Source: Thysanoteuthis rhombus (lineage: Eukaryota; Mollusca; Cephalopoda; Oegopsida; Thysanoteuthidae). From it: a stretch of DNA of 64,000 nt. Every line of letters starts with the position of its first letter. Within the stretch, counting starts at the first letter, position 1. The notes beneath the pieces were generated by a model, which worked only from the letters and a program-made list of their open reading frames with translations, had not been told where the DNA came from and searched no databases. Positions 1 through 64,000 of this stretch are shown here, piece after piece. A program made the position numbers and the translations under genes. The DNA lies in contig OY735209.1 in NCBI GenBank assembly GCA_963457665.1, positions 9,849,814-9,913,813 of the forward strand, in the 5' to 3' direction.

Positions 1-386
1 GTTACAGCGTAATCAAATGATATGCTAAAGATGCTTGTTAACCATTGCTCACTCTTCAATAACAGCACAGAGTCAGTGTGATCTTTCTGGACGAACAATC
101 TTATCTTTGTTGCTTTGGTCATGCTGTTGCAGCATATGAATTTCTCGGCATTCCGAACACATCGACCAAAATTTTGTAATAAAAAACCCTAACAAATAGG
201 AAAATATTTGTTGGAACGATTTATGAAATGATAATACTCCGTCTCAGAACTTTCAGAAAATACCGAAAGGACTGGAGAACACATCGGCCAAAACGTAGTC
301 TGCGAAACAATGAAGATAATCGAACTAGTTCAAATAATTCAGGGGATAATGACAAAGCCAAATCTGAATTTTAAACAACATTAGAA
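1..386. other. no recognised feature
   Basis: AT-rich sequence with stops in all frames. No repeat, RNA gene or domain was recognised. Confidence 0.5.
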
Positions 387-742
387 TGGAGTGGACACGT
401 GTTAACATAAAAGCTAGCAAAGCCTACCAATTTTAAAGAAAACAAGAGTATGAATTCGACACATTGTTAACGTTGAAGCTAACAGAACCTACCAATTTTA
501 GACAATGTAAATATGGAGTCAACACGCTGTTAGCACTAAAGCTAAGAAAACATAGCATTGTAGATGAGATGAGTATGGCCACGACGTGCTGTTAACAGTT
601 AAGTTAACAAAACTACCAATTTTAGACAAAATTAAGTCAACATACAGCAGACGTTTAAAAGTTAATAGAACTGACCAATTTTAGACAACTTGGATATAGA
701 GTCGACAAATCGTTAACGCTAGATTTAACAAAACCAACCAAT
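387..742 (+). repeat. diverged minisatellite, ~62 bp unit, about 6 copies
   Basis: A unit of about 58-64 bp recurs about six times. Each unit carries a GTCGACAC-like start, a GTTAAC block, AAGCTAACA and the phrase CCAATTTTAGACAA. Unit starts are near 387, 452, 516, 578, 636 and 698. The copies differ by substitutions and small indels, so the array is old. No coding potential was seen. Confidence 0.8.
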
Positions 743-1389
743 TAATAACAAACGTTTGACAATAACTGAACATTTGCCTGTCTAAAAAGTGACGACTAGA
801 ATTACAAATCAAGAAAGTTCGACTTCCTGCCTGAAAAAAAAAAAAAAAAAAAAAAAAAAAGAAAGACATCTCAGGCCTAGGCAGATTATGCTTGGGAGTT
901 ATCCTGTTTTCATTCCCTCTAACTCCCAATGACGCCATCTTTGATCGTTTTTGAGGCACTAGCGGGACATTCAATCTTGACGCGATGGTTCGTCTTACGT
1001 CAGATTTTTAAAAAAAAATGTCACTGTTTACGCGTGTCTCGTATAAACAAGTTGACATTTCGTTTGTCAGACGGCACCGTAGGGATTTTTCTTCAATTAC
1101 GTCTCAACTGATGGTGTAAAACATACATACATACGCACAAACACACATACACACACAAGTGGGTGCGCGTGTGTGTTTTATTATTAGTGTTTTATCCTTA
1201 TAGACACACACATGTGCGTACAATGTACTAATGAGTAATTTTCTGTTTCACTAATGCATTATGTAAGAACTGCTTCAAAATCTATTTTCTATATCTGACC
1301 ATATTAACGATCGTGGATGTAGAAATCTGTCGCCTGTCAAGTACTTTACATCTGCCAGCGAAGTTTGAAGATTCATATGAATCCACTCA
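743..1389. other. unassigned; holds a 27-base A-run and CA/TG tracts
   Basis: An uninterrupted A-run lies at 834-860 and CA/TG-rich tracts at about 1120-1215. The A-run could be the tail of an old retroposed copy, but no body was recognised next to it. The rest shows nothing identifiable. Confidence 0.5.
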
Positions 1390-1515
1390 TGTTTGCCTTG
1401 CTGTCTCTCCAAAGAATATCTCCGAAGTTTCTCAAAGAATTTCAATGACATTTTATGGAAGGATGGGCCATGGGCTAACGGAGAATCTATTAGATTTTGG
1501 GGCGGATCCATGTAT
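1390..1515 (+). repeat. dispersed repeat family G, partial copy
   Basis: This stretch holds AATATCTCCGAAGTTTCTCA, then a GGAAGGATGGGCCATGGG segment and ATTTTGGGGCGGATCC. The same succession occurs on both strands at 45.5-46.05 kb. It is a dispersed repeat of unknown class, and the short ORFs across it are not conserved between copies. Confidence 0.6.
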
Positions 1516-1594
1516 GTTCATGATTGGGAAATGTTTTCTCATTTATTCATTTTTTAATGTATTCATCAGTATTTAGTTAGTTTGTGGTATAGGC

Positions 1595-1722
1595 GGGAAT
1601 ATTGGCTCTCTCAGTGCTTACTTGAAATTCGATCTGAAATTTTCACTGGATAATGTTCAATTTACATGATTAATTTTCACCAAAGAGTTGGGTGCATCGA
1701 CAAAGAAAAAGATTACGTGGAA
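1595..1722 (+). repeat. SINE body related to the copy at 32.8 kb
   Basis: The block runs GAAATTCGATCTGAAATTTT, CACTGGATAATGTTCAATTT, CATGATTAAT and later CATCGACAAAGAAAAAGATTA. It parallels the body downstream of the tRNA-like head at 32.8 kb. The tRNA-like head itself is not clear here, so this is a 5'-truncated or decayed copy. Confidence 0.55.
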
Positions 1723-2266
1723 ATATAAATAATCGCTGAAGCCTTACAGAGTAACCTAAGCAATTGGCTCGTTTGAACGATGTTTTAGAATTGAAGAGAC
1801 GATTTTTTTTCAGGCAAGGTAGTCAACCTTGAATGTTGATATATGAAAACGTCCTTCCGTATGTTACAAATGTGACACAACAAACAATAATGGCGGTAGG
1901 ACGGGAGGTTTTTCTACTAACGATGCATTCTCCAGACATTGTCTCCTTCAGACTATCTCTCGTTCTGATCCACGTAATGTACCATGCTTTGCAACAAGTT
2001 GAAGAGATCGAAAAAAAATTCCATTGCAGGAATTATCGAATCGAAATAGGAATCGTTCTTTTTTGATGGAAAATACTATTTAGCTGGAAGCTGTCGTAAG
2101 ATTATAGAAAGCCAGGAAAAATACTGGCTCGACATAATTATATAATGAACCAATAATTTCCATGTAATGAATATTCATTAGTTCTAATTGTAAGTATTGA
2201 GTACTTTAAAATAAAGAAATTACAAAATACATGAGTTTTTAAAAAATACATATTTACTATTCTCTT
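1723..2266. other. no recognised feature
   Basis: Ordinary AT-rich sequence. No repeat or coding signal was recognised. Confidence 0.45.
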
Positions 2267-2400
2267 TATGTAGATAGATAGATAAATAGAGAGAGAGGGA
2301 GAAAGAGAAAGACGTATATTGACTCAATACATGTATATATGTGCGTGTATGTGTGTTTGTGAGCGTATATATGTGCGTGTGTGTGTGTGTGTATGCGATT
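2267..2400. repeat. compound microsatellite (GATA, GA, TG)
   Basis: TAGATAGATAGATAAATAG is followed by GAGAGAG and then an interrupted ATGTGTGTG tract. Short ORFs here are translations of simple sequence. Confidence 0.85.
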
Positions 2401-2697
2401 GTAAGGATTCACGCACACGTGTATGTATGCAAGTATGGTTCTTGAGAGTTGAAAATTCCCTTCGTCCCTCAAATTCGTACACACGTCTTTTTTGTGTTGA
2501 GATAATTTCCTTGTCTACACACGGGCACGAAATCCCCTGGGAGCCCCTTTTTTGGGTGTTATTTTTGCTCCTGTTATTTTTACTTCCATTTATCTGGCCT
2601 ATTTACTGCCCCCATCACTAAAAAAAAATTTGACAGCAGTAAGTTTAAAAAAATCAAATTAACATTCATCCGACCTCAAGTAAAAATGAAAACACGA

Positions 2698-2702
<5 letters not shown>

Positions 2703-2782
<80 letters not shown>
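2703..2782. repeat. (TA)n microsatellite, about 80 bp
   Basis: A pure alternating TA tract, followed by a TG-rich tract from about 2797 that runs into the palindrome at 2851. Confidence 0.95.
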
Positions 2783-2786
<4 letters not shown>

Positions 2787-2850
2787 TTTATATATGTGTG
2801 TGTGTAAGTGTGTGCTTGTTTGTGTGCGTGTGTGTGTATATATATGTCTG

Positions 2851-3043
2851 TTTTTATTGTGAGTGCGTGTGTGTTAGCGTGGCGATATTGACGACCTAGA
2901 ACACGTTTTACTTTTCTTACATAGAATATTTATAAGCAAAGAATTACGGTAAGCATTACTTATAAATATTCTACGAAAAGAAGTAAAATGTCTTCTAGGT
3001 TGTCAATACCGCCCACGCAAACACTCACGCACATACAATAAAA
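2851..3043. repeat. snap-back palindrome, ~85 bp arms, 22 bp spacer
   Basis: The left arm (2851-2936) and right arm (2959-3043) are near-complete reverse complements. Matching pieces include TTTTTATTGTG with CAATAAAA, GACCTAGAA with TTCTAGGTTG, ACATAGAATATTTATAAG with CTTATAAATATTCTACG, and GCGTGGCG with CGCCCACG. The RNA or single strand would fold into one long hairpin. It could be a fold-back transposon or an inverted duplication. No coding content was seen. Confidence 0.85.
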
Positions 3044-3232
3044 CTGCAATTCTTCTGAGATTGGCTGTATGTTCATAAGGCCAACAAGTCCTATGGCAAA
3101 CCGTACTCTCTTGTACTTTGAAAATCTGTGATAACCACCAGTGAAGCATTCTGTTTTTATTCACGTAACATGTACATCAAACAGGCTTGTCCATACCCAA
3201 GTTTTACCTCCATTTAAAACATATATATACAA

Positions 3233-3620
3233 GAAACTGTTAACAAAAACTGTCAAAATAGGTTTCTTCAGTTTTTGGGGTGGTCTGCATGTATGTATAT
3301 ATCACGCTTACAGGCTGTACCAATGGAGCTAGAGGCTTGAAATTTCAAACATCTACTCCTTATCATGAGAATAACCTTTCGTTTTTGGAGATCACCCCAC
3401 CCCTCAATGTGCTCACAGCGGAAGAGAGGCGTCAACTTGGGATGAATGGTTATGCCAAATTAATCTCTTTCTTTGTGTCATTCACTTTTTTTTTTTAATT
3501 GTCTTTTTTAGTGATCAGTGCCCAACAAAAGGTGAAAGAAGTAACTTATTTATTGATCATCCTACTTTTCAATTTTTCAATTGATCGCTCCTAACACAGC
3601 ATGCCACCAAAAGACGGTTT
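3233..3620 (-). repeat. family A MITE-like element
   Basis: This is one of about ten copies in the window. On the minus strand, family A begins with GGTCTGGTTAGTCACTCAAT and AGAAACCGTC. It then carries a GGCAGCAAGCTGTGTTGGGG block, a TTTTGTTGGGCAGTGATCAC block, an AGCCCTCTAGCTCCATTGG block and ends in TTGACAGTTTCTAA. The 5' outer ~20 bases are missing here and mariner sequence begins directly after. The ends AGAAACYGTC and GACAGTTTCT are inverted copies, suggesting a non-autonomous DNA transposon. No coding region was seen. Confidence 0.7.
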
Positions 3621-3644
3621 CAAACCAAAGATAGAAAAAAATAG

Positions 3645-3880
3645 ATTCGAGCAATTTTGTTGTATGAATTCAAAATAGGACGTAAGGCAGCGGAAACTGT
3701 TCGCAATAACAACAGAGTATTTGACCAAGGAACCGTTACGAAGACGATGATGTCTTTCTGTGATTGAGGACATCAAATTTCGGGCAATTATAGAGGCAGA
3801 TATACGCGGAAAAGCTCGAGAGGCTGCAGAAGAATCGAACGTTGACCATTTCGACTGCTTCCCGAAAGGGGACTTCTTCA
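3645..3880 (+). pseudogene. mariner-family transposase N-terminal fragment, decayed
   Basis: Frame 1 from 3645 reads IRAILLYEFKIGRKAAETVR then NNNRVFDQGTV, which is the first helix-turn-helix region of mariner transposases. It stops at a TGA at 3765-3767. A second frame from 3760 continues with IEDIKFRAIIEADIRGKARE and EESNVDH, which matches the second helix-turn-helix part. About 25 residues that normally lie between the two parts are missing, and an in-frame TAG precedes the first segment. The catalytic DDD domain is absent. In the living family this domain binds the terminal inverted repeats. The fragment abuts a family A copy on the other strand. Recognition as mariner is firm; subfamily is not assigned. 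Confidence 0.85.
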
Positions 3881-4466
3881 ACAACCGGAAGAGTATTCAT
3901 GGGTTACAGAACCCAAGAATTCTGTTTCATTTTTGCACCAACCTAATAATTAGGCCGCCCTAAGGAACAAGCTGAAAATCCCGCACATAGCCTTATGAAT
4001 TTAATAACGTATCCGTCAGAATTCTGCCGTTCTATGTACCGCCTCTTTCTAATACCAACAGAATTAAAGCCTCCCTCTCGAATTTATGAGGGATCCTGTT
4101 ATCCACAGTCTTATTTTTCTTACATACTTGTAAGACCCCTGGGTAAGATCGTATTGATGCGAGTGTCCCTAAAATTTACAATTACGTTGCTGACCTCGAG
4201 TTTTTTCATCCAAGGCGAGTAGAACAACGAGTCGTGTTTATTTCGATGCTGATATGCTGTTAACCCCGATTCACCATCCAAACCCTCTCATTAAACCAAC
4301 GTCCTAGTATACAGACTTCGTAAAACGCACTAAATAGTGGGAGACAAAAACCATTGGACAAAACCGCATTGTCAGTATGAGTTTTCTCTAAATGACTGAA
4401 TATACAACGTTTTGTTTGTCGTGAACGAATGCTCGATTTATTCCATCATATCATATCTCTCTCTCA
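3881..4466. other. no recognised feature
   Basis: It begins with the tail of the mariner-related reading frame and then holds no recognised gene, RNA or repeat. Confidence 0.4.
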
Positions 4467-4500
4467 ATATATATATATATATATACATATATATATTTAT
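4467..4500. repeat. (TA)n microsatellite after a CT run
   Basis: CTCTCTCTC is followed by an alternating TA tract interrupted by ACAT. Confidence 0.9.
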
Positions 4501-4790
4501 ACATGCACACACACTAAATTTGATGTATACTTATTGGAACCTGCTAAAACACGATTAAATACTGATTGACATGCGTGACACTAATTTGCATTTTCAACAA
4601 TTTCTAACTACTATGATTGACTCTTGAGGAGTTATCTTAAAATTATATCTATGTGAATGAATATTATATTCATAATATACTAGGTAACGAAGATAATTCG
4701 TAATAAAATGTCTGGAAACGATTTTTAGGGAAATTTTCTAAGCGACCGATTAAAATTTGAGAAACAGTAAAAAAAAAAATGTCTGACACA

Positions 4791-4888
4791 CGGACCAATC
4801 ACTTGCCAACGAGACTTTGCAACCTTTCATTTTCGGTCGACGTACAAATACCTTCAACTCACGGGTCAATCACGGCCCAACGAGACTT
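4791..4888 (+). repeat. short direct repeat pair, 71 bp apart
   Basis: CGGACCAATCACTTGCCAAC followed by GAGACTT (from 4791) recurs from 4862 as CGGGTCAATCACGGCCCAAC followed by GAGACTT. The intervening bases are only loosely alike. Confidence 0.6.
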
Positions 4889-4920
4889 CACGATCTGTCA
4901 GCTTTGTAAACATTCGCGGG

Positions 4921-5620
4921 CGATCTTTCGTAATCTTTGTCAATTTTAAGTACTTTCGACTCAGTTGTATATTTATTCGAGTTTACATTTGTTTAGTTAT
5001 TTTCAATAAGAAAAAACAAAAACAATTTCTTTCTGTTCGCAATTTCAAAGTTAACATTTGTTTATTCAACAGACGATCTTTCGTTATAAGTCCAGGTAAA
5101 TTAGACATTTTTTATTTATTTATAGGGACGCTTTGGACAGTGCTGTCTTAGTTACTACGAGTTTTGATGCGGTAAGATTAGAGTATTGCAAAAAGAAAAT
5201 CAAGTTAACAAAGTATAAGCAGAAAAATACTCACTAAATTATGACCTTTCGTAATCTTTGACAAATTTAATTACTTTTGCATCAGTTGGATATTTCTTAA
5301 TGTTGACATTTGTTTGGCTATTTTCAATAACGAAAAAGAAAAAAAAAATCCTTTTCCTGTTCGCAATTTTGAAGTTAGCAGTTGTTAACGAGGTAACCGT
5401 GATTTCAGGATTCAGATTTTTCAATTGTTTATTCAAAGGAATACCTTAAATAGTTCGGTTTCGATCATTACAGTTTGGATGAAATTCGGTTAAAGTTTTG
5501 CAGTACCAAATTATGTAACTTATCATTCAAGAAAATAATTTTGTTTTCATTCTTCCAGCGTTTAGCTCCTCCATATTTGATTACTTTTGCTTCGGCTGCA
5601 TATCCTATGACAGGTCATTT
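4921..5620 (+). repeat. ~320 bp tandem duplication, 2.2 diverged units
   Basis: The phrases CTTTCGTAATCTTTG, ATTTGTTTRGYTATTTTCAA, TGTTCGCAATTT and TTGTTTATTCAA occur in the same order from 4921 and again from 5243, an offset of about 321 bases. ATTACTTTTGC recurs a third time at 5579, where the third unit breaks off. Divergence is substantial. No coding signal was seen. Confidence 0.7.
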
Positions 5621-5800
5621 TTTCTTACGTAAAAGTAAAAAATAAATCCACTAATCTTATTAAACAAAGTCACCATCAAGCCATTGTTTTTCATTAGTAT
5701 TCTATCAGGTTACATTAAATGCTGCCCACTCCTGCCCGGAAATGTCCGTGGATCTGTCCGGCGTTGCACAGACCTGCCTGAACCATACTACGGTTTCTAT

Positions 5801-5906
5801 TCCAACGCCTGGTCTCAGAAGAATGCTAAATTTCAACGCCCGGACTCAAGGTAGATGAATTCCAATGCACGGACACTAAAGTTACAGTCAAACGTCTGGA
5901 CCAGTA
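5801..5906 (+). repeat. ~30 bp minisatellite, about 4 units
   Basis: Units begin with ATTCCAACGCCTGG, ATTTCAACGCCCGGAC, ATTCCAATGCACGGAC and TCAAACGTCTGGACC, spaced about 29-31 bases apart. Confidence 0.65.
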
Positions 5907-6774
5907 ATTAATCAGCTTTGGGAGCAAATTTTCCGGCCTTAAAAGAGATTCTATTTACGAAGTGCGTGGTTGCGCCAAGACACGTGAGAGAAGTTATCAA
6001 TGGAAATTAGTTGATTTAATGATTACTCTAGATTTTGAAAAAATATCGCTTTAAACTTAAAATATAGTGGAAGATACATCTATTCACAGCGGATGTCCGT
6101 TACCTGTCAATTCAGTTCAAAGGTCAAGTGGGTATTTAGTGGATGCCCGCTTAAAATTTGGAGCGTCTCATGAAACAGGTAGAGTCAGGATAACCAAAAA
6201 TGACAAAACCTGTTACTACCCACAATGCCAAAAATGTATTCCCAACGTTGAAACGTCGCCATGAAACGGGTAACACTTCAGTCATAGAAATGGTAAATAG
6301 CACGTCCAGATTATTACTACCACTGATTATGACTCTCTCTACCTTTTCTCAATACACTGAAACACAACTACTATAACTACTACAAATACTAGTGCTACCA
6401 TGAACATCGATCTTTATTAGTATTTAGATAATTATTGACTATATTTACGGCGCGTGTGATGTTTCCTTCTGACTGAGCATTACGTTCAAGAATTCTTTCT
6501 CATTGCTTCTCCACTAAATCCATTTGCTGTTTCAGTCCAAGGTTCGAATCCTTCTGATAGTCACTAGGATTTATTTATTGTTTGACTTAAGATTATATCG
6601 TCAATGTTAAATAGATCAAGTTTTGTGTATATGCGAGTGGCAGTTATCTAGGCAGATAAGAGCCTCACTTGTGAGACAAAAACAACATGGCCGACTACAG
6701 GAGGTTAACCTCTGACCCTGATAAGAGAATTATCAATTAGCCACTAGACGTACTCATAGGCATTTGTTTTATCT
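5907..6774. other. unassigned; isolated B-box-like site at 6541
   Basis: GGTTCGAATCC at 6541-6551 matches a Pol III B box, but no A box or tRNA fold lies upstream. It may be a SINE remnant. The rest shows nothing recognised. Confidence 0.4.
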
Positions 6775-7330
6775 ATCCTGTTTCTTTCTTCTTTATTTTC
6801 ATTTGTTTTTTTAAAACTTTCTTCTTAATCTCCACCTTTCTTTTTCCACCTTTCTTTCAGTTTCTTTTTCCCCCTTTTTCATTATTTCTTTCTCCGCCTG
6901 ACATTCTTTTTTTCCTATCGTTCGTTCTTTCTCCACATTTCTTTCTTTTCTTTTTTCATTTCTTTCTTATTTCTCTACCATTCTCCCTATCTTTCTGTCT
7001 TTCATTTTTTTCTTCCTTTTTTTTTCTAAAACACCGTACTTCCTTCTTTTTCCCCCATCTTATTCTGCATGTATTTTTCAACTATTTATAACTAGCTTAA
7101 TCTCTCTATGTACATCTATTCTAACTATATCCCTCTTCATATCTACTATATATCTACCCATCTATCCACCAAGTGGGGAGGGGGTCCTTTGTATTTCTAT
7201 CAATTCCCTCTTTATTTCTTCCTTATTTCCTTCTTTTCATTCTTTGCCCCACCTCACACTTTCTTTTGCCCTATGCGTTTTTGAAACATTTTCTTTCTTA
7301 ATTGATTCACTCTCTGGCTCAATCTGTCCC
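6775..7330 (+). repeat. pyrimidine-rich low-complexity tract
   Basis: About 550 bases of strongly C+T-rich sequence on the + strand, with many TTTCTTTC, CCTTTC and TTTTTC words and no fixed period. There are only a few interruptions, notably GTGGGGAGGGGG near 7173. Confidence 0.75.
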
Positions 7331-8393
7331 CTTCATTTCCATTCATCTTGCTAGAGACAGCGGGTTAGGTAAACAGACCCTTTCATGGCTGGATACTTTG
7401 GAAGGTCAGGTTTTTGTCAATTGGAATCGACCCGGAACAAACCCATCAGTCTACACGTTTGTGCACACGTGAATACATTTCAGTCTGCGTGTTTTTGTTT
7501 TTTTTCCAAATTCGTAGCACAAAACATGAATCCGGGTGTTATATGTAATATATGTAAATGATTAGTAGGACCACTTTCACGAAAGAAATTATCGGATATA
7601 AAAAAAAAAAAGATTGGCTTCCCTTCGTTGGAACTCTCCTCTCTTTGCATTTGTATTCTGGCTATTCGCTACGATTACTGTTGTTCGAAGTTTGAATTAC
7701 TTATATGCTGGGATTTTCTTCAAGTGAGAATATTTTACATGTAATAAGACCCTATCTATCCCTTTTCAATACCTCAGTATTCTATCGAAGCAATGACTTG
7801 AGTAGATACGTTATTTTCCATAAGAATCGAGTGACTACCTACGATGTGTAACACTTGAAGTGCTTTATTGATCAAAGTATTGTTTTTTGTCAAATGTCTT
7901 CAAGATGTCGAAATATTGATTTACAAAATCCGGTAGGTCCAGAAAAAATCCGAATTCTAATGACAAAATCGAGTAAGACCATTGTACTGTACTTATCTAT
8001 CTTTGTCATTGGAAGTTGAAACATAGGTTGATTACACTCCCCCGAAACGGTGTTTTCTGAAAGATGATTGTTGCGCTATTACCTGCCAAGTCTACAGCAT
8101 AAATCGTCATAACTTATAGTCATTGAAGGCTGATAGAAATATAGTTTTGCCATTCTTCTCAGTCTCACGATTTTTTGGACTTGCCTGCTTTTGTCATTAG
8201 ATGAAAGTATTTGCCTCCTGCTCTAGAAATACAGATGGGTGTAAATATTTTTGGCTGTTCTCGTGAACTCCTTGTGGAGCATGAAGCCGCAAAAACTCTG
8301 TAGCTTTTTCAATAGCAAGAAAGGTTTTTTTTTTTTTTTTACTGCGCCTTATTTCTCTGTTCAGATTTTAAGATTCGTTTCATTGAAGCAGAC
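7331..8393. other. no recognised feature
   Basis: Mixed AT-rich sequence with a T-run at about 8326-8340. No repeat or gene was recognised. Confidence 0.45.
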
Positions 8394-8612
8394 GGATTTT
8401 GGGAGCCTAGCCGTGGAGTAAAAAGTTAGCAAACTAATTTCACTGAACATCACTATTATAAAGATATTAATTTGTACAGACATGGTCATCTGGTTTTGTC
8501 TTTTCACTCTCATGTTTCTCTTCATGGATTTTCTCGTAAAATTCGATTCATAACGACAAACAATTTTAGGGGCCTTAGCCAAGGAGCAGACGTAAGTAAA
8601 CCAATTTATAGA
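8394..8612 (+). repeat. pair of ~47 bp diverged direct repeats
   Basis: GGATTTTGGGAGCCTAGCCG then TGGAGTAAAAAGTTAGCAAA (from 8394) is echoed from about 8562 by CAATTTTAGGGGCCTTAGCC then AAGGAGCAGACGTAAGTAAA. Both end in CTAATTT or CCAATTT. Confidence 0.55.
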
Positions 8613-9233
8613 CCGTCGTATAGTGATTTCTATCCCTCAAGAGTTCCTCCACTCTTGTGGTCATGTGTCATACTAAGGTACCCTTAGTATTATACCTATT
8701 ATAGAGATCTTAGCTTCAAGGCATTGAATTGCGAGCTCGTCTCACAGACCATTACCACTAACATTTCTACATGATATCATTGGTTCAGTTATGCCATATT
8801 ACAAGTGGAATTGAACATAGAGATGTATCGATAAGGAATGCCGGTAGTAAAATTGACCAAATGTCTGCCAACGCCAATGATGGCGATCCTTTTTTGCACA
8901 GTGTGTCGAAAAAATATTTTAAAAAAATATTCCTGTTTTTCAGGCGTCACTGACAAGTATTGAAGTTTTAAGGTATGCCTTATAGATAGGCGGCCTATTT
9001 TTCTAATATGTTTATAAAACTAGGTGTTTGATCAAATATAACATGAAATTTTAAAATATACTTTTGAAACTCGTTATCTCATGTTATGTCATGTTAAAGT
9101 TATTTTCATGGTTTCTTGCGCGTCACCTGAAAACCCGCTGCGTGTCACTGTTGACGCGCATGTCATACGTTTGGCATCATTGGTCTAAGTTAACAGCAAT
9201 CTTACAAAAGCCCTATTAATGTTCATGTTTCTG
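8613..9233. other. no recognised feature
   Basis: AT-rich sequence without recognised repeat, RNA or coding signal. Confidence 0.45.
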
Positions 9234-9285
9234 TTGGTGTCTTGGACACCAAAGTTTTCGTGTCTGTTGGTGTCTTGGACACCAA
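9234..9285 (+). repeat. duplicated 19 bp palindrome
   Basis: TTGGTGTCTTGGACACCAA occurs at 9234-9252 and 9267-9285, 33 bases apart. Each copy is a hairpin with perfect 8 bp arms and a 3-base loop, and TGTYTG precedes each. Confidence 0.85.
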
Positions 9286-9915
9286 CTGAATGCATGCGCA
9301 TTCGAACCTTAGAACACAATAAAAACCAAATAAAAAAAAAACAAAACAAGGAAAAAACAAAGCAAAAACAAACAATCAAAACAAAGATAAAAATGTGTCA
9401 CAATGGATACAAAACTGGGTGAAATAAGTCAATAAATATACAGACAAATACGATTAAAATCATGAAAATCAAGCATTGGTAAAAAAAAGAAAAAGAAAAG
9501 AAAAGATCAAGAAGAAATACATAGATAAATTGTACATTAAACTCTTCTCCAGCCATTTAGATGACGTCACCAGAACGTGAGCTCTTGAAGAAAAGATGGC
9601 GAGTCATAAATACAGAAAGATCGATAAACAAACATAATGGCAATTTTTTTGTGGTGTTGCAAACGTAGTGAAAATGAGTGACTGACATTCAACATTCTAA
9701 AGATCGTTGCAGAAGTAGTGATGTGGGGTGATTTTGTGATTACGGTAGACGAGGGGCATTAATTTCAACAAGAGGTTACAAAGAGGAAAATGCATTGTGT
9801 GTGGATCATGCAAGATGTGTGAGTGAGTGTTAACAATAAGCGGCGAAAAGCAGTGATAGTTGCTCATATGGAGCGCCTTACCGTACGACAACCTCCACTT
9901 TTATTGCTTTGATTC
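9286..9915. other. unassigned; A-rich stretch 9315-9395
   Basis: An A/C-rich AAACAAAAC-like stretch of about 80 bases, then AT-rich DNA. Nothing identified. Confidence 0.45.
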
Positions 9916-9994
9916 CTACCTCTGTCCCATAACAGTTGTTATATTTAGTTTAATTTTGTAGGAGAATGTAGCAACTGTTATGGGACAGCGGTAG
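9916..9994. repeat. inverted repeat, 23 bp arms, 33 bp spacer
   Basis: The left arm (9916-9938) contains CTGTCCCATAACAGTTG and the right arm (9972-9994) contains CAACTGTTATGGGACAG. There are one or two mismatches across 23 bases. It may be a very short MITE or a hairpin of unknown origin. Confidence 0.8.
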
Positions 9995-10084
9995 CATGGG
10001 ACCATTTACTTCTAAGTATCCATGTATATTGTGGCCACACACACATTAACACACACACGCACACAGATAGACACACACACACAC

Positions 10085-10086
<2 letters not shown>

Positions 10087-10139
<53 letters not shown>
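10087..10139. repeat. (TA)n microsatellite with flanking (CA)n
   Basis: CACACACACACACA from about 10035 runs into an alternating TA tract of about 53 bases. Confidence 0.95.
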
Positions 10140-10142
<3 letters not shown>

Positions 10143-10385
10143 TGTGTGCAGAATATTCAGATACACGAATGAAATGAAATAGAATTTTCTTTGTTAGTAC
10201 GTTCATTATTTCTATTTTTTTCAGTTCAATTATTTTTTGTTTCTCTAGACGATTGTCTCTGTCTATTGGATTCATATTTACAGAATATTATACTCTTTAA
10301 AAATCTTATTAGAAAAAAAAAAAGAAGTCTTTCTGATTTCTTTGGGTAAATTTTCAGCATACGTTCTTGTATATATATGTATAAG

Positions 10386-10970
10386 TGAATGTGAATAAGA
10401 GAAGACAGTCGAGGAACTGAATTTTGCTCGTACCGAATTATTTACGGTGGTAAAAGAAACAACAGCGATGTTTGAAAAAGAAAAAAGATAAGAAATCCAA
10501 ACCCACACCCTTTTCCCATAGGAGCACCTATGTATCCTAGGTCTGCGCTGACCGATTGAACTACCGATACCCTGACGATAGGCAGTGGTCCGAATAACAC
10601 CCATAACTCATTCCTTCCCTTCTCCGCTCGCTGGTCGGTTTTGTTTATGTGTTCTGTCAGTCTCAGAGCAACTGTACGTATCTTTACGTATATATTGTTC
10701 CTATGTGGACAGCATGATAAGTGATGGATATTAGCATCCGACAATGTGAATAAGGAAAGACAATTTAGGAACTACATTTTGTTCGGACCGAATAATTTAC
10801 GGTAGAGAGCGAAACTACGGCGATGGTCAGAAAATGAAGAAATGTTCCCCAGGTAGGATTTATGTATATATATGATGGACTCTCCCGTCGATTTCAACGT
10901 ATGAGGGTTCCACAAAGTCACTGAATCATAGTGAAGGCAGCTGACTAGACTACAGTCACTCGTACCCTTC
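10386..10970 (-). repeat. two direct copies of a tRNA-derived SINE
   Basis: Two ~100 bp bodies match closely at 10386-10495 and 10744-10850. Shared words include GTGAATAAG, AGGAACT, TTTTG, CGGACCGAAT or CGTACCGAAT, TTTACGGT and GCGATG. On the minus strand the first body is preceded by a tRNA-like head with an A-box-like TAGTTCAATCGGTCAGCGC at 10545-10565. The second has a more decayed head around 10890-10960. Spacing of the bodies is about 357 bases. Confidence 0.65.
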
Positions 10971-10999
10971 ACACAACTACAACGATGAACTCAGCGTGA

Positions 11000-11208
11000 C
11001 AAGACCGCAGCATTGCAGCTACAGGTATTGTCCATCCGAGGGCTTCCACACAGTTTCCTCTCCCAATTTCCCTCACAAGGCTTGGTCGACCCGTGGCTGT
11101 GGTAAGGACACTTGCCAAAGGCACCCCCGTGTTAGAATTCGAATCCCACCGAAATTTAAATTCCACCATGATTCGAACCCTGGGCCTGCGACTCAGACCA
11201 CTCAGCCA
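11000..11208 (-). repeat. tRNA-derived SINE with intact A and B boxes
   Basis: On the minus strand the head at 11208-11170 reads TGGCTGAGTGGTCTGAGTCG then CAGGCCCAGGGTTCGAATC. This gives a good A box and a perfect GGTTCGAATC B box. A second GATTCGAATTC and a body with CCTTTGGCAAGTGTCCTTAC follow down to about 11000. The A-box word resembles serine or leucine tRNAs. The lack of a closing acceptor stem argues for a SINE rather than a working tRNA. Confidence 0.75.
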
Positions 11209-11379
11209 CACACACACACACATATATATGTGTGTATTCAGGGTTGAGCACTCTTTAAATGAGGTAACTCATCCATTGTAAGCATATCCAATGCTCTTCC
11301 ATAGGAATAGAGCACTCTGGTGGATGGGGATTTATGCGTAAATAAATATATCACTTAAATTCAGCCTTACTGACCGTCC

Positions 11380-11525
11380 AGTTCCGTAGCTCTGAGGTAG
11401 GATATCGGCCTCTGAAGCGAAGGTTTCAATCCTGCCTCGTGGTACTGGATGGGATAATGGAAAGTCTAAAGCCACACTGAAGAGATGTGATACATCGAAA
11501 CAGCTGTCTGTGGATGACACAATAT
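11380..11525 (+). repeat. tRNA-derived SINE carrying a hammerhead ribozyme
   Basis: The head has an A-box-like TAGCTCTGAGGTAGG at 11387-11401 and a B-box-like GGTTTCAATCC at 11422-11432, the arrangement of an internal Pol III promoter. The body then contains the hammerhead motif at 11472-11513 and passes into a (TA)n tract from 11528, which could be the element's tail. It sits beside three other SINE copies, all on the opposite strand. A Pol III transcript would include the ribozyme. Target-site duplications were not resolved. Confidence 0.7.
11472..11513 (+). ncRNA. type I hammerhead ribozyme candidate, complete core
   Basis: All conserved positions are present. Stem I is CCACA (11472-11476) with TGTGG (11509-11513), 5 perfect pairs. 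The core is CTGAAGA (11477-11483), where the fifth position is free to vary in the family. Stem II is GATGT (11484-11488) with ACATC (11492-11496) and a 3-base loop. GAA follows at 11497-11499. A very short stem III, ACA with TGT and a 2-base GC loop, spans 11500-11507. The cleavage base is C11508. Such short stem III forms are known from hammerheads in eukaryotic retroelements, including Penelope-like ones. Self-cleavage is inferred from the fold only. Confidence 0.75.
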
Positions 11526-11527
11526 AG

Positions 11528-11560
<33 letters not shown>

Positions 11561-11565
11561 ATACT
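11528..11565. repeat. (TA)n microsatellite, possible SINE tail
   Basis: Alternating TA with one break, directly after the hammerhead-bearing SINE body. Confidence 0.85.
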
Positions 11566-11894
11566 GGTGAGCCAAAACACTATGAACAATAAGATGTGGC
11601 GAGAATGACAGCCGCTGTCACGTAATCACTGCGCGTGTCAGGGTCAAAAGTATATTAGCAGATAAGCCGGTCTCACGTTGAATGCCACAGGTAAAGGCGA
11701 GAAACAGATTTTAATGATTTTGAAAAAGACTAAATTGTTCTGTCGAGATGATTAGGTTATAGTATTTCTGAAACGGTACAGCTCGTTGGGTATTCATTTT
11801 CAGTACTTATTTTGGTGATAGATTGATAATCAAAGCACAAATAAGGTTTTGTTTAATGTATAATATTTTGATACTTATCCAGGCCGTTCATAGG
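11566..11894. other. unassigned; possible DNA transposon end
   Basis: GTGAGCCAAAACACTATGAA near 11567 looks like the terminal sequence of a dispersed DNA element, but no partner end was found. The remainder is unrecognised. Confidence 0.3.
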
Positions 11895-11960
11895 ACATTA
11901 TTCACTACAAATTTTCGACGTTACTTCCAAAACGTCTTCTTCACATCAAAGTGAATATTT
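11895..11960 (-). ncRNA. hammerhead-like hairpin, decayed
   Basis: On the minus strand, ATTCACT (11956-11950) pairs with AGTGAAT (11906-11900). Inside is GACGTT (11936-11931) pairing with AACGTC (11922-11917), followed by GAAA. A GTGAAGA word stands where CTGANGA is expected, so the first core base is changed. The outer arms are offset by about 6 bases from the ideal position. The nested stems plus GAAA fit a mutated type I hammerhead. Activity is not expected. Confidence 0.4.
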
Positions 11961-12510
11961 TGTATTTAACGCGTAAAACCTATTACCATTAATGCATTCA
12001 TCAAAATAGGAGCCGTTAGAAAAATTACCTTTTTTAATCATACGTGTTTGAATATATGTTCATAAGTTGTTGTTTCAGTCAATGTCATATAAGTTAATTT
12101 TAATTAAGTTAAGAAATATTAGTAACATGAAAAGTAGGATTAATTGTTGGAGGTTGTCAAACGCGTGCTACTTTGAAATGCAATAAGCAGTCGGAATCGA
12201 TTACAATGAGAGACGTTACCATGTTTTTAATTTTATTTTAACGATTGTCGACTTTCGTTCAAAAATGACCAGTAATTGCAATCTGAAATAAAATAAAACA
12301 TCCAAGCTTAACATTGAACGACAACAGTGATAGCGACATCAGACGACATCTTCAATTGGCAGACGATAGAAATGCTATTGGCGGGAAGACAATCATTGAA
12401 AGGACGGAGGACACATTGACAAACAGATGGCAAGGAAAGAAAAGTGTTATTTTTGCTGTTCGTCCCCGGAAAAGACAAACAACCCATTTCAGCAGGAAAA
12501 TAAAGTAGTG
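11961..12510. other. no recognised feature
   Basis: AT-rich sequence; no repeat, RNA or gene recognised. Confidence 0.45.
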
Positions 12511-12845
12511 ATGATAATAATGATAATAATAATAATAACAATAATAAAAAAAATTTCTCATTTGATACTCAGTGATTTTCTGCATTGTTTGCCTGTAACG
12601 GTCGTCAATAAGGTAAGTATCCAATGCTAATTATAGAGTAATCTCCCTTATTTATTCCTGTTTTGGGGGCAAATACGTTAAAAAGTTAGAGTTCATTCTG
12701 GTAGAACATTAACAAGAAAATGCAGGGCCACTTGATGTTTTTGATATTTTCGAAGTACAATAGAATTGCAAAATGAATTAAATAATACCGACATCCATTA
12801 TTATTATTAACATTTATGATAATAATAATAATTATAATAATAAAA
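12511..12845. repeat. two (AAT)n/(ATG)n microsatellites
   Basis: Trinucleotide tracts lie at about 12511-12556 (GATAATAATGATAATAATAA) and 12797-12845 (ATTATTATTATT and ATAATAATAATAATTATAAT), with unassigned sequence between them. Confidence 0.9.
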
Positions 12846-14525
12846 ACAACCCCAAACTATACACGGGTGGGGTCTTTTACACCTGCCTTGCTAGATAAAA
12901 AAAACCCCACACAGTGTGAAAATCTGCACGAGCCTGACATACATTCGGACGGCAAGCCTATACTTGCAACTTTCTTCAACTTTCTCATTCCTCAAGGATG
13001 CCCCACTGGACCTCATCCCAGAGGGGGTAATGTGTACCATTTTCACAACCCTCCTTAGTGTCTATGTTATTCAAACCTGACTATAAGGTTACGACTAATT
13101 CCCCCTTAATCTACTTTTCCACAAATGCATGAGATGTTATACACTTAATGTTTCGCCAGAACCTCCTCTTGTAAGGGAACCAACTCCAGTGAGAAGGTTG
13201 TGAATGGTAGTTTTATTATTGGACACCATCCCCATGTTGAAACGCTGAGAAAGCTCTTCCATGTTAATATAAACAAGAGAAACAAAAGTTGTTTGACAAA
13301 GGAGGGGTAACTACTTTTGGTAGTTTAAACAATGCATGGTACAGTCAAAAGCATGAAAACAAAGGAGGGTTAATTTCTATGGCAATTAACGAAACAAAGT
13401 TGATAAATGAATAATGCTTTGAAGATGGGTACAGTTGGTAATTGTATCGTCCCGATTGCTGGTGAACTATCGGTTGGGGACTGAGAAACCAAGACTGAAA
13501 CCAATAATAGTAATGATATTGTCGCCAAACAAAAAAAAAAATCGAATGCAACAACAATAAATTCATTAACAGAATATACAGAGAAATAAAGATTGCACAG
13601 TCCTGCACACCTACGTATATTATTATCTTTGACCCTTAAGTCTTATATAACTCATTTGAATAGATAAAATCAACTCTTTCTAATTTCTTCCTTATCGTTT
13701 CTCTTCCACGTATTTCATTCTCATTTTTCTTACTTATCTGACGAATTAATCTATTCAAAACAACTTTCCCTTTTCTCACATCGAGGCATACAAAGACAAT
13801 GATCTACAATTCTATCCATTTTCGCGACAGAAAAAGGTACATACGCATATAGACACACATGACCGCAGATATTTAAGAGGTCAATAACTCTTCCAAAAGC
13901 TAAAAACGGAAACGTTATCTCTCTCATAGAATGGCGTATCAAGACGCGTCCTGATTATTTTCATTTTATAAACAATATGGCTGCCAACAAAGCAACCAAT
14001 ACAGTTCGAGGATGAAACATTTGAATGTAACACAAGACACGTTGTTTTGTGTCTTCGTTACAAAAGATAGGGTGGGACTCCATTTTATTTGATTTTACTT
14101 TTCTCCACTGACAGACAAGCGAGTATCAGAGTACGATGTTTAGATTAATCTCCATGTACACACATAACTACCCTAACACACTTGCATCTGTATTACACAC
14201 ACACACACATTATTATGCGCACACATAGATAAGCGAAATACTTCGAAACCGTAGTCTCGTACTAAATTATTCTACATGACATTTATGGCAGGCTGCTCCA
14301 CACACCATTTAGTCCGGTACTGGGGTAAACTGAGAACAAGGAAGACAAGTAAAAGAAAGATATGTGGAGAAATGGAAATATATAGATAAGAGGAGAAAGT
14401 GAGAGAGATAAAAAGAATAAGGTGAGATAACCAAGAGGAATATGGAAAAAGTGAGACAACCAGGGAAAGGTGAAATACAGCAAGAAACAGGGATCGGCCT
14501 TGGAGATCTGGCCGCGAACCACGAC
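12846..14525. other. no recognised feature
   Basis: Unassigned AT-rich DNA with a short CA tract near 14196-14208 and a purine-rich patch at 14340-14450. No domain, tRNA fold or shared repeat was recognised. Confidence 0.4.
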
Positions 14526-14529
14526 CGTT

Positions 14530-14840
14530 GGTACTTGCTTTTTTTAATTTTTTATCTCTACCTTGAACTCCAGGTTTTTAAAGTATGTATCTTTGCTGTA
14601 ATCTATTTAGCTCCTGTGTTGAAAGGTACTTCTTACCGATGTGACGACGTTTTGCAATTGTTATTCAGAGTGAGTCTCTATTTATACACTTTGTGTAACC
14701 GTGGGACGCTCAGGGCCCCGTGAGAGGATGACGTCTGTCAGTTTACTGCTCTGCAATCTCTCAGTTGTCAGGTCTCACCCTCCTCTCCACCTTAATATTT
14801 TCCTTCTTTCTCATACAAATTCCAATCTTCTTGAAAAATA
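14530..14840 (+). repeat. dispersed repeat D, copy 1
   Basis: About 300 bases match the copy at 19.2 kb. Shared in order: ATCTCTACCT, AAGTATGTATCTT, GTGTTGAAAGG, GATGTGACGACG, TTTTGCAATTG, TTATTCAGAGTGAGTCT, TTTGTGTAAC, GAGAGGATGACGTCTGTCAG and CAATCTCTCAG. A TATA-like TATTTATACAC lies near 14679. A long terminal repeat or another promoter-bearing repeat is possible, but no internal region or flanking duplication was identified. Confidence 0.75.
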
Positions 14841-14884
14841 AGTCTCTGCACGTGCGTGCAGGTTTATCCCACTATCCAAAAGTA

Positions 14885-15120
14885 AGGCATCACCATGAAA
14901 CATTTCGTAAGCCAAAATAACGTAAAACGAAGAAGAAACAACCATTAATTCATATCGTAAGATGTTTTGGATGTTCGATCCATATCGGTAGTCTTCGAGC
15001 TCTAACTACACGTGGAACCCTTTTCAATTATTCAATAATCAAATTTTCAAAGGAACCCCTTAAAAATGTACTACTTCGAAACCCACACTATGCAAAACCG
15101 TACTATTCAGGGCACTGCTG
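14885..15120 (+). repeat. dispersed repeat B, short copy
   Basis: CATTTCGTAAGCCAAAATAA then CGTAAAACGAA and CCATTAATTCATAT correspond to TTTTCGTAAGCCGAAATAGC and CATCAATTCTCAT at 37.05 kb. It is truncated relative to the copies at 37 and 55 kb. Confidence 0.55.
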
Positions 15121-15747
15121 TATAAATAGTGCAGGTGTAGACGTTGCTCATGTCTACATTGTCTATCTTCAAACAGTCCCAGATTTCATTATGTTTGTTA
15201 AATAGCAGATATGCTCTTCCTGTCATTCAATTGAAATGTTTTGAAGATTTGTGAATCCAACCCGTGCCCTAAAAATGACTTAGCGTGAAATTTCCGCAAC
15301 GACTGACTGTTTCACAATTATCTCAGAAAAGTCTTGATAATCGGAATAATCGGAGCGAAGTGAAGATCCACTCACATAACCCAATTAGAAAAGGGGTCTA
15401 CGCCATTTACAGTTTCTTCCAATGAAATTGACTTATATTGGCTGCTAAAAACTAGTACAGGAGACTTTTGGACTAAGGCACAATTGTTGTATAGATCGAA
15501 CTATGAAATGCACCCTTACGCGGGCTGCAACTTCAGCCATTCCCTGCTTAGAAAACTGATCCCTCACCATTTTAAGCGTAGTTATTTTAAAGAAATCGGT
15601 TGTAAGTACGCTGAAATGTTTGAATGTATATCCCTTTAAAATCTATTTTAGGTGCTAGGAATGTAAATTTATGCATTACAATCGATTTGGCCTCTTTGAA
15701 ACAGATCAAATCGTTACTATATAATGGAGTGTTTGATTAATTCAGTT
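15121..15747. other. no recognised feature
   Basis: AT-rich DNA without a recognised repeat or gene. Confidence 0.4.
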
Positions 15748-16590
15748 GACTGTGTCGTTCACATGACCATTTCAGATGAGACAGACGCAGAGGTGGCGAT
15801 GTGGTTGGTAGGGGCTTGGCCTCATGAGGCGTGTAACTGCTCTGTAAAGTAAAGTCGAAAGGACTCAGGATTCATCCTGACATTTCGAGACCAGCTCTCT
15901 AATGTCTTTGCGACGATAGTTTGCAAGGACTACAGAAAATTTTGGAGTCATCTTACCCTCACGTTCCCGTGTGTGGTATCCCCAAATCGACTTAGTGTCA
16001 CACTCTGCTCTCGTGGGGACTAGGACAACTAGTATGACCACTCCGGACAAGACGAACACATATATGATGCCATAGCCGATTAGGGTTTTGCCCTATGAGG
16101 CCTGATACTGCTCTGTGTAGACAAGTCCAATGATCTCAGGATTCGTCCCGAGACCAGCAGACCAACGCTTTCATGTCCCGGTGGCAATAGCTGCAAAGAC
16201 TAAAGAGAATTTTTCAGATGGTCCTATCCACACGTTCGTATGTATGTTATCCTCGCATTAAACTGACGTTGTGTCACACTAGCGGGGGATCGGACACATA
16301 GGCCAACTGTGTTATTCACATGACCATTTTAGACCAGAAGGAAGCAGATGTTGTGCCAAGGCCGATTGGGACTTTTTCTCATGTAGTGTGTGTAGTCAAG
16401 TCTAAGAAGCCCAGGATTCGTCCTGAGATATAAAGACCAGCGCACTTATGTCCTCGCGAAATAGTTGAAAGGACTAGAGACATCTTTTTTTTTGATAGCC
16501 TATTCATACGTCTGCGCGTTTGGTATCCCCACTTTAAACTGACCTTATGTCAATCTCTGTTTTCGAGGGGGGGTCGTCTTTCTTTCTATC
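15748..16590 (+). repeat. satellite E, three ~280 bp units
   Basis: Landmarks recur about every 280 bases. They include CACATGACCATTT (15761 and 16318), GACTCAGGATTCATCC-like words, CAGCNNNCTNATGTC, CTTACCCTCACGTTCC-like words and a TATCCCCAAATCGACTTAGT segment. The latter is followed by GTCACACTCTGCTCTCGTGG. Units start near 15748, 16028 and 16308 and differ by many substitutions. Related sequence occurs at 36.5-36.9 kb in the opposite orientation and at 46.8-47.1 kb. Non-coding. Confidence 0.8.
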
Positions 16591-17114
16591 ACTCTTTCTA
16601 TATTTTGATTTGCTCTGTATACCAATTCCTACCGATCTACTTCAACTTTTAGTATCTGGCATCTCTTAGTAAATAACAGCTTTCTTCAAACCGAAGCTGA
16701 TAGATTTGGATTTTTCAATATTTTTCAAGGTTTCTTGGATCTTTATTTTCAAATTTCTCGAAATATAAGTTTTTTTTTCATACTTTACACCCTCTAACGT
16801 TTTTGGTATTTAAATTTGTTGAGTAGCAACTAGAAATGATTTTTTGATTCAAGAGTATTCCACATTATACAGACTCTGCACTAAACTTCGTGTCACGGAT
16901 CTAAAAGTGTTGAATTTTACATAAATCAATTTTTCACAATATGAGCTTCGTCAAATTCATTTCTCTCTCGCGTCATGAAACAAACAACCTTTCCTCACTC
17001 CACCTTTTGATCGACAACTAAAAACCACTGATTGGACAAGGATTGGTGAACCATAGATTACGAAATGATCTTTGTATGAACCTATAAGAAAAGTCACGTA
17101 CTCCATTGTCCATT
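16591..17114. other. no recognised feature
   Basis: AT-rich sequence; nothing recognised. Confidence 0.4.
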
Positions 17115-18065
17115 GTCTAGACTAAGGGTCGGCAAGATTCTCCTCCAGCGTTGCCAAATCAGATTTGATTTAGTTCGACTAAAACTGCTTAAAAACGGCC
17201 AAGATCTGCTGAATGTTCTCCACTTTCGTCTAACTTTATGACTAAAAGTGTTATATATTATTCATTTATAACACAAATATCAAATAAAATAAAGACATAC
17301 AAAGGCTCCAGAAGAAACTATCCGTGAAGATTGTACATATTTTTTCGTTAAACTTACCAGATTTATAATGAATTGGCTAAAAAGTGAGTGATCTTCAATT
17401 GAAAGAGTAAATTGGCTCTAAAGTAGGTGACCGATTTACAATGTATGTAAAACTGGACCCTTACTTTGCGTCTGTCTTTCGGCACCCCCTTTTCATTTTA
17501 TAATGTAATATCTCCTATGACTTGACTCTCACTTTGATTTTTTTCGGTTTGAAATTTTTTTTTCCGATTCCGGTTAAACTTGAGGCAAAAATATCGAATA
17601 TATTTTCCTATGAAATAAAATTAAATCCATTATTTATTCCTTTGTAACAGTAGGGAGATTTTCGGCTATTTGCTATCGCTGAATTTAATCGGCTAAATAG
17701 GATATAAAATCGGTTAGATCTAGTTAAAAATGGCTGACTTATCATCCTGGTTTTCTTTTTTTTTTATGGTGAACCAGATTAGAAATGTTTTATGTCTTGT
17801 AGGCCAAAGCAAAAATGGTCCAATGATCTTACAGGCTTTTTCAAAAAAACATTCCAATGTTTTTCTTCCCATCATAGGAGTACATACCTATATAAACTTA
17901 TGTATACCATCAATCAATGAAAACAATGAATTTCCTTTGGGGGATATTTTGTAATTATGATTAAATTTTTTATACATAAATATATGAGCAGGATTGCAAA
18001 GTTTTAAGACATTTTTAGCTGGATTTAGCCCGTGGGCCGTAAATTCGCCGACTCCTAGTCTAGAC
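17115..18065. mobile_element. non-autonomous hAT-like transposon with 8 bp target duplication
   Basis: The element spans 17123-18057. Its left end is TAAGGGTCGGCAA and its right end, read inward on the other strand, is TAGGAGTCGGCGAA. It is flanked by a perfect 8 bp direct repeat GTCTAGAC at 17115-17122 and 18058-18065. A GGGTCGGC terminal motif with an 8 bp duplication is typical of hAT superfamily insertions. No transposase remains; much of the interior is a nested family C element. The TSD word is itself palindromic, but its exact placement at both ends supports a real insertion. Confidence 0.8.
17146..17757. mobile_element. family C element nested in the hAT-like element
   Basis: It starts with AGCGTTGCCAAATCAGATTT and ends with an inverted counterpart, AAAATGGCTGACTTATCATC. 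Internal words such as GCTATTTGCTATCGCTGA and TTAGATCTAGTTAAAA match the copy at 47.4 kb. Terminal inverted repeats and lack of coding sequence suggest a MITE. Its position inside the hAT element makes it the younger insertion, or an internal part shared with it. Confidence 0.6.
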
Positions 18066-18228
18066 TACCACTAAAATCTGTCATCAGGAAACTGCATAAG
18101 TATTTGTGGCTAGTTCGTTTATCACTTAAGCTTGGAGTCAAATTAATTTTCCACTTTAATAAATCCACCACCAATCTCTATTTTTTTTCTGTAGAATCGA
18201 ACAGGCAGGGAATAGTAACAAGTTCGTA

Positions 18229-18847
18229 CAATGTCTGGTCAAAGTTTGGAAACCCTAACAACAAATCAAGAAGATGCAATTTTCTCAACTAAAAATATTG
18301 CATTCTTTTACTGTGTGCAAAAACTTACTAGAAAAGAAATATGTATTAACCTTGGTTGAAAAGTTCTTTTACAAGTAAAGTATTTGTTTTTGATCACTGC
18401 CTTGACGCTGGAAGGCGCTGATGCTGCAACACGAACACAAAACGTATAAAAAATGGATTTGAGATCATGATATGGACCTTTTGAAATGGCCGCCAAACCC
18501 ACAGTACCTCAATCTGAAAGAGAATCTGCGGAATATCATGAACAGAAAGACTGCATCAATGAAAACCACTACCATAGACCATCTGGAAGAAGTAATAAAG
18601 ACAATTTGAACTCAAGAAATCAACAATGATCTATGTTGCAGTTTTACAGCATTAATGTCTTCCAGAGTCATGGCAGAGATGAAAACAAATGATTTTCTTT
18701 TAAATACTAACTTTTCAACTCTGGTTAATACATATTTCAGGTCAAGCGAGTTTTTGCTCATAGAAATAGAATGCAATATTATTGAATCGAAAAATATCTC
18801 ATTTTAACGATTTGGGGCTGGAGTTTTCAAACTTTTGCAAGGCACTG
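18229..18847 (+). mobile_element. Tc1-like transposon with ~160 bp inverted repeats
   Basis: The right end reads CAGTGCCTTGCAAAAGTTTG on the minus strand, a classic Tc1 terminus. The left end reads CAATGTCTGGTCAAAGTTTG. TA dinucleotides flank both ends (18227-18228 and 18848-18849). The inverted similarity continues inward for about 160 bases, through a block with AATATTGCATTC and one with ATATGTATTAACC. The central ~300 bases hold the 3' part of a Tc1 transposase. At about 619 bp the element is far shorter than a full Tc1, so it is internally deleted. Confidence 0.85.
18460..18675 (+). pseudogene. Tc1 transposase C-terminal remnant
   Basis: The frame from 18472 gives MDLLKWPPNPQYLNLKENLR, then NIMNRKTASMKTTTIDHLEE and VIKTI before a stop, continuing TQEINNDLC. 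Tc1 transposases carry a WP-x-x-P-D-L-N-P-I-E-N-L-W motif near the third acidic residue of the DDE catalytic triad. Here that motif is altered (Y for D, L-K-E-N for I-E-N). The N-terminal DNA-binding region and first two catalytic residues are missing, and stops interrupt the frame. In the family this enzyme cuts at the inverted repeats and inserts at TA. This copy cannot make an active protein. Confidence 0.85.
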
Positions 18848-18849
18848 TA

Positions 18850-19204
18850 CATATCAAATTTTTTGCAAAACGAAAATATGACTCAAAGCAGCTTAGAATT
18901 ATTAAAAACTGGTCACTATTTATGAAAAACTCGATAAATAGTAATAAAATCAAATGTCAATAACATCTGTGTGTAACACTCTGTGGTAACTACACTATCT
19001 ATTCTGAAATTTTCCTATTGAGTTATATATTGAATGTTTTTTGGTGTAGAATTTTGGTTTATTTGAGCGTGGGATATAGCTTTTCTTAGAGAAAAGCTGC
19101 TGGTATCCTCCGCCTTTCCGACCACATTCCGAGAACGTCACCAAGATAAAACAAATAAAGAACCGATAAGGTTTGTACTAATGAGTCGAATAGTAACTTC
19201 TAAA
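18850..19204. other. no recognised feature
   Basis: AT-rich DNA between the Tc1 element and repeat D; nothing recognised. Confidence 0.4.
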
Positions 19205-19478
19205 GTCTTATTTTTTTTTTTGTAAAATCTCTACCTCGACATTTTACAAGTATGTATCTTACGAGCGATCAGTCCAGCTCAGGTGTTGAAAGGAACTTCT
19301 CACTGATGTGACGACGCTTTGCAATTATTATTCAGAGTGAGACTTTGTTTATATAATTTGTGTAACTGTTGAACGTCAGAGCTTTGTGAGAGAATGATGT
19401 CTGTCAGTCAACCGTTCTGTAATCTCTCAGCCCCCCGTTTGGTCGGGCCCTGCCCTACTCGCAACTCCCTCCCAGATA

Positions 19479-19525
<47 letters not shown>

Positions 19526-19545
19526 TACATTCCAATATACTTTCT
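19205..19545 (+). repeat. dispersed repeat D, copy 2, with expanded (CT)n
   Basis: Same order of landmarks as at 14.5 kb: GTGTTGAAAGG, GATGTGACGACG, CTTTGCAATTATTATTCAGA, GTGAGA, TTTGTGTAAC and GAATGATGTCTGTCAG. Where copy 1 has CCTTCTTTCTCATACAAATT, this copy has a pure (CT)n tract at about 19483-19522 before CACATACATTCC. The microsatellite therefore appears to have grown inside the repeat. Confidence 0.75.
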
Positions 19546-20934
19546 GTGTGAAAAGTGTGTGTATGTGTGCGGGCGCGTAGATTACCCCAAAACAAACCTC
19601 AGATCGTCCCCAGCTTCGATTTCGTGTCCCCGGTCAACTATCAATCTTTTCATTCAACTCTCAGGGGGATCTACTTGGTGGTGAAGATAGGTACATACTG
19701 TCCACCGACGCCAGTTGTTGGTGTTCGAGATCGCGTAAAAGCCAGGATTTCGAATTCTGATTTTCAAGGTCAGCAGGTCGTCCTACATCAAAGATTGACT
19801 TAGTGTCAACTTCTCTCAATTTGGCTTTATACCGTTCTACGCTAAGCATAGTAAAATTTCCATGTATAAAAAGATATTTTTACCGCGTAGATATTGATGA
19901 TTTCCTAAGCAGACGACTCTTTAGGGTCCAGGGAAGCAGGAAGTATTTGTGATTTGCATGAACAGGGAAAGGGTTTGATAATCTAAATTTCAAAACTAAT
20001 TTTTATGCCACCAATGACTTGACAATTGCCGCAACACATTGAAATGAATAAAATAAGAGGCTATGGTGGTTCCATCACGTGACTGGGAAATTCAAAAGCG
20101 GTATTTGAAATCCTTATCACTACTTGCACGGGCCTCTGTTACGGGAACAAAACTAGTAATAAATTCCCATGAGTTGGAGAACGGTTCTTCATCGATAGAT
20201 CAATAATGGAATGAAAAAAAAGAGCATAACCTTATCGTATTTGAGATTAGATTAAATGAGATTTTCAAGGTTGGTAGTGGCACACGTGGTTGAATGAAGG
20301 TAGTACACGTCAAATAATCACGTGACTTGAGTACACGTCGCGATTACGTATCTTTGAACAAGGACAGTATAATAAAGCGACTAGTAATTCAAAGTCGTCG
20401 GTATAAAAACATTCTCGTTCAGATCCATTTCCCCATTCCGTTTCAGGCCCGATCATACTGCTATCGATTCGGGTGTAACAACAATGCGTCCAAAGGAGCG
20501 AAATAATGGGCTATGGCGGTTCCGCCTATCCGTCAAAGTGGGTTAGTATTTGACTTGCTCAATAATTGAGAAATTTCGCCAAGCTGAATGTAACTGATCC
20601 TTCTCCAGCACCTTAAACGAATGTCTTCTGGGCGGTTTTAGCGACTGCGGAGGTCCGTTTATTGTAGGGTCTCTCTTTGCGCCGTTTCGTTATCACGTAA
20701 TCTCATGTTTGCTTCTGAGATTGGTTTTTGAGAGACCAAGTAAAAAAAAAAATGGAGGATTTGTTTGTTATTGCAGTTGCTACATGACCTCAGCAGTGAA
20801 AAAAAAAAAAAATGGGAAAATAGAAAATTGGGAGGGAGAGGCCTAGGGGGCCTTTTTCCAGTAAGCACTCCTGCACAAGCAAAATATTAGACACATAACA
20901 CGATAAAATGCACAGATACACACATATATATCAC
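19546..20934. other. unassigned; one weak direct repeat
   Basis: GGCTATGGTGGTTCC near 20062 is echoed by GGCTATGGCGGTTCC near 20511. A-runs occur at 20742-20751 and 20799-20811. Several CACGTGAC words cluster between 20075 and 20330. No gene was recognised. Confidence 0.35.
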
Positions 20935-21010
20935 GACGCGTATTGGCCACGCCAACGGAGCTAGAGGACTGAAAATTCAAACATTTAGTCCTTATTGTGA
21001 CTACGAAAAC
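20935..21010 (-). repeat. family A fragment
   Basis: CGGAGCTAGAGGACTGAAAA then TTCAAACATTTAGTCCTTAT is the antisense of the family A 3' segment. It lies head-to-head with the longer copy that starts at about 21040. Confidence 0.6.
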
Positions 21011-21039
21011 TAACAGACAAGCAATCAAACGTAAAATAG

Positions 21040-21460
21040 GTTTGTGACAAACATCTTTTGCCAGTATGCTATGGTGATCAATTAAAAGATAGGAAAAAGG
21101 GATGACCGATGGATATGTTGCTTCTGTTCCTATTTCGTTGGACAGTGATCACTGAAAAAAAAGTCTGAATTTTCAAAAGAAACAAGCAAGGTCACAAAGT
21201 AAGAGGTCAGTTTAGGATAAACTTACATGGCAGATTGTCCTCCCCCACCCACCTCCGCTAAAAAACAACTTATGGGGAAGAATTTTTTTTGTAGGCGTAA
21301 TGAGTAAATGTTTCAGTGTTCAGTCCTCTAGCCCCCTTGGTGCGGCCTGTACACGTGACATATACATACATAGCCAGCAAGCCAATCAGACCAACTTGAA
21401 AACTGAAGAAACCTATATTGAAAGTTTGGGTGACAGTTTTGTTTGACGGTTTCTAATACG
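21040..21460 (+). repeat. family A MITE-like element
   Basis: Family landmarks appear in order: CATCTTTTGCCAG, GTGATCAATTAAAAG, TTTCGTTGGACAGTGATCAC, TAAACTTACATGG, CAGTCCTCTAGC, CAATCAGACCAACTTG and AAAACTGAAGAAACCTAT. It ends in GTTTGACGGTTTCTAA. The 5' terminal ~25 bases are missing. Confidence 0.75.
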
Positions 21461-21715
21461 TATGTATACATCTACATACTAGTAAGTCTCTTATATATAG
21501 ACGTACATTATCATTCTACCCCAGACACGCGCACACACACACTGAGTTTTGCATTATTTGTATACTCTTCTTAGCTCAGTCTGGCATACGGCCATATTCG
21601 TGTGACACCCAGCAAGAGTCGAGATAACTACAGCAGTAATGAGTATTTGCGAATGACTTATATCCATATGTAAAATAAGATCCGTCTGCCGCAGATACCA
21701 TGAGTAGCAGCCATC

Positions 21716-21954
21716 AGTCCTCCTTCCTTCCGACCCTCTCAATCAACTACCTAACTCTCTTTCCCTCCCTTACCTCTTATCACAACCAAATTTTCAGTTA
21801 TCCGTCTTCCTTTTCTACCCTTTCAATGCACTACCTAACTTTTTCTTCTCACCACTTCCTTGCGGCTGAATCTGCCACACTTATAGTATCTGTAGCAGCT
21901 ATCAGCTGAGCCTGTACACTTCGGATAACCGCCATCGAAGCAACAGGTTAGGAT

Positions 21955-21990
<36 letters not shown>

Positions 21991-21991
21991 C
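21716..21991 (+). repeat. diverged duplication and (AAT)n microsatellite
   Basis: TCAATCAACTACCTAACTCT (about 21738) is echoed about 86 bases on by TCAATGCACTACCTAACTTT, both in C/T-rich context. A pure (AAT)n tract follows at 21955-21990. Confidence 0.7.
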
Positions 21992-22597
21992 AACAAAGAC
22001 AATATAAATATAAATTAACGTAACCGAGAGGAAAACAAATAAAAAAAAGGTAATTCACGAAGAAAAGTAGGAACCCTATACAATCTTCCCATCCCTGTTG
22101 GTGCGTGGAATGCAAGGGAATAAAATTGTTTAGTCAGTTCCCTGTTGATACAACCAAACCAGCTGCCTTCTCCATGAATTCGTTTTACGTGTCTCCCAAG
22201 TTGAAATTGAATACATTAAAAAATAATGAAATGAAAAAAAAAAAAGTCTTCAGAGTAAATATAAATAAACTCTTTAGAGCGGGACTTTTAAAAAAAAGCA
22301 AAAAAAAAAAAATGAATAAAATAAAAAAGATCTCTGATAACCCAAATAATCTTCCTGATTGATAATGAAGCAAGGGGTGTGGACGTCTGGGGGTAGACGT
22401 CTGGGGAATGTGGAGTATGGTTCAATCCTTCCACAATCAGTTGTGAGGTAAGGTTTCAGAAGGAACAAAGAAAGACCCAATTTCAAGTTACAGCGCGAAA
22501 AAAAGACCTTTTTTTTCTTCAAACAACGGCCACTTTTTTCCAATATTAGCCAAATCTCGTTTCTAAAGACAAGAACGGGTTCACGATTCGCATAAAC
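21992..22597. other. unassigned; short tandem AGACGTCTGGGG
   Basis: GGACGTCTGGGG and AGACGTCTGGGG lie 16 bases apart at about 22381-22408. The rest is A-rich and unrecognised. Confidence 0.4.
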
Positions 22598-22937
22598 CAG
22601 TGGTTCCCAAACTTTCCCGAATCACAGTGCTCTTAGTACGTTAAAATGTTTTCACGGCACCCTGGGTCAGAATATTCTACCAACTTGTTGGTCAGTGCTG
22701 AATCATCACTTTTACAATGCCAATAATATCATCCCCCCCCCCACACACACATCAACTTTTCCACTAGAGCGAAAACAAGTGACTACAACTTGGAAAAAAT
22801 ACTCAATTTGAATAAACTTTTTGATCTGTTTTATCATCAACTTTCTAGAATTATTGAAATTTTCAAATATGCCACGACCCCCCCCCCGAGCTATCTGCTG
22901 CTCCGAGGGGGTGCAGTGCACACTGTTGGAACCACTG
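22598..22937. mobile_element. short hAT-like MITE, 340 bp
   Basis: The left end CAGTGGTTCCCAAACTTTCC and the right end (minus strand) CAGTGGTTCCAACAGTG are inverted copies with the CAGTGGTTC start common in hAT elements. A CGGCACCCTGGG block follows the left end and a CTCCGAGGGGG block precedes the right end. Flanking octamers GCATAAAC and GCAAAACA are similar but not identical, so the target duplication is eroded. No coding capacity was seen. Confidence 0.7.
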
Positions 22938-23984
22938 GCAAAACAATCAGAATTTCATCAAAAAAAAAAAAGAAGAAATGTTTTAGTTGTCTTAAATTCT
23001 TTTGTATTGATAATATACGGAGGTCGCCTAACGGTTGTTAGTGATCAGGAATTAGTGCAAGTGTTACTGATAGAATAGGGCTATTATAAGAGCAATGTAA
23101 ATGTTTTGCTAATTATTATATCATAAAAATGCATTGAAAATCAGGAAGAAGGGTATTGTCAGCGGTCAGGTTTCAATGCCAGCGTTACTGACAAAATTGG
23201 ATTATCATATATATAATTCTAAGCAATTTACATTGGATATAGAAAAAAAACCTTATTAACTTCCGATGTTTGTACGTAAGATCAGCTATAGTAGGAGTTG
23301 ACTTTGTAATCATACGCCTAGAAAATAGATATCAGTTTCATTTCATAGACCAAGGCTACACAAAAACAGCTCATATGTCCAACGAAAGTGTCCTTAAAAG
23401 TTAAGCGATGAAAGCAAGTATGACTTTTCTAGCAAACGGATATGACCAACAATGGAGCTCGCGTTTCCGTTTCGAAATCACTTCCGGCGACCGGGTCTTG
23501 CTATTCGACAGCCATTTTGTCCGATACTGCAATTTATAAAGAATTCTCACACTTGTCGCTCCCTGCATCCGGGTTAGTACATAGACTGCCGAGAGAAGGA
23601 CTGGCAAGAAGGCTGGCTTATTTTATCTAGTAGACACAAATAATCCTAGTCTCTTCAAAAGAAAAATTACTAGACGAACACATATCCAGACGCAGACTCA
23701 CATAATCATTCCTGTATAGAAAAAGTCAGTTAAGTTGATAGAATATTGATACATGTCTATGTAGCTCTGTCTATTCATTAATTCAATAATTCATTCATTA
23801 CTATCTATCAACTCGAACATATACATAAACGTGTACATGGGTGTGCTAGTGCGCCCGCAGGGTTGAAGAATTTTGTGTGTCTTCCAATGAATAACAAAAG
23901 TTTTGAGAAAATATGTGATCTCATCATGATTGATATTTTCGACATATCTCCCCTCCGTAGGAATGAAAGCTACGACTCTGGACT
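22938..23984. other. unassigned; CpG-richer patch 23440-23600
   Basis: A patch with several CpG and a CACTTCCGGCGACCGGG word, which resembles an ETS-type promoter motif, stands out from the AT-rich surroundings. No coding exon could be assigned. The rest is unrecognised. Confidence 0.3.
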
Positions 23985-24150
23985 AAGTGGAAAATACATT
24001 TTTTCTTTCTATCAAACTGATGCAAATATTCCTTGCGCCGTGTTTTGAACAATGCTGAGAAAAATCTTGGAACCCAGCCTCTGGCGAAATTTGAACTTGG
24101 GTCACCAATTCCATATTGATAAACATTACGCTGCTCAACATTATCCTAAC
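23985..24150 (-). repeat. decayed tRNA-derived SINE
   Basis: On the minus strand GATAATGTTGAGCAGCGTAA is followed about 40 bases later by CAAGTTCAAATTTCG, the spacing of a tRNA A and B box. A body with CAGAGGCTGGGTTCCAAG follows. The head abuts a (CA)n tract at about 24153-24176. Confidence 0.5.
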
Positions 24151-24332
24151 ACACGCACACACACACACACACTCACATTTATATATATATATATATATAC
24201 ATACACAGTATATGTGGTACAAATCAGGCTAGCAGTATAACATAATATAATAATATATCAATAATATAAAGCCACTGCTGAAATGTGATGGATTTATTTC
24301 ATAGAATGCTCGATACATACAACTTTTTACAC

Positions 24333-24388
24333 ATTCGCCTGATGAGGCCCGAAGAGGGCAGAAACATGAGCTAGTTTATGTAGCGAAT
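24333..24388 (+). ncRNA. type I hammerhead ribozyme candidate
   Basis: Stem I is ATTCGC (24333-24338) with GCGAAT (24383-24388), 6 perfect pairs. The core is CTGATGA (24339-24345). Stem II is GCCC (24347-24350) with GGGC (24356-24359) and a GAAGA loop; the closing pair G24346-A24360 is a mismatch where G-C is usual. GAA is at 24361-24363. Stem III is ACAT (24364-24367) with ATGT (24378-24381) and a 10-base loop. The cleavage base is A24382. Every strictly conserved core base is present. A (TA)n tract follows at 24400. No Pol III promoter was seen upstream. Confidence 0.75.
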
Positions 24389-24396
24389 CCACATTC

Positions 24397-24399
<3 letters not shown>

Positions 24400-24460
<61 letters not shown>
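24400..24460. repeat. (TA)n microsatellite, about 60 bp
   Basis: Pure alternating TA, 12 bases after the hammerhead motif. ATACATACAACT (about 24313) upstream and AGTTGTATGTA (about 24471) downstream form an inverted pair around the ribozyme and this tract. Confidence 0.95.
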
Positions 24461-24462
<2 letters not shown>

Positions 24463-24870
24463 AGGAAAATAGTTGTATGTAACTTAAATTTATTGTACTA
24501 ACATGTCTACCATTTCGGTTATATCAAAGAGGCAATTTCAAATGAAACAATATTGAAGTTTACGTTTATTTCAACGGCTCAAAATTTTGGTAGAATAAAT
24601 TTATTTTAAATACACCTATTTTCCCTTATTGTCAACCTAATAGATTTTGACAGTTATATCTTACCACACTCGTATATATATATAAATATATACATTTCAT
24701 AAAAATACACACGTACGCAATGCTTTAGTGGACTTTGAACAGGTCATATCAATCTATTCGTCTGTCAAGTTACTCGGCATTTTAAACGTCTCACCGGATA
24801 TTTCATACGTCTCTCGAAATCATTCACTCAGGAAATCAAGAACCTAATTTCCTATCAATTTACACATACA
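24461..24870. other. no recognised feature
   Basis: AT-rich DNA with a short TA tract at about 24674-24688. Confidence 0.4.
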
Positions 24871-25010
24871 CACAAACGCACACACACACACACGCATATA
24901 TATAACTTTTTTTTTTTTTTTTACTAATCTCACGCTCGAAGAACAATACTATGAACTTTGGACAGTGCCTCCATTTTTGTGACACAGCAAAAAAAAAAAA
25001 GATTGTGCAT

Positions 25011-25069
<59 letters not shown>
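24871..25069. repeat. (CA)n and (TA)n microsatellites
   Basis: A CA/CGCA tract at about 24871-24895, a T-run at about 24908-24922, an A-run near 24990 and a CA then TA tract at about 25012-25069. Apparent ORFs here are translations of simple sequence. Confidence 0.9.
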
Positions 25070-25072
<3 letters not shown>

Positions 25073-26569
25073 TCCGGGGGTAGTTAGCTCTTTCAACGAG
25101 TTACTTCATCTTGTAACTGGTATAGAATCTCAGACCTCTTGGTCCACTGATTCGAAACCTTTTCAAGGGTATTCCCCAGTTTTGTCAATAAGACTTTTTT
25201 ATTTTTCCCCTCTTCCAATCGAGTAACAACGAAAATAATTTCAAATAACAATATTCTTTTGAATATGATTAGATATCTTTACGATACAAATTATTTAAAT
25301 TCTAAAATTGTACGGCAGCTGCTGTGTATTTTTTCATTCAAAGAAAGCAAGCTAAAATAATCATTTGAAATTCCAATCCATTACCAAAAAGGAGAATTCT
25401 GATATCGTGACTGATACACATCGATGTGATCTCAGTTCTTTGTGGGTCTTTTAGTGAGAAACACATCCTCACTACCCTTGAGATAAAAAAATATTCACAA
25501 TGATTTTCATTTTTTACCTAAGAGCCTTATTACCCTAATGGACTACGTAAATTTCACGCTTGGGGAATTCACCCCCCCCCTCTCGGGTTGGGAACCACAA
25601 TCTTAATCAGAACCCTTACGTTCTTCTGCTTAGCTGTGCTCCAAATGGCTTAGAAAACGTAGAGTGGTAAATGAATTTGGGTACGTGACTACGTGATGAC
25701 AGTGGCTAAAGGTTGAAATTGAGGAAGGACGACCAATAGATGGGTGGCGGATAATTCGACGCAAATTAATGGAGTATGTGCTGTTTAAGCGGCCGTTCCA
25801 GCATTCTTTAAGATCTTGACTGGGTGGAACCTATTTTCTACCCCTTAATCCAGCGACGCTGACAAATTGCATTCGGACGCTGTCGTGTTGTTCTCATCAT
25901 TTAGAGAGGAAGTTGTTCGTTTCCGCATCGTCATGTTCTAATAAGCTTCACAGCGACACGGAGGTGCCGCAGCTGTCGTCTCAATCGTCGTTGTCATTAT
26001 GAGGGGACGGGAGAAAAGAATGGGGGGAAAATGATGATAAATAAACGGAGCTATTATTCAGGGGTCGGGTGTGGCCGGCACACAAAATGGACGACTGCTA
26101 TTTTATAGCTAGGTAGCTTTGTTCTTTTTTCGTGTAAGAGTAATAAAAAAAATGTTCATCAGGTGATGCAAAGTTTGACGCAATATCTAAAACTGCTCGA
26201 TCGTTTTTCTTTTTTGAATTTTCCCGTACACTAACTAATGACCTATACAGGTTATATAAAGAATTAAAAAAACAATAATAAACGTGTCTGTGGCATTTTA
26301 TCAGACATGAATTGATTAAGTATATATATACAATACTACCGTGGATATCTAAATCTTATTTAAAATCTTATCTATCATTATCATTAAGGACATTGGACAT
26401 TGAGATCCTTCTTGAAAATGACTGATGACGGCCAGAAGCACGAGAAGAACTATAGCGCCAACTTGAGACAGCCCCTTCTTTCTCGTAACCCAGCGAGGAA
26501 GCTACTCATTCGCAAATAAGAAAAAATCTAAAACTTTGATCGACGAAAACAATATATATATATATGTGT
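25073..26569. other. unassigned; hAT-like end at ~25590
   Basis: GGTTGGGAACCAC at about 25586-25598 resembles a hAT terminal motif, but no partner end was found. GC content is locally higher at 25850-26000, without a supportable exon. Confidence 0.35.
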
Positions 26570-26607
26570 GTATGTTTTTATTGTGGATGCGATGTGATCT
26601 GACAGAA

Positions 26608-26874
26608 TGAAAGTGACAATTGGAAGATGAAGAGAGAAACTTAAGAGAAAGCAGGTGTTACAACTCAATTTTTTTTTCATTATCATTCCGTGAATATGAT
26701 TCGATGCTTTTCAACTGGTGCCAGCCATCAAACTTTTCTGAGAACCGCAGCAAATTCTTTCTCTGAAAAGATGGCTGACACCCGTCAAAATGCATCAAAA
26801 CAAACCCATGGAATGATAAAATAATATCGAGGTGTAACACCTGCTTTCTGTTTAACTTCCAATTGTCACTTTCA
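26608..26874. repeat. 267 bp palindrome, ~125 bp arms
   Basis: The outer arms pair TGAAAGTGACAATTGGAAG with CTTCCAATTGTCACTTTCA, and GAAAGCAGGTGTTACA with TGTAACACCTGCTTTC. The inner arms pair ATTATCATTCCGTG with CATGGAATGATAAAA, GATGC with GCATC, CCAGCCATC with GATGGCTGAC, and CTTTTCTGAGA with TCTCTGAAAAG. Only about 16 bases separate the arms. It is flanked by TG-rich sequence on the left and a CA/TG tract on the right. No coding capacity was seen. Confidence 0.85.
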
Positions 26875-26876
26875 TC

Positions 26877-26916
26877 AACACACACACACATACATATGTA
26901 TGTGTGTGTGTGTGCA
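26877..26916. repeat. palindromic (CA)n-(TG)n microsatellite
   Basis: ACACACACACACACATACAT is followed by its reverse complement ATGTATGTGTGTGTGTGTG, directly abutting the preceding palindrome. Confidence 0.9.
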
Positions 26917-27440
26917 TGTACACATATGTATGTTCGTAGAAAAATGAAAGGAAACAAAATAAATGATAAATACACTAAGTAAAATAAACCACATTGAATG
27001 GAAAAGTAGAAGAGTTGGATGGAACTCTATCGATATCGTAAAACAAACAAACAAAAAAGATCTGCTTTTGCTTCTCCTCCCTCCAGTTCAAATCCTATAG
27101 CTGACCACAAGGCAGCTAAGCCCGGCTGACCAATGACTTTACACTGTCAGCCAGCCCTCCAAATAGGTTGTTGTATTTAAAACTTCTTAATAGGTACAAA
27201 AGATTAAAAAGAATTTCTCTCGACCGTTCATTTAAAAATCTTTTTCCATGTAAAACAGAATGGACAATCTGTAATGAATCTTTGGAGAAAATCTCTACTC
27301 ATTTTATACATATATATATATATATAAATATACATGGTGTTATGTTAATATAAATATTTTGTTTTTAAATTCTCCGAAACGGTTACATAGTAACTGATGA
27401 GTCAAAATGAAAAATAGAAAGATACTATGAGATAAAAAGA
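26917..27440. other. unassigned; B-box-like CCAGTTCAAATCC at 27086
   Basis: A lone B-box-like word lies in otherwise unrecognised DNA. A short TA tract lies at about 27309-27326. Confidence 0.35.
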
Positions 27441-27615
27441 AAGAATGTTTCCCTCTAGTTCTCTTACTCTGTTCCTTTCATTCTCTCTCGTTTTGTCTCT
27501 CACTGTCTCTCTCGTTCTGTCTTTCTTTCTCGTTCTATATTTCTGTTTCTCTCTTATTCTGTCTCTCGTTTTTTCTGTCTCACTCTCTTTCTGCCTGTCC
27601 CTCTATCTCTCTTCC
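27441..27615 (+). repeat. pyrimidine-rich tract, imperfect CTCTCGTTCTGT
   Basis: Irregular repeats of TCTCTCGTTCTGTCT and relatives. The Leu/Ser-rich ORF across it reflects composition, not a gene. Confidence 0.75.
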
Positions 27616-28664
27616 GAAGAAGACGAGCTGACACACAGAAGACAGGACTCCTGACAGAATGTAATCATAGAATTTTATGGCAGCCATCAGCCGAGTTCAC
27701 GTTTTGGTTCAAATGCAAATCTCGTAAAATCACGTTTCAGTCGTGTCTTCTCGATATGCCGTCTGCCAATGTATCTGATAATGTCAGCTCGAAGGGGATA
27801 TTTAAAAATAAACAGAAAAACGAGAAAAGACGTGATTAAAAAAATAAAATGGACAGAACAATCAAGATAAGTTTAAAATGACCGATATGCTGAGGTTATT
27901 GAGTTTGAAGGAGATTCAGCAAGAATTCAAGGAAACAAACAATGTGAATTTATGTAGTACAGATTTTTGCCACAACCATATGTGAGCAGTAACCTTTGAA
28001 AGCCAGTTTGTGCGTAAGGGCTATTCCGAAGGAGACGGTGAAAACTAGGTGTTAGAATGAGTCATTTTGATCTTGTGATCATATTCCTGAAAGTTTCAGG
28101 AACGGAATTGTGATCTGTGCTTCAAATTACAGACTGTCGTACAGCCCCGAATCGCCTTCGAAACGGACAGTAGAACTCTGTAGTCAGCTCAGGCATCTAT
28201 TAATGACGGAATGTTCACGTCCAGTTTGTTAAACTGCAGGTTAGCAATGCCGTCGGAATATTCTGCATCTGCCAGGAAAGGACACTCTAGTCAAACCTTC
28301 GACCTGAGGGCCTTGCTCCTATCTAGTCCATCTCAGTGGACCATAGGATATAAACCCTTCAAGAGTGAGTTCGGCCCTGGGCAAGTTGCACTTCCCCTTA
28401 AAACTCCAACGCTCAGACTGGATAGTTATTTCACACATACTATGTACCACAAGATTATGACTAACGACTAAAAACAAAGTAGTAATAACTCCCGTCTTCA
28501 GAAAAAGGAATTCATAACAGCAAATAGAACGGCAAAACTCAACTATCTCCTTTATTTTCACTCATTTAATCCTATTTATACACTCTTATATAACAAGTCA
28601 CAAAGGACAGGAAACTTACTAGCTAGACCCATTATTTGAATAATCATAATATTAATTACAAAAA
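27616..28664. other. no recognised feature
   Basis: Contains an 86-codon frame at 28211-28471 without any recognised domain. No repeat partner was found in the window. Confidence 0.4.
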
Positions 28665-28893
28665 GAAAGTGGGAAATCAGGGAAATACCAAGACCTGGCA
28701 AGGGAACTGAAAGAAGTGTAGAACATTAAAGCTAGGGTTGTACCAGTAATAATAGGTGCACTTGGAATCGTACCAAAGATAATGGAAACGAGATTAGAGG
28801 AACTGGGGATAAGAGGAGGGATTGAGACTATACAGACCACAACACTACAGGGGACTACATGAATACTGAGGAGAGTACTGAAAATATGAGACC
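28665..28893 (+). pseudogene. LINE ORF C-terminal remnant
   Basis: The frame through 28683 reads KYQDLARELKEV, stop, NIKARVVPVIIGALGIVPKI, METRLEELGIRGGIETIQTT, then TLQGTT, stop, ILRRVLKI, stop. This V-P-V-I-I-G-A-L-G...T-x-L-x-G-T-x-x-I-L-R-R-V-L pattern is the recurrent tail end of non-LTR retrotransposon polyproteins in many invertebrates. Reverse transcriptase and endonuclease domains are absent, as expected for a 5'-truncated insertion. Two stops inside the frame show it is dead. About 145 bases of 3' flank lead to a (TAC)n tail at 29039. The LINE clade was not assigned. Confidence 0.8.
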
Positions 28894-29038
28894 CACGACC
28901 CCCTGCTATTGGCAATGGCCAAACAGCCAGGGAAATGGCATGGTGGAAACGGTACATATCTCTGGGCTTCAGAGGGAGACTTGATGTCACTTAGTCTCCA
29001 GCAGTGACCATCAGGACACTGATGCGAAAATGCAAATA

Positions 29039-29066
29039 AATACTACTACTACTACTACTACTACTA
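29039..29066 (+). repeat. (TAC)n tail of the LINE fragment
   Basis: Nine TAC repeats lie downstream of the LINE frame. Trinucleotide tails in place of poly(A) are known in several non-LTR clades. Confidence 0.8.
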
Positions 29067-29290
29067 ACAATAATAACAACATATTAAGGAAAAATAATGA
29101 TAATGATGAAATAATGATAATAAAATATCAATAATAATAATAAAATAAGATAATAATGAAATATTCAAAAGATATGAAATAATAATAAATGATAACAAAA
29201 TAATCAAAATGACATTTAAAATAATAATGATAATGAGAAAAATAATTATAATAAAGATGATGGTAACAATAGCTACAGAATAATCTCATT
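29067..29290. repeat. AAT/GAT-rich imperfect trinucleotide tract
   Basis: About 220 bases of irregular ATAATGATAATAATA sequence, possibly grown from the LINE tail. Confidence 0.8.
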
Positions 29291-30652
29291 CGACACTATT
29301 ATTGTCAAAAAACACCAAACTTGACGTAATTTCACCCATGTCCATTCACCATACCCGATAACAGCAAATAGCATCCTCCACCCCATTCCCAAGATGAGAG
29401 AACCAAATACACAACCATATCACACAACAAATATCAAATCCCAAGGAAAATTCTCTCCAATCATCCTCCTAACCAGAATCCCAACCACAAACGGTTCTGT
29501 GACCAGCAAGACCGGAAAAGTGTGAAAAAAGACCCCAGAAGACACACACCACAACAGAAAAACGCAAGTGATGTATAAAGACAAGAGAAAAACAGAAAAA
29601 AACAATTGTCCGTTGATCACTGCATGAAACTGATCAGTTACAACAAAAACTGTAAATATCTTTCCCCCTCTTTCTCTCTCCCCCCCCCCTCTCTCTCTAT
29701 ATATATATATCCTACTTCCAACCTTCCCCACATATCCCAACACATAAAAAAACTTTGTTTTGCCATCCTGATTCACTGAGACTAAAATCTTATGAGAAAT
29801 CACCTACCCTTGAGGTTGGTTCATAACGATAAATTTTCAAGAAAATCAGTCTTATTTTGATTTTTCAAAAGAGTACATCTCTATCACGTGAATATCGCAG
29901 ATTTCAGAACCACGGGATTCCACCGGTTTTTAAAAATTGTACAGCGCCAGTCTCTTGATAAGGAAGGCCTACCTCGAAAATCAGCAACCGAGATTTATCT
30001 AGACTTGAATAAGAACAGTTGCAAAATCTAAACCACCAAGCATGATATGGACTGATATCTATCTATCTGTTTATCTATCTATCATTAAAAAATGTGCGCA
30101 GTTAATATCATTTTAAGGGCTGGTTACATAAATTTTAGGACATCAGTCCCATGATCAGATACTCTAACACTATTTTTCCTCTAAACGCATTAATGTCTGT
30201 TCGTGTGTATTTTCCATCGATTTTTCTTTAAAGGAAGATATACGAAGAAATCTGTGGATAGAGATGAATTAATTGTTTACACCTTGAAGATTTCTCTAGG
30301 CGGCCATTTTTATTTTTTTAGCGTTTTCTTTCCTGGTGTATTGATTTTGTTTCGGATGCCTACCTCCAAGAAATAAGTGAATTCAAATCTTTGTATCAGT
30401 CATTGTTTCTTTCATTCATTTCCTTTTTCATTCACTCATCCTTTCCTTCATGTATTCGTTCTGATTTCATTCTTCACTGTCTTCTATCCTTACTGCATTG
30501 ATTGTATGCTTCCTTCACGTTCTTATCTTTTATCTCTAAATTGTTTTTGTTTCTTCTCCTTTTTTTTGTTCTCCTTCTTCATGGTATTCTTGTTATTCAT
30601 CTCTGGCACCTTTCTTCTTTTTCTCTATCTTCTTTGTCTTTCACCATGTTAG
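29291..30652. other. unassigned; CT/TA and TATC tracts
   Basis: A CT-rich to TA tract at about 29670-29710, TATCTATC words at about 30057-30083 and a pyrimidine-rich patch at 30400-30650. No gene was recognised. Confidence 0.4.
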
Positions 30653-30935
30653 AAATTGTCGGTCAAAAGCGACCCTAAAACTGCCAATATAGATTTCTTC
30701 AATCTTTTTAGTTATTCCGGCTGACTGATTGGCTGCCTGGCTAGGTATCTACTTCATGCGTCATTAGAAACCAAAGCTGACAAGACAGGTTTCTTCAGTT
30801 TTCAAGTTGGTCCGGCTGTCTCGCTGGCTATGAATCGAGTGTGCAGGCCACCCCAATGGAGCTAAGGGACTGTAAATCTGAACATTCACTCCTTAACATG
30901 TCGGTTTCTATTTGGTGACTGACCAGGTCTCTTTT
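30653..30935 (-). repeat. family A, internally deleted copy
   Basis: The family A 3' end appears twice in antisense. GAAATTGTCGGTC to TTCTTCAATC is followed by GAAACCAAAGCTGACAAGAC to TTCTTCAGTTTTCAAGTTGG. The copy then jumps to the 5' terminal piece, CGGTTTCTATTTGGTGACTG then ACCAGGTCT. The middle of the element is missing. Confidence 0.65.
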
Positions 30936-30939
30936 CTTC

Positions 30940-31150
30940 GTCTTTATTTTTTCTGACTATCATCTCTCTTTCATCTTTTTCTTCTTCAACTGCGTTCTGA
31001 TTGAGATTTTTCTTCACTCTTTCTTGCTTTCCCTCCCCACCGTTTGTTCTTTCCTTCCTTCCTCCTTTCCTCACACTCTCTCCTTTCCTTCCTCCCTCCG
31101 TTCCTCCTTTCTTTTTCCCTTACACCCTCTCCTTTCTTACATTCCTTCCC
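30940..31150 (+). repeat. pyrimidine-rich tract
   Basis: CCTTCCTTCCTCC and related words over about 200 bases. The Lys/Arg/Glu-rich frames on the minus strand are its translation. Confidence 0.75.
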
Positions 31151-31355
31151 AATATTTGGTAGATTACTCAATGGGAAATTAGAAAATGGCGGCTGGCTGT
31201 TGTTCGGGTAAAAACATCCGCCAACTTGACACCAATCAGCGTAAAGCATCGACACTGAACACAACATCTGTCACTGAAAACAGCATCTGTCTCTCTTCCG
31301 TTAGCTTATTGGCTCTCATTCTCAGTTTTGATTTTCCCTTCAATTCTAGCCCCTT

Positions 31356-31387
<32 letters not shown>

Positions 31388-32399
31388 TAGTTCTTCTCGC
31401 CTTCATTTCTTACGTTCAGTCTTTTGGTAATATCTCGTCTGCTAACTCTCAAAATTAGTACTAGCACAGTAAGCTTCATTTTACAGTCGAATTTGTTGGT
31501 GTATAATCATAACATTAAACAAGATGGGTTTTTTTGTAGGCGGAAGTCAGTGCGCATGTGTGTACAAAGCGGATATAAAACTTGGAGAAATGCTTTATGG
31601 ACTTGGAAAGACTGATTTGATACTTGAGTATTTCAGTAAATATTGAGGGCACCGGACATGGAACAAAGAATAGAATAATAACTTACGGAATCATCACTCC
31701 ATATCTGTTTCACGCTTCTATGCGATTATCGAATGGGTCTCGATAAAAATCAATATGAACACAGAGTGGATGCAAAAGTTTCCCACATATTTTCTGGCAA
31801 AATCTTTAGTCCGTGTCATCATTCAGTCGTGTAACAAATATCAACCGTTTCATCCTAAGACCACCTCCCCTTGGATTTGTATATAGCAAATATAAGTGTA
31901 TTTATATTACAAAGGGTAATGCTCTCAAAGGGTTGCAGCAAAAGTTCGTATTACATACAGTTAGTGTATTGTTTATATAACACTGTCTACTTTACGAACG
32001 TTGCACAGTGCCAGAGTTTACATAGATAATTCTTATAGGTACGTATATGCATAAATATACATGTCTACTGGTGAGGAGCAAACCTAGAAGTATTAGATTA
32101 CAAGTTCGTCTAAAGTCAGTGCAGTGAGTTCGATCCTCTAATTATGCTCTTTTATTTTGGTTCTAGATTAGGTTTAAAAAATTACAGTGTATGCCAGCGT
32201 ATGAGTCAACCCCCTAACTAATGTGTTTAATCAATTTTTAGTGTGATTTTCGCCGATTAAGTCGGCTCACCAACATGAGGCAGCGATTGTGTCCATCGGT
32301 ATCCAGTAATCAAGGTCTAAGCAGAGTAATATTATCCATTGCGAAAAATACTGAATAAAAAGTCAACATAGGCCAGGATATACGCTATCTCCGTACCTA
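31151..32399. other. unassigned; (CA)14 at 31358-31386
   Basis: A clean CA microsatellite in unrecognised sequence. GTGAGTTCGATCCTC near 32127 is B-box-like, with no clear A box. Confidence 0.4.
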
Positions 32400-32760
32400 C
32401 AGGTGTGTCCGTGTGTTTTTTCAAGGGTCCAGACGCGCGCATTTTCTGAAAAAAGGGGGGAGCGGAAGTGATTCCTACCTGATGTCGCTAATCTGGCACG
32501 CTGTGACCGTTCCGTAGCAGAACGTGTAAAAGCTCCATTACCATTTACCTCTTTCCAACCCGGCACACCCTTCTTTTCCCGCCAGCGAGCCACGAATCGA
32601 TCGAACAGAAAACAAGATGGTGCAGAGAAGCGGGAACTGAAGAGAACGCGACTTGATTGGTCAAAACAGAGAGACGCGAGGGAAGACGGGAGCACAAACA
32701 AAAACACACCAAATGAGAATCGATTTTCAGCCGCGTTTTGCTGAAGCAAGCTAAAAGAAC
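32400..32760. other. CpG-richer patch, possible old promoter or exon
   Basis: Compared with the rest of the window this stretch has clearly more CpG (ACGCGCGC, CCCGCCAGCGAGCCACG, AACGCGACTTG, GACGCGAGG). It also has one GATTGGTC, an inverted CCAAT box. A 128-codon frame crosses it on the minus strand without a recognised domain. It may be an unmethylated promoter, an exon piece or a young insertion; I cannot tell. Confidence 0.25.
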
Positions 32761-32811
32761 TGAGTGACCTGTCGTATCAACATGTTGGAAACTGTTGTCC
32801 CACACAGAAGA

Positions 32812-33000
32812 ATAGCTCAGTGGTCTGTGGCTACGAATTAGCGGTCGGGAGGTCGCTGGTTCGACACATTTCGAGCGGTAAATGAGACACGGTGGCTATT
32901 AGCTGAATTTTGATTTGAAACTTTCACTGTATAATGTTCGATCTATGTGATTAATGGAGAAGGCTTGTTTTAATTGCATAGACGAAAAAGGAGATTATAT
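32812..33000 (+). repeat. tRNA-derived SINE
   Basis: The head AATAGCTCAGTGGTCTGTGG supplies a clear A box (TAGCTCAGTGGTCTG), followed about 45 bases later by CGCTGGTTCGACAC, a near B box. The body with GAATTTTGATTTGAAACTTT and CACTGTATAATGTTCGATCT matches the headless copy at 1.6 kb. Confidence 0.75.
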
Positions 33001-33692
33001 AGAAAAATAGATATTTATTTTGCAAAAAGCTCTTTTCATCACTAGGATACGACGCAAACCCTCTCTCTCTCTCTATTCATGTTTTTGGTCACCAGTCTTC
33101 TCAGCCAGTGATTCAATGTGCTTCTGCGTATTGTAGGCTGGTATTTTCCTATTTATGAAAAAAAATCACAAAACCATTAATAGCTCCGTCAGTGTGACAA
33201 AGTTGCCGAGGGGGTGGTGTAAATTTTAAGAGTAAAGGAAATGAAGTGAAATTTATTCATAGAATGAAAATACCGAAATACTATCTATCTGTCAACTATT
33301 TCAACGACAAACCTACACATGTAAGTATAATTGAAAACATAATCGTTTTGCTCTCTCCCCTTTTTTTATGTGTGTATGCAATTTTTTGAAACAAGTTTAT
33401 CACCAGTTTGATTTTCTTGGTTTTCTGTTTGTGACTATGGACTCTTTTACTTAAGAATTTCGCCGATAAAAATATCTCATATACGGCAGTTTTTCCCTTT
33501 TTATCAGGTTTCCGTGGGCCCAAGAGATTGTGCTTCATGTCCGACCCGCTATGTTAACTTACTGCGATAGATAAACGGACTGAGTTTCGAAGATGAAGGA
33601 AAATGGTTGTCAAAAATTAATGATGATCGTTCAGAAGTAGTAGTAGTGATAATTAAAATATATCCGTGCATTTTTTTCACAGGACTTAACTA
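33001..33692. other. no recognised feature
   Basis: AT-rich DNA with a CT run at about 33061-33076. Confidence 0.4.
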
Positions 33693-33756
33693 GTAGTTGT
33701 ACAAGTAACAGCAGTGGCGGTAGTAGAAGTAGTAATAATAATAATAATAATAATAA
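33693..33756. repeat. AGT/AAT trinucleotide tract
   Basis: Irregular GTAGTAGAAGTAGTAA passing into (AAT)n at about 33731-33756. Confidence 0.8.
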
Positions 33757-34304
33757 TCTATTCATAGGAGAAGAATGAGAATATTCTAACAAGATAATTA
33801 TAATGTTATGGTGCTTTTCTATAGTTCGGTAAATGCTTTAGAAATGAAGTTCGGAGAAAGTACGTAAATGCTTTTTGGTCTGTTGCCAACTAATTTCACA
33901 GAAAGAAAATGGAGGTGGATAGAAACGAAGCTGGAAGGAAGCGGCGTCGACAATGGTGGCGTCGACTCTCGTAGGCACAAGAAGACCTGATAATAAGCCA
34001 AGTTGGCACCGTCGGATTCGCTGATGACCCACTGATAACTTCCTCATTCTTCCTAAACAACAACAACAACAGCAAACCATCCAACCATCTTCGTCTAGAT
34101 TCAGGTCTCACTAACGTTCGACTCTTCCGTTCCCACTTCCGTTATTCAAATTTAAAGCGGTTGCTACTTCCGAAATCTGTTCTTTCATTTGCAGACAATA
34201 TCGTCCAACTCCAATCCAAACCTAGAATTGACTAGTTTTTTTTTACCGTAACAAGGACAACAAGAACATTCCTCATCAAATTTAGAGGGTAAAAAAAATG
34301 TGAC
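33757..34304. other. no recognised feature
   Basis: Includes an AACAACAACAACAAC tract near 34057. No gene was recognised. Confidence 0.4.
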
Positions 34305-34365
34305 TTGAAATCACGTCGAACTGATCGATAGTCCTGTCTCTTACCGACTGAGCTGGATTGACAAG
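34305..34365 (-). repeat. tRNA-like SINE head
   Basis: Minus strand: TCCAGCTCAGTCGGTAAGAG gives a good A box, and CAGTTCGACGTG about 30 bases on is a weak B box. The distance is shorter than in a true tRNA and no acceptor stem closes it. Confidence 0.55.
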
Positions 34366-34904
34366 TCTCACATATCTGCCAAAATTTATATTACAAATAC
34401 GCAAGAGCTTTTTTTTCATTCTAATAACAATAAATGAACACATAAAAAATGAACACATCCCTAACGTGATTTCGGAAAGGTCGACAAAATGTCTCGTCAC
34501 TAGCATGCCACTCTCATAAAATGACTTTTGATTGTCACGTTACCGTTTGTATGATTAAGTCTCGAGTAGTAGAGCAGGGGACAAGATTTCTTGCTTCGAA
34601 TCATATAGGAAAGGCATGCTGCCACTTCTCCCTGCCCTCTGTTCATCGCCAGTCATCTTGACAAAAATGTCTCGTCACTGGCTGGCCACGAAGGTTGAGA
34701 GGGAAAAGAGAGAATGAGCAAGAACTTACCGATCTCCTATAACTAACTTGCTTCCCAATGAGTAGTAACAGTATAAAGCTGTAATTCCCATTGTCAACCT
34801 TGACAGATGCCTTGTAAGAATTGAGTTAATTGTTCGTAATATTGAGTTGTTAATGTTGTTTATAAATCGTACACCAAAATCAACATTATATCGGTGGTCA
34901 TCTA
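34366..34904. other. unassigned; possible second SINE head at 34555
   Basis: TCGAGTAGTAGAGCAGG then GCTTCGAATCA near 34560-34600 has weak A/B box character. AATGTCTCGTCACTRGC occurs at about 34488 and 34667. Confidence 0.35.
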
Positions 34905-34990
34905 CTAAGTGTGGCTTAGTTTTGGTACAAGGTCTCAAGTCTGGGACACTGAACGAGGATCGAACTCACTATGCATTAAAAATGATCAGC
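34905..34990 (-). repeat. SINE fragment with B box
   Basis: Minus strand GTGAGTTCGATCCTCG (about 34951-34966) is a sound B box. The upstream part is decayed. It is related to the SINE array at 50.75-51.3 kb through the same B-box context. Confidence 0.5.
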
Positions 34991-35117
34991 AAGATTGGTT
35001 TTATAACAACTCATTAGTGGCGCCAGACCAGGGCAAGTCCGGGTATTGCCCGAACCTAAATCTTAACCCAGATTATTACTTACAAAGGTTGGAAAGCTTT
35101 CGGTAGAACAAGCCCAA

Positions 35118-35147
<30 letters not shown>
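34991..35147. other. short unassigned stretch ending in a 28-base A-run
   Basis: The A-run at 35121-35148 immediately precedes the LINE fragment. Confidence 0.6.
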
Positions 35148-35149
<2 letters not shown>

Positions 35150-35156
<7 letters not shown>

Positions 35157-35578
35157 TCCCACACGTCCTAGAAAGAAGGGTATACAACCAACATATCCTA
35201 CCGATAGTCACATACGGAGCTGACAGAAAGATTGACACTCATGCCGAGAACCATGCAACGTGCACACGAGAGAATCATGCTCAACCTCACACGGTGAGAT
35301 CACAAGACAGCACAGTATATCAGAGAAAAGACAGGAGTCCGAGACATCATAGAAACTGTTTGAAAACTCGAATGGAAATGGGCTGGACACGTTGCAAGAA
35401 TGGACATCGCGTCTCACGATGTGGATCCCCAGATATCAGGTACGAGGCTGTGGCCGTCAGAAAATAAAATGGCGAGACGAGATAGATAAATCCAGGAAGT
35501 GCTGACCCTGCGATGTCCATGATAGAGAGGTCTGGTTAATCCTTGGGAATATCTATGTTCAACGACGGACGCTAACAG
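35150..35578 (+). pseudogene. RTE-like LINE reverse-transcriptase C-terminal remnant
   Basis: Successive frames give RRVYNQHILPIVTYGAD, then ERIMLNLTR, stop, DHKTAQYIREKTGVRDIIET, stop, KLEWKWAGHVARMD, and finally GRQKIKWRDEIDKSRKC. The pieces TYGAD, IREKTGVRDII and WAGHVARM with a later RWRDE-type motif form the standard C-terminal part of endonuclease/reverse transcriptase proteins from RTE-like LINEs. At least two frameshifts and three stops interrupt it. The 5' part, including the catalytic YADD region, is missing. The fragment ends in a (GAT)n tail and is related to the minus-strand copy at 55.4 kb. Confidence 0.85.
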
Positions 35579-35579
35579 A

Positions 35580-35607
35580 CTGATAATGATGATGATGATG
35601 ATGATGA
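35580..35607 (+). repeat. (GAT)n tail of the LINE fragment
   Basis: TGATAATGATGATGATGATG follows the LINE frame directly, consistent with a simple-repeat 3' tail. Confidence 0.85.
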
Positions 35608-36479
35608 TTTTCTGGCTAAATCTTGCCTGGTGCCGCCACCGATTTGCCTCCGACAAAACGGCCACGAACATTATATAATGGGCGCACGTAATATTCATTT
35701 TTTCCCGTGGGTAATATCATGGTGCATATATTTGATATGAATCTAAAGATTTTTTTTTATGCTTATCACTCCTTGGCCACTGAAAGCGGGGCAAACCTGT
35801 TCGCTCTTCACATTGGCTCTATGCCGAGAAGCAACTCGGGAATACTCGGCTATATTCGTCTAACTTCGGTTGATTTGATTTATTTCGGCGTAAGTACGTT
35901 GAGGTCTGGAATGTTTTCAACTGATGGGGTACTACTGTCTTGTTGGTTGTAGGAATGGTTTACAGTAAACCCTCACCATAAGGAACTAATGGGAGGGGTC
36001 TTTAAAAAACAGAAGTTACTGTATACTTGTATTCTTAATTGTTTTCTTGTATGTTTCATTTCCGGAATTTCATTTAACAATACGAAACATATAATCTAAT
36101 TACAAAAATAAGAAAACAAGCAATAAATTATTCTATTTCAAAATTTAATAATACTGAATGCATTAAAAATGAGTTAAAAAGAGCTATGATGAGTTATAAT
36201 AAGTTAAAATGATTTAGTGAAATCAAATTACTTGAATTTTTTACGGAATGAAATGTGAGTGGAGTAAACTTCAAAATTTAGAACAGGAATGCTGAGTCAC
36301 GTGGATTTTCAGTGAAGACAATAAATAAAACAAGAAAAAAAACCCAACTATTTTTATCGATTGAAAAAAACATCTACACTAAATCAAAATTTATGAAGAA
36401 AACAATGGGAAATAAATCATTAGACGGGAATTCAGTGCTATGTTATGTTGATGTGAAAAGAACAGATACTACACTTTCT
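35608..36479. other. no recognised feature
   Basis: AT-rich DNA; several GAGTTAAAA/GAGTTATAA words near 36170-36210 but no clear repeat unit. Confidence 0.4.
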
Positions 36480-36910
36480 TATTTACTCACTCCCCCTCAA
36501 GAAAAAGATGTGACACAAGGTCGTTTTCAATGTGGTGTTCCGTACACGGGGAGGCTAAAAGAGTTGCTCCATTCCCCCATAAACTAGTGTTCCGAAAGCG
36601 TCAGGGCAAGTCCGACCCAGCCCTTTTAGTGCAATGGGACACTGCTGCCTCGGAGCGTGCTGCACCCCCGAGACTGAGCAGAGTAATTCTTCGAGGCCAT
36701 GGGACGAATTCTGGGTCTCTTGAGCTTAGCAATACCGAGCTACAGTAATCCAACATTGGCCACGTCATTGCACCGTTGCAAAACCAAGGCGAGTTCTGCG
36801 AACAGATATCACACTTTGATCTTCGTATTTACTCGCTTCCCCACAAGAGCAAAATATGACACAGGGCCGTTCTTAATGTGGGGTTTCAGCTACAGCAGAT
36901 CTGCAAAAAT
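36480..36910 (-). repeat. satellite E-related, two units in reverse orientation
   Basis: TTTACTCACTCCCCCTCAAG to TGTGACACAAGGTCG, and 345 bases later TTTACTCGCTTCCCCACAAG to TATGACACAGGGCCG, are antisense to the E motif at 46.86-46.93 kb. In that motif CCCCACTCTAAATCGACC precedes a GCCCTTGTGGGG block. The 121-codon frame over the second unit is not supported as a gene. Confidence 0.65.
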
Positions 36911-37039
36911 TGCTAGAGTCCTTGCAACGGGGGATAAATGTATAATACTCTTTATAAGAGATTTCAATCTATTCTCTTGTGGCCACACACACGCGTGTAT
37001 GAACTTATATACAGGTTTCTCACGCTACCCAGAAATAGG

Positions 37040-37330
37040 GAGTTCGCGCAAAACCTTTTCGTAAGCCGAAATAGCGTAAAGTGGATAGGAAATTACCATC
37101 AATTCTCATGGGAAATATATTCAAGTGTTCCTAGACCAAAAATTGGTGATGATGTTATGTTAGACTGGGTCGTCAGAGGTTGGGGTTGTGGGAGGTAAAG
37201 GAGACTGTGGTTGAACGTTGCCACCATAACGACAAGCAACAAAACAAACACAGAGCGTTATTTTCGCAAAGAGGGGGAAACCAGCGTAAAGCGAAGTTTC
37301 GGAAATAAACGTTCAGAGTTTATCTTACAG
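37040..37330 (+). repeat. dispersed repeat B
   Basis: CGTAAGCCGAAATAGCGTAA, TCAATTCTCATGGGAAATAT, AAGTGTTCCTAGACC, GATGATGTTATG, GTGGGAGGTAAAGGAGACTG, ATAACGACAAGCAACAAAAC and GCGTTATTTTCGCAAAGAGG occur in the same order as in the 55 kb copy. The class is unknown. Confidence 0.7.
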
Positions 37331-37349
37331 CAAATCCAGAATAACATCA

Positions 37350-37458
37350 TTACTATTATTTTACATTGTAAATTGAACCTCCTATCTCCACTAAGACTAA
37401 AAACATTTTTTGGTGTTTTTTTTTCTAGCTTCATCGGTGTGGCCAGTATGCATGACAC

Positions 37459-37498
<40 letters not shown>

Positions 37499-37555
37499 CC
37501 AGAATAACTTGAAAACTGAGGGAACCTATGTTGACAGTTTTCGTTGATCGTCTCT
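37350..37555 (+). repeat. family A 3' half with expanded (GATA)n
   Basis: TTACATTGTAAATTGAACCT, then TTTTCTAGCTTCATCGGTGT, a (GATA)10 tract at 37459-37498, CAGAATAACTTGAAAACTGA and a 3' end GTTGACAGTTTTCGTTG. The GATA tract replaces the two GATA units found at this place in the 62.5 kb copy. Confidence 0.8.
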
Positions 37556-37882
37556 AATTGCTCAATCATTACAAAAATTCAGAAAGTGTTTTTGTTATCT
37601 TTCTTCGTTACTTCTTCTTTTGATCATGTCAACAATCCACATGTCAAAATAATTCAATTTGCTTATCTCCCCTGATGTGGACTTAATCAAATTAGGGCAA
37701 TTTGGCCCCTGTATGAAATTGGTAATTTAGGCGGTTGATGTCTTATCAAACGCCACAATGGCATCTTAGAACTTTCAACCAACGGGGAGCACGAAAGGGA
37801 GCCCCTTACTGATTTTATTTAATTTACCCAGATGTATCTAAAGATGCTATTGAATAACGAATGTCGCCTCCAGTGATATTCT
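37556..37882. other. no recognised feature
   Basis: AT-rich DNA; nothing recognised. Confidence 0.4.
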
Positions 37883-37997
37883 TCAGTGGCTGGTTGGCCT
37901 AGAGTGACCCAACTGTCAACGGCGAACCGAATTCATGTTCCAGCTGAGATAGTTTGTGATTACTTCGCAATAATTCCCTTAGGAAAGGTATGAATCC
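37883..37997 (+). repeat. tRNA-derived SINE, family S
   Basis: GGTTGGCCTAGAGTG (A-box-like), a decayed B box CGAATTCATGTTCC, then the shared body: AGCTGAGATAGTTTGTGA, TTCGCAATAATTCCCTTAGG and AAAGGTATGAATCC. Five copies of this body occur in the window. Confidence 0.7.
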
Positions 37998-38095
37998 ATA
38001 GATAGTCAGCCGGCAAGCCAGACAGGCTCATTTAAAAAATGAAGAAATCTATGATGACAGTTTTGGTGAGAGTTTTGATAGACAGTTTCTTGCTC
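37990..38095 (+). repeat. family A 3' fragment joined to the SINE
   Basis: CATAGATAGTCAGCCGGCAA, ATGAAGAAATCTATGATGAC and GATAGACAGTTTCTTGC follow the SINE body with no gap. One element therefore inserted next to or into the other. Confidence 0.65.
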
Positions 38096-39818
38096 TCCTA
38101 AAGTTGTCCAGTTTCTTTGATGAATAACGAATGCTTCATCTGAGAATTCCGGACGACTTTAGACTACTATAGCATTACATACTACTATAACTAATTATAA
38201 CCAAACAATATGGAGTGACGTAAAGCTTATATAATGAAGAATGTAGCTATATGACTAAATTTGAATGACCACGGCTGGTTTGCAAGGCGCCGTTTTGGTC
38301 AAAAGAGGAAGCGAGTTTTCTTTGGAAACTTATTTTTTTTAAATTACTGGTATAGAATATAAAACTACCTGAATGTTGCGATAAAAACAAAGGGCCGCTA
38401 AAAATTCAATTTCGTTCTGATAAGATCAGTCGTAAAAGTAACGATTACTTTCGTGTACGTAAGGCAGGTTTTGGACCGTTTTTTATATCAATTTTTGTCA
38501 TCTAAAATCAATTTCGATTATGTCATGATTTCTGTCTACCAACAGGAACAAATAAATTATGTAATAAAAACCTTCAAAAAATAACTAACTGAAATTACTG
38601 GCAATAGCGAAAGTATACTCCCAGCATCATTAATCAGTTCAATGATGAATCTTTTGATATTAAATCGAAAACTAAAACAAATTCAATATCCGTATATAGC
38701 ATGATTGAATCACTATAGCCCGCAAGTGTACCAGAATTATCTAAAAATTATCAAAAATTATACTTTGAAAAATAGATCTTTGATCTATAATCATCTTGAA
38801 AATACCGTCACAGGAGTAGGACATTATTGATCCAGAATTACCATAGAGCTGCTAAAAAGCACTTTTCTGGAAAAATAAGAAGACCGTTTTTAGATAGTGC
38901 CTGGTGTTGTACTCGGGCAGACTGACAGCCACCCAACACAAACACATAGACATCCACGTGGACACAGACACTCAAGGAGAGAAGAATGTGTAGCCCACTT
39001 GACCGATAGATCTGGCCATTTGTTGGGCAACAGTGATTCGATTCAGTAAACTTTGAAACAAAAAGTTCATGTTAGAGATTTAATGTCATACTGAACTATT
39101 GTAATCCTTAATGGTCATTGAAATGTGTTGCAGTCTATTGAGCGATTATTTGTAAACAAAACCAGTGCAGGTATCAAATGAAGGTGACGGATCGCCTTCA
39201 TTATCTTCTTGTATGAAATAACATCGTAATCTATCTACAGGCTTCATTGATTCCTGGTTGGTCACACAGTAATTTTAGGAGGTAGGAACTTTTCGTATGC
39301 ATATAACTGTCCATAAACCGTAAATGCTGTTCACTACAAATACACAGCCTGTAGTAGTCGACTGAGAATAACTATGCAGTGAATTAGTCACCAATTAATA
39401 TATGGTCTGGTCTACCTTAAACAATCTGATAACTTTATGAGGCTTCTTTCATTCTTTTATTTGTCACAAACAAGAGTGTCTACTGGCATAAGCCGTTATT
39501 GCCAAGCAAGAATATGAACAGGGCTATGATGATGATAAGTTTAGTGATATGCTGCAATACTTGTGATGCAGTTATGTCAAATTTTCAAAGGAAAGTGTCG
39601 TTTCTTTGAATAGAGCCGACATAGATATTGTTCATAACAATATGAGACTCGGACAGACGGAAAAGATTAAGTTAATTACCATTTTCGCCTGTTCAATAAG
39701 GTTGTTTGACTATAAAGGGGAAATGATATGGTTTTGTTGAGGGCCTACATTCCCGATTCTCAGGAAACGATCTGCTTACAGACAAACAAGCAGACACATT
39801 AACATATTATATAGACGC
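38096..39818. other. no recognised feature
   Basis: The longest featureless stretch here. AT-rich, no tRNA-like head, no shared repeat and no frame with a recognised domain. Confidence 0.4.
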
Positions 39819-40245
39819 TATGTATCTGTTCATCTATCAATCTCAATCTATTCATATCTATCTCCGTCTATTCATATTATCTATCTTATCAATCTATCTA
39901 CCTATCTCAGTCTATTCATATCTACACATCTATCTACCTTATCTATTTATCTATCTCAGTTTTTTCATATCTACACATCTATCTATCTCAGTCTTTTCAT
40001 ATCTACACATCTATCTATCTCAGTCTTTTTATATCTACACATCTATCTATCTCAGTCTTTTTATATCTACACATCTATCTATCTCAGTCTATTCATATCT
40101 ACACATCTATCTATCTACCTTATCTATTTATCTATCTATCTCAGTCTATTCATATCTACACATCTATCTACCTTATCTATTTATCTATCTATCTCAGTCT
40201 ATTCATATCTACACATCTATCTCAGTCTATTCATATATATCGATG
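39819..40245 (+). repeat. TATC-based minisatellite with higher-order unit
   Basis: About eight repeats of a unit of roughly 32-57 bases: CTCAGTCTWTTCATATCTAC, then ACATCTATC, then a variable (TATC)n. Length differences between units come mostly from the TATC part. A 145-codon frame runs through it, rich in Tyr, Ile, Leu and Ser, and is an artefact of the repeat. Confidence 0.9.
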
Positions 40246-40397
40246 AAATATCAGTAAATGGACATTTACATCCGACGGGAAGACATTTTCTTAGGAACTT
40301 ATCTTTGCTCGGCGTCGATTTTATTTGGTAGCGCAACGAGCAGCCTTTGATCGTGTAAATAAACAATGAAATAGTTATCGTGCTCGAATCATAACCA

Positions 40398-40480
40398 CGT
40401 CCAGCCTTAGTTCAGTGGTAAGAGTAGAGCCTACGTATAAGGCAGCTTCAAAGTTGGACGTTTATCGGTCCAGCTCCAGT
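40398..40480 (+). repeat. tRNA-like SINE head
   Basis: CTTAGTTCAGTGGTAAGAGT supplies an excellent A box. The B box is decayed, with CCAGTTCAGAATTAC the best candidate, 70 bases away. The tRNA cloverleaf is not complete. Confidence 0.55.
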
Positions 40481-40764
40481 TCAGAATTACTCTTCAAAAT
40501 CCCGACTCTTACCTGCGCTTGCAAGTATATAAAAGATGCAAACGCAACTATCTTAGCCATCAAACTGACCCATAAATATGAAAATATTGAAGAGGATATA
40601 TGGGAGGAACCTATACTTGAATCGATCGATAGAAGCATAGAGTCTGTCTATAACTTTGGGACGAGTCATTTACACACCAGCTTTATGTGACAAAAGAAGC
40701 TATTGAGACCGACATTGTTTCAGACAATTCGATCAGTTCTTTTCGTCTTCGATTGAGTTTCGAC

Positions 40765-40888
40765 GTTTTGGTCGATTCATTCATACGGCCCTCACCAGAA
40801 AGAAGTGATTGACATGAGAGACTATCTTCCCTTACGAATATAATGATTTACTCCTCAAGAGGGCCGTAGAAATGAATCGGCCCAATTT
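40765..40888. repeat. inverted repeat, ~33 bp arms
   Basis: TGGTCGATTCATTCATACGG then CCCTCACCAG (from about 40768) is mirrored by CTCAAGAGGGCCGTAGAAAT then GAATCGGCCCA (40854-40887). About four mismatches in the arms and 53 bases between them. Confidence 0.7.
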
Positions 40889-41908
40889 GCTGCTCAATCC
40901 AATAATTCATAAGGAAACTCCGTTGGATGAAACTGCGAATGGTGCGGACCCCTTGCCAAATGTGGCCAGGGAGTAGATCCTTGCTTCGCTCCGATAGAAA
41001 AAAAAAACAAACAAAACGAAGCATATACCATGACACGATAGTCAACAAGTCAAGCGCAGTAGATACTAAACAATCCTTGGACCAGTTAAGTAATCCTTTG
41101 TAAGAAAATTTGTGCCATCTGATGTGACCAGAATAAACCTTGTGTTTTTCGCATTTGCAATTACACTGATAAGGCAGAATACTTTATAATCAACATTTGA
41201 TAATTATCTTCCTTGACAAGTAGGTCATCATAATATAGTTAGAAGTAAGTGAGACGTAGACCCTACACTATTATTATTCGGCTGCAAATTACCCTCTTTT
41301 TTTCTTGCATTCTCCACATTTTAGGGGGTAAGTTATTTGGATACCTCTGGCTCCGATGCAGTGTTTCGGCTACTTATAAGTTACAGATAGACAGAATCAG
41401 ACTTTTAGTATTATAGATAAATAACAACGGGTCTCTTATAGTTTTTGTTTTCATGATGATGTGATGATATCACAAGAGAGATCATTATTTTGTTGAAATG
41501 ACGTTATCCGACCGGAGGGGAAACAGTATTGGAATCTGAGCTTTATGGTTTGCTTTTCCATCGTTTCAAGAACTGATCAAGTCAGCCGATTCTAAGTTTA
41601 CGTTTGGGGTTATCTTATGTCTACCCTTGTGTCACTTATTCCCTCGTATATCAATCAGAAATCCTACAGGCGTCAGAAGATACTTTGTTTTACCCACTAA
41701 AAGAGAAGGAAGGGATCTAGATTCCAACGGCCTACTTATATTTAACAGTTGGTTGAGTGTATATGTTTGGACTTCTCGTGCATTATATTTGATATACAGC
41801 ATTCACATAATTTCCAAGAGTTATTCGGACTATTGAATGTATTCTTGGAGTTCCCATAACGTTTTGGCCCAACAATTTCGGGGCCTTCCCAAGGTGTATA
41901 ATCCATAC

Positions 41909-41939
<31 letters not shown>

Positions 41940-42567
41940 GGTTTATTATCTTGGAAGTGCTGAACAGACAGCTATAGTTATAATAATCTAGCTTTCTAAA
42001 AAAAACATTGCTCCATGATGAGGTTCTTTCCATTTACCTACTGGTGGAACAATCATAGCCTCCGAAGGTGGCAAGGAGTTCTATCCTTCCTGATATATGC
42101 ATGTGTTTGTATGTTTGTATGTTCCAGCTCTCCTGGCCACACCGTTTTGTTTACAGACTTGAAAAAATGGCATCAGTACTCTCTAGAGCCCTCCTGAAAA
42201 TATCTTTTTCATTATTCTTTTTTTGGGGAAAAAAAACAGCTTTTCAAAAAAAAAATTTTTGGTACCTTATTTTGACAGGTATAATTAATTCACAACATTC
42301 AGATTCTCGAGGATCTTCTTGTTTGTAGTTTTTCTTTACTCTATTTTAGATGCCAGTGATATCATCAATAGAATTCTGACCATATTTTTTCCCCAGAATA
42401 AGATAAGTTATTTTTTTTTTCATTTACAGAAACTAAATATCAAAAATGTTTATCAATCATATCCAAACATTGAGAGAGGAACCAGCGTTTTGAACCAGTT
42501 TTTATCTACAATTCCTACCCTCAGCCTTTTTTTTCTCTTCAATTTCACACAGAGGATGTGTGGAGTG
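40889..42567. other. unassigned; A-run 41909-41939
   Basis: An A-run of about 30 bases with one G lies at 41909-41939. No body or gene was recognised around it. Confidence 0.4.
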
Positions 42568-42650
42568 GGTCTAGAGCAGTGGCTTCGAAAACCGAGTCCG
42601 CAGACCCCTGGGGGAAACGACAAATAATGCCCTGGTGTCTGCAGCAGTGT
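42568..42650 (+). mobile_element. hAT-like element end
   Basis: GAGCAGTGGCTTCGAAAACC then GAGTCCGCAGACCCCTGGGG resembles the left terminus of hAT elements (CAGTGGTTC followed by a CCGCGGACCCCTGGGGG segment). No right end with a matching inverted repeat was found, so it is a fragment. Confidence 0.5.
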
Positions 42651-42934
42651 TCCCTCTAAACCTGACACTGTGAATCTTGTGGCAGAGAAACAACTTCATC
42701 CCTAACACAGATATCGAGAAACATAATTATAGTACACAATCCTGTACCGCGTATTAAATTTTAAATAGATGTGATGTACTCTGAATAGATATTGGTTTTT
42801 AAAAGACGAAAACTGTTCATTATTGAAGTTCATTGATTATAGTAAAAAAAAAACTCATGGTCTGAAACTAAACACTGAAAGTAGCAGTCCGTCAAATACT
42901 TCCCTTCCAAGATGGGATCCTCGAGTTTTCGAAG

Positions 42935-43050
42935 TTTCGAGACCCCTTGTTAGCGGATAATCAGTGCAGAATTTCAACTCCGGCTGAGACTGTTTGTGTT
43001 CCCTTTGCACTAATGCCCTTGAGAAATATATGAATCCTTCACTACCTCCT
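42935..43050 (+). repeat. tRNA-derived SINE, family S
   Basis: B-box-like GAATTTCAACTCCGGC, then GCTGAGACTGTTTGTGTTCC, CTTTGCACTAATGCCCTTGA and ATATATGAATCC. Same body as at 37.9, 52.5, 52.7 and 57.1 kb. Confidence 0.7.
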
Positions 43051-43984
43051 CTCGCAGGATGGAGTGAGTGACACCACTCCGGGTACTAGTCACTTCTAAG
43101 TCTAATTCGCACAATGCAAACAGACTGTGTGGTCATGTGATGTGTAGAGCCTTAGCAGGCGCAGCTAGAGTCGTAGCCTGCGTAAGGGCACCATTTGCTC
43201 ACTTTTTTTTATTTCGCACAGAGCACAACTCCCAACCCGCCGCACAAAAAAAAAAAAAAAAAAAAAAGGATGATGTGTGAAAAAAAGTCCCACTATTACC
43301 CCTGGTTGTATAACAAGAGATAGAAGTCCAACAGGGGAAAATATACAAGAGGTTAGGCCTTTACGACCAGCCAGGCTATCATATTGTTTTTCGTGATGCT
43401 CTGAAAGATAAACACGAATTGTCCCGTTTGGAAGTACTGGAGAAAAAACCCCAAAAAAACACGTAAATGAACGGGAAAAGGCGGTTGTATTAAACTGACC
43501 ATCGTCTCAACCGTCTAGAATAACACTGTGCAACGCGATTTCTGTTCCAGGGTAGTGAGAGTTATTTTATAATTGCTCATGTGTAAAGAGTATAGAAAAC
43601 GGCTATCATTCCCTTCTAACTTTGTTTTTGTGACCAGGACAGTGTTATTTATGTGTAATTGTTGCTTTTTTCTTCTTGGTCTGTGTGAATAAAAATTTGC
43701 AAATTTTGCCGTTGTTCAATTGGAAATGAATAGATTTCAAATCAACATTTCAAATCGTCAACGAAAGCAAAGTTTGATGGGAATAATGAATATTTTCCAT
43801 ACTTAAAAACCCCCCACAAAAAACAACCAAATAAATACAAAACACTCACTACCCAGGAACAGAAAAAAAAAGTAAAAATATATGGGACAGTGCAATCCGG
43901 CGAGAGACGATTGGAATCAGGGCACAGGAAGCTCCATTCCCATGGATGGTTCGTTTCATGTTGCAGGGATTTTTATCTATAATT
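43051..43984. other. unassigned; A-run 43246-43267
   Basis: A 22-base A-run and AT-rich DNA. No gene was recognised. Confidence 0.4.
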
Positions 43985-44430
43985 CGAAACCGCCAAGAAA
44001 AACTGTCACAAAAACTGTCAACATATGTTTCTTCAGCTTTCAGTACGGTCTATCAGGCTGACTTCCTATGTATGAAGCGTTCAGGCCAAACTAAAGGAGC
44101 TAAAAGGCTGAAAATGTCAACATTTATTCCTTATTCTGAAAAAAGAGAGTTTGTTTTTCATCCCATCCACCTAAAAAGATTTTACTAGAGGTGGAGGATT
44201 TAAATTTGCAATGTAAAATTATGATGAATTGATCCCTTGGTTTGTTCACGCTTATTCTATTGAAATTCGGTCTTTTTTTCTCAGTGTCAAATGCTCAACA
44301 GTAAGTGAGAGAAAGTATCTTACTCATCTATCACCCCTTTACCATTCTTTAAATTGATCAGCCCCAACACAGCATTCTGCCAAGAGACCCTGGACAAACG
44401 ACGGTTTCTATTGAGAGACTAACCAGACCT
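43985..44430 (-). repeat. family A MITE-like element, nearly full length
   Basis: In antisense: CTGTCAACATATGTTTCTTC, GGAGCTAAAAGGCTGAAAAT, TTGCAATGTAAAATTATG, TCAACACAGCATTC-like words and finally CGACGGTTTCTATTGAGAGA then CTAACCAGACC. The outer 5' end is intact, so this copy and the 62.5 kb one define the family. Confidence 0.75.
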
Positions 44431-44784
44431 GTTTTGCTATTATTATTTTTTTTTATGGAGTCGCGTAAAGGGCAAGCCGTAATCTAAACATTTCATCTCC
44501 TCGCGTTAAGTCCACAGTTTCGAGTTACACTGTTTTTTCCTGTTTCAGCTCCCATATCGACTCTTGCTTTTTTTTTTCGGTGGCTTTCAAAAAAGTTTTT
44601 ACGAGAGGGCCAAAGTCTCTCCAGATAGAGAGAGACTGAAATAGGGGAAAAGAAGAAGATGGGTGGGAAGACAGGAAATGGGGGCAGGTCAGAAGTAATA
44701 TCTACACACACACACATATATATATATACATACATATATACTATCCAGAACAGGAGTATATAATGTGTATGGAATCTTTATTAA
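44431..44784. other. unassigned; CA/TA tract 44704-44740
   Basis: A CA then TA microsatellite in AT-rich DNA leading into the hammerhead-like region. Confidence 0.45.
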
Positions 44785-44835
44785 AATTATGTTATATCCG
44801 GACATATTTCAGAGCATAACTCCACCATCAGCGGT
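44785..44835 (-). ncRNA. hammerhead-like motif, decayed
   Basis: Minus strand: CTGATGG (44831-44825), a weak GGAG/CTCT hairpin, GAA, then ATAT-GTCCGG-ATAT as stem III and an A at the cleavage position. The last core A is changed to G, and the flanks do not pair to form stem I. The order and spacing match a type I hammerhead, but this copy should be inactive. Microsatellites lie on both sides. Confidence 0.35.
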
Positions 44836-44880
44836 TATAGATCAACATTTTTGCTTGGTGTATGTATAACACACATATAT

Positions 44881-44978
44881 ATTATCAGTATCAATACACA
44901 CACACACACACACACACGCACACACATACACACACATATGTGTGTGTGTGTGTGTGTGTGTGTATTGATACTGATAAT
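44881..44978. repeat. palindromic (CA)n-(TG)n microsatellite
   Basis: ATTATCAGTATCAATA followed by (CA)n is mirrored by (TG)n followed by TATTGATACTGATAAT. The unique 16-base flanks are perfect inverted copies, so the whole 98 bp folds on itself. Confidence 0.9.
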
Positions 44979-45480
44979 CAGAATCACAAATACAGAGGAA
45001 TGGTAATACGTGTGTGAATTTGTGTGTGTGTGTATCAATAAAATGAATAGTTTTTATCCTACAGAATGCGATAATTATAAAGACATTAGAAGGGAACTAT
45101 ATTTCGCTCGGTAACGGTGTTAACAAAGTAGCATATCGAACAGTCATAGATCGCATACATGAATAATGAGAAAAAAAGGCGCTTTATATACAGTCCTTCA
45201 CCTAATGTTTTTATAATTATCACAAACATATATATATATGCGTGTGTGTCGAGAGAGAGAGATATATATATAGAGAGAGAGAGAGGCAATATATTGGGTA
45301 TAAATACATTGTATCTGAAGACTAGAGAATTTCTTTCTCTCTCAGTACGTATATAATTATATACATATGTAGAGAATGAGAATGAGACGGAAAGTGAATA
45401 GAGTTTTATATTTGATATAAAGGCGAAATACATGTAGACTAGAATTTTCCAAACTCTCTCTCTCTCTCTCTCGACATAAG
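44979..45480. repeat. TG, TA, GA and CT microsatellites
   Basis: TG tract at about 45018-45033, TA at about 45229-45240, GAGAGA and TATATA at about 45250-45285, and (CT)n at about 45454-45472, in otherwise unassigned DNA. Confidence 0.75.
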
Positions 45481-45489
45481 TGCATATTC

Positions 45490-45630
45490 AATGAACATTT
45501 GTAGAAGGGAAGGCCATAGGCTCAGGGAGAATTGATCAAATTTTGATACGAATCCAGGATTGATCAAATTTTGGGACGGATCCAGAAACGATCAAATTTT
45601 GGGACGGATTCAGAATCGATCAAATTTTTT
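45490..45630 (+). repeat. family G fragment with a 33 bp minisatellite
   Basis: GAAGGGAAGGCCATAGGCTC then AGGGAGAATTGATCAAATTT matches the 1.46 kb copy. It is followed by four units of about 30-35 bases built on GATCAAATTTTGGGACGGAT and CCAGA. The minisatellite grew from the last segment of the family G repeat. Confidence 0.75.
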
Positions 45631-45734
45631 TTGTGCAGATTTGTGAAGATCGAACTCTCAAGCAACTAGAAAATACGCTATAGAGGGCATATCTCTCCCG
45701 TACACCGCACACTAACTAAAACCTGAATGGAAAC

Positions 45735-46050
45735 AATTAGCTGGATCCCCATCAGAATTTGATCAATTCTTCCTAAGCCGAATGTCCACCCTTCCACAAA
45801 ATTTCATTGATATTTATTGCGAGCCTTGAGAGATATCATGTGAACAGTCAGCAAACTTTGGGGAGATATATGTGTGTCCTGGTATATAGCCACGGTGCAG
45901 AGTAGGTAACTGAGCATTGATTTGCCCCCAAATGTAATCACTTCTTCCGTGGCCCATTTCCCACCCTTCCACAAGATTTAATTGAAATTTAATGAGAACT
46001 TTTGGAGATATCGTGTGTACAGGCAGACGGAAGGAAATACATATTTCTCC
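45735..46050 (-). repeat. family G, two direct copies
   Basis: ACCCTTCCACAAAATTTCAT to AGAGATATCATGTGAACAG (about 45790-45850) recurs about 180 bases on as ACCCTTCCACAAGATTTAAT to GGAGATATCGTGTGTACAG. Both are antisense to the 1.4 kb copy. Confidence 0.75.
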
Positions 46051-46757
46051 AACTTCAGGGGGGAAAATGATCTAGTTTGGCAGCCATTGCTCTACCAGAG
46101 GCGCCCATATCTATCTCAGCATGTTTATTATACATATTTGTATACGTGTGTGTGTATGTGTGTATGTGATATCTTGTATTGTTTTTGTATAACTGAATAA
46201 ATAAAAGTTTTATTGCGATTTTTTTTTCATATCGCGCCGTATGTCACAGGAAGAATAGAATAAAAAGTAATTTATGAATGAAATAAGCTAAGAGATACAA
46301 AGCTTTTCTTTTGCTTCACTTATGCCAACTACGAAGATTCCTGGAGGAATTTTGAATGAAGAAAAATTTTTACCTTTCGTTGGATTTTTTTTTAAACACT
46401 TAATGGAAGCAATATTTTCTTAGTTTTTATAAATTTCATGATGAATCGAAACTTGTAATCTTTGTTTTGAAGTACGTACACAACGGTGGGATTAATCAGA
46501 TTCGATGGGTTTCTTGTCCGTTGGGGGGTTTCTGCTATAGACTCCACTATATCACCCTCTTCATGCCTTTCTCTCTATCTTTTTCTCTCTCGCTATATAT
46601 CTCTAGTTTGATCATATTTGTCAATATTAATGCCTATCTTCCTATCTCTATCAGTCTGTTGATTTCTGTCCAAGTGCCCAAACTTCGCATAGGACCGTTT
46701 CAGTTTATGAAGTTGAGTAACCATATCTATCGATCTATCAATCTAAATATCTGGTAT
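46051..46757. other. no recognised feature
   Basis: AT-rich DNA with short CT and TATC words near 46565-46745. Confidence 0.4.
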
Positions 46758-47110
46758 TAGGGGTCTGTTTTCCAGGCTGCATGTCCCCATTGCAAGGTAT
46801 GAGGTCAGGGTCAACCCTAGATGCCTCGGGGGTCTCAAAAGGAGCTACGGCGGAACTACACACCACTCACTCATACGTGATCGCTTCCCCACTCTAAATC
46901 GACCTTATGCCATATTCTGCCCTTGTGGGGAAATAGATCCCCCCTCTATCTATGTAATATTTGGTCCCAAGGGTTTGTACGGCCAAGCTTCTTTTCCCAA
47001 CTGCACTCAAAGGTGTAAGGTCAATTCCTGATGCCCTGGATATTCCGAGAGGAGGCGCCGAGGGAACTAGACAACACTCACACGTACCAATCACACTTCC
47101 TTGGAGAACT
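46758..47110 (+). repeat. satellite E-related, ~1.6 units of ~208 bp
   Basis: GGTATGAGGTCAGGGTCAAC, GATGCCTCGGG, GGAGCTACGGCGGAACTACA and CACTCACTCATACGTGATCG are repeated 208 bases on. The second set reads GGTGTAAGGTCAATTCCTGA, GATGCCCTGG, GAGGCGCCGAGGGAACTAGA and CACTCACACGTACCAATCAC. The CCCCACTCTAAATCGACC segment links it to the 15.7 kb array. Confidence 0.7.
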
Positions 47111-47371
47111 CCCCAAGAGACGATACTAGAAATTCTCAGCGATCCTTACCATGCTTACCCGTAGACACCCTCTTTAATTTCCAGCTCAGTATTTGGCAGT
47201 CCGCCCCAGAACGACTTACTCTCCCACATAACCGGAGAGCACATCGGAGGAGCAAGGAACAACACCATCTTTCACCATTCCCACCACCCATCCTCGGGCT
47301 ACTGTCCTAGTTGTCATATGCGTTGCCTTTAAGGCAACTTCCCTACTGGCTTACGCAGCGATGGGATAAGG
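47111..47371. other. no recognised feature
   Basis: Moderately GC-richer DNA without a recognised domain. Confidence 0.4.
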
Positions 47372-47960
47372 GCGGGGATGCCAAATCAGTCATTTTCCAG
47401 CTAGATCTAGCCTATTTCCCGCTATTTGACGATGAAAATCTGCGATAGCAGATAGCTGAAAATATGGCCATTTCTTAAAAAAATAATTAGATAATTCAAT
47501 TCCATTTTATAGCTAAGTCGAGACACTTATATTTGGTATCTATAGCCATGAAGTTTGTAGGGAGTGAGGAAAATTCAGCCGATTTTAACCATTTCTGAAG
47601 GCCAGTCAGAGCAAATCAAATTATACAGAATTGTTTCATCGTGTTCATTATTTTTTTTTTGTTCACTGAAGATCGATAGACCGAATCTTAACTGAAACGT
47701 TTGCTTGGCAAATAATTCTGGAGTCAGATACTAAAATTTCTTTTAGTGACTCCTCTACGAATCAAGTGAGTTCAAGAAAAATAATTTTACAATTTTTCTT
47801 ATTAATTATTTATTTTGCTTTCCTAGTACATAGTTATTTTACATCAATTGCACTTGGAATGAGAATATAACATTTCAGTCATAAAACAGAACAGAACAGA
47901 ATCTGGATCAGATTTAGCCATCTTTGGCTATTCATCGAAGCTATTCTAGCCGGAAAGGAG
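47372..47960 (+). mobile_element. family C element
   Basis: Starts GGGATGCCAAATCAGTCATT then TTCCAGCTAGATCTAGCC, with AAAATCTGCGATAGCAGAT inside. It ends near CTTTGGCTATTCATCGAAG and GCTATTCTAGCCGGAAAGGA. AT-rich and non-coding. It shares its end with the 17.1 and 51.9-52.4 kb copies. Confidence 0.6.
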
Positions 47961-48138
47961 GGGCGGTTTGTAGGTGGCTGTTAGAAGAGAGGTTTTGAAG
48001 TAACGGAAGGGTTGCAGTGACCGCTTTCGTTTTATTCTAGAGATATTTCAATAATCTCTACGTTATCGACAGCCTGACATTTTCTATTAGTTCATCCGCG
48101 CTGTCAAAAATGACGGCATATATGGAATATATACATGT

Positions 48139-48345
48139 ACACATTGCAATTTATATATGCGGATAATGGAGATTTGCATTGCAGTAAGCTTGATGAATAA
48201 CCTTCCATACACATTGCATTTTATATCTGTAGATAATAAAGATTTGCATCGCAGTGGGATGGGAGAATAGCGTTCTTTACATATTGCATTTTATAGACGT
48301 GGATAATTGAAATTTGCTTTGCATAGTGCTTGGGGAATAGTTTTC
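48139..48345 (+). repeat. ~69 bp minisatellite, 3 units
   Basis: ACACATTGCAATTTATATAT to GATTTGCATTGCAGTAAG, then ACACATTGCATTTTATATCT to GATTTGCATCGCAGTGGG, then ACATATTGCATTTTATAGAC to AATTTGCTTTGCATAGTG. Unit starts are at about 48139, 48211 and 48279. Confidence 0.85.
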
Positions 48346-49915
48346 TGTTGACCAGAAACGGATTTTTATTATTTTTGATTTTGTCTTCATCACTTTTTAT
48401 ATTTTTTACTATTCTTCAAATTCAGAATTTTTATTACCTCATCAGAATATAAAACTCTATTTTACGACGTCAGTTGCGTCACTTAGCGTGGTAGAAGACA
48501 TCTGCACATTGCTAAATGTATAGATCACGCTCTGGCTATGAATTCAAATAGGCAGTGACTTCTGTATTTGATAACGGATTCAGGAAGACGATGCTGCAAT
48601 ACCGTTAACATTAACTTACCCCTCAAACCTGTCTTCTTTTCCTTCCTACCACACCCTCAACCCCTTCTCTCTCCATCTTCCCCTCACACTCTTCCCTCTC
48701 CCCCTCACTCCCTGTAAGAATTTCTCTGGTTACTTTGGGCATATTCTTGAGAGGTGTTTGCATAATATCGTGAAGGACCTAATATATTCAAAAATTTCGA
48801 AGTAATCATTCAGTCAAAGATGGGGGGGGGGCCTTGGAGGCAATGTCACACCACTAAAATGGGGCGTAGTGGAAAATAGATCAAGAACCATCTGCACAGA
48901 TATTACACCCTGATCATAGACAGAAGTATCGGGGAGCAACACTTATGATCCCAGGCTGAGCGCACAGATACTACACTTTGATCCTGGGGGCTGATCGTAC
49001 TGTATCCGAATTTCCGCTATATTGGGGTCTGCCTGTGTCTTTAGTAAGTATTCCATGAAGAAAATGACGACGAATTAAATCAAATAAAAGCAATGAGACG
49101 AGGTGAAACGAATCAGAATGTTTGATGAATTCAATAGCAAAATGATAAACCAGGGCCGACTGATTGGAGAAATGAATAGGTCGATCGAGATGATCTGGGA
49201 ATAAAAAAAACTTAGACAAGCCTGGCTACTGCAGGATTAAACTCCACCCCACTTCCCCTCCGATGGACGATGACCACTTGCTACTTTTTAATCATAATTA
49301 TAACAAATACATTTGTAGGTATATTAGACTTGTCGGAAAACCTGCCTACTAATCTACATTTGCCCACAGGTAGGGAAATGATCATTTCATATGTAGGATT
49401 GGTTTAACGTGACTATCAAGTTAAACAGTGAAGAGATTACTTCTCTAGATTTGATGAGGATTGTTCTTGTTGTTCTTGTTCGTTACGGGGGATAAACGAA
49501 GTCAACTCTGACTCTGGCTGGAGTTCGATAAAAACACATTTCCGATACTCCCTGCCCCTCTCTCTTCCTTTGTGTCCGGATTGTATACACAGCGAAGCCG
49601 TTGGTTAGACCGAGTTGATATTCGGCCAACACATGCTTTTTGCCCCCAGGAAAGAGATCAGCATTTCAAGATCGCACTGAATTCTGAGTGAAAATAGAAA
49701 CGTTATTGTAACAGGTATCTAACCAATGGAGGCCCATGATAACGTGTCATATCACGTGACGATGGCAAAGGGTATTGTACAATCTATGAGTTATTTATTA
49801 AGTTCATTGAAGTGAATTATCTCCAAGTTGTAGAATCAAAGAACCGACATGGATTGGTTTCAGTCTTCTCAGCTATAATGTTACTTTATTTCAAAAGGTT
49901 ATTCGTCGTTTTTCC

Positions 49916-49919
<4 letters not shown>
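48346..49919. other. unassigned; short E-like words near 48900-48985
   Basis: CTGCACAGATATTACACCCT and CGCACAGATACTACACTTTG lie about 70 bases apart and resemble GAACAGATATCACACTTTG at 36.8 kb. A G-run lies at 48822-48831. The rest is unrecognised. Confidence 0.4.
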
Positions 49920-49956
<37 letters not shown>

Positions 49957-50072
49957 GTCCTTGCAATAATTTCTTTCCGAAGCCGAGTTATTCATTGCGA
50001 AGCCAAGCTGAACACACACAAGCACGTGTAGAGAGAGAGGGAGAAGGAATACAGGGAGAGAGAGAGAGAGAG
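49920..50072. repeat. (TA)n and (GA)n microsatellites
   Basis: Alternating TA at 49920-49950 and GA-rich sequence at about 50026-50072. Confidence 0.9.
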
Positions 50073-50749
50073 ACTTATTCAGCGGTGCACTGTATTGGTG
50101 CACGAGCTTAAAGTTCGTTACTACGCTTCTGTCACGTCGATTTTTCTAATTCTCCCTATACTTGAATAAATACATTCACACACAGACACATATATATATA
50201 TATAACGGGCAAACTATTTGATTTGTTGAATTTTTCTAGTTTGCGCACAAACCTCTGTATTAATGTCATCGAAATATTGTTAAAAACGTTCCGAAGTTGG
50301 TAGTTCTAGATCTTTCCACTATGAATGGGTTTTTTGACTTCAACGCTATGACTTTTCATGTCGTCTTCTTTTCTTATTTCTAAAAACTTCTCTACACCAG
50401 ATAGATCAGCTGGTATCAAATATCATAGAACATCAAAAAAAAAAGAGACGGACAAGTTTAGTTAGAATACCAGTGGTGGACTGGGCCTAAAATTTCTGCC
50501 GGGAAAACGTGTGAAAGGGCCGACTCATCCTGACATTTATCCAAGAAAAATTAGAATTAATCTATACGTTCACTGGTCTTTTCAGTCAATGATTTAATGA
50601 GATCCTATGTGCTGTACGCAAAGTTGTATTTTGGTTGTTCCATATTCATTGATAACTTTCACAAAACCATAATTTTCGACAATATAAGTCGAGAAATGTA
50701 TGGAAAAATTAAAATGCTTCGTCTCAGAAGTTCTGATAGGGCGTCCGAA
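50073..50749. other. no recognised feature
   Basis: AT-rich DNA with a short CA/TA tract at about 50177-50203. Confidence 0.4.
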
Positions 50750-51300
50750 GAATGTATCGGCTGGGATATCGGATTCAAGACAACAAATAGGACAACAGCT
50801 AATTTACTAAGCGTTACTTTGTCTGACATAAGGCCACAATAAGGGCGAGCCAGTGAGGATAGAACTAATAACACTACTAATTATTCTGGAAGACGTAGTA
50901 GGCACAATAGTTAATTACTAAGAGTATCTTAGTTTTGCACAAGGCCACAACAAGAGGGTACGATGCCACGTCGTTACGGAAGTAGTCTGTCAGACGAGTT
51001 TGTTATCATGGTACGGTAGGCGCCTTACTTATTTACTAATCGCAGCTTAGTCTAGACCAAGGCCGCATAAGGGATCGAACCAGCAACACGAACGTAATGG
51101 TCTGTCAGACGACCTTGTTACCTATCACGCCGTAGTATAGGTGCCTTAATTATTTACAAAGCGTATCTTCGTCTGGGAAAAGCCAGAACAGGAAGGCGTC
51201 CGTGAGGATCGAACTCACGACACCTGTAGTCTGACGAGCTTGCTAATCATGGCGCCAGGAGAAGCACTCTGTCTGTTCTGCTTTAGAATCTCGTACGGCT
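50750..51300 (-). repeat. tandem array of a tRNA-derived SINE unit, ~4 copies
   Basis: The phrase AAGGCCACAA or a close variant occurs at 50830, 50941, 51059 and 51179, giving periods of 111, 118 and 120 bases. Each unit includes GTCTGTCAGACGA-like sequence, TTGTTATCATGGYRCSGTAG-like sequence and TTAATTATTTACTAAGCGTA-like sequence. On the minus strand the best unit (51178-51280) has an A-box-like TGGCGCCATGATTAGCAAGC and a perfect GTGAGTTCGATCCTCACGG B box. The unit thus derives from a tRNA but is arranged as a satellite. Confidence 0.75.
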
Positions 51301-51868
51301 AGAACTCAAGGTAAATAGCAATATCGTTTTCTCTATCTGATATACTAGCGAATACACTTTCCACCTACCTTTTTTCATTTTATTTTCGTTCTTATAATCT
51401 GAGAACACTACAGACTGTAATGCTCAGCATTCCTTTACCCTTTCGTCGCTACCCCCTCCCAATATAACCTCTGGTAAATATATCTGCCACGCGAACCGAA
51501 TGTCAGCAGTATCTCTTCCAAGGTATCTCCAGAGAGGCGTTAGCGAAACTATTCGGCAACTACACAGTAATTGTGTTTATATCATCTATCATTATATTGG
51601 TTATCATCATAGCCAGAGCTGAGTGCGTGGTGCAAGTATCGTGTATAATAACCTTTGGGTCCCCGTATTTGCAGGGATCAGGAGTCAGCACCTACCGCAG
51701 AGACGTTGAAATTCCGCAATTATCGGTACATTCACCCAAGGAACTCACCCGGGCAGCGTTTCTCCTGAGTCGTGGCATACTTAGGGCAAAGATTTTGTTT
51801 CCATTTCTCAAAAGATCCATGGAGATCAAATCATCTTTTGTTGCGATTGTAGGTTTTTACGCAGTGTT
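51301..51868. other. no recognised feature
   Basis: A 139-codon frame (51573-51992) extends from here into the family C element. It shows no domain and is not supported. Confidence 0.4.
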
Positions 51869-52395
51869 GTCACCTCAAATTCGAGGGCTAAAACTGCTTC
51901 AAAAAATCGTTAAATCAGCTAAATCTGTACCACTTTCCGCTATCTTTAGAGCTAAAACGTTATATACCCATTTAAAGCTCAATTATCTATAACTATATAC
52001 AAAGACTCCAGTACAAATAATTAATAAGAAATTGTACATCTCCAATTAATTTTACCTGTGTAGACGAATCGCAGAAAAAAAAATTATCTGACCCCCAAAA
52101 TATTCTCAAAGCAAAAGTTTTGGTTAAAATTCGGTTTATTTGGGATCTCAGGTAGAGAAAAATGATGAAAATTATGAAAAGATTTTCTGTCTTTAGTTTG
52201 ATTTACTTTGACTGACCTTCAAAAAAAGGATAAAATCGGCTTAAAATTTTTCCTACTTCCAGGTTACTTTATGGCTAAAAATATCAAATGATCACTTGAA
52301 AAATAAAAAAAAATGGCCAGACTTTCCGCAATCTGCTATCGTAGATTTTTATGAGGAAAAAATGGCTGATTTGGCATCCGGGGCACAAGTCCGTC
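51869..52395. mobile_element. family C element
   Basis: Left part with AGGGCTAAAACTGCTTCAAA and TTAAATCAGCTAAATCTG. Right end AAAATGGCTGATTTGGCATC with TCTGCTATCGTAGATTTTTA just inside. The right end is the inverted match of the start of the 47.4 kb copy. Non-coding. Confidence 0.6.
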
Positions 52396-52439
52396 GCCTA
52401 AGATGGACTGCCGTTCAGAGCTTATATTTGACCTATTGC

Positions 52440-52575
52440 TGGTGGAGGGGAGTGGATTCATGCATTCCCCATGAGCATTAGAGCAAAGTGAACTCAAAAT
52501 GTCCCAGCCGGGGTTCGAATTCCGTTTGCTGATTCAATTATCCGTGTTATTAACCGTTAGGCCACCGGCTACTCT
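52440..52575 (-). repeat. tRNA-derived SINE, family S, good promoter boxes
   Basis: Minus strand: GCCGGTGGCCTAACGGTTAA (A box), CGGAATTCGAACCCCGGCTG (B box region), then TTCACTTTGCTCTAATGCTC and GAATGCATGAATCC. The neighbouring copy from 52698 runs in the opposite direction, heads facing each other about 120 bases apart. Confidence 0.8.
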
Positions 52576-52697
52576 TTCACCTGAATAAGCCCACGTGTAT
52601 CAATAGAAACAGTAATTAGTAAGTGGGTATGAACAAAACAGACGAACATTTTCCACGTGAAATCGACACCTGGGAAATTTTTAAAAAGATCAGGCGA

Positions 52698-52835
52698 AAA
52701 AAAGGTGCGGGTGGCATAACGGATAATGTCTCGGACTAATGGAATTGGCAATCCGAGTTCAAACTCCGGTTGAGGCTTTTCACTTTGCACAAATACCCTT
52801 AGACAAGACACGAATCCATCTCTTCACGGCTATGA
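52698..52835 (+). repeat. tRNA-derived SINE, family S
   Basis: GGGTGGCATAACGGATAATG (A box), ATCCGAGTTCAAACTCCGGT (B box), then GAGGCTTTTCACTTTGCACA and ACAAGACACGAATCC. This is the best-preserved + strand member. Confidence 0.8.
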
Positions 52836-54439
52836 GTAAAGTAGTAGGTCGAAAATGGGTTCCGTAGCCTCTGGAAAGAAACCAATCAAAGGAAGGGTCC
52901 CTGATAGGGACTCCCCACCAACCAGCAAGGCCAAACGTGCATTACCTTTAGTCAAAACCGTGATATCGCCGGAAGTATTGTTCACTTTTCGCTCTAAATT
53001 CAGCACGTTCCTTGTTTTTCCAGATCTTAAAAGAGCTGATTTTGTGCGGGCGTGCTCAGACATTGTGGACATTTTTGTCATGTTTTCAGTCATTTTAAAA
53101 AACTTTTGGGTTTTATTTTTGGCCATTTTAAGCAACCTTTTGGTGCATGCTGATTTGAAGAAAAAAATCAATGCTTTTTAGCATCTTTTTTTAGCCGTCA
53201 AACTAGTGCGAAAATATTTTTTGAGTTGAGAACTTTGATCACCAGACATCCGTTGGATAGAATACGAGAGGGCTCCCTCCTTCAAGAGTTAAAAAAAGCT
53301 GATGATGATCTCTACTCTTTCTCTCTTAAATGATGCCCAATGTTTTCTACGTATGCCGAAATATTTATGTAACCATAAAATGTCACAGAATGAGGTTTAA
53401 ACATGCTTAAAAGAGTTTCTATTTCACTATTGTTTTTATTTCTTTAATGTATAATCCTGAGTACCCACTCGAGTATTCAGTCCGTTCCTCTCAGTACACT
53501 AGAGTCCTTCTCGTCATATATGCAGAAACATTTTCTCATTAAAAGTGATCTCTTTCTTTTCTACCCTTTTTGTTTTCTTTCGTCCGTTACTAGATACCCA
53601 TTTTAAGAGCCCATGGGTATTGGGACAAGAACAGAATAATAACAACATTACGTGTGCAATATCTCAAGAGCAGGTACCGACGTACGAACGAACAAAACAC
53701 TCAAACTGAAGATACATAAAAAAAAAAAAAAAAAAGTAATTTAAAAATTACGGGATGTGACGTATCTATTCACTCAGTCTGTTCATATCTATCCATCATT
53801 CTGAACGTCAAAAAAAAAAAAAAAAGAAGCTGCGTAAGCGTGAAATTCCTCTCAACTAAGTAACCATAAATGCTTTTGAATGTATCTAAAAAAAAAAAAA
53901 AAAAAAAACACCCCCTCCCCTAAAAAAACACAAACATTACAATAAATAGAGCGATGTCGAAATGGTTTTGAATTTAATTTTTAGATATGTCCACTCATCT
54001 CTATAAGACACTTTCAGGTCTGTCGGTTGGTCTGCATGTCAGTCGGTCCCTAACATGTTAAAATATCAACTTTCACGATCGTGTCAAATGGGATCGATAT
54101 GATACTACATCTAGACCTTTGACTGAACCATCCTCCCCACCCACTCCCCCCTTCGACAACTACTCCGAGGAAGTCTTTTGCTTCTTCACTAATTGTAATT
54201 GAGGTCAGCACATGGACAAGTATGGACGTGAGGATGGTTCTTATTTATTCACTGCATACCCCAGAGTATTCCTCCCAACCCCAGAATTCAGTGCATATGA
54301 GAGCTCTTCTTGACATTCATCGATAATTGGCACGCTCACTTTAGAAGTCATAACTTTCTTGGCCCTTTTAGACTTTTATTCATCTTTAGATACCATGGGT
54401 ATTGACATGGACATAGTGATAACCTCGGTTCTGTCTCTG
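52836..54439. other. unassigned; several A-runs
   Basis: A-runs at about 53719-53735, 53810-53824 and 53888-53908. A 108-codon frame at 52855-53181 has no recognised domain. GGCCATTTTAAGCAACC near 53123 resembles family C sequence in antisense. Confidence 0.4.
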
Positions 54440-54700
54440 CAGAAAATGGAACGTACCACCCCGGGCCTTGCTGCCAGAGGAAGGCAGAGAGCGATTCGTC
54501 AAGCTTGAACGCAGGAGCTGTCGAAAGGTGCCAAAAGTTGGGCGTCCAATCGACTTTGGGGGGGGGGGGCTCTACTCCTCGATCTGGAATCAGAGTTGTC
54601 CTTCTCCTTGAATAGCTCGGATGAGGAGGAGAAGAAATGGATCACTTTCATCAACGGCATTAGTGCGAAGTGAACATGAACAGCCTCGACTGGGGTGTGA
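54440..54700 (+). pseudogene. possible decayed coding fragment, unidentified
   Basis: One frame gives RTTPGLAARGRQRAIRQA, stop, TQELSKGAKSWASNRLWG up to a 12-base G-run. After a frame change, LLDLESELSFSLNSSDEEEK and KWITFINGISAK continue to a stop. The acidic-serine block and the continuity across the G-run look more like protein sequence than the surroundings. I do not recognise the family; a transposase or processed pseudogene remnant are both possible. Confidence 0.25.
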
Positions 54701-55049
54701 ACGAGAGTCGCCGATCCCATTGTCTAAGCCATTACTAACTACGCTAATTATACCTTAAGAGTACGAACATCGATATTGGTCTGATCCCTAGGTAGCAGCT
54801 CTTTACTGTTCCTACTAAATAAGGAATGAGGTATTTATGCATGCAAGGGTTTCTCAAAGTGCTCACTCGACCGCTTACGACCATCGTGGTATGCCAGTGA
54901 CGTGACTTTTGTCAAAATATGAGTCAATGCCACAGATCACTTGGATAAGGATTCATATCTTTCCCAAGGCTCTCTCCATTTGATACCGCTATACTAGCTC
55001 CATATTTCTCATCCTCTCACTTGGGTATGTGCTGTAATAAGCTAAGCTT
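54701..55049. other. no recognised feature
   Basis: GCAAGGGTTTCTCAAAGTGC near 54842 is weakly hAT-end-like, without a partner. Confidence 0.35.
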
Positions 55050-55360
55050 AGTAAAAGTCAAATAGCGTGAATCGAAATGGAGACAATCGAAGGAGCAATT
55101 ATTGTGCTTATCAACATTCATGGGAATTTTTTCGAGCGTTCCCAGACCACCAAAATGGTAATGATGGTATGAAAGGCTTAAGAAGTGGGAGGTATAGGAG
55201 ACTTGTGTTTAGGGTGGAGATAAAAGGGGTGCACACTGCCTCTATAACGACTCGATACGAAACAAACGCTGACCGCTATTTTCGCTTTCCACCATTTTTT
55301 TGCAAAAGCAGGAAAATAGGGGTAAAGCGAACAATAGAAAAACGGGTGTATCTAAAAGGA
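55050..55360 (+). repeat. dispersed repeat B
   Basis: TCAAATAGCGTGAATCGAA, TCAACATTCATGGGAATTTT, GAGCGTTCCCAGACCACC, GGTAATGATGGTATG, GTGGGAGGTATAGGAGACTT, ATAACGACTCGATACGAAAC and GCTATTTTCGCTTTCC parallel the 37 kb copy in order. Confidence 0.7.
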
Positions 55361-55394
55361 TTATAAACCACCTCCCACGGATAAAATTTCCTGT

Positions 55395-55750
55395 GAGACT
55401 GAAGATGCATATCATCATCATCCTTTTAGACCATCCCCAGATCTCTCTATCGTGATCGTTGCAGAGCCAATTCTTTCTGAACTAGCTCGTCACGCCATCT
55501 AATTTTTGGGGATTCACGTTGTGAGTTGTGATATCCAGCAGCTGTCTGACATTTTTGCAGTATGACCAGCTCATTGCCATTGTAGTTTTATGATGTACTC
55601 TATGATATCTGTAACTCCTGTTTCTCCTCTAATGTACCGCACTGTCTTGTGATCTCTCCATGCGACGTTGAGAATCATTCTCGCCAGTGCACGTTGCATG
55701 GGTCTCAGTTTGGTTGGGTTACACATTTCAGCTCCATAGGTGACAAATAG
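55395..55750 (-). pseudogene. RTE-like LINE reverse-transcriptase C-terminal remnant
   Basis: Minus-strand translation gives LFVTYGAEMCNPTKLRPMQR, then ALARMILNVAWRDHKTVRYI, RGETGVTDIIEYIIKLQWQ, a stop, and AGHTAKMSDS. This is the same TYGAE...RPMQRA...IRGETGV.DII...WxWAGH tail as at 35.2 kb but an independent and differently decayed copy. It ends, as read on the minus strand, in a (GAT)n tail (ATCATCATCATCC at about 55406-55422). Catalytic reverse transcriptase and endonuclease regions are missing, as usual for 5'-truncated insertions. Confidence 0.85.
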
Positions 55751-56505
55751 GATTTATTTCCACACTAGTGCCTTCTCGAAAAGCATCAATCCATTTCGTT
55801 ACCCCCGCCAGCTACAGGTAAATAGCATAACAGTTGGAGCCCTTTAATTCCCTCAAGGCAGTCCATTTTGGGCGTCGGGTTAACATACCAGCCCCTTGAA
55901 AAAAATTACCCCCTTCATTACAGCAAATAATGATTTGGGTCCTACGAGAAATGACGATGAAAGAATTGCCTTTATATGCTGCGCAACACGGGAGGCAACT
56001 GTGTCTGCAATACACATTTTGCAAGCACCCCGCGAATTACGAATATCGATATCGCGAATGCAGAGATCCGACTGTATCAGTCCTAGTCGTTTCGGCCGTG
56101 GTATACAAGAATAGCACTGTGATAAGTGGAATATTCAGCATACAACACGGACGAACACGTGAACGGGTGTGAATATCTGAATATATTAAGAAATGGCCAG
56201 GCACTGTGTGGGAGACCACACGTCTAAGAGGATACGTGTGGAAATTTGATACGATGAATTAGGTGGATTGATCCAGGGGATTAAAAGACAATTGGACGTG
56301 GATGAAAAGATCAAAGTTGATCACTATCGATAGTATTAGAGAGAGAGAGAAAATATCAATTGGTAGATGGCGAGAAACAGACGTAGAGAAGAAGGAGAAG
56401 AAAATCTAAACGTTACGTAACTTGATGGCTTACGATTTTCATTGATGACTAGATATTTACATCGGTACTCGTAAACACATCACTGCACACCAGAAACGCA
56501 AAACA
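55751..56505. other. no recognised feature
   Basis: Two overlapping frames of 72-80 codons at 55896-56172 lack any recognised domain. Confidence 0.4.
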
Positions 56506-56700
56506 TTGATAGATAGATAGATAGATAGATATATAGGTCTGGTTACTCACTCAATAGGAATAGTCACGTGACCAATGTCTCTCGGCAGCAAGCTGTGTTG
56601 GGGGTGATCAATTTGAAAACAAATGGGGGAAAAAGGCTGATCAATGAATGAATAACTGCTTTCGCCTTTTGTTGGGCAGTGATCACTAAATCTTAAAAAA
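56506..56700 (+). repeat. (GATA)n tract and family A 5' half
   Basis: (GATA)6 at about 56505-56530 is followed by GGTCTGGTTACTCACTCAAT, CACGTGACCAATGTC, GCAGCAAGCTGTGTTGGGGG and CTTTTGTTGGGCAGTGATCA. The copy ends in an A-rich run at about 56695-56730. Confidence 0.75.
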
Positions 56701-56730
56701 AAAAACAAAAAAAAAACAACGAACAAAACA

Positions 56731-57071
56731 AGAGAAAGCGCATGGGAAACGATCGGGCGGGCAATTTAATGAATAATAGGAAAGAATTCGATTGATTACT
56801 TGAAAAAATATTTCCCTTGTTTGTATTGGCTTTCGGCGAAGAAAAAAGCGAAACATTTTAATTGGATATTTCCACAAAAACCACGATCTCCATTCGACCC
56901 ATCCCCACCCATAACCAGATGCACTTACAGACGCAGTATAGGTAGAGGGATTTCTGTTTTAAGACATACTCATTTAGTAGGTAAATTTGTTCCTTTTTCT
57001 CTACAATATGCCAACGAGAAGCCGTTTTTAGAAAGTGTAATCAAATACACAATACAAACATATGCTCGATT
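56731..57071. other. no recognised feature
   Basis: A 100-codon frame at 56800-57102 has no recognised domain and runs into the SINE. Confidence 0.4.
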
Positions 57072-57217
57072 GAAAAAGGTACGGAGTTGGCCTTATTGTT
57101 AACGGCGCCGAAAATGGAATCAGTGTAACCGAGTTCAAATTTCGGCTGAGATAGCTTGTGATCATTTCGTACTAATACTCCCCCATCCTGAGAGAGATAC
57201 GAATCCTCTTCCTAGCA
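57072..57217 (+). repeat. tRNA-derived SINE, family S
   Basis: GAGTTGGCCTTATTGTTAAC (A-box region), AACCGAGTTCAAATTTCGGC (B box), then TGAGATAGCTTGTGATCATT, TCGTACTAATACTCCC and GAGAGATACGAATCC. Confidence 0.75.
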
Positions 57218-58199
57218 CCTATATAATTATTTGTCGATCTGGAAAAAAGTGGATTTCTCAGTGTGTGTGTGTAGGGGGAGGGGGGCTTTACTACCTTTAA
57301 GAAGGCTGCCGAAACGTTCCCTTTATTATTCACAACTACATCAGGTTTTCTTGCTTGGGTGGTTGGTTTGAATCTCGGAGTCCGAAGTATTTACTTCTTC
57401 AAATTCAAACGTGTACATGCTTTTGACTCTGATATCTGTGAGTAACAAATAGAACGCTTTGATCTATCCACACTACGAACTTCCGCTGGTGTACATACCA
57501 CATGGAAAATAGGCAGTTTTTTTAAAGGAGTAGTTGCCCTCAACCCCAAAATGACCCTCACTCCCCAGAACGACAGAAACGTTTCCGTGACAAAAGAGTA
57601 ACAGAAAAAAACTGAATCTGTTTAAACCTCATTTAGGGTCAACAATATCACATCATTTCAAGAGTTGTTCAGATCAATGATCTCATGCCTTTTCAACACG
57701 CTCTTATTTCATCACAACGTTTCTCAGGTGATTCGGATGTTTGCCATTATTTTGCTCCTGACTGGTCACCGTTTTTCTGGTTTAGAGGTTTGGTAAATAC
57801 TTCTGTGAAACCGTAAATAGAACCAGTTATCATTCCATCGAATTTATCTCTTTTACGTACGGAGCTGTTACTGCTCGATCATTAAATTAATCTCATAACG
57901 TTTGGCCGCCATTGGTAGACACGATTTAGCCTGTTACCGTATCCAAACGAGGCATGCAAAAATAGATTTATGATTAGGTAACTAAGGATCCGTCTCCTGA
58001 CAGAAACAGCCCATTGCTATACGAGGGGTAAGATCAGGGGGTACATCCTGATGTCTGCAGACATATTCTATCAAATACCTTTTCATAAAAGATAAATTCA
58101 CCATAAAATGCGAACTTGTATCGTATGCCACATCGAGTGCTTATACAGACTATTCTACCGTATTACGCCATTTTGTGTGGGGGCGGTGGTGATTAATCA

Positions 58200-58200
<1 letters not shown>
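57218..58200. other. no recognised feature
   Basis: AT-rich DNA with a GTGTGTGTGT and G-rich patch near 57260-57285. Confidence 0.4.
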
Positions 58201-58286
<86 letters not shown>

Positions 58287-58306
58287 GAGAGAGAGAGAGA
58301 GAGAGA
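58201..58306. repeat. self-complementary (CT)n-(TA)n-(AG)n microsatellite
   Basis: TCTCTCTCTC, then about 70 bases of alternating TA, then AAAAGAGAGAGAGAGAGAGA. The CT and AG flanks are reverse complements, so the whole tract can fold as one hairpin. Frames across it are artefacts. Confidence 0.9.
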
Positions 58307-58345
58307 GGACAGAGAGCCGTAACGGTTGTCAGCACGGAAAACGAA
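58305..58345 (+). repeat. repeat H, single unit
   Basis: GAGAGCCGTAACGGTTGTCA then GCACGGAAAA matches the unit at 63.53 and 63.71 kb, where it also lies next to a GA tract. Confidence 0.65.
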
Positions 58346-58463
58346 AATGGAGAACCGATTTCAAATTAAGTATCGGACGCTCACGTATGAATCGAATTCC
58401 TCCTGCATTCTGTCCCACCACGAGATATCTCGTTGCTAGCATGTCACGATGTTTGACAGAGAA

Positions 58464-58522
<59 letters not shown>

Positions 58523-58617
58523 GTGTGTGTGTGTGTATTCCGTTTGTTTACTCAAGGAAGAAAGTTTTCCTGACACACCTTTGCTTATTTTCCCTACGCC
58601 GAAACAAACAGAAAACT
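58346..58617. repeat. unassigned DNA and a second (TA)n tract
   Basis: Alternating TA at about 58467-58516 followed by TG at about 58521-58536. Confidence 0.8.
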
Positions 58618-59003
58618 GGTCTGGTTAGTCACTCGACAGAAACCGTCACATAACCAACATTTTTTCACAGCAAGCCCTGTTTGAGATGATCGATTAAAAA
58701 ATTGGAAAAAAAGGTACGATCAATGGATAAGTTCCTTGTTTTGCCTCTTGGGGGAGGGGGGCAGAAAAGTCTTATTTTTAAAAATTTGCACTATACCCCT
58801 CTCCAAAAAAACAAAAACAAACAAAAAACTACCAGAGCGAGGGAAAAAGTTTTTTTCTAGATATAATAATGAGTGAATGTTTGAATTTTCATTCCTCTAG
58901 ACCTGTTGGTGCAGGCTGTACGCATGATACGTAAAAAGCCAACCAGACGAGATTAAAAACTGTTAGATATCTATGTTGACAGATTTGGTTGACGATTTCT
59001 AAG
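58618..59003 (+). repeat. family A MITE-like element, diverged
   Basis: TCTGGTTAGTCACTCGACAG, AAACCGTCACATAACCAAC, a variant middle with CTTGTTTTGCCTCTTGG, TAGATATAATAATGAGTGAA, ATTCCTCTAGACCTGTTGGT and the end TTGACGATTTCTAA. Both termini are present. Confidence 0.75.
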
Positions 59004-59213
59004 ATGTTTTCCAAATTTTCCGAAGCAAGTATAACTGCTTATTATAGGCGAATGCTAGTAACTATTCGTACTACTATTTGGGGTGAGAATGGTTATTTAT
59101 TCTTGCTCAACTGGTAGAGACGTTGAATCTAAAACCGCCCCCACTTTTTGGTTGACTAGTACGTTTTTATTATAAATCAAATATCACCATTTATTTCTAG
59201 ATCTACATTTTCC
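59004..59213. other. no recognised feature
   Basis: Short AT-rich interval between the family A copy and the fold-back element. Confidence 0.4.
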
Positions 59214-59699
59214 GGTAATCCTTGCGAATCAGGCACTAAAAAGCCCTGGGTGAGATATCAGAAAAATGGCTAAAAATAGCCGAAAGTGGCTGGATTTTTC
59301 CTAATTTTCCATTTCCATCGAAATTTATGGCTAAAAATGTCAAGTACCCTCGAAGAATTACACAAAGACTGTATTGATTAATCAATGTTTAAATCATATT
59401 TTGATATAAATCCAAAGATCATAATAATCACACGTTTTATCATATTTCATTTTTGTGTTGATTTCAGGTCAAAACGTTGAACAAGTATACTTTTTGGAGC
59501 CTTTGTGCGAATTTTCGAGCATACATGACTTTTTTGGAGCCTTTGTATGTTTTTGCGAGCGTCTCAACATTTTTAGCTATCAAGTTAGTTAGAAATGGAA
59601 AAAATGAAAAAAAATCCAGCCATATTTAGCCATAAAGGAAGGTAACTTTTTTCAATCCTTACACAAGTCTTTTTTAGTGTCTGATTTGCAAGGATTACC
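59214..59699. mobile_element. fold-back MITE, 486 bp, ~100 bp inverted arms
   Basis: Terminal inverted repeats of about 29 bases: GGTAATCCTTGCGAATCAGG at the left, and on the minus strand from the right GGTAATCCTTGCAAATCAGA. Similarity resumes inside, where ATGGCTAAAAATAGCC with GGCTGGATTTTTCC is mirrored by ATGGCTAAATATGGCTGGAT. The centre repeats TTTTTGGAGCCTTTG twice. The ATGGCTAAAA words relate it to family C. No coding sequence or clean target duplication was seen. Confidence 0.75.
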
Positions 59700-60259
59700 T
59701 ATTTTTCTCACTCGAAGACATTAGAATATTTGTAAAATCCGCGATATCAAGGCGGTTTAGGTATCCAATCTGTTAATTCCTTTTCGGATGGGGGCGAGCT
59801 GATTTGTAACTGGCTGGGTAAATAAATCTGTTTCCCATCTCATATCTACCAGCTGATACGAGTTCCTAAAATAAATGGTATAAAGGAATTCAGACTCTCA
59901 GCTCGTCTTTCACACCTCATGCCCTTTGCGGTCAGTCTTGTACATCAGGAAATCTGTAGCAAAATGATGAATTTACATTTCGACAGACAAAGAATCTTCT
60001 CGGCACCCAGGTTTTTTTTCGAAAGGATAGGTTTGGTCATACAGCTACTTAGGAGACATATTTTTATCGTTTGCTCGAGAGCTAGGGCAGGCCTCCCGCG
60101 ACTTGACTGACAAGTACCGGAAAACTTCGTCTTCGACACAGCTGTTTTAGGTTCCAGCCGAAGAGAGGGCATTCAAGATAGTGATTCAGACAGTAAGCTT
60201 GTTGCAGTCTATGCGATCATCTATGTACGCTAATGACGGTAATATATAAAGAGATAAGT
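59700..60259. other. no recognised feature
   Basis: AT-rich DNA; no repeat or gene recognised. Confidence 0.4.
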
Positions 60260-60262
60260 GCT

Positions 60263-60295
<33 letters not shown>

Positions 60296-60412
60296 CACAA
60301 GGATCGAACATATCACAAAGTGAATAAGTCTGTTGGAGGAATTCGTTTCTAACTATCATATCATGGAAGTCATCTTTCTAAATATATATATATAGCTGAG
60401 AAACACACACAC

Positions 60413-60446
<34 letters not shown>

Positions 60447-60600
60447 GTACACATCAATGGTCGATATTTAAATATATCGTTGATTCATATATATACATAT
60501 ATATGTTATATATGGCATGTGTGTGTATGTACGTATAAATAAACATAAATGTATGTGTGTGCGTGTATATGTGAGTGTATATCTATTTAGATCGTGTATG
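60260..60600. repeat. cluster of TG, TA and CA microsatellites
   Basis: TG then TA at about 60260-60294, TA at about 60381-60394, CA then TA at about 60403-60445, and mixed TATG/TGTG sequence to 60590. Confidence 0.85.
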
Positions 60601-61737
60601 GAGTCGAAAGAACACTTTCACCAAGATGTACATGCGTGCCAATCCGTATTTTGCATTTCCCACCCCCATAACGTTGCTCACTGAATATTCGTGCGGAAAA
60701 TCACCATTCGCTTCAAAACACGAAGTCCATGCCCACATGTTAAAGTGACTGACGAACTCTTATTCGGACAAATGGGCCCCTAAACGACCCCAAAGTCAAA
60801 ACTTCACAGACACCAACTTATATATAAATATACATATACATCTGTGTATATACATGTGCGCATATACGCAGTTTACTCAGACGTATACATATTTTATAAA
60901 ATCAAAATAGTCGTGCTCAGTGTTGAAAAAAACAAAACAAAGTGGGGTAAGATTATGTTGCTCCAAGTGGAGAGAGCCTGTTTGATTTGGAATCCTAATA
61001 TTTCACCTGGACTCCTTGATATGTACTACGAATATAACGATTCATTGACGAACGTGAAGATATATTGAACAATAAAAATATATATATAATCAACCCACCT
61101 ATAAACACTATTATACCTCCGGCGTCCAGCAGGCTATGAACAAAATCTCTTAATGTTTATGTTTTTTTAAAAAATGACAGCAATCAATTAGTCAATCAAC
61201 CTATCAATCTATCTATCTATCGTCAAGAAGTATCAGATATTGGCAGCGTCAGCAAAATTGTCATGTTTTTTTGTATCACGAATGGGATTTTAATTTTTTT
61301 TCGATAGAAATCGCGTATTACTAGTACATAATCTCTCGAAGAGAAAAAAAAAATACTTTCCACCTAAACATACGGTCTTCATTTCGGAAATTATTCTTAT
61401 CTACTGAGAGACAGTACCTCAGTACGAAATGGAAAAGACGAACGAAAGATGTCAATATTGAGATCTCAAAATCCATTTTCGCGAATGGAAAAAACAAATA
61501 AATACACAAAATCATATTATCGTTGATGTAATTTTTTCTCTGACTGTTGTCATTATCTTCGTCATCTACACGTTCACAACGTTTTGGCCGTTGTACCCTA
61601 CGGCCTCTCGCAGGTACCTGTCACGATCCTTGTGACCAGATACAAAAACAAGATGGGAACAATAGTCCGAAGAAAAATCCATGATCAATGGTAATTCCTC
61701 GTCTCAAAAGATTAAGACGGATAATGAATACAAACAG
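60601..61737. other. no recognised feature
   Basis: AT-rich DNA with a (TATC)4 near 61206. Frames at 60844-61068 and 61321-61515 lack recognised domains. Confidence 0.4.
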
Positions 61738-62190
61738 TTCTGGATAGTCACTCGATTAAAAACCGTCAGGAGACCAACATCTTTTGGCAGCCTGCCGTGT
61801 TGGAGGTGATAAATTTAAAAAATGGGGGGGAGGGTGTTCAATGGATAAGCGTTTGGATGGATCATATACAAGTCCAAATTAAAAAAAAAAAAAAGAAATA
61901 AAACAGATCAGAACGCTGCCAAGGGATCGTTTTAGCATAAACTTACATTGTAAATTAAACCCCAACCTAAAAAAAATTGTTTTGAGGGAGAATTAACCCC
62001 CCTCTAAATAACCCCTTATTTTCTGGACATGATAAGGAGTAGGTGTTGAAATATTCAGCCCTTCATCTTCATCGGTGAGTCCCATACGCGTGATAGATAG
62101 ATAGATAGATAGATAGTCAGAATAGCATAAAAATTGAAGTAACCCAAGTTGACAGTAAACGGTAGCAGTTTAGATGACGGTTAATTTTTA
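61738..62190 (+). repeat. family A MITE-like element with (GATA)n
   Basis: GATAGTCACTCGATTAAAAA, CCGTCAGGAGACCAACATC, TTTTGGCAGCCTGCCGTGTT, TAGCATAAACTTACATTGTA, GATAGATAGATAGATAGATA (62093-62117) and a 3' end with GATGACGGTTAA. Confidence 0.75.
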
Positions 62191-62481
62191 TATTCAATTT
62201 GCGTTGGAAGAAAAAGAAAATATTCACATTCCAGAGAAAATCAAGATCGATTAAAATATTAAAAGAACATAATTACAGTATTTGTTGATACAGTATTAAT
62301 TGTTTTGCACTTCGAAAAGCAATTTTGTATTTATATACAGAAAAAAACAAATAAACGAATCAGTTGTATTTTTAAAAACTAAAATTAATTACTCTTCAAA
62401 ACCGATTCTTATAGCCATTGTTTAGGTCTGAATATTTCCATAATGCAGTGAAAATGAATGAAGGAAGAATAATAAAAATGG
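62191..62481. other. no recognised feature
   Basis: Short AT-rich spacer between two family A copies. Confidence 0.4.
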
Positions 62482-62937
62482 GTCTGGTTAGTCACTCAAT
62501 AGAAACCGTCCACGTGACTAACGTCCTTTGGCAGCAGGCTGTGTTGGGGATGATCGATTAAAAGTTGGTAAAAAAAAGGTGATTAATGAATAAGTAACTT
62601 CTCTCGCTTTTTGTTGGGCGGTGATCACTGAAAAAGCCTGAATCATTGAAAAAAAATTCTAACTAATGAGATCGTGGCCGGACACAAAATAAGTAAACAA
62701 TTTAGCATAAACTTACATCATAAATTGAACCTCCACCAAAAACCCATCATGGGGGATATTAAAATAAACCGTTTTTTTTTCTCTAGACATAATATGGAAT
62801 AAATGTTGAAATAATTCAGCCCTATAGCTCCATTGGAGCGCTACACCCGTACATAGATAGCCAGTCAGACCAAGTTGAAAAGTGGGGAATATTATTTTGA
62901 TGTTGACAGTTTTAGTTGACAGTTTCTAATAGTCTTG
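62482..62937 (+). repeat. family A MITE-like element, reference copy
   Basis: Both ends are clear: GTCTGGTTAGTCACTCAATA then GAAACCGTC at the left, TGTTGACAGTTTTAGTTGAC then AGTTTCTAA at the right. Internal blocks in order: GGCAGCAGGCTGTGTTGGGG, TTTTTGTTGGGCGGTGATCA, TAGCATAAACTTACATCATA, AGCCCTATAGCTCCATTGGA and CATAGATAGCCAGTCAGACC. At about 456 bp it is the most complete copy. Confidence 0.8.
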
Positions 62938-63462
62938 AAAAATGATTCTTCAAACCAGTTTAGATCAGAATACTTCCATAGATGTGGTAAATACAGAATG
63001 AATATTTAATAAAAATTATCACCAGCGCTCATCAATGAATAGAAGAATCATATCAATACACGCACGTGTATACATACACACACACATACGTATATATATA
63101 TATATATTTATATATACTTACATAAGACAGGCCACTGGTTGTTAGATCTATAGAGGGATAGGACCGTAAGTACGAAGTCATGTCTGGGAAGTGTCATCAG
63201 AGGACGAAATAAAATGGCCTGTCGTCGTCTCTGTCGGAGTCCAAAAGATATCCGAGAAAACAGAAGAAAAAAAAAGTTGTCATAAATGCACGTAAGCTTC
63301 GCGAATGTACGACATTGGCCACCAATTCATATTTGTCAAAGCGAGAATCACTGCATCTTCGGTTGTAGTAGCGGTACTGGTGTCTTCCAGGCGTTCATTC
63401 ACATGCAGACACTCTGTGTGCAAAAGCACTGGCTATTTCTGACTAGCAGAAGCCGGGGAAAA
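62938..63462. other. unassigned; CA/TA tract 63069-63113
   Basis: A CA then TA microsatellite and AT-rich DNA. The 62-codon frame at 63286-63474 has no recognised domain. Confidence 0.4.
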
Positions 63463-63557
63463 GAGAGTGAGTGAGTGAATGAGTGAGTGAGTCGATCAGT
63501 GACTGAGTGAGTGAGTGGAAGGGGTGCAGAGCAGCGTAACGGTTGGCAGCACGGAAA

Positions 63558-63589
<32 letters not shown>

Positions 63590-63816
63590 GAGGAAGGAAG
63601 AAGAAGAGAAAACCTGAATAGATAAGGTTTTAAGTGGGGGCTGTGAAGGAGATAGCGAGCGAGCGAGTAACCTACAGAGAGAGACGGGGTTAGAGGTAGA
63701 GAGGGGATGTCGAGTAGCGTAACGGTTGCCAGGGTAGAAACGGAACCTGAGAGATGGATAGAGAAAGAGAGAGAGAGAGAGAGAGAGAAGAAAAAAGAAG
63801 AAGAATAGATAAGGTT
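63463..63816 (+). repeat. (GTGA)n tract and two repeat H units, 184 bp period
   Basis: GAGTGAGTGAGTGAATGAGT at about 63465-63520. The H unit follows twice: GCAGCGTAACGGTTGGCAGC at 63530 and GTAGCGTAACGGTTGCCAGG at 63712. Each is followed by (GA)n, then GAAGAAGA and AATAGATAAGGTT. The Leu/Ser-rich frame on the minus strand is a translation of the GA tracts. Confidence 0.8.
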
Positions 63817-64000
63817 CAAAGTGTGACGATGGGAGAAGTCTGTAAAAAGAGGAAGAAAATAGTCGGAAGAATTTTTTAGTGATAGGTGCTCTGCTTGGAG
63901 AACAAGTATTTCGGGGTTACAAGGAAAGATGGTGCGTAATATTAGGGAGAAGGGCGGAGATAGGTTTGTTTTTATGATAAAGGTTTAGGGTTAAGATGAG
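63817..64000. other. no recognised feature
   Basis: Purine-rich end of the window; nothing recognised. Confidence 0.4.

Follow-up and report, generated by a model that had tools for sequence, protein, structure and literature searches.

The present analysis of a 64,000-nt stretch of squid DNA (hereafter, the window) points to a new retrozyme-like family, for which cleavage is predicted from the sequence motif. The element at 11235-11524 (plus strand) is probably one 5′-truncated unit of a non-autonomous family that belongs with the animal non-LTR retrozymes and whose units, of 313 nt, bear a type I hammerhead with a short stem III. This window copy, delimited by BLAST, covers unit positions 11 to 310 approximately and is 91% identical to the family consensus (BLAST, consensus against L001/L009).

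The hammerhead motif that the first-pass annotation had proposed at 11472-11513 (plus strand) was recovered by direct reading and by a motif scan, with its full core and 5, 5 and 3 pairs in stems I, II and III. On this strand, stem I (CCACA, 11472-11476, with TGTGG, 11509-11513) encloses the core CTGAAGA (11477-11483), stem II (GATGT, 11484-11488, with ACATC, 11492-11496, and the loop GAT), the core GAA (11497-11499), stem III, which is the perfect 8-nt palindrome ACAGCTGT (11500-11507), and C17 (11508). The cut site derived from the motif is GTC^TGTGG, predicted between 11508 and 11509. In the RF00163 alignment, the features of a type I hammerhead are all present: CUGANGA, GAA, the A-U pair closing stem III, an NUH site and open ends at stem I. 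No second motif of the same kind was found by the scan on either strand of the 64-kb window, and the random expectation is 0.0007 per 64 kb (10 matches with stems of at least 5/5/3 in 919 Mb of order-1 sequence, both strands). The three pairs claimed for stem III are readable but leave a 2-nt loop; because ACAGCTGT is palindromic, a single molecule realistically forms only about two pairs around a 4-base loop. The same palindrome could also join two molecules, or two units, by base pairing. Furthermore, the RF00163 model has a stem III of four pairs without a loop, and the shape of the window motif is therefore usual for RF00163.

The Rfam scores for the hammerhead in stretches of about 90 bases are suggestive but not decisive. 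RF00163, whose gathering threshold is 34 bits, matched the window copy with 22.0 bits (91-base search, E 0.0014 against all Rfam families) and copy L069 with 23.4 bits (about 90 bases, E 4.8e-4 against all Rfam families), so that the significant covariance-model match by which the first-pass annotation proposed to check its hammerhead was not obtained at Rfam thresholds. RAGATH-1 reached 18.4 bits (window copy) and 16.5 bits (L069) in these stretches against a threshold of 56.3 and, with 17 bits, was the sole hammerhead listed in a 1,001-base search, in which RF00163 was absent. No Rfam match at the gathering score was found in the 64-kb window, nor in 14 other copies; lines for miRNA, CRISPR and pestivirus families were far below their own thresholds and were set aside. 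The best structures predicted by RNAfold for the monomer (-11.3 kcal/mol for the window copy, -12.9 and -12.5 kcal/mol for two consensus forms) are not hammerheads and pair the CUG of the core with the CAG of stem III, whereas the hammerhead fold with a two-pair stem III is at -6.2, -6.2 and -5.8 kcal/mol, respectively. Since nearest-neighbour energies omit the non-standard pairs of the hammerhead core, an efficient one-molecule ribozyme is disfavoured by these values, yet possible.

The genome searched is the 2.73-Gb assembly of 514 contigs that contains the window. A search with 11380-11565 gave 2,223 first-look candidates, and the 40 that were scored (window included) align with the query over most or the whole of its length, with 90-100% identity. 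The strict pattern CTGANGAN{6,30}GAAACAGCTGTCTGTG has 8,329 matches genome-wide against none in the reversed control; other genomic copies retaining the hammerhead stems, expected by the first-pass annotation, are present. A relaxed core pattern without stem requirement has 16,468 matches against 464 in the reversed control, about seven of the 100 matches listed being judged unrelated by eye. These counts support the hammerhead-type motif as a feature of a dispersed family of short non-coding retroelements with thousands of copies. Searches of viral contigs and prokaryote genomes gave no match, one of the patterns being too narrow (GTGATAC was fixed, whereas most copies read GTAATAC); among animals, the search covered this one genome.

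The compensatory stem changes that had been proposed as a check occur in stem II, where an A-T/T-A switch is accompanied by almost no broken forms, while stems I and III are invariant between subfamilies. Among the 100 strict matches listed of 8,329, 96 strings have the standard length; in these, pair 2 of stem II is T-A in 48, A-T in 44, G-T in one and unpaired in three, with a mutual information of 0.85 bit, about nine times that of the next column pair. Across 110 aligned copies, the same pair is A-T in 65, T-A in 41, G-T in one and gapped in three. Consensuses of copies grouped by this pair differ in 14 of 309 compared columns (5/147 in the 5′ part, 6/85 in the tRNA-like part, 1/22 in the linker, 2/42 in the motif and 0/13 in the tail), i.e. 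in 12 columns besides the pair itself, whose 100%/100% split is by construction because the groups were defined on it. Clustering without the stem II rule placed 100 of the 110 copies in one cluster and six, all of the T-A form in their consensus, in another. Parsimony requires at least seven state changes for this pair on a weak tree (mean of 30 after shuffling), and we count the switch as one to a few events. Since the two differences in 42 motif positions are not fewer, in proportion, than the five in 147 of the 5′ part, the motif is not unusually conserved; its telling point is that its one change between subfamilies is compensated. This compensated pair cannot choose between the hammerhead and the competing fold, because stem II is common to both structures. 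Within single copies, decay affects the core as it does the flanks: in 29 copies found by the tRNA-like part alone, differences amount to 13/252 in the core, 32/283 in stem II (subfamily switch included) and 35/889 in the flank (part of which lay in the query), and an intact core is kept in 12 of 25 aligned copies from the set found in this way. Constraint is not visible there, as expected of dead copies.

The consensus unit has 313 nt and a GC content of 43%, and its longest stop-to-stop stretch is 86 aa when the unit is doubled; no longer frame, and hence no reverse transcriptase of its own such as Penelope-like elements have, was found there. It starts with AATGCTCCTC and continues with a 5′ part, about 150 nt long, that holds two related modules beginning with AATGCTCYTC, the tRNA-like stretch, a linker carrying GGTACTGGATGGGATAATGG, the hammerhead and the 3′ end GATGACACAATAAT, located 18 nt beyond the predicted cut site. 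The exact junction of one unit to the next occurs 576 times in the genome against none in the control. In L026, L028, L047, L053, L067, L090, L107 and L113, the next unit follows gaplessly after a single base, and the upstream unit of such gapless tandem loci is 5′-truncated. Tandem copies are a minority: among 70 sequential hammerhead sites of contig C1, a following unit is joined gaplessly in five and through a short AT-rich spacer in two, and a gapless preceding unit is found in one (L113). One dimer has its two hammerheads 313 nt apart (C1:6466360 and 6466673). Likeness between the units of seven dimers is clear for L053, partial for L047 and L107, and missing for L026, L067, L090 and L113.

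Other arrangements of neighbouring units were also observed. L043 is separated from its preceding unit by a TA tract, L042 and L043 (C1:2623363 and 2623652) being adjacent copies, at a distance of 289 nt, with an intervening microsatellite. Two exact unit junctions lie 310 nt apart at C2:17742387 and 17742697, which points to three units in a row, and L106 and L121 are older-looking tandems in which the gapless junction is replaced by about 20 nt of AT-rich spacer. The upstream units of L047, L130, L135, L141, L144, L157 and L168 read ...AAAGTC without the usual preceding AATGG; both units of L047 lack it, a hint of a dimer lineage spreading as a dimer.

The window copy lies between a CA/TA/TG microsatellite at its 5′ junction (11210-11234, plus strand, direct reading) and a (TA)n tract at its 3′ junction (about 11525-11563, plus strand). 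The tract is present as previously described, and we read it as the insertion target rather than as a tail, the alternative being a templated tail plus slippage. Among the 67 copies with a readable 5′ flank, 35 have (TA)≥5 within 30 nt (1.5% in the window background) and 44 some dinucleotide repeat; (TA)≥5 is also found in 53 of 70 3′ flanks (background of 2.2%), and 1,528 of 3,105 exact 3′ ends continue as ATATATA. The starts of 70 units are variable, 19 of them falling in positions 59-71 of the unit and 12 between -6 and 15. The unit often reads TATGC, TGC, CTC or TATTC at its start, next to a microsatellite of matching sequence, a pattern suggestive of joining by microhomology. Flanking words of at least 12 nt shared by both sides occur in five of 133 copies, one of them convincing (L062, 25 nt); the target-site duplications of tRNA-derived SINEs are thus rare here, and any lying inside (TA)n would escape notice.

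The window contains further repeats. Just upstream of the unit, a repeat-like stretch at 11100-11210, apparently a different short repeat, has tRNA-like words on the minus strand, namely two that resemble GGTTCGAAT, within GGTGGGATTCGAATTC and GGGTTCGAATC. Minisatellite-like arrays occupy 39896-40222 (period 96/32), 45528-45628 (period 28) and 48138-48323 (70 nt). A dispersed repeat with AACTTGAAAACTGAAGAAACCTAT...GACAGT (families D10/D17), whose copies are 60-86% alike, on both strands and often beside GATA repeats, is found at 3242-3292, 21361-21425, 30769-30819, 37474-37538, 37997-38061, 44007-44057, 62092-62156 and 62840-62904.

The 5′ ends of copies were read at the first 60 of 100 listed junction places (576 in total). 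Two start exactly at GTC^TGTGG (L132 and L185, L132 being the same insertion as L059) and L143 starts about 2 nt after it. By eye, about nine starts lie in the 21-nt stretch that precedes GGATG, which gives an expectation of about 0.4 for the exact cut site; at about 51 of the 60 places, the sequence continues into the preceding unit, small deletions being present in some. L054 was rejected as a start near the cut since it is a deleted upstream unit instead. 5′ ends are therefore at most weakly over-represented at the cut site and do not pile up there. Both sides of the predicted cut site are present in the copies extending to the 3′ end, which suits re-closed circles and uncut multimers equally well.

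The first-pass annotation had taken the element for a tRNA-promoter SINE, transcribed by Pol III into an RNA that cuts itself. According to this reading, Pol III would initiate immediately upstream of the A box and proceed beyond the hammerhead; we consider it improbable, even if the element is short, non-coding and dispersed and if, by eye, the consensus has words resembling an A box and a B box, separated by about 40 nt, as well as TCCAGT and ACTGGA, which can pair in the manner of an acceptor stem. The words are indeed there: in the window copy, the A-box-like TAGCTCTGAGGT lies at 11387-11398 and the B-box-like GGTTTCAATCC, correctly placed upstream of the motif by the first-pass annotation, at 11422-11432, 39 bases before the hammerhead (both on the plus strand). 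However, they are no better than chance, the best A/B-box score being equalled by 74 of 300 shuffles of the younger consensus, 187 of 300 of the older one and 182 of 300 of the window copy. RF00005 did not appear up to E 10 in either the window copy or L069, and ARAGORN found no tRNA. Moreover, the tRNA-like stretch is not a 5′ head with boxes but internal to the unit by about 150 nt. Of 70 copies, none has its start between unit positions 142 and 158, the place expected for the beginning of a Pol III transcript. Because 150 nt lie upstream, such a start would lose half of the unit at each round unless transcripts span head-to-tail units. The scarcity of flanking duplications also speaks against the reading as a tRNA-promoter SINE, which was not borne out.

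It is less improbable, but still unlikely in our opinion, that the element is SINE-like and that its hammerhead is a relic or inactive, inherited for example from a Penelope-like or retrozyme ancestor and without any role in its spread. The sub-threshold Rfam scores, the competing fold, the motif devoid of extra conservation, the retention of both sides of the cut site and the near absence of 5′ ends at this site would all suit such a relic; the sole subfamily difference inside the motif is, on the other hand, a compensated pair, and the head-to-tail units match the retrozyme life cycle. A chance resemblance, i.e. a hairpin with a lucky core, may be invoked since the competing hairpin uses the same letters, and the whole family counts as a single draw because all copies descend from one source. 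The random expectation per 64 kb and the E-values against all Rfam families nevertheless make it extremely improbable, as does the retrozyme-like anatomy of the same element. The retrozyme reading, which we favour with reasonable though not full confidence, has in its favour what was directly observed in the family: a motif improbable by chance, its copy number, the compensated pair, the 576 head-to-tail junctions and the TA flanks. The E-values of RF00163 in stretches of about 90 bases and the size, GC content and lack of long frames of the unit also count for it. Counting against it are the Rfam scores below threshold, the different minimum-energy fold, the unremarkable conservation of the motif, the two cut-site starts in 60 and the mixed likeness of units within dimers.

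In the retrozyme life cycle that we infer for this family, transcripts with at least two units would fold into hammerheads that probably act in pairs, held together by the palindromic stem III, and that would cut at GTC^TGTGG to release 313-nt units that a host ligase could close into circles. A partner reverse transcriptase, perhaps from a Penelope-like element, would copy the circular or head-to-tail RNA, beginning at AATAATTAAT, a stretch of the RNA capable of pairing with the (TA)n DNA of a nicked target. Such priming would result in the fixed 3′ junction, the variable 5′ truncation and the partial upstream units. Target-primed reverse transcription by a partner element and closure by a host ligase are terms of the retrozyme papers and of general knowledge. 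We propose tentatively, and with clearly less confidence than the assignment to retrozymes, that the family displays how animal retrozymes enter genomes: target-primed reverse transcription of circular or multimeric 313-nt RNA would start from one fixed point near AATAATTAAT, about 18 nt past the cut, copying past one turn would give the gapless partial tandems, and the hammerhead would make the circle. If true, this would supply the information about partner and target that the retrozyme review calls missing. Should the ribozyme be functional, a single genome would contain some 16,000 copies with a hammerhead from this retrozyme-like family, and the insertion junctions of the family would record the start of reverse transcription and the target used. 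The fixed (TA)n junction makes circle-templated insertion directly testable and is the part most worth following.

A literature search joining hammerhead ribozymes with cephalopods found nothing, and the texts retrieved on hammerheads, SINEs and octopus describe no such element in the portions available; 235 hammerhead 1 matches are given for the giant squid genome (PMC6962438). Animal non-LTR retrozymes are described as having 170-400 nt, a GC content below 50%, type I hammerheads, tandem copies and circular RNA (PMC7229834), and SINEs and Pol III are absent from the main text of that paper. According to section 9 of PMC7761336, metazoan retrozymes can be regarded as SINEs, seemingly without promoters and without any motif pointing to a partner element; Penelope-like elements are proposed in the same paper as their movers. 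In the retrozyme model of that section, circular templates should give cDNAs longer than one unit, and head-to-tail units therefore support the retrozyme reading.

Compared with known systems, the family resembles the satellite or retrozyme repeats of newt and axolotl (PMC7229834) by a very short palindromic stem III and a unit length close to their 330 nt or so, their hammerheads working better as dimers; these repeats are in tandem, with circular RNA and canonical tertiary contacts, whereas the present copies are mostly dispersed and such contacts are not evident. It shares with the minimal hammerheads of Penelope-like elements (PMC7761336, PMC6155905) a short type I motif, a weak stem III, a tandem hammerhead region and a proposed action as dimer, a likeness by description, but the 313-nt unit, unlike these elements, encodes no protein. 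Sm-alpha of Schistosoma, the earlier example of a SINE-like element with a hammerhead (PMC8490949, PMC6155905), is likewise a short dispersed element with a type I hammerhead; it is likened here by description and not by sequence, and its hammerhead is reported as active with known rates whereas the present one is predicted. The closest parallel is with metazoan non-LTR retrozymes (PMC7229834, PMC7761336). The present family differs from these by its mostly dispersed, 5′-truncated single units in (TA)n instead of longer arrays, by its fixed 3′ junction and by a hammerhead below the Rfam threshold, and is known from genomic DNA alone. It is like them by its non-coding unit in the same size and GC range, its type I hammerhead with a weak stem III, its head-to-tail arrangement and its thousands of copies. 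Overall, a head-to-tail 313-nt unit in (TA)n tracts is, by analogy, the anatomy of animal non-LTR retrozymes, and those retrozyme features that can be tested by such a comparison fit this family, with tandem copies as a minority.
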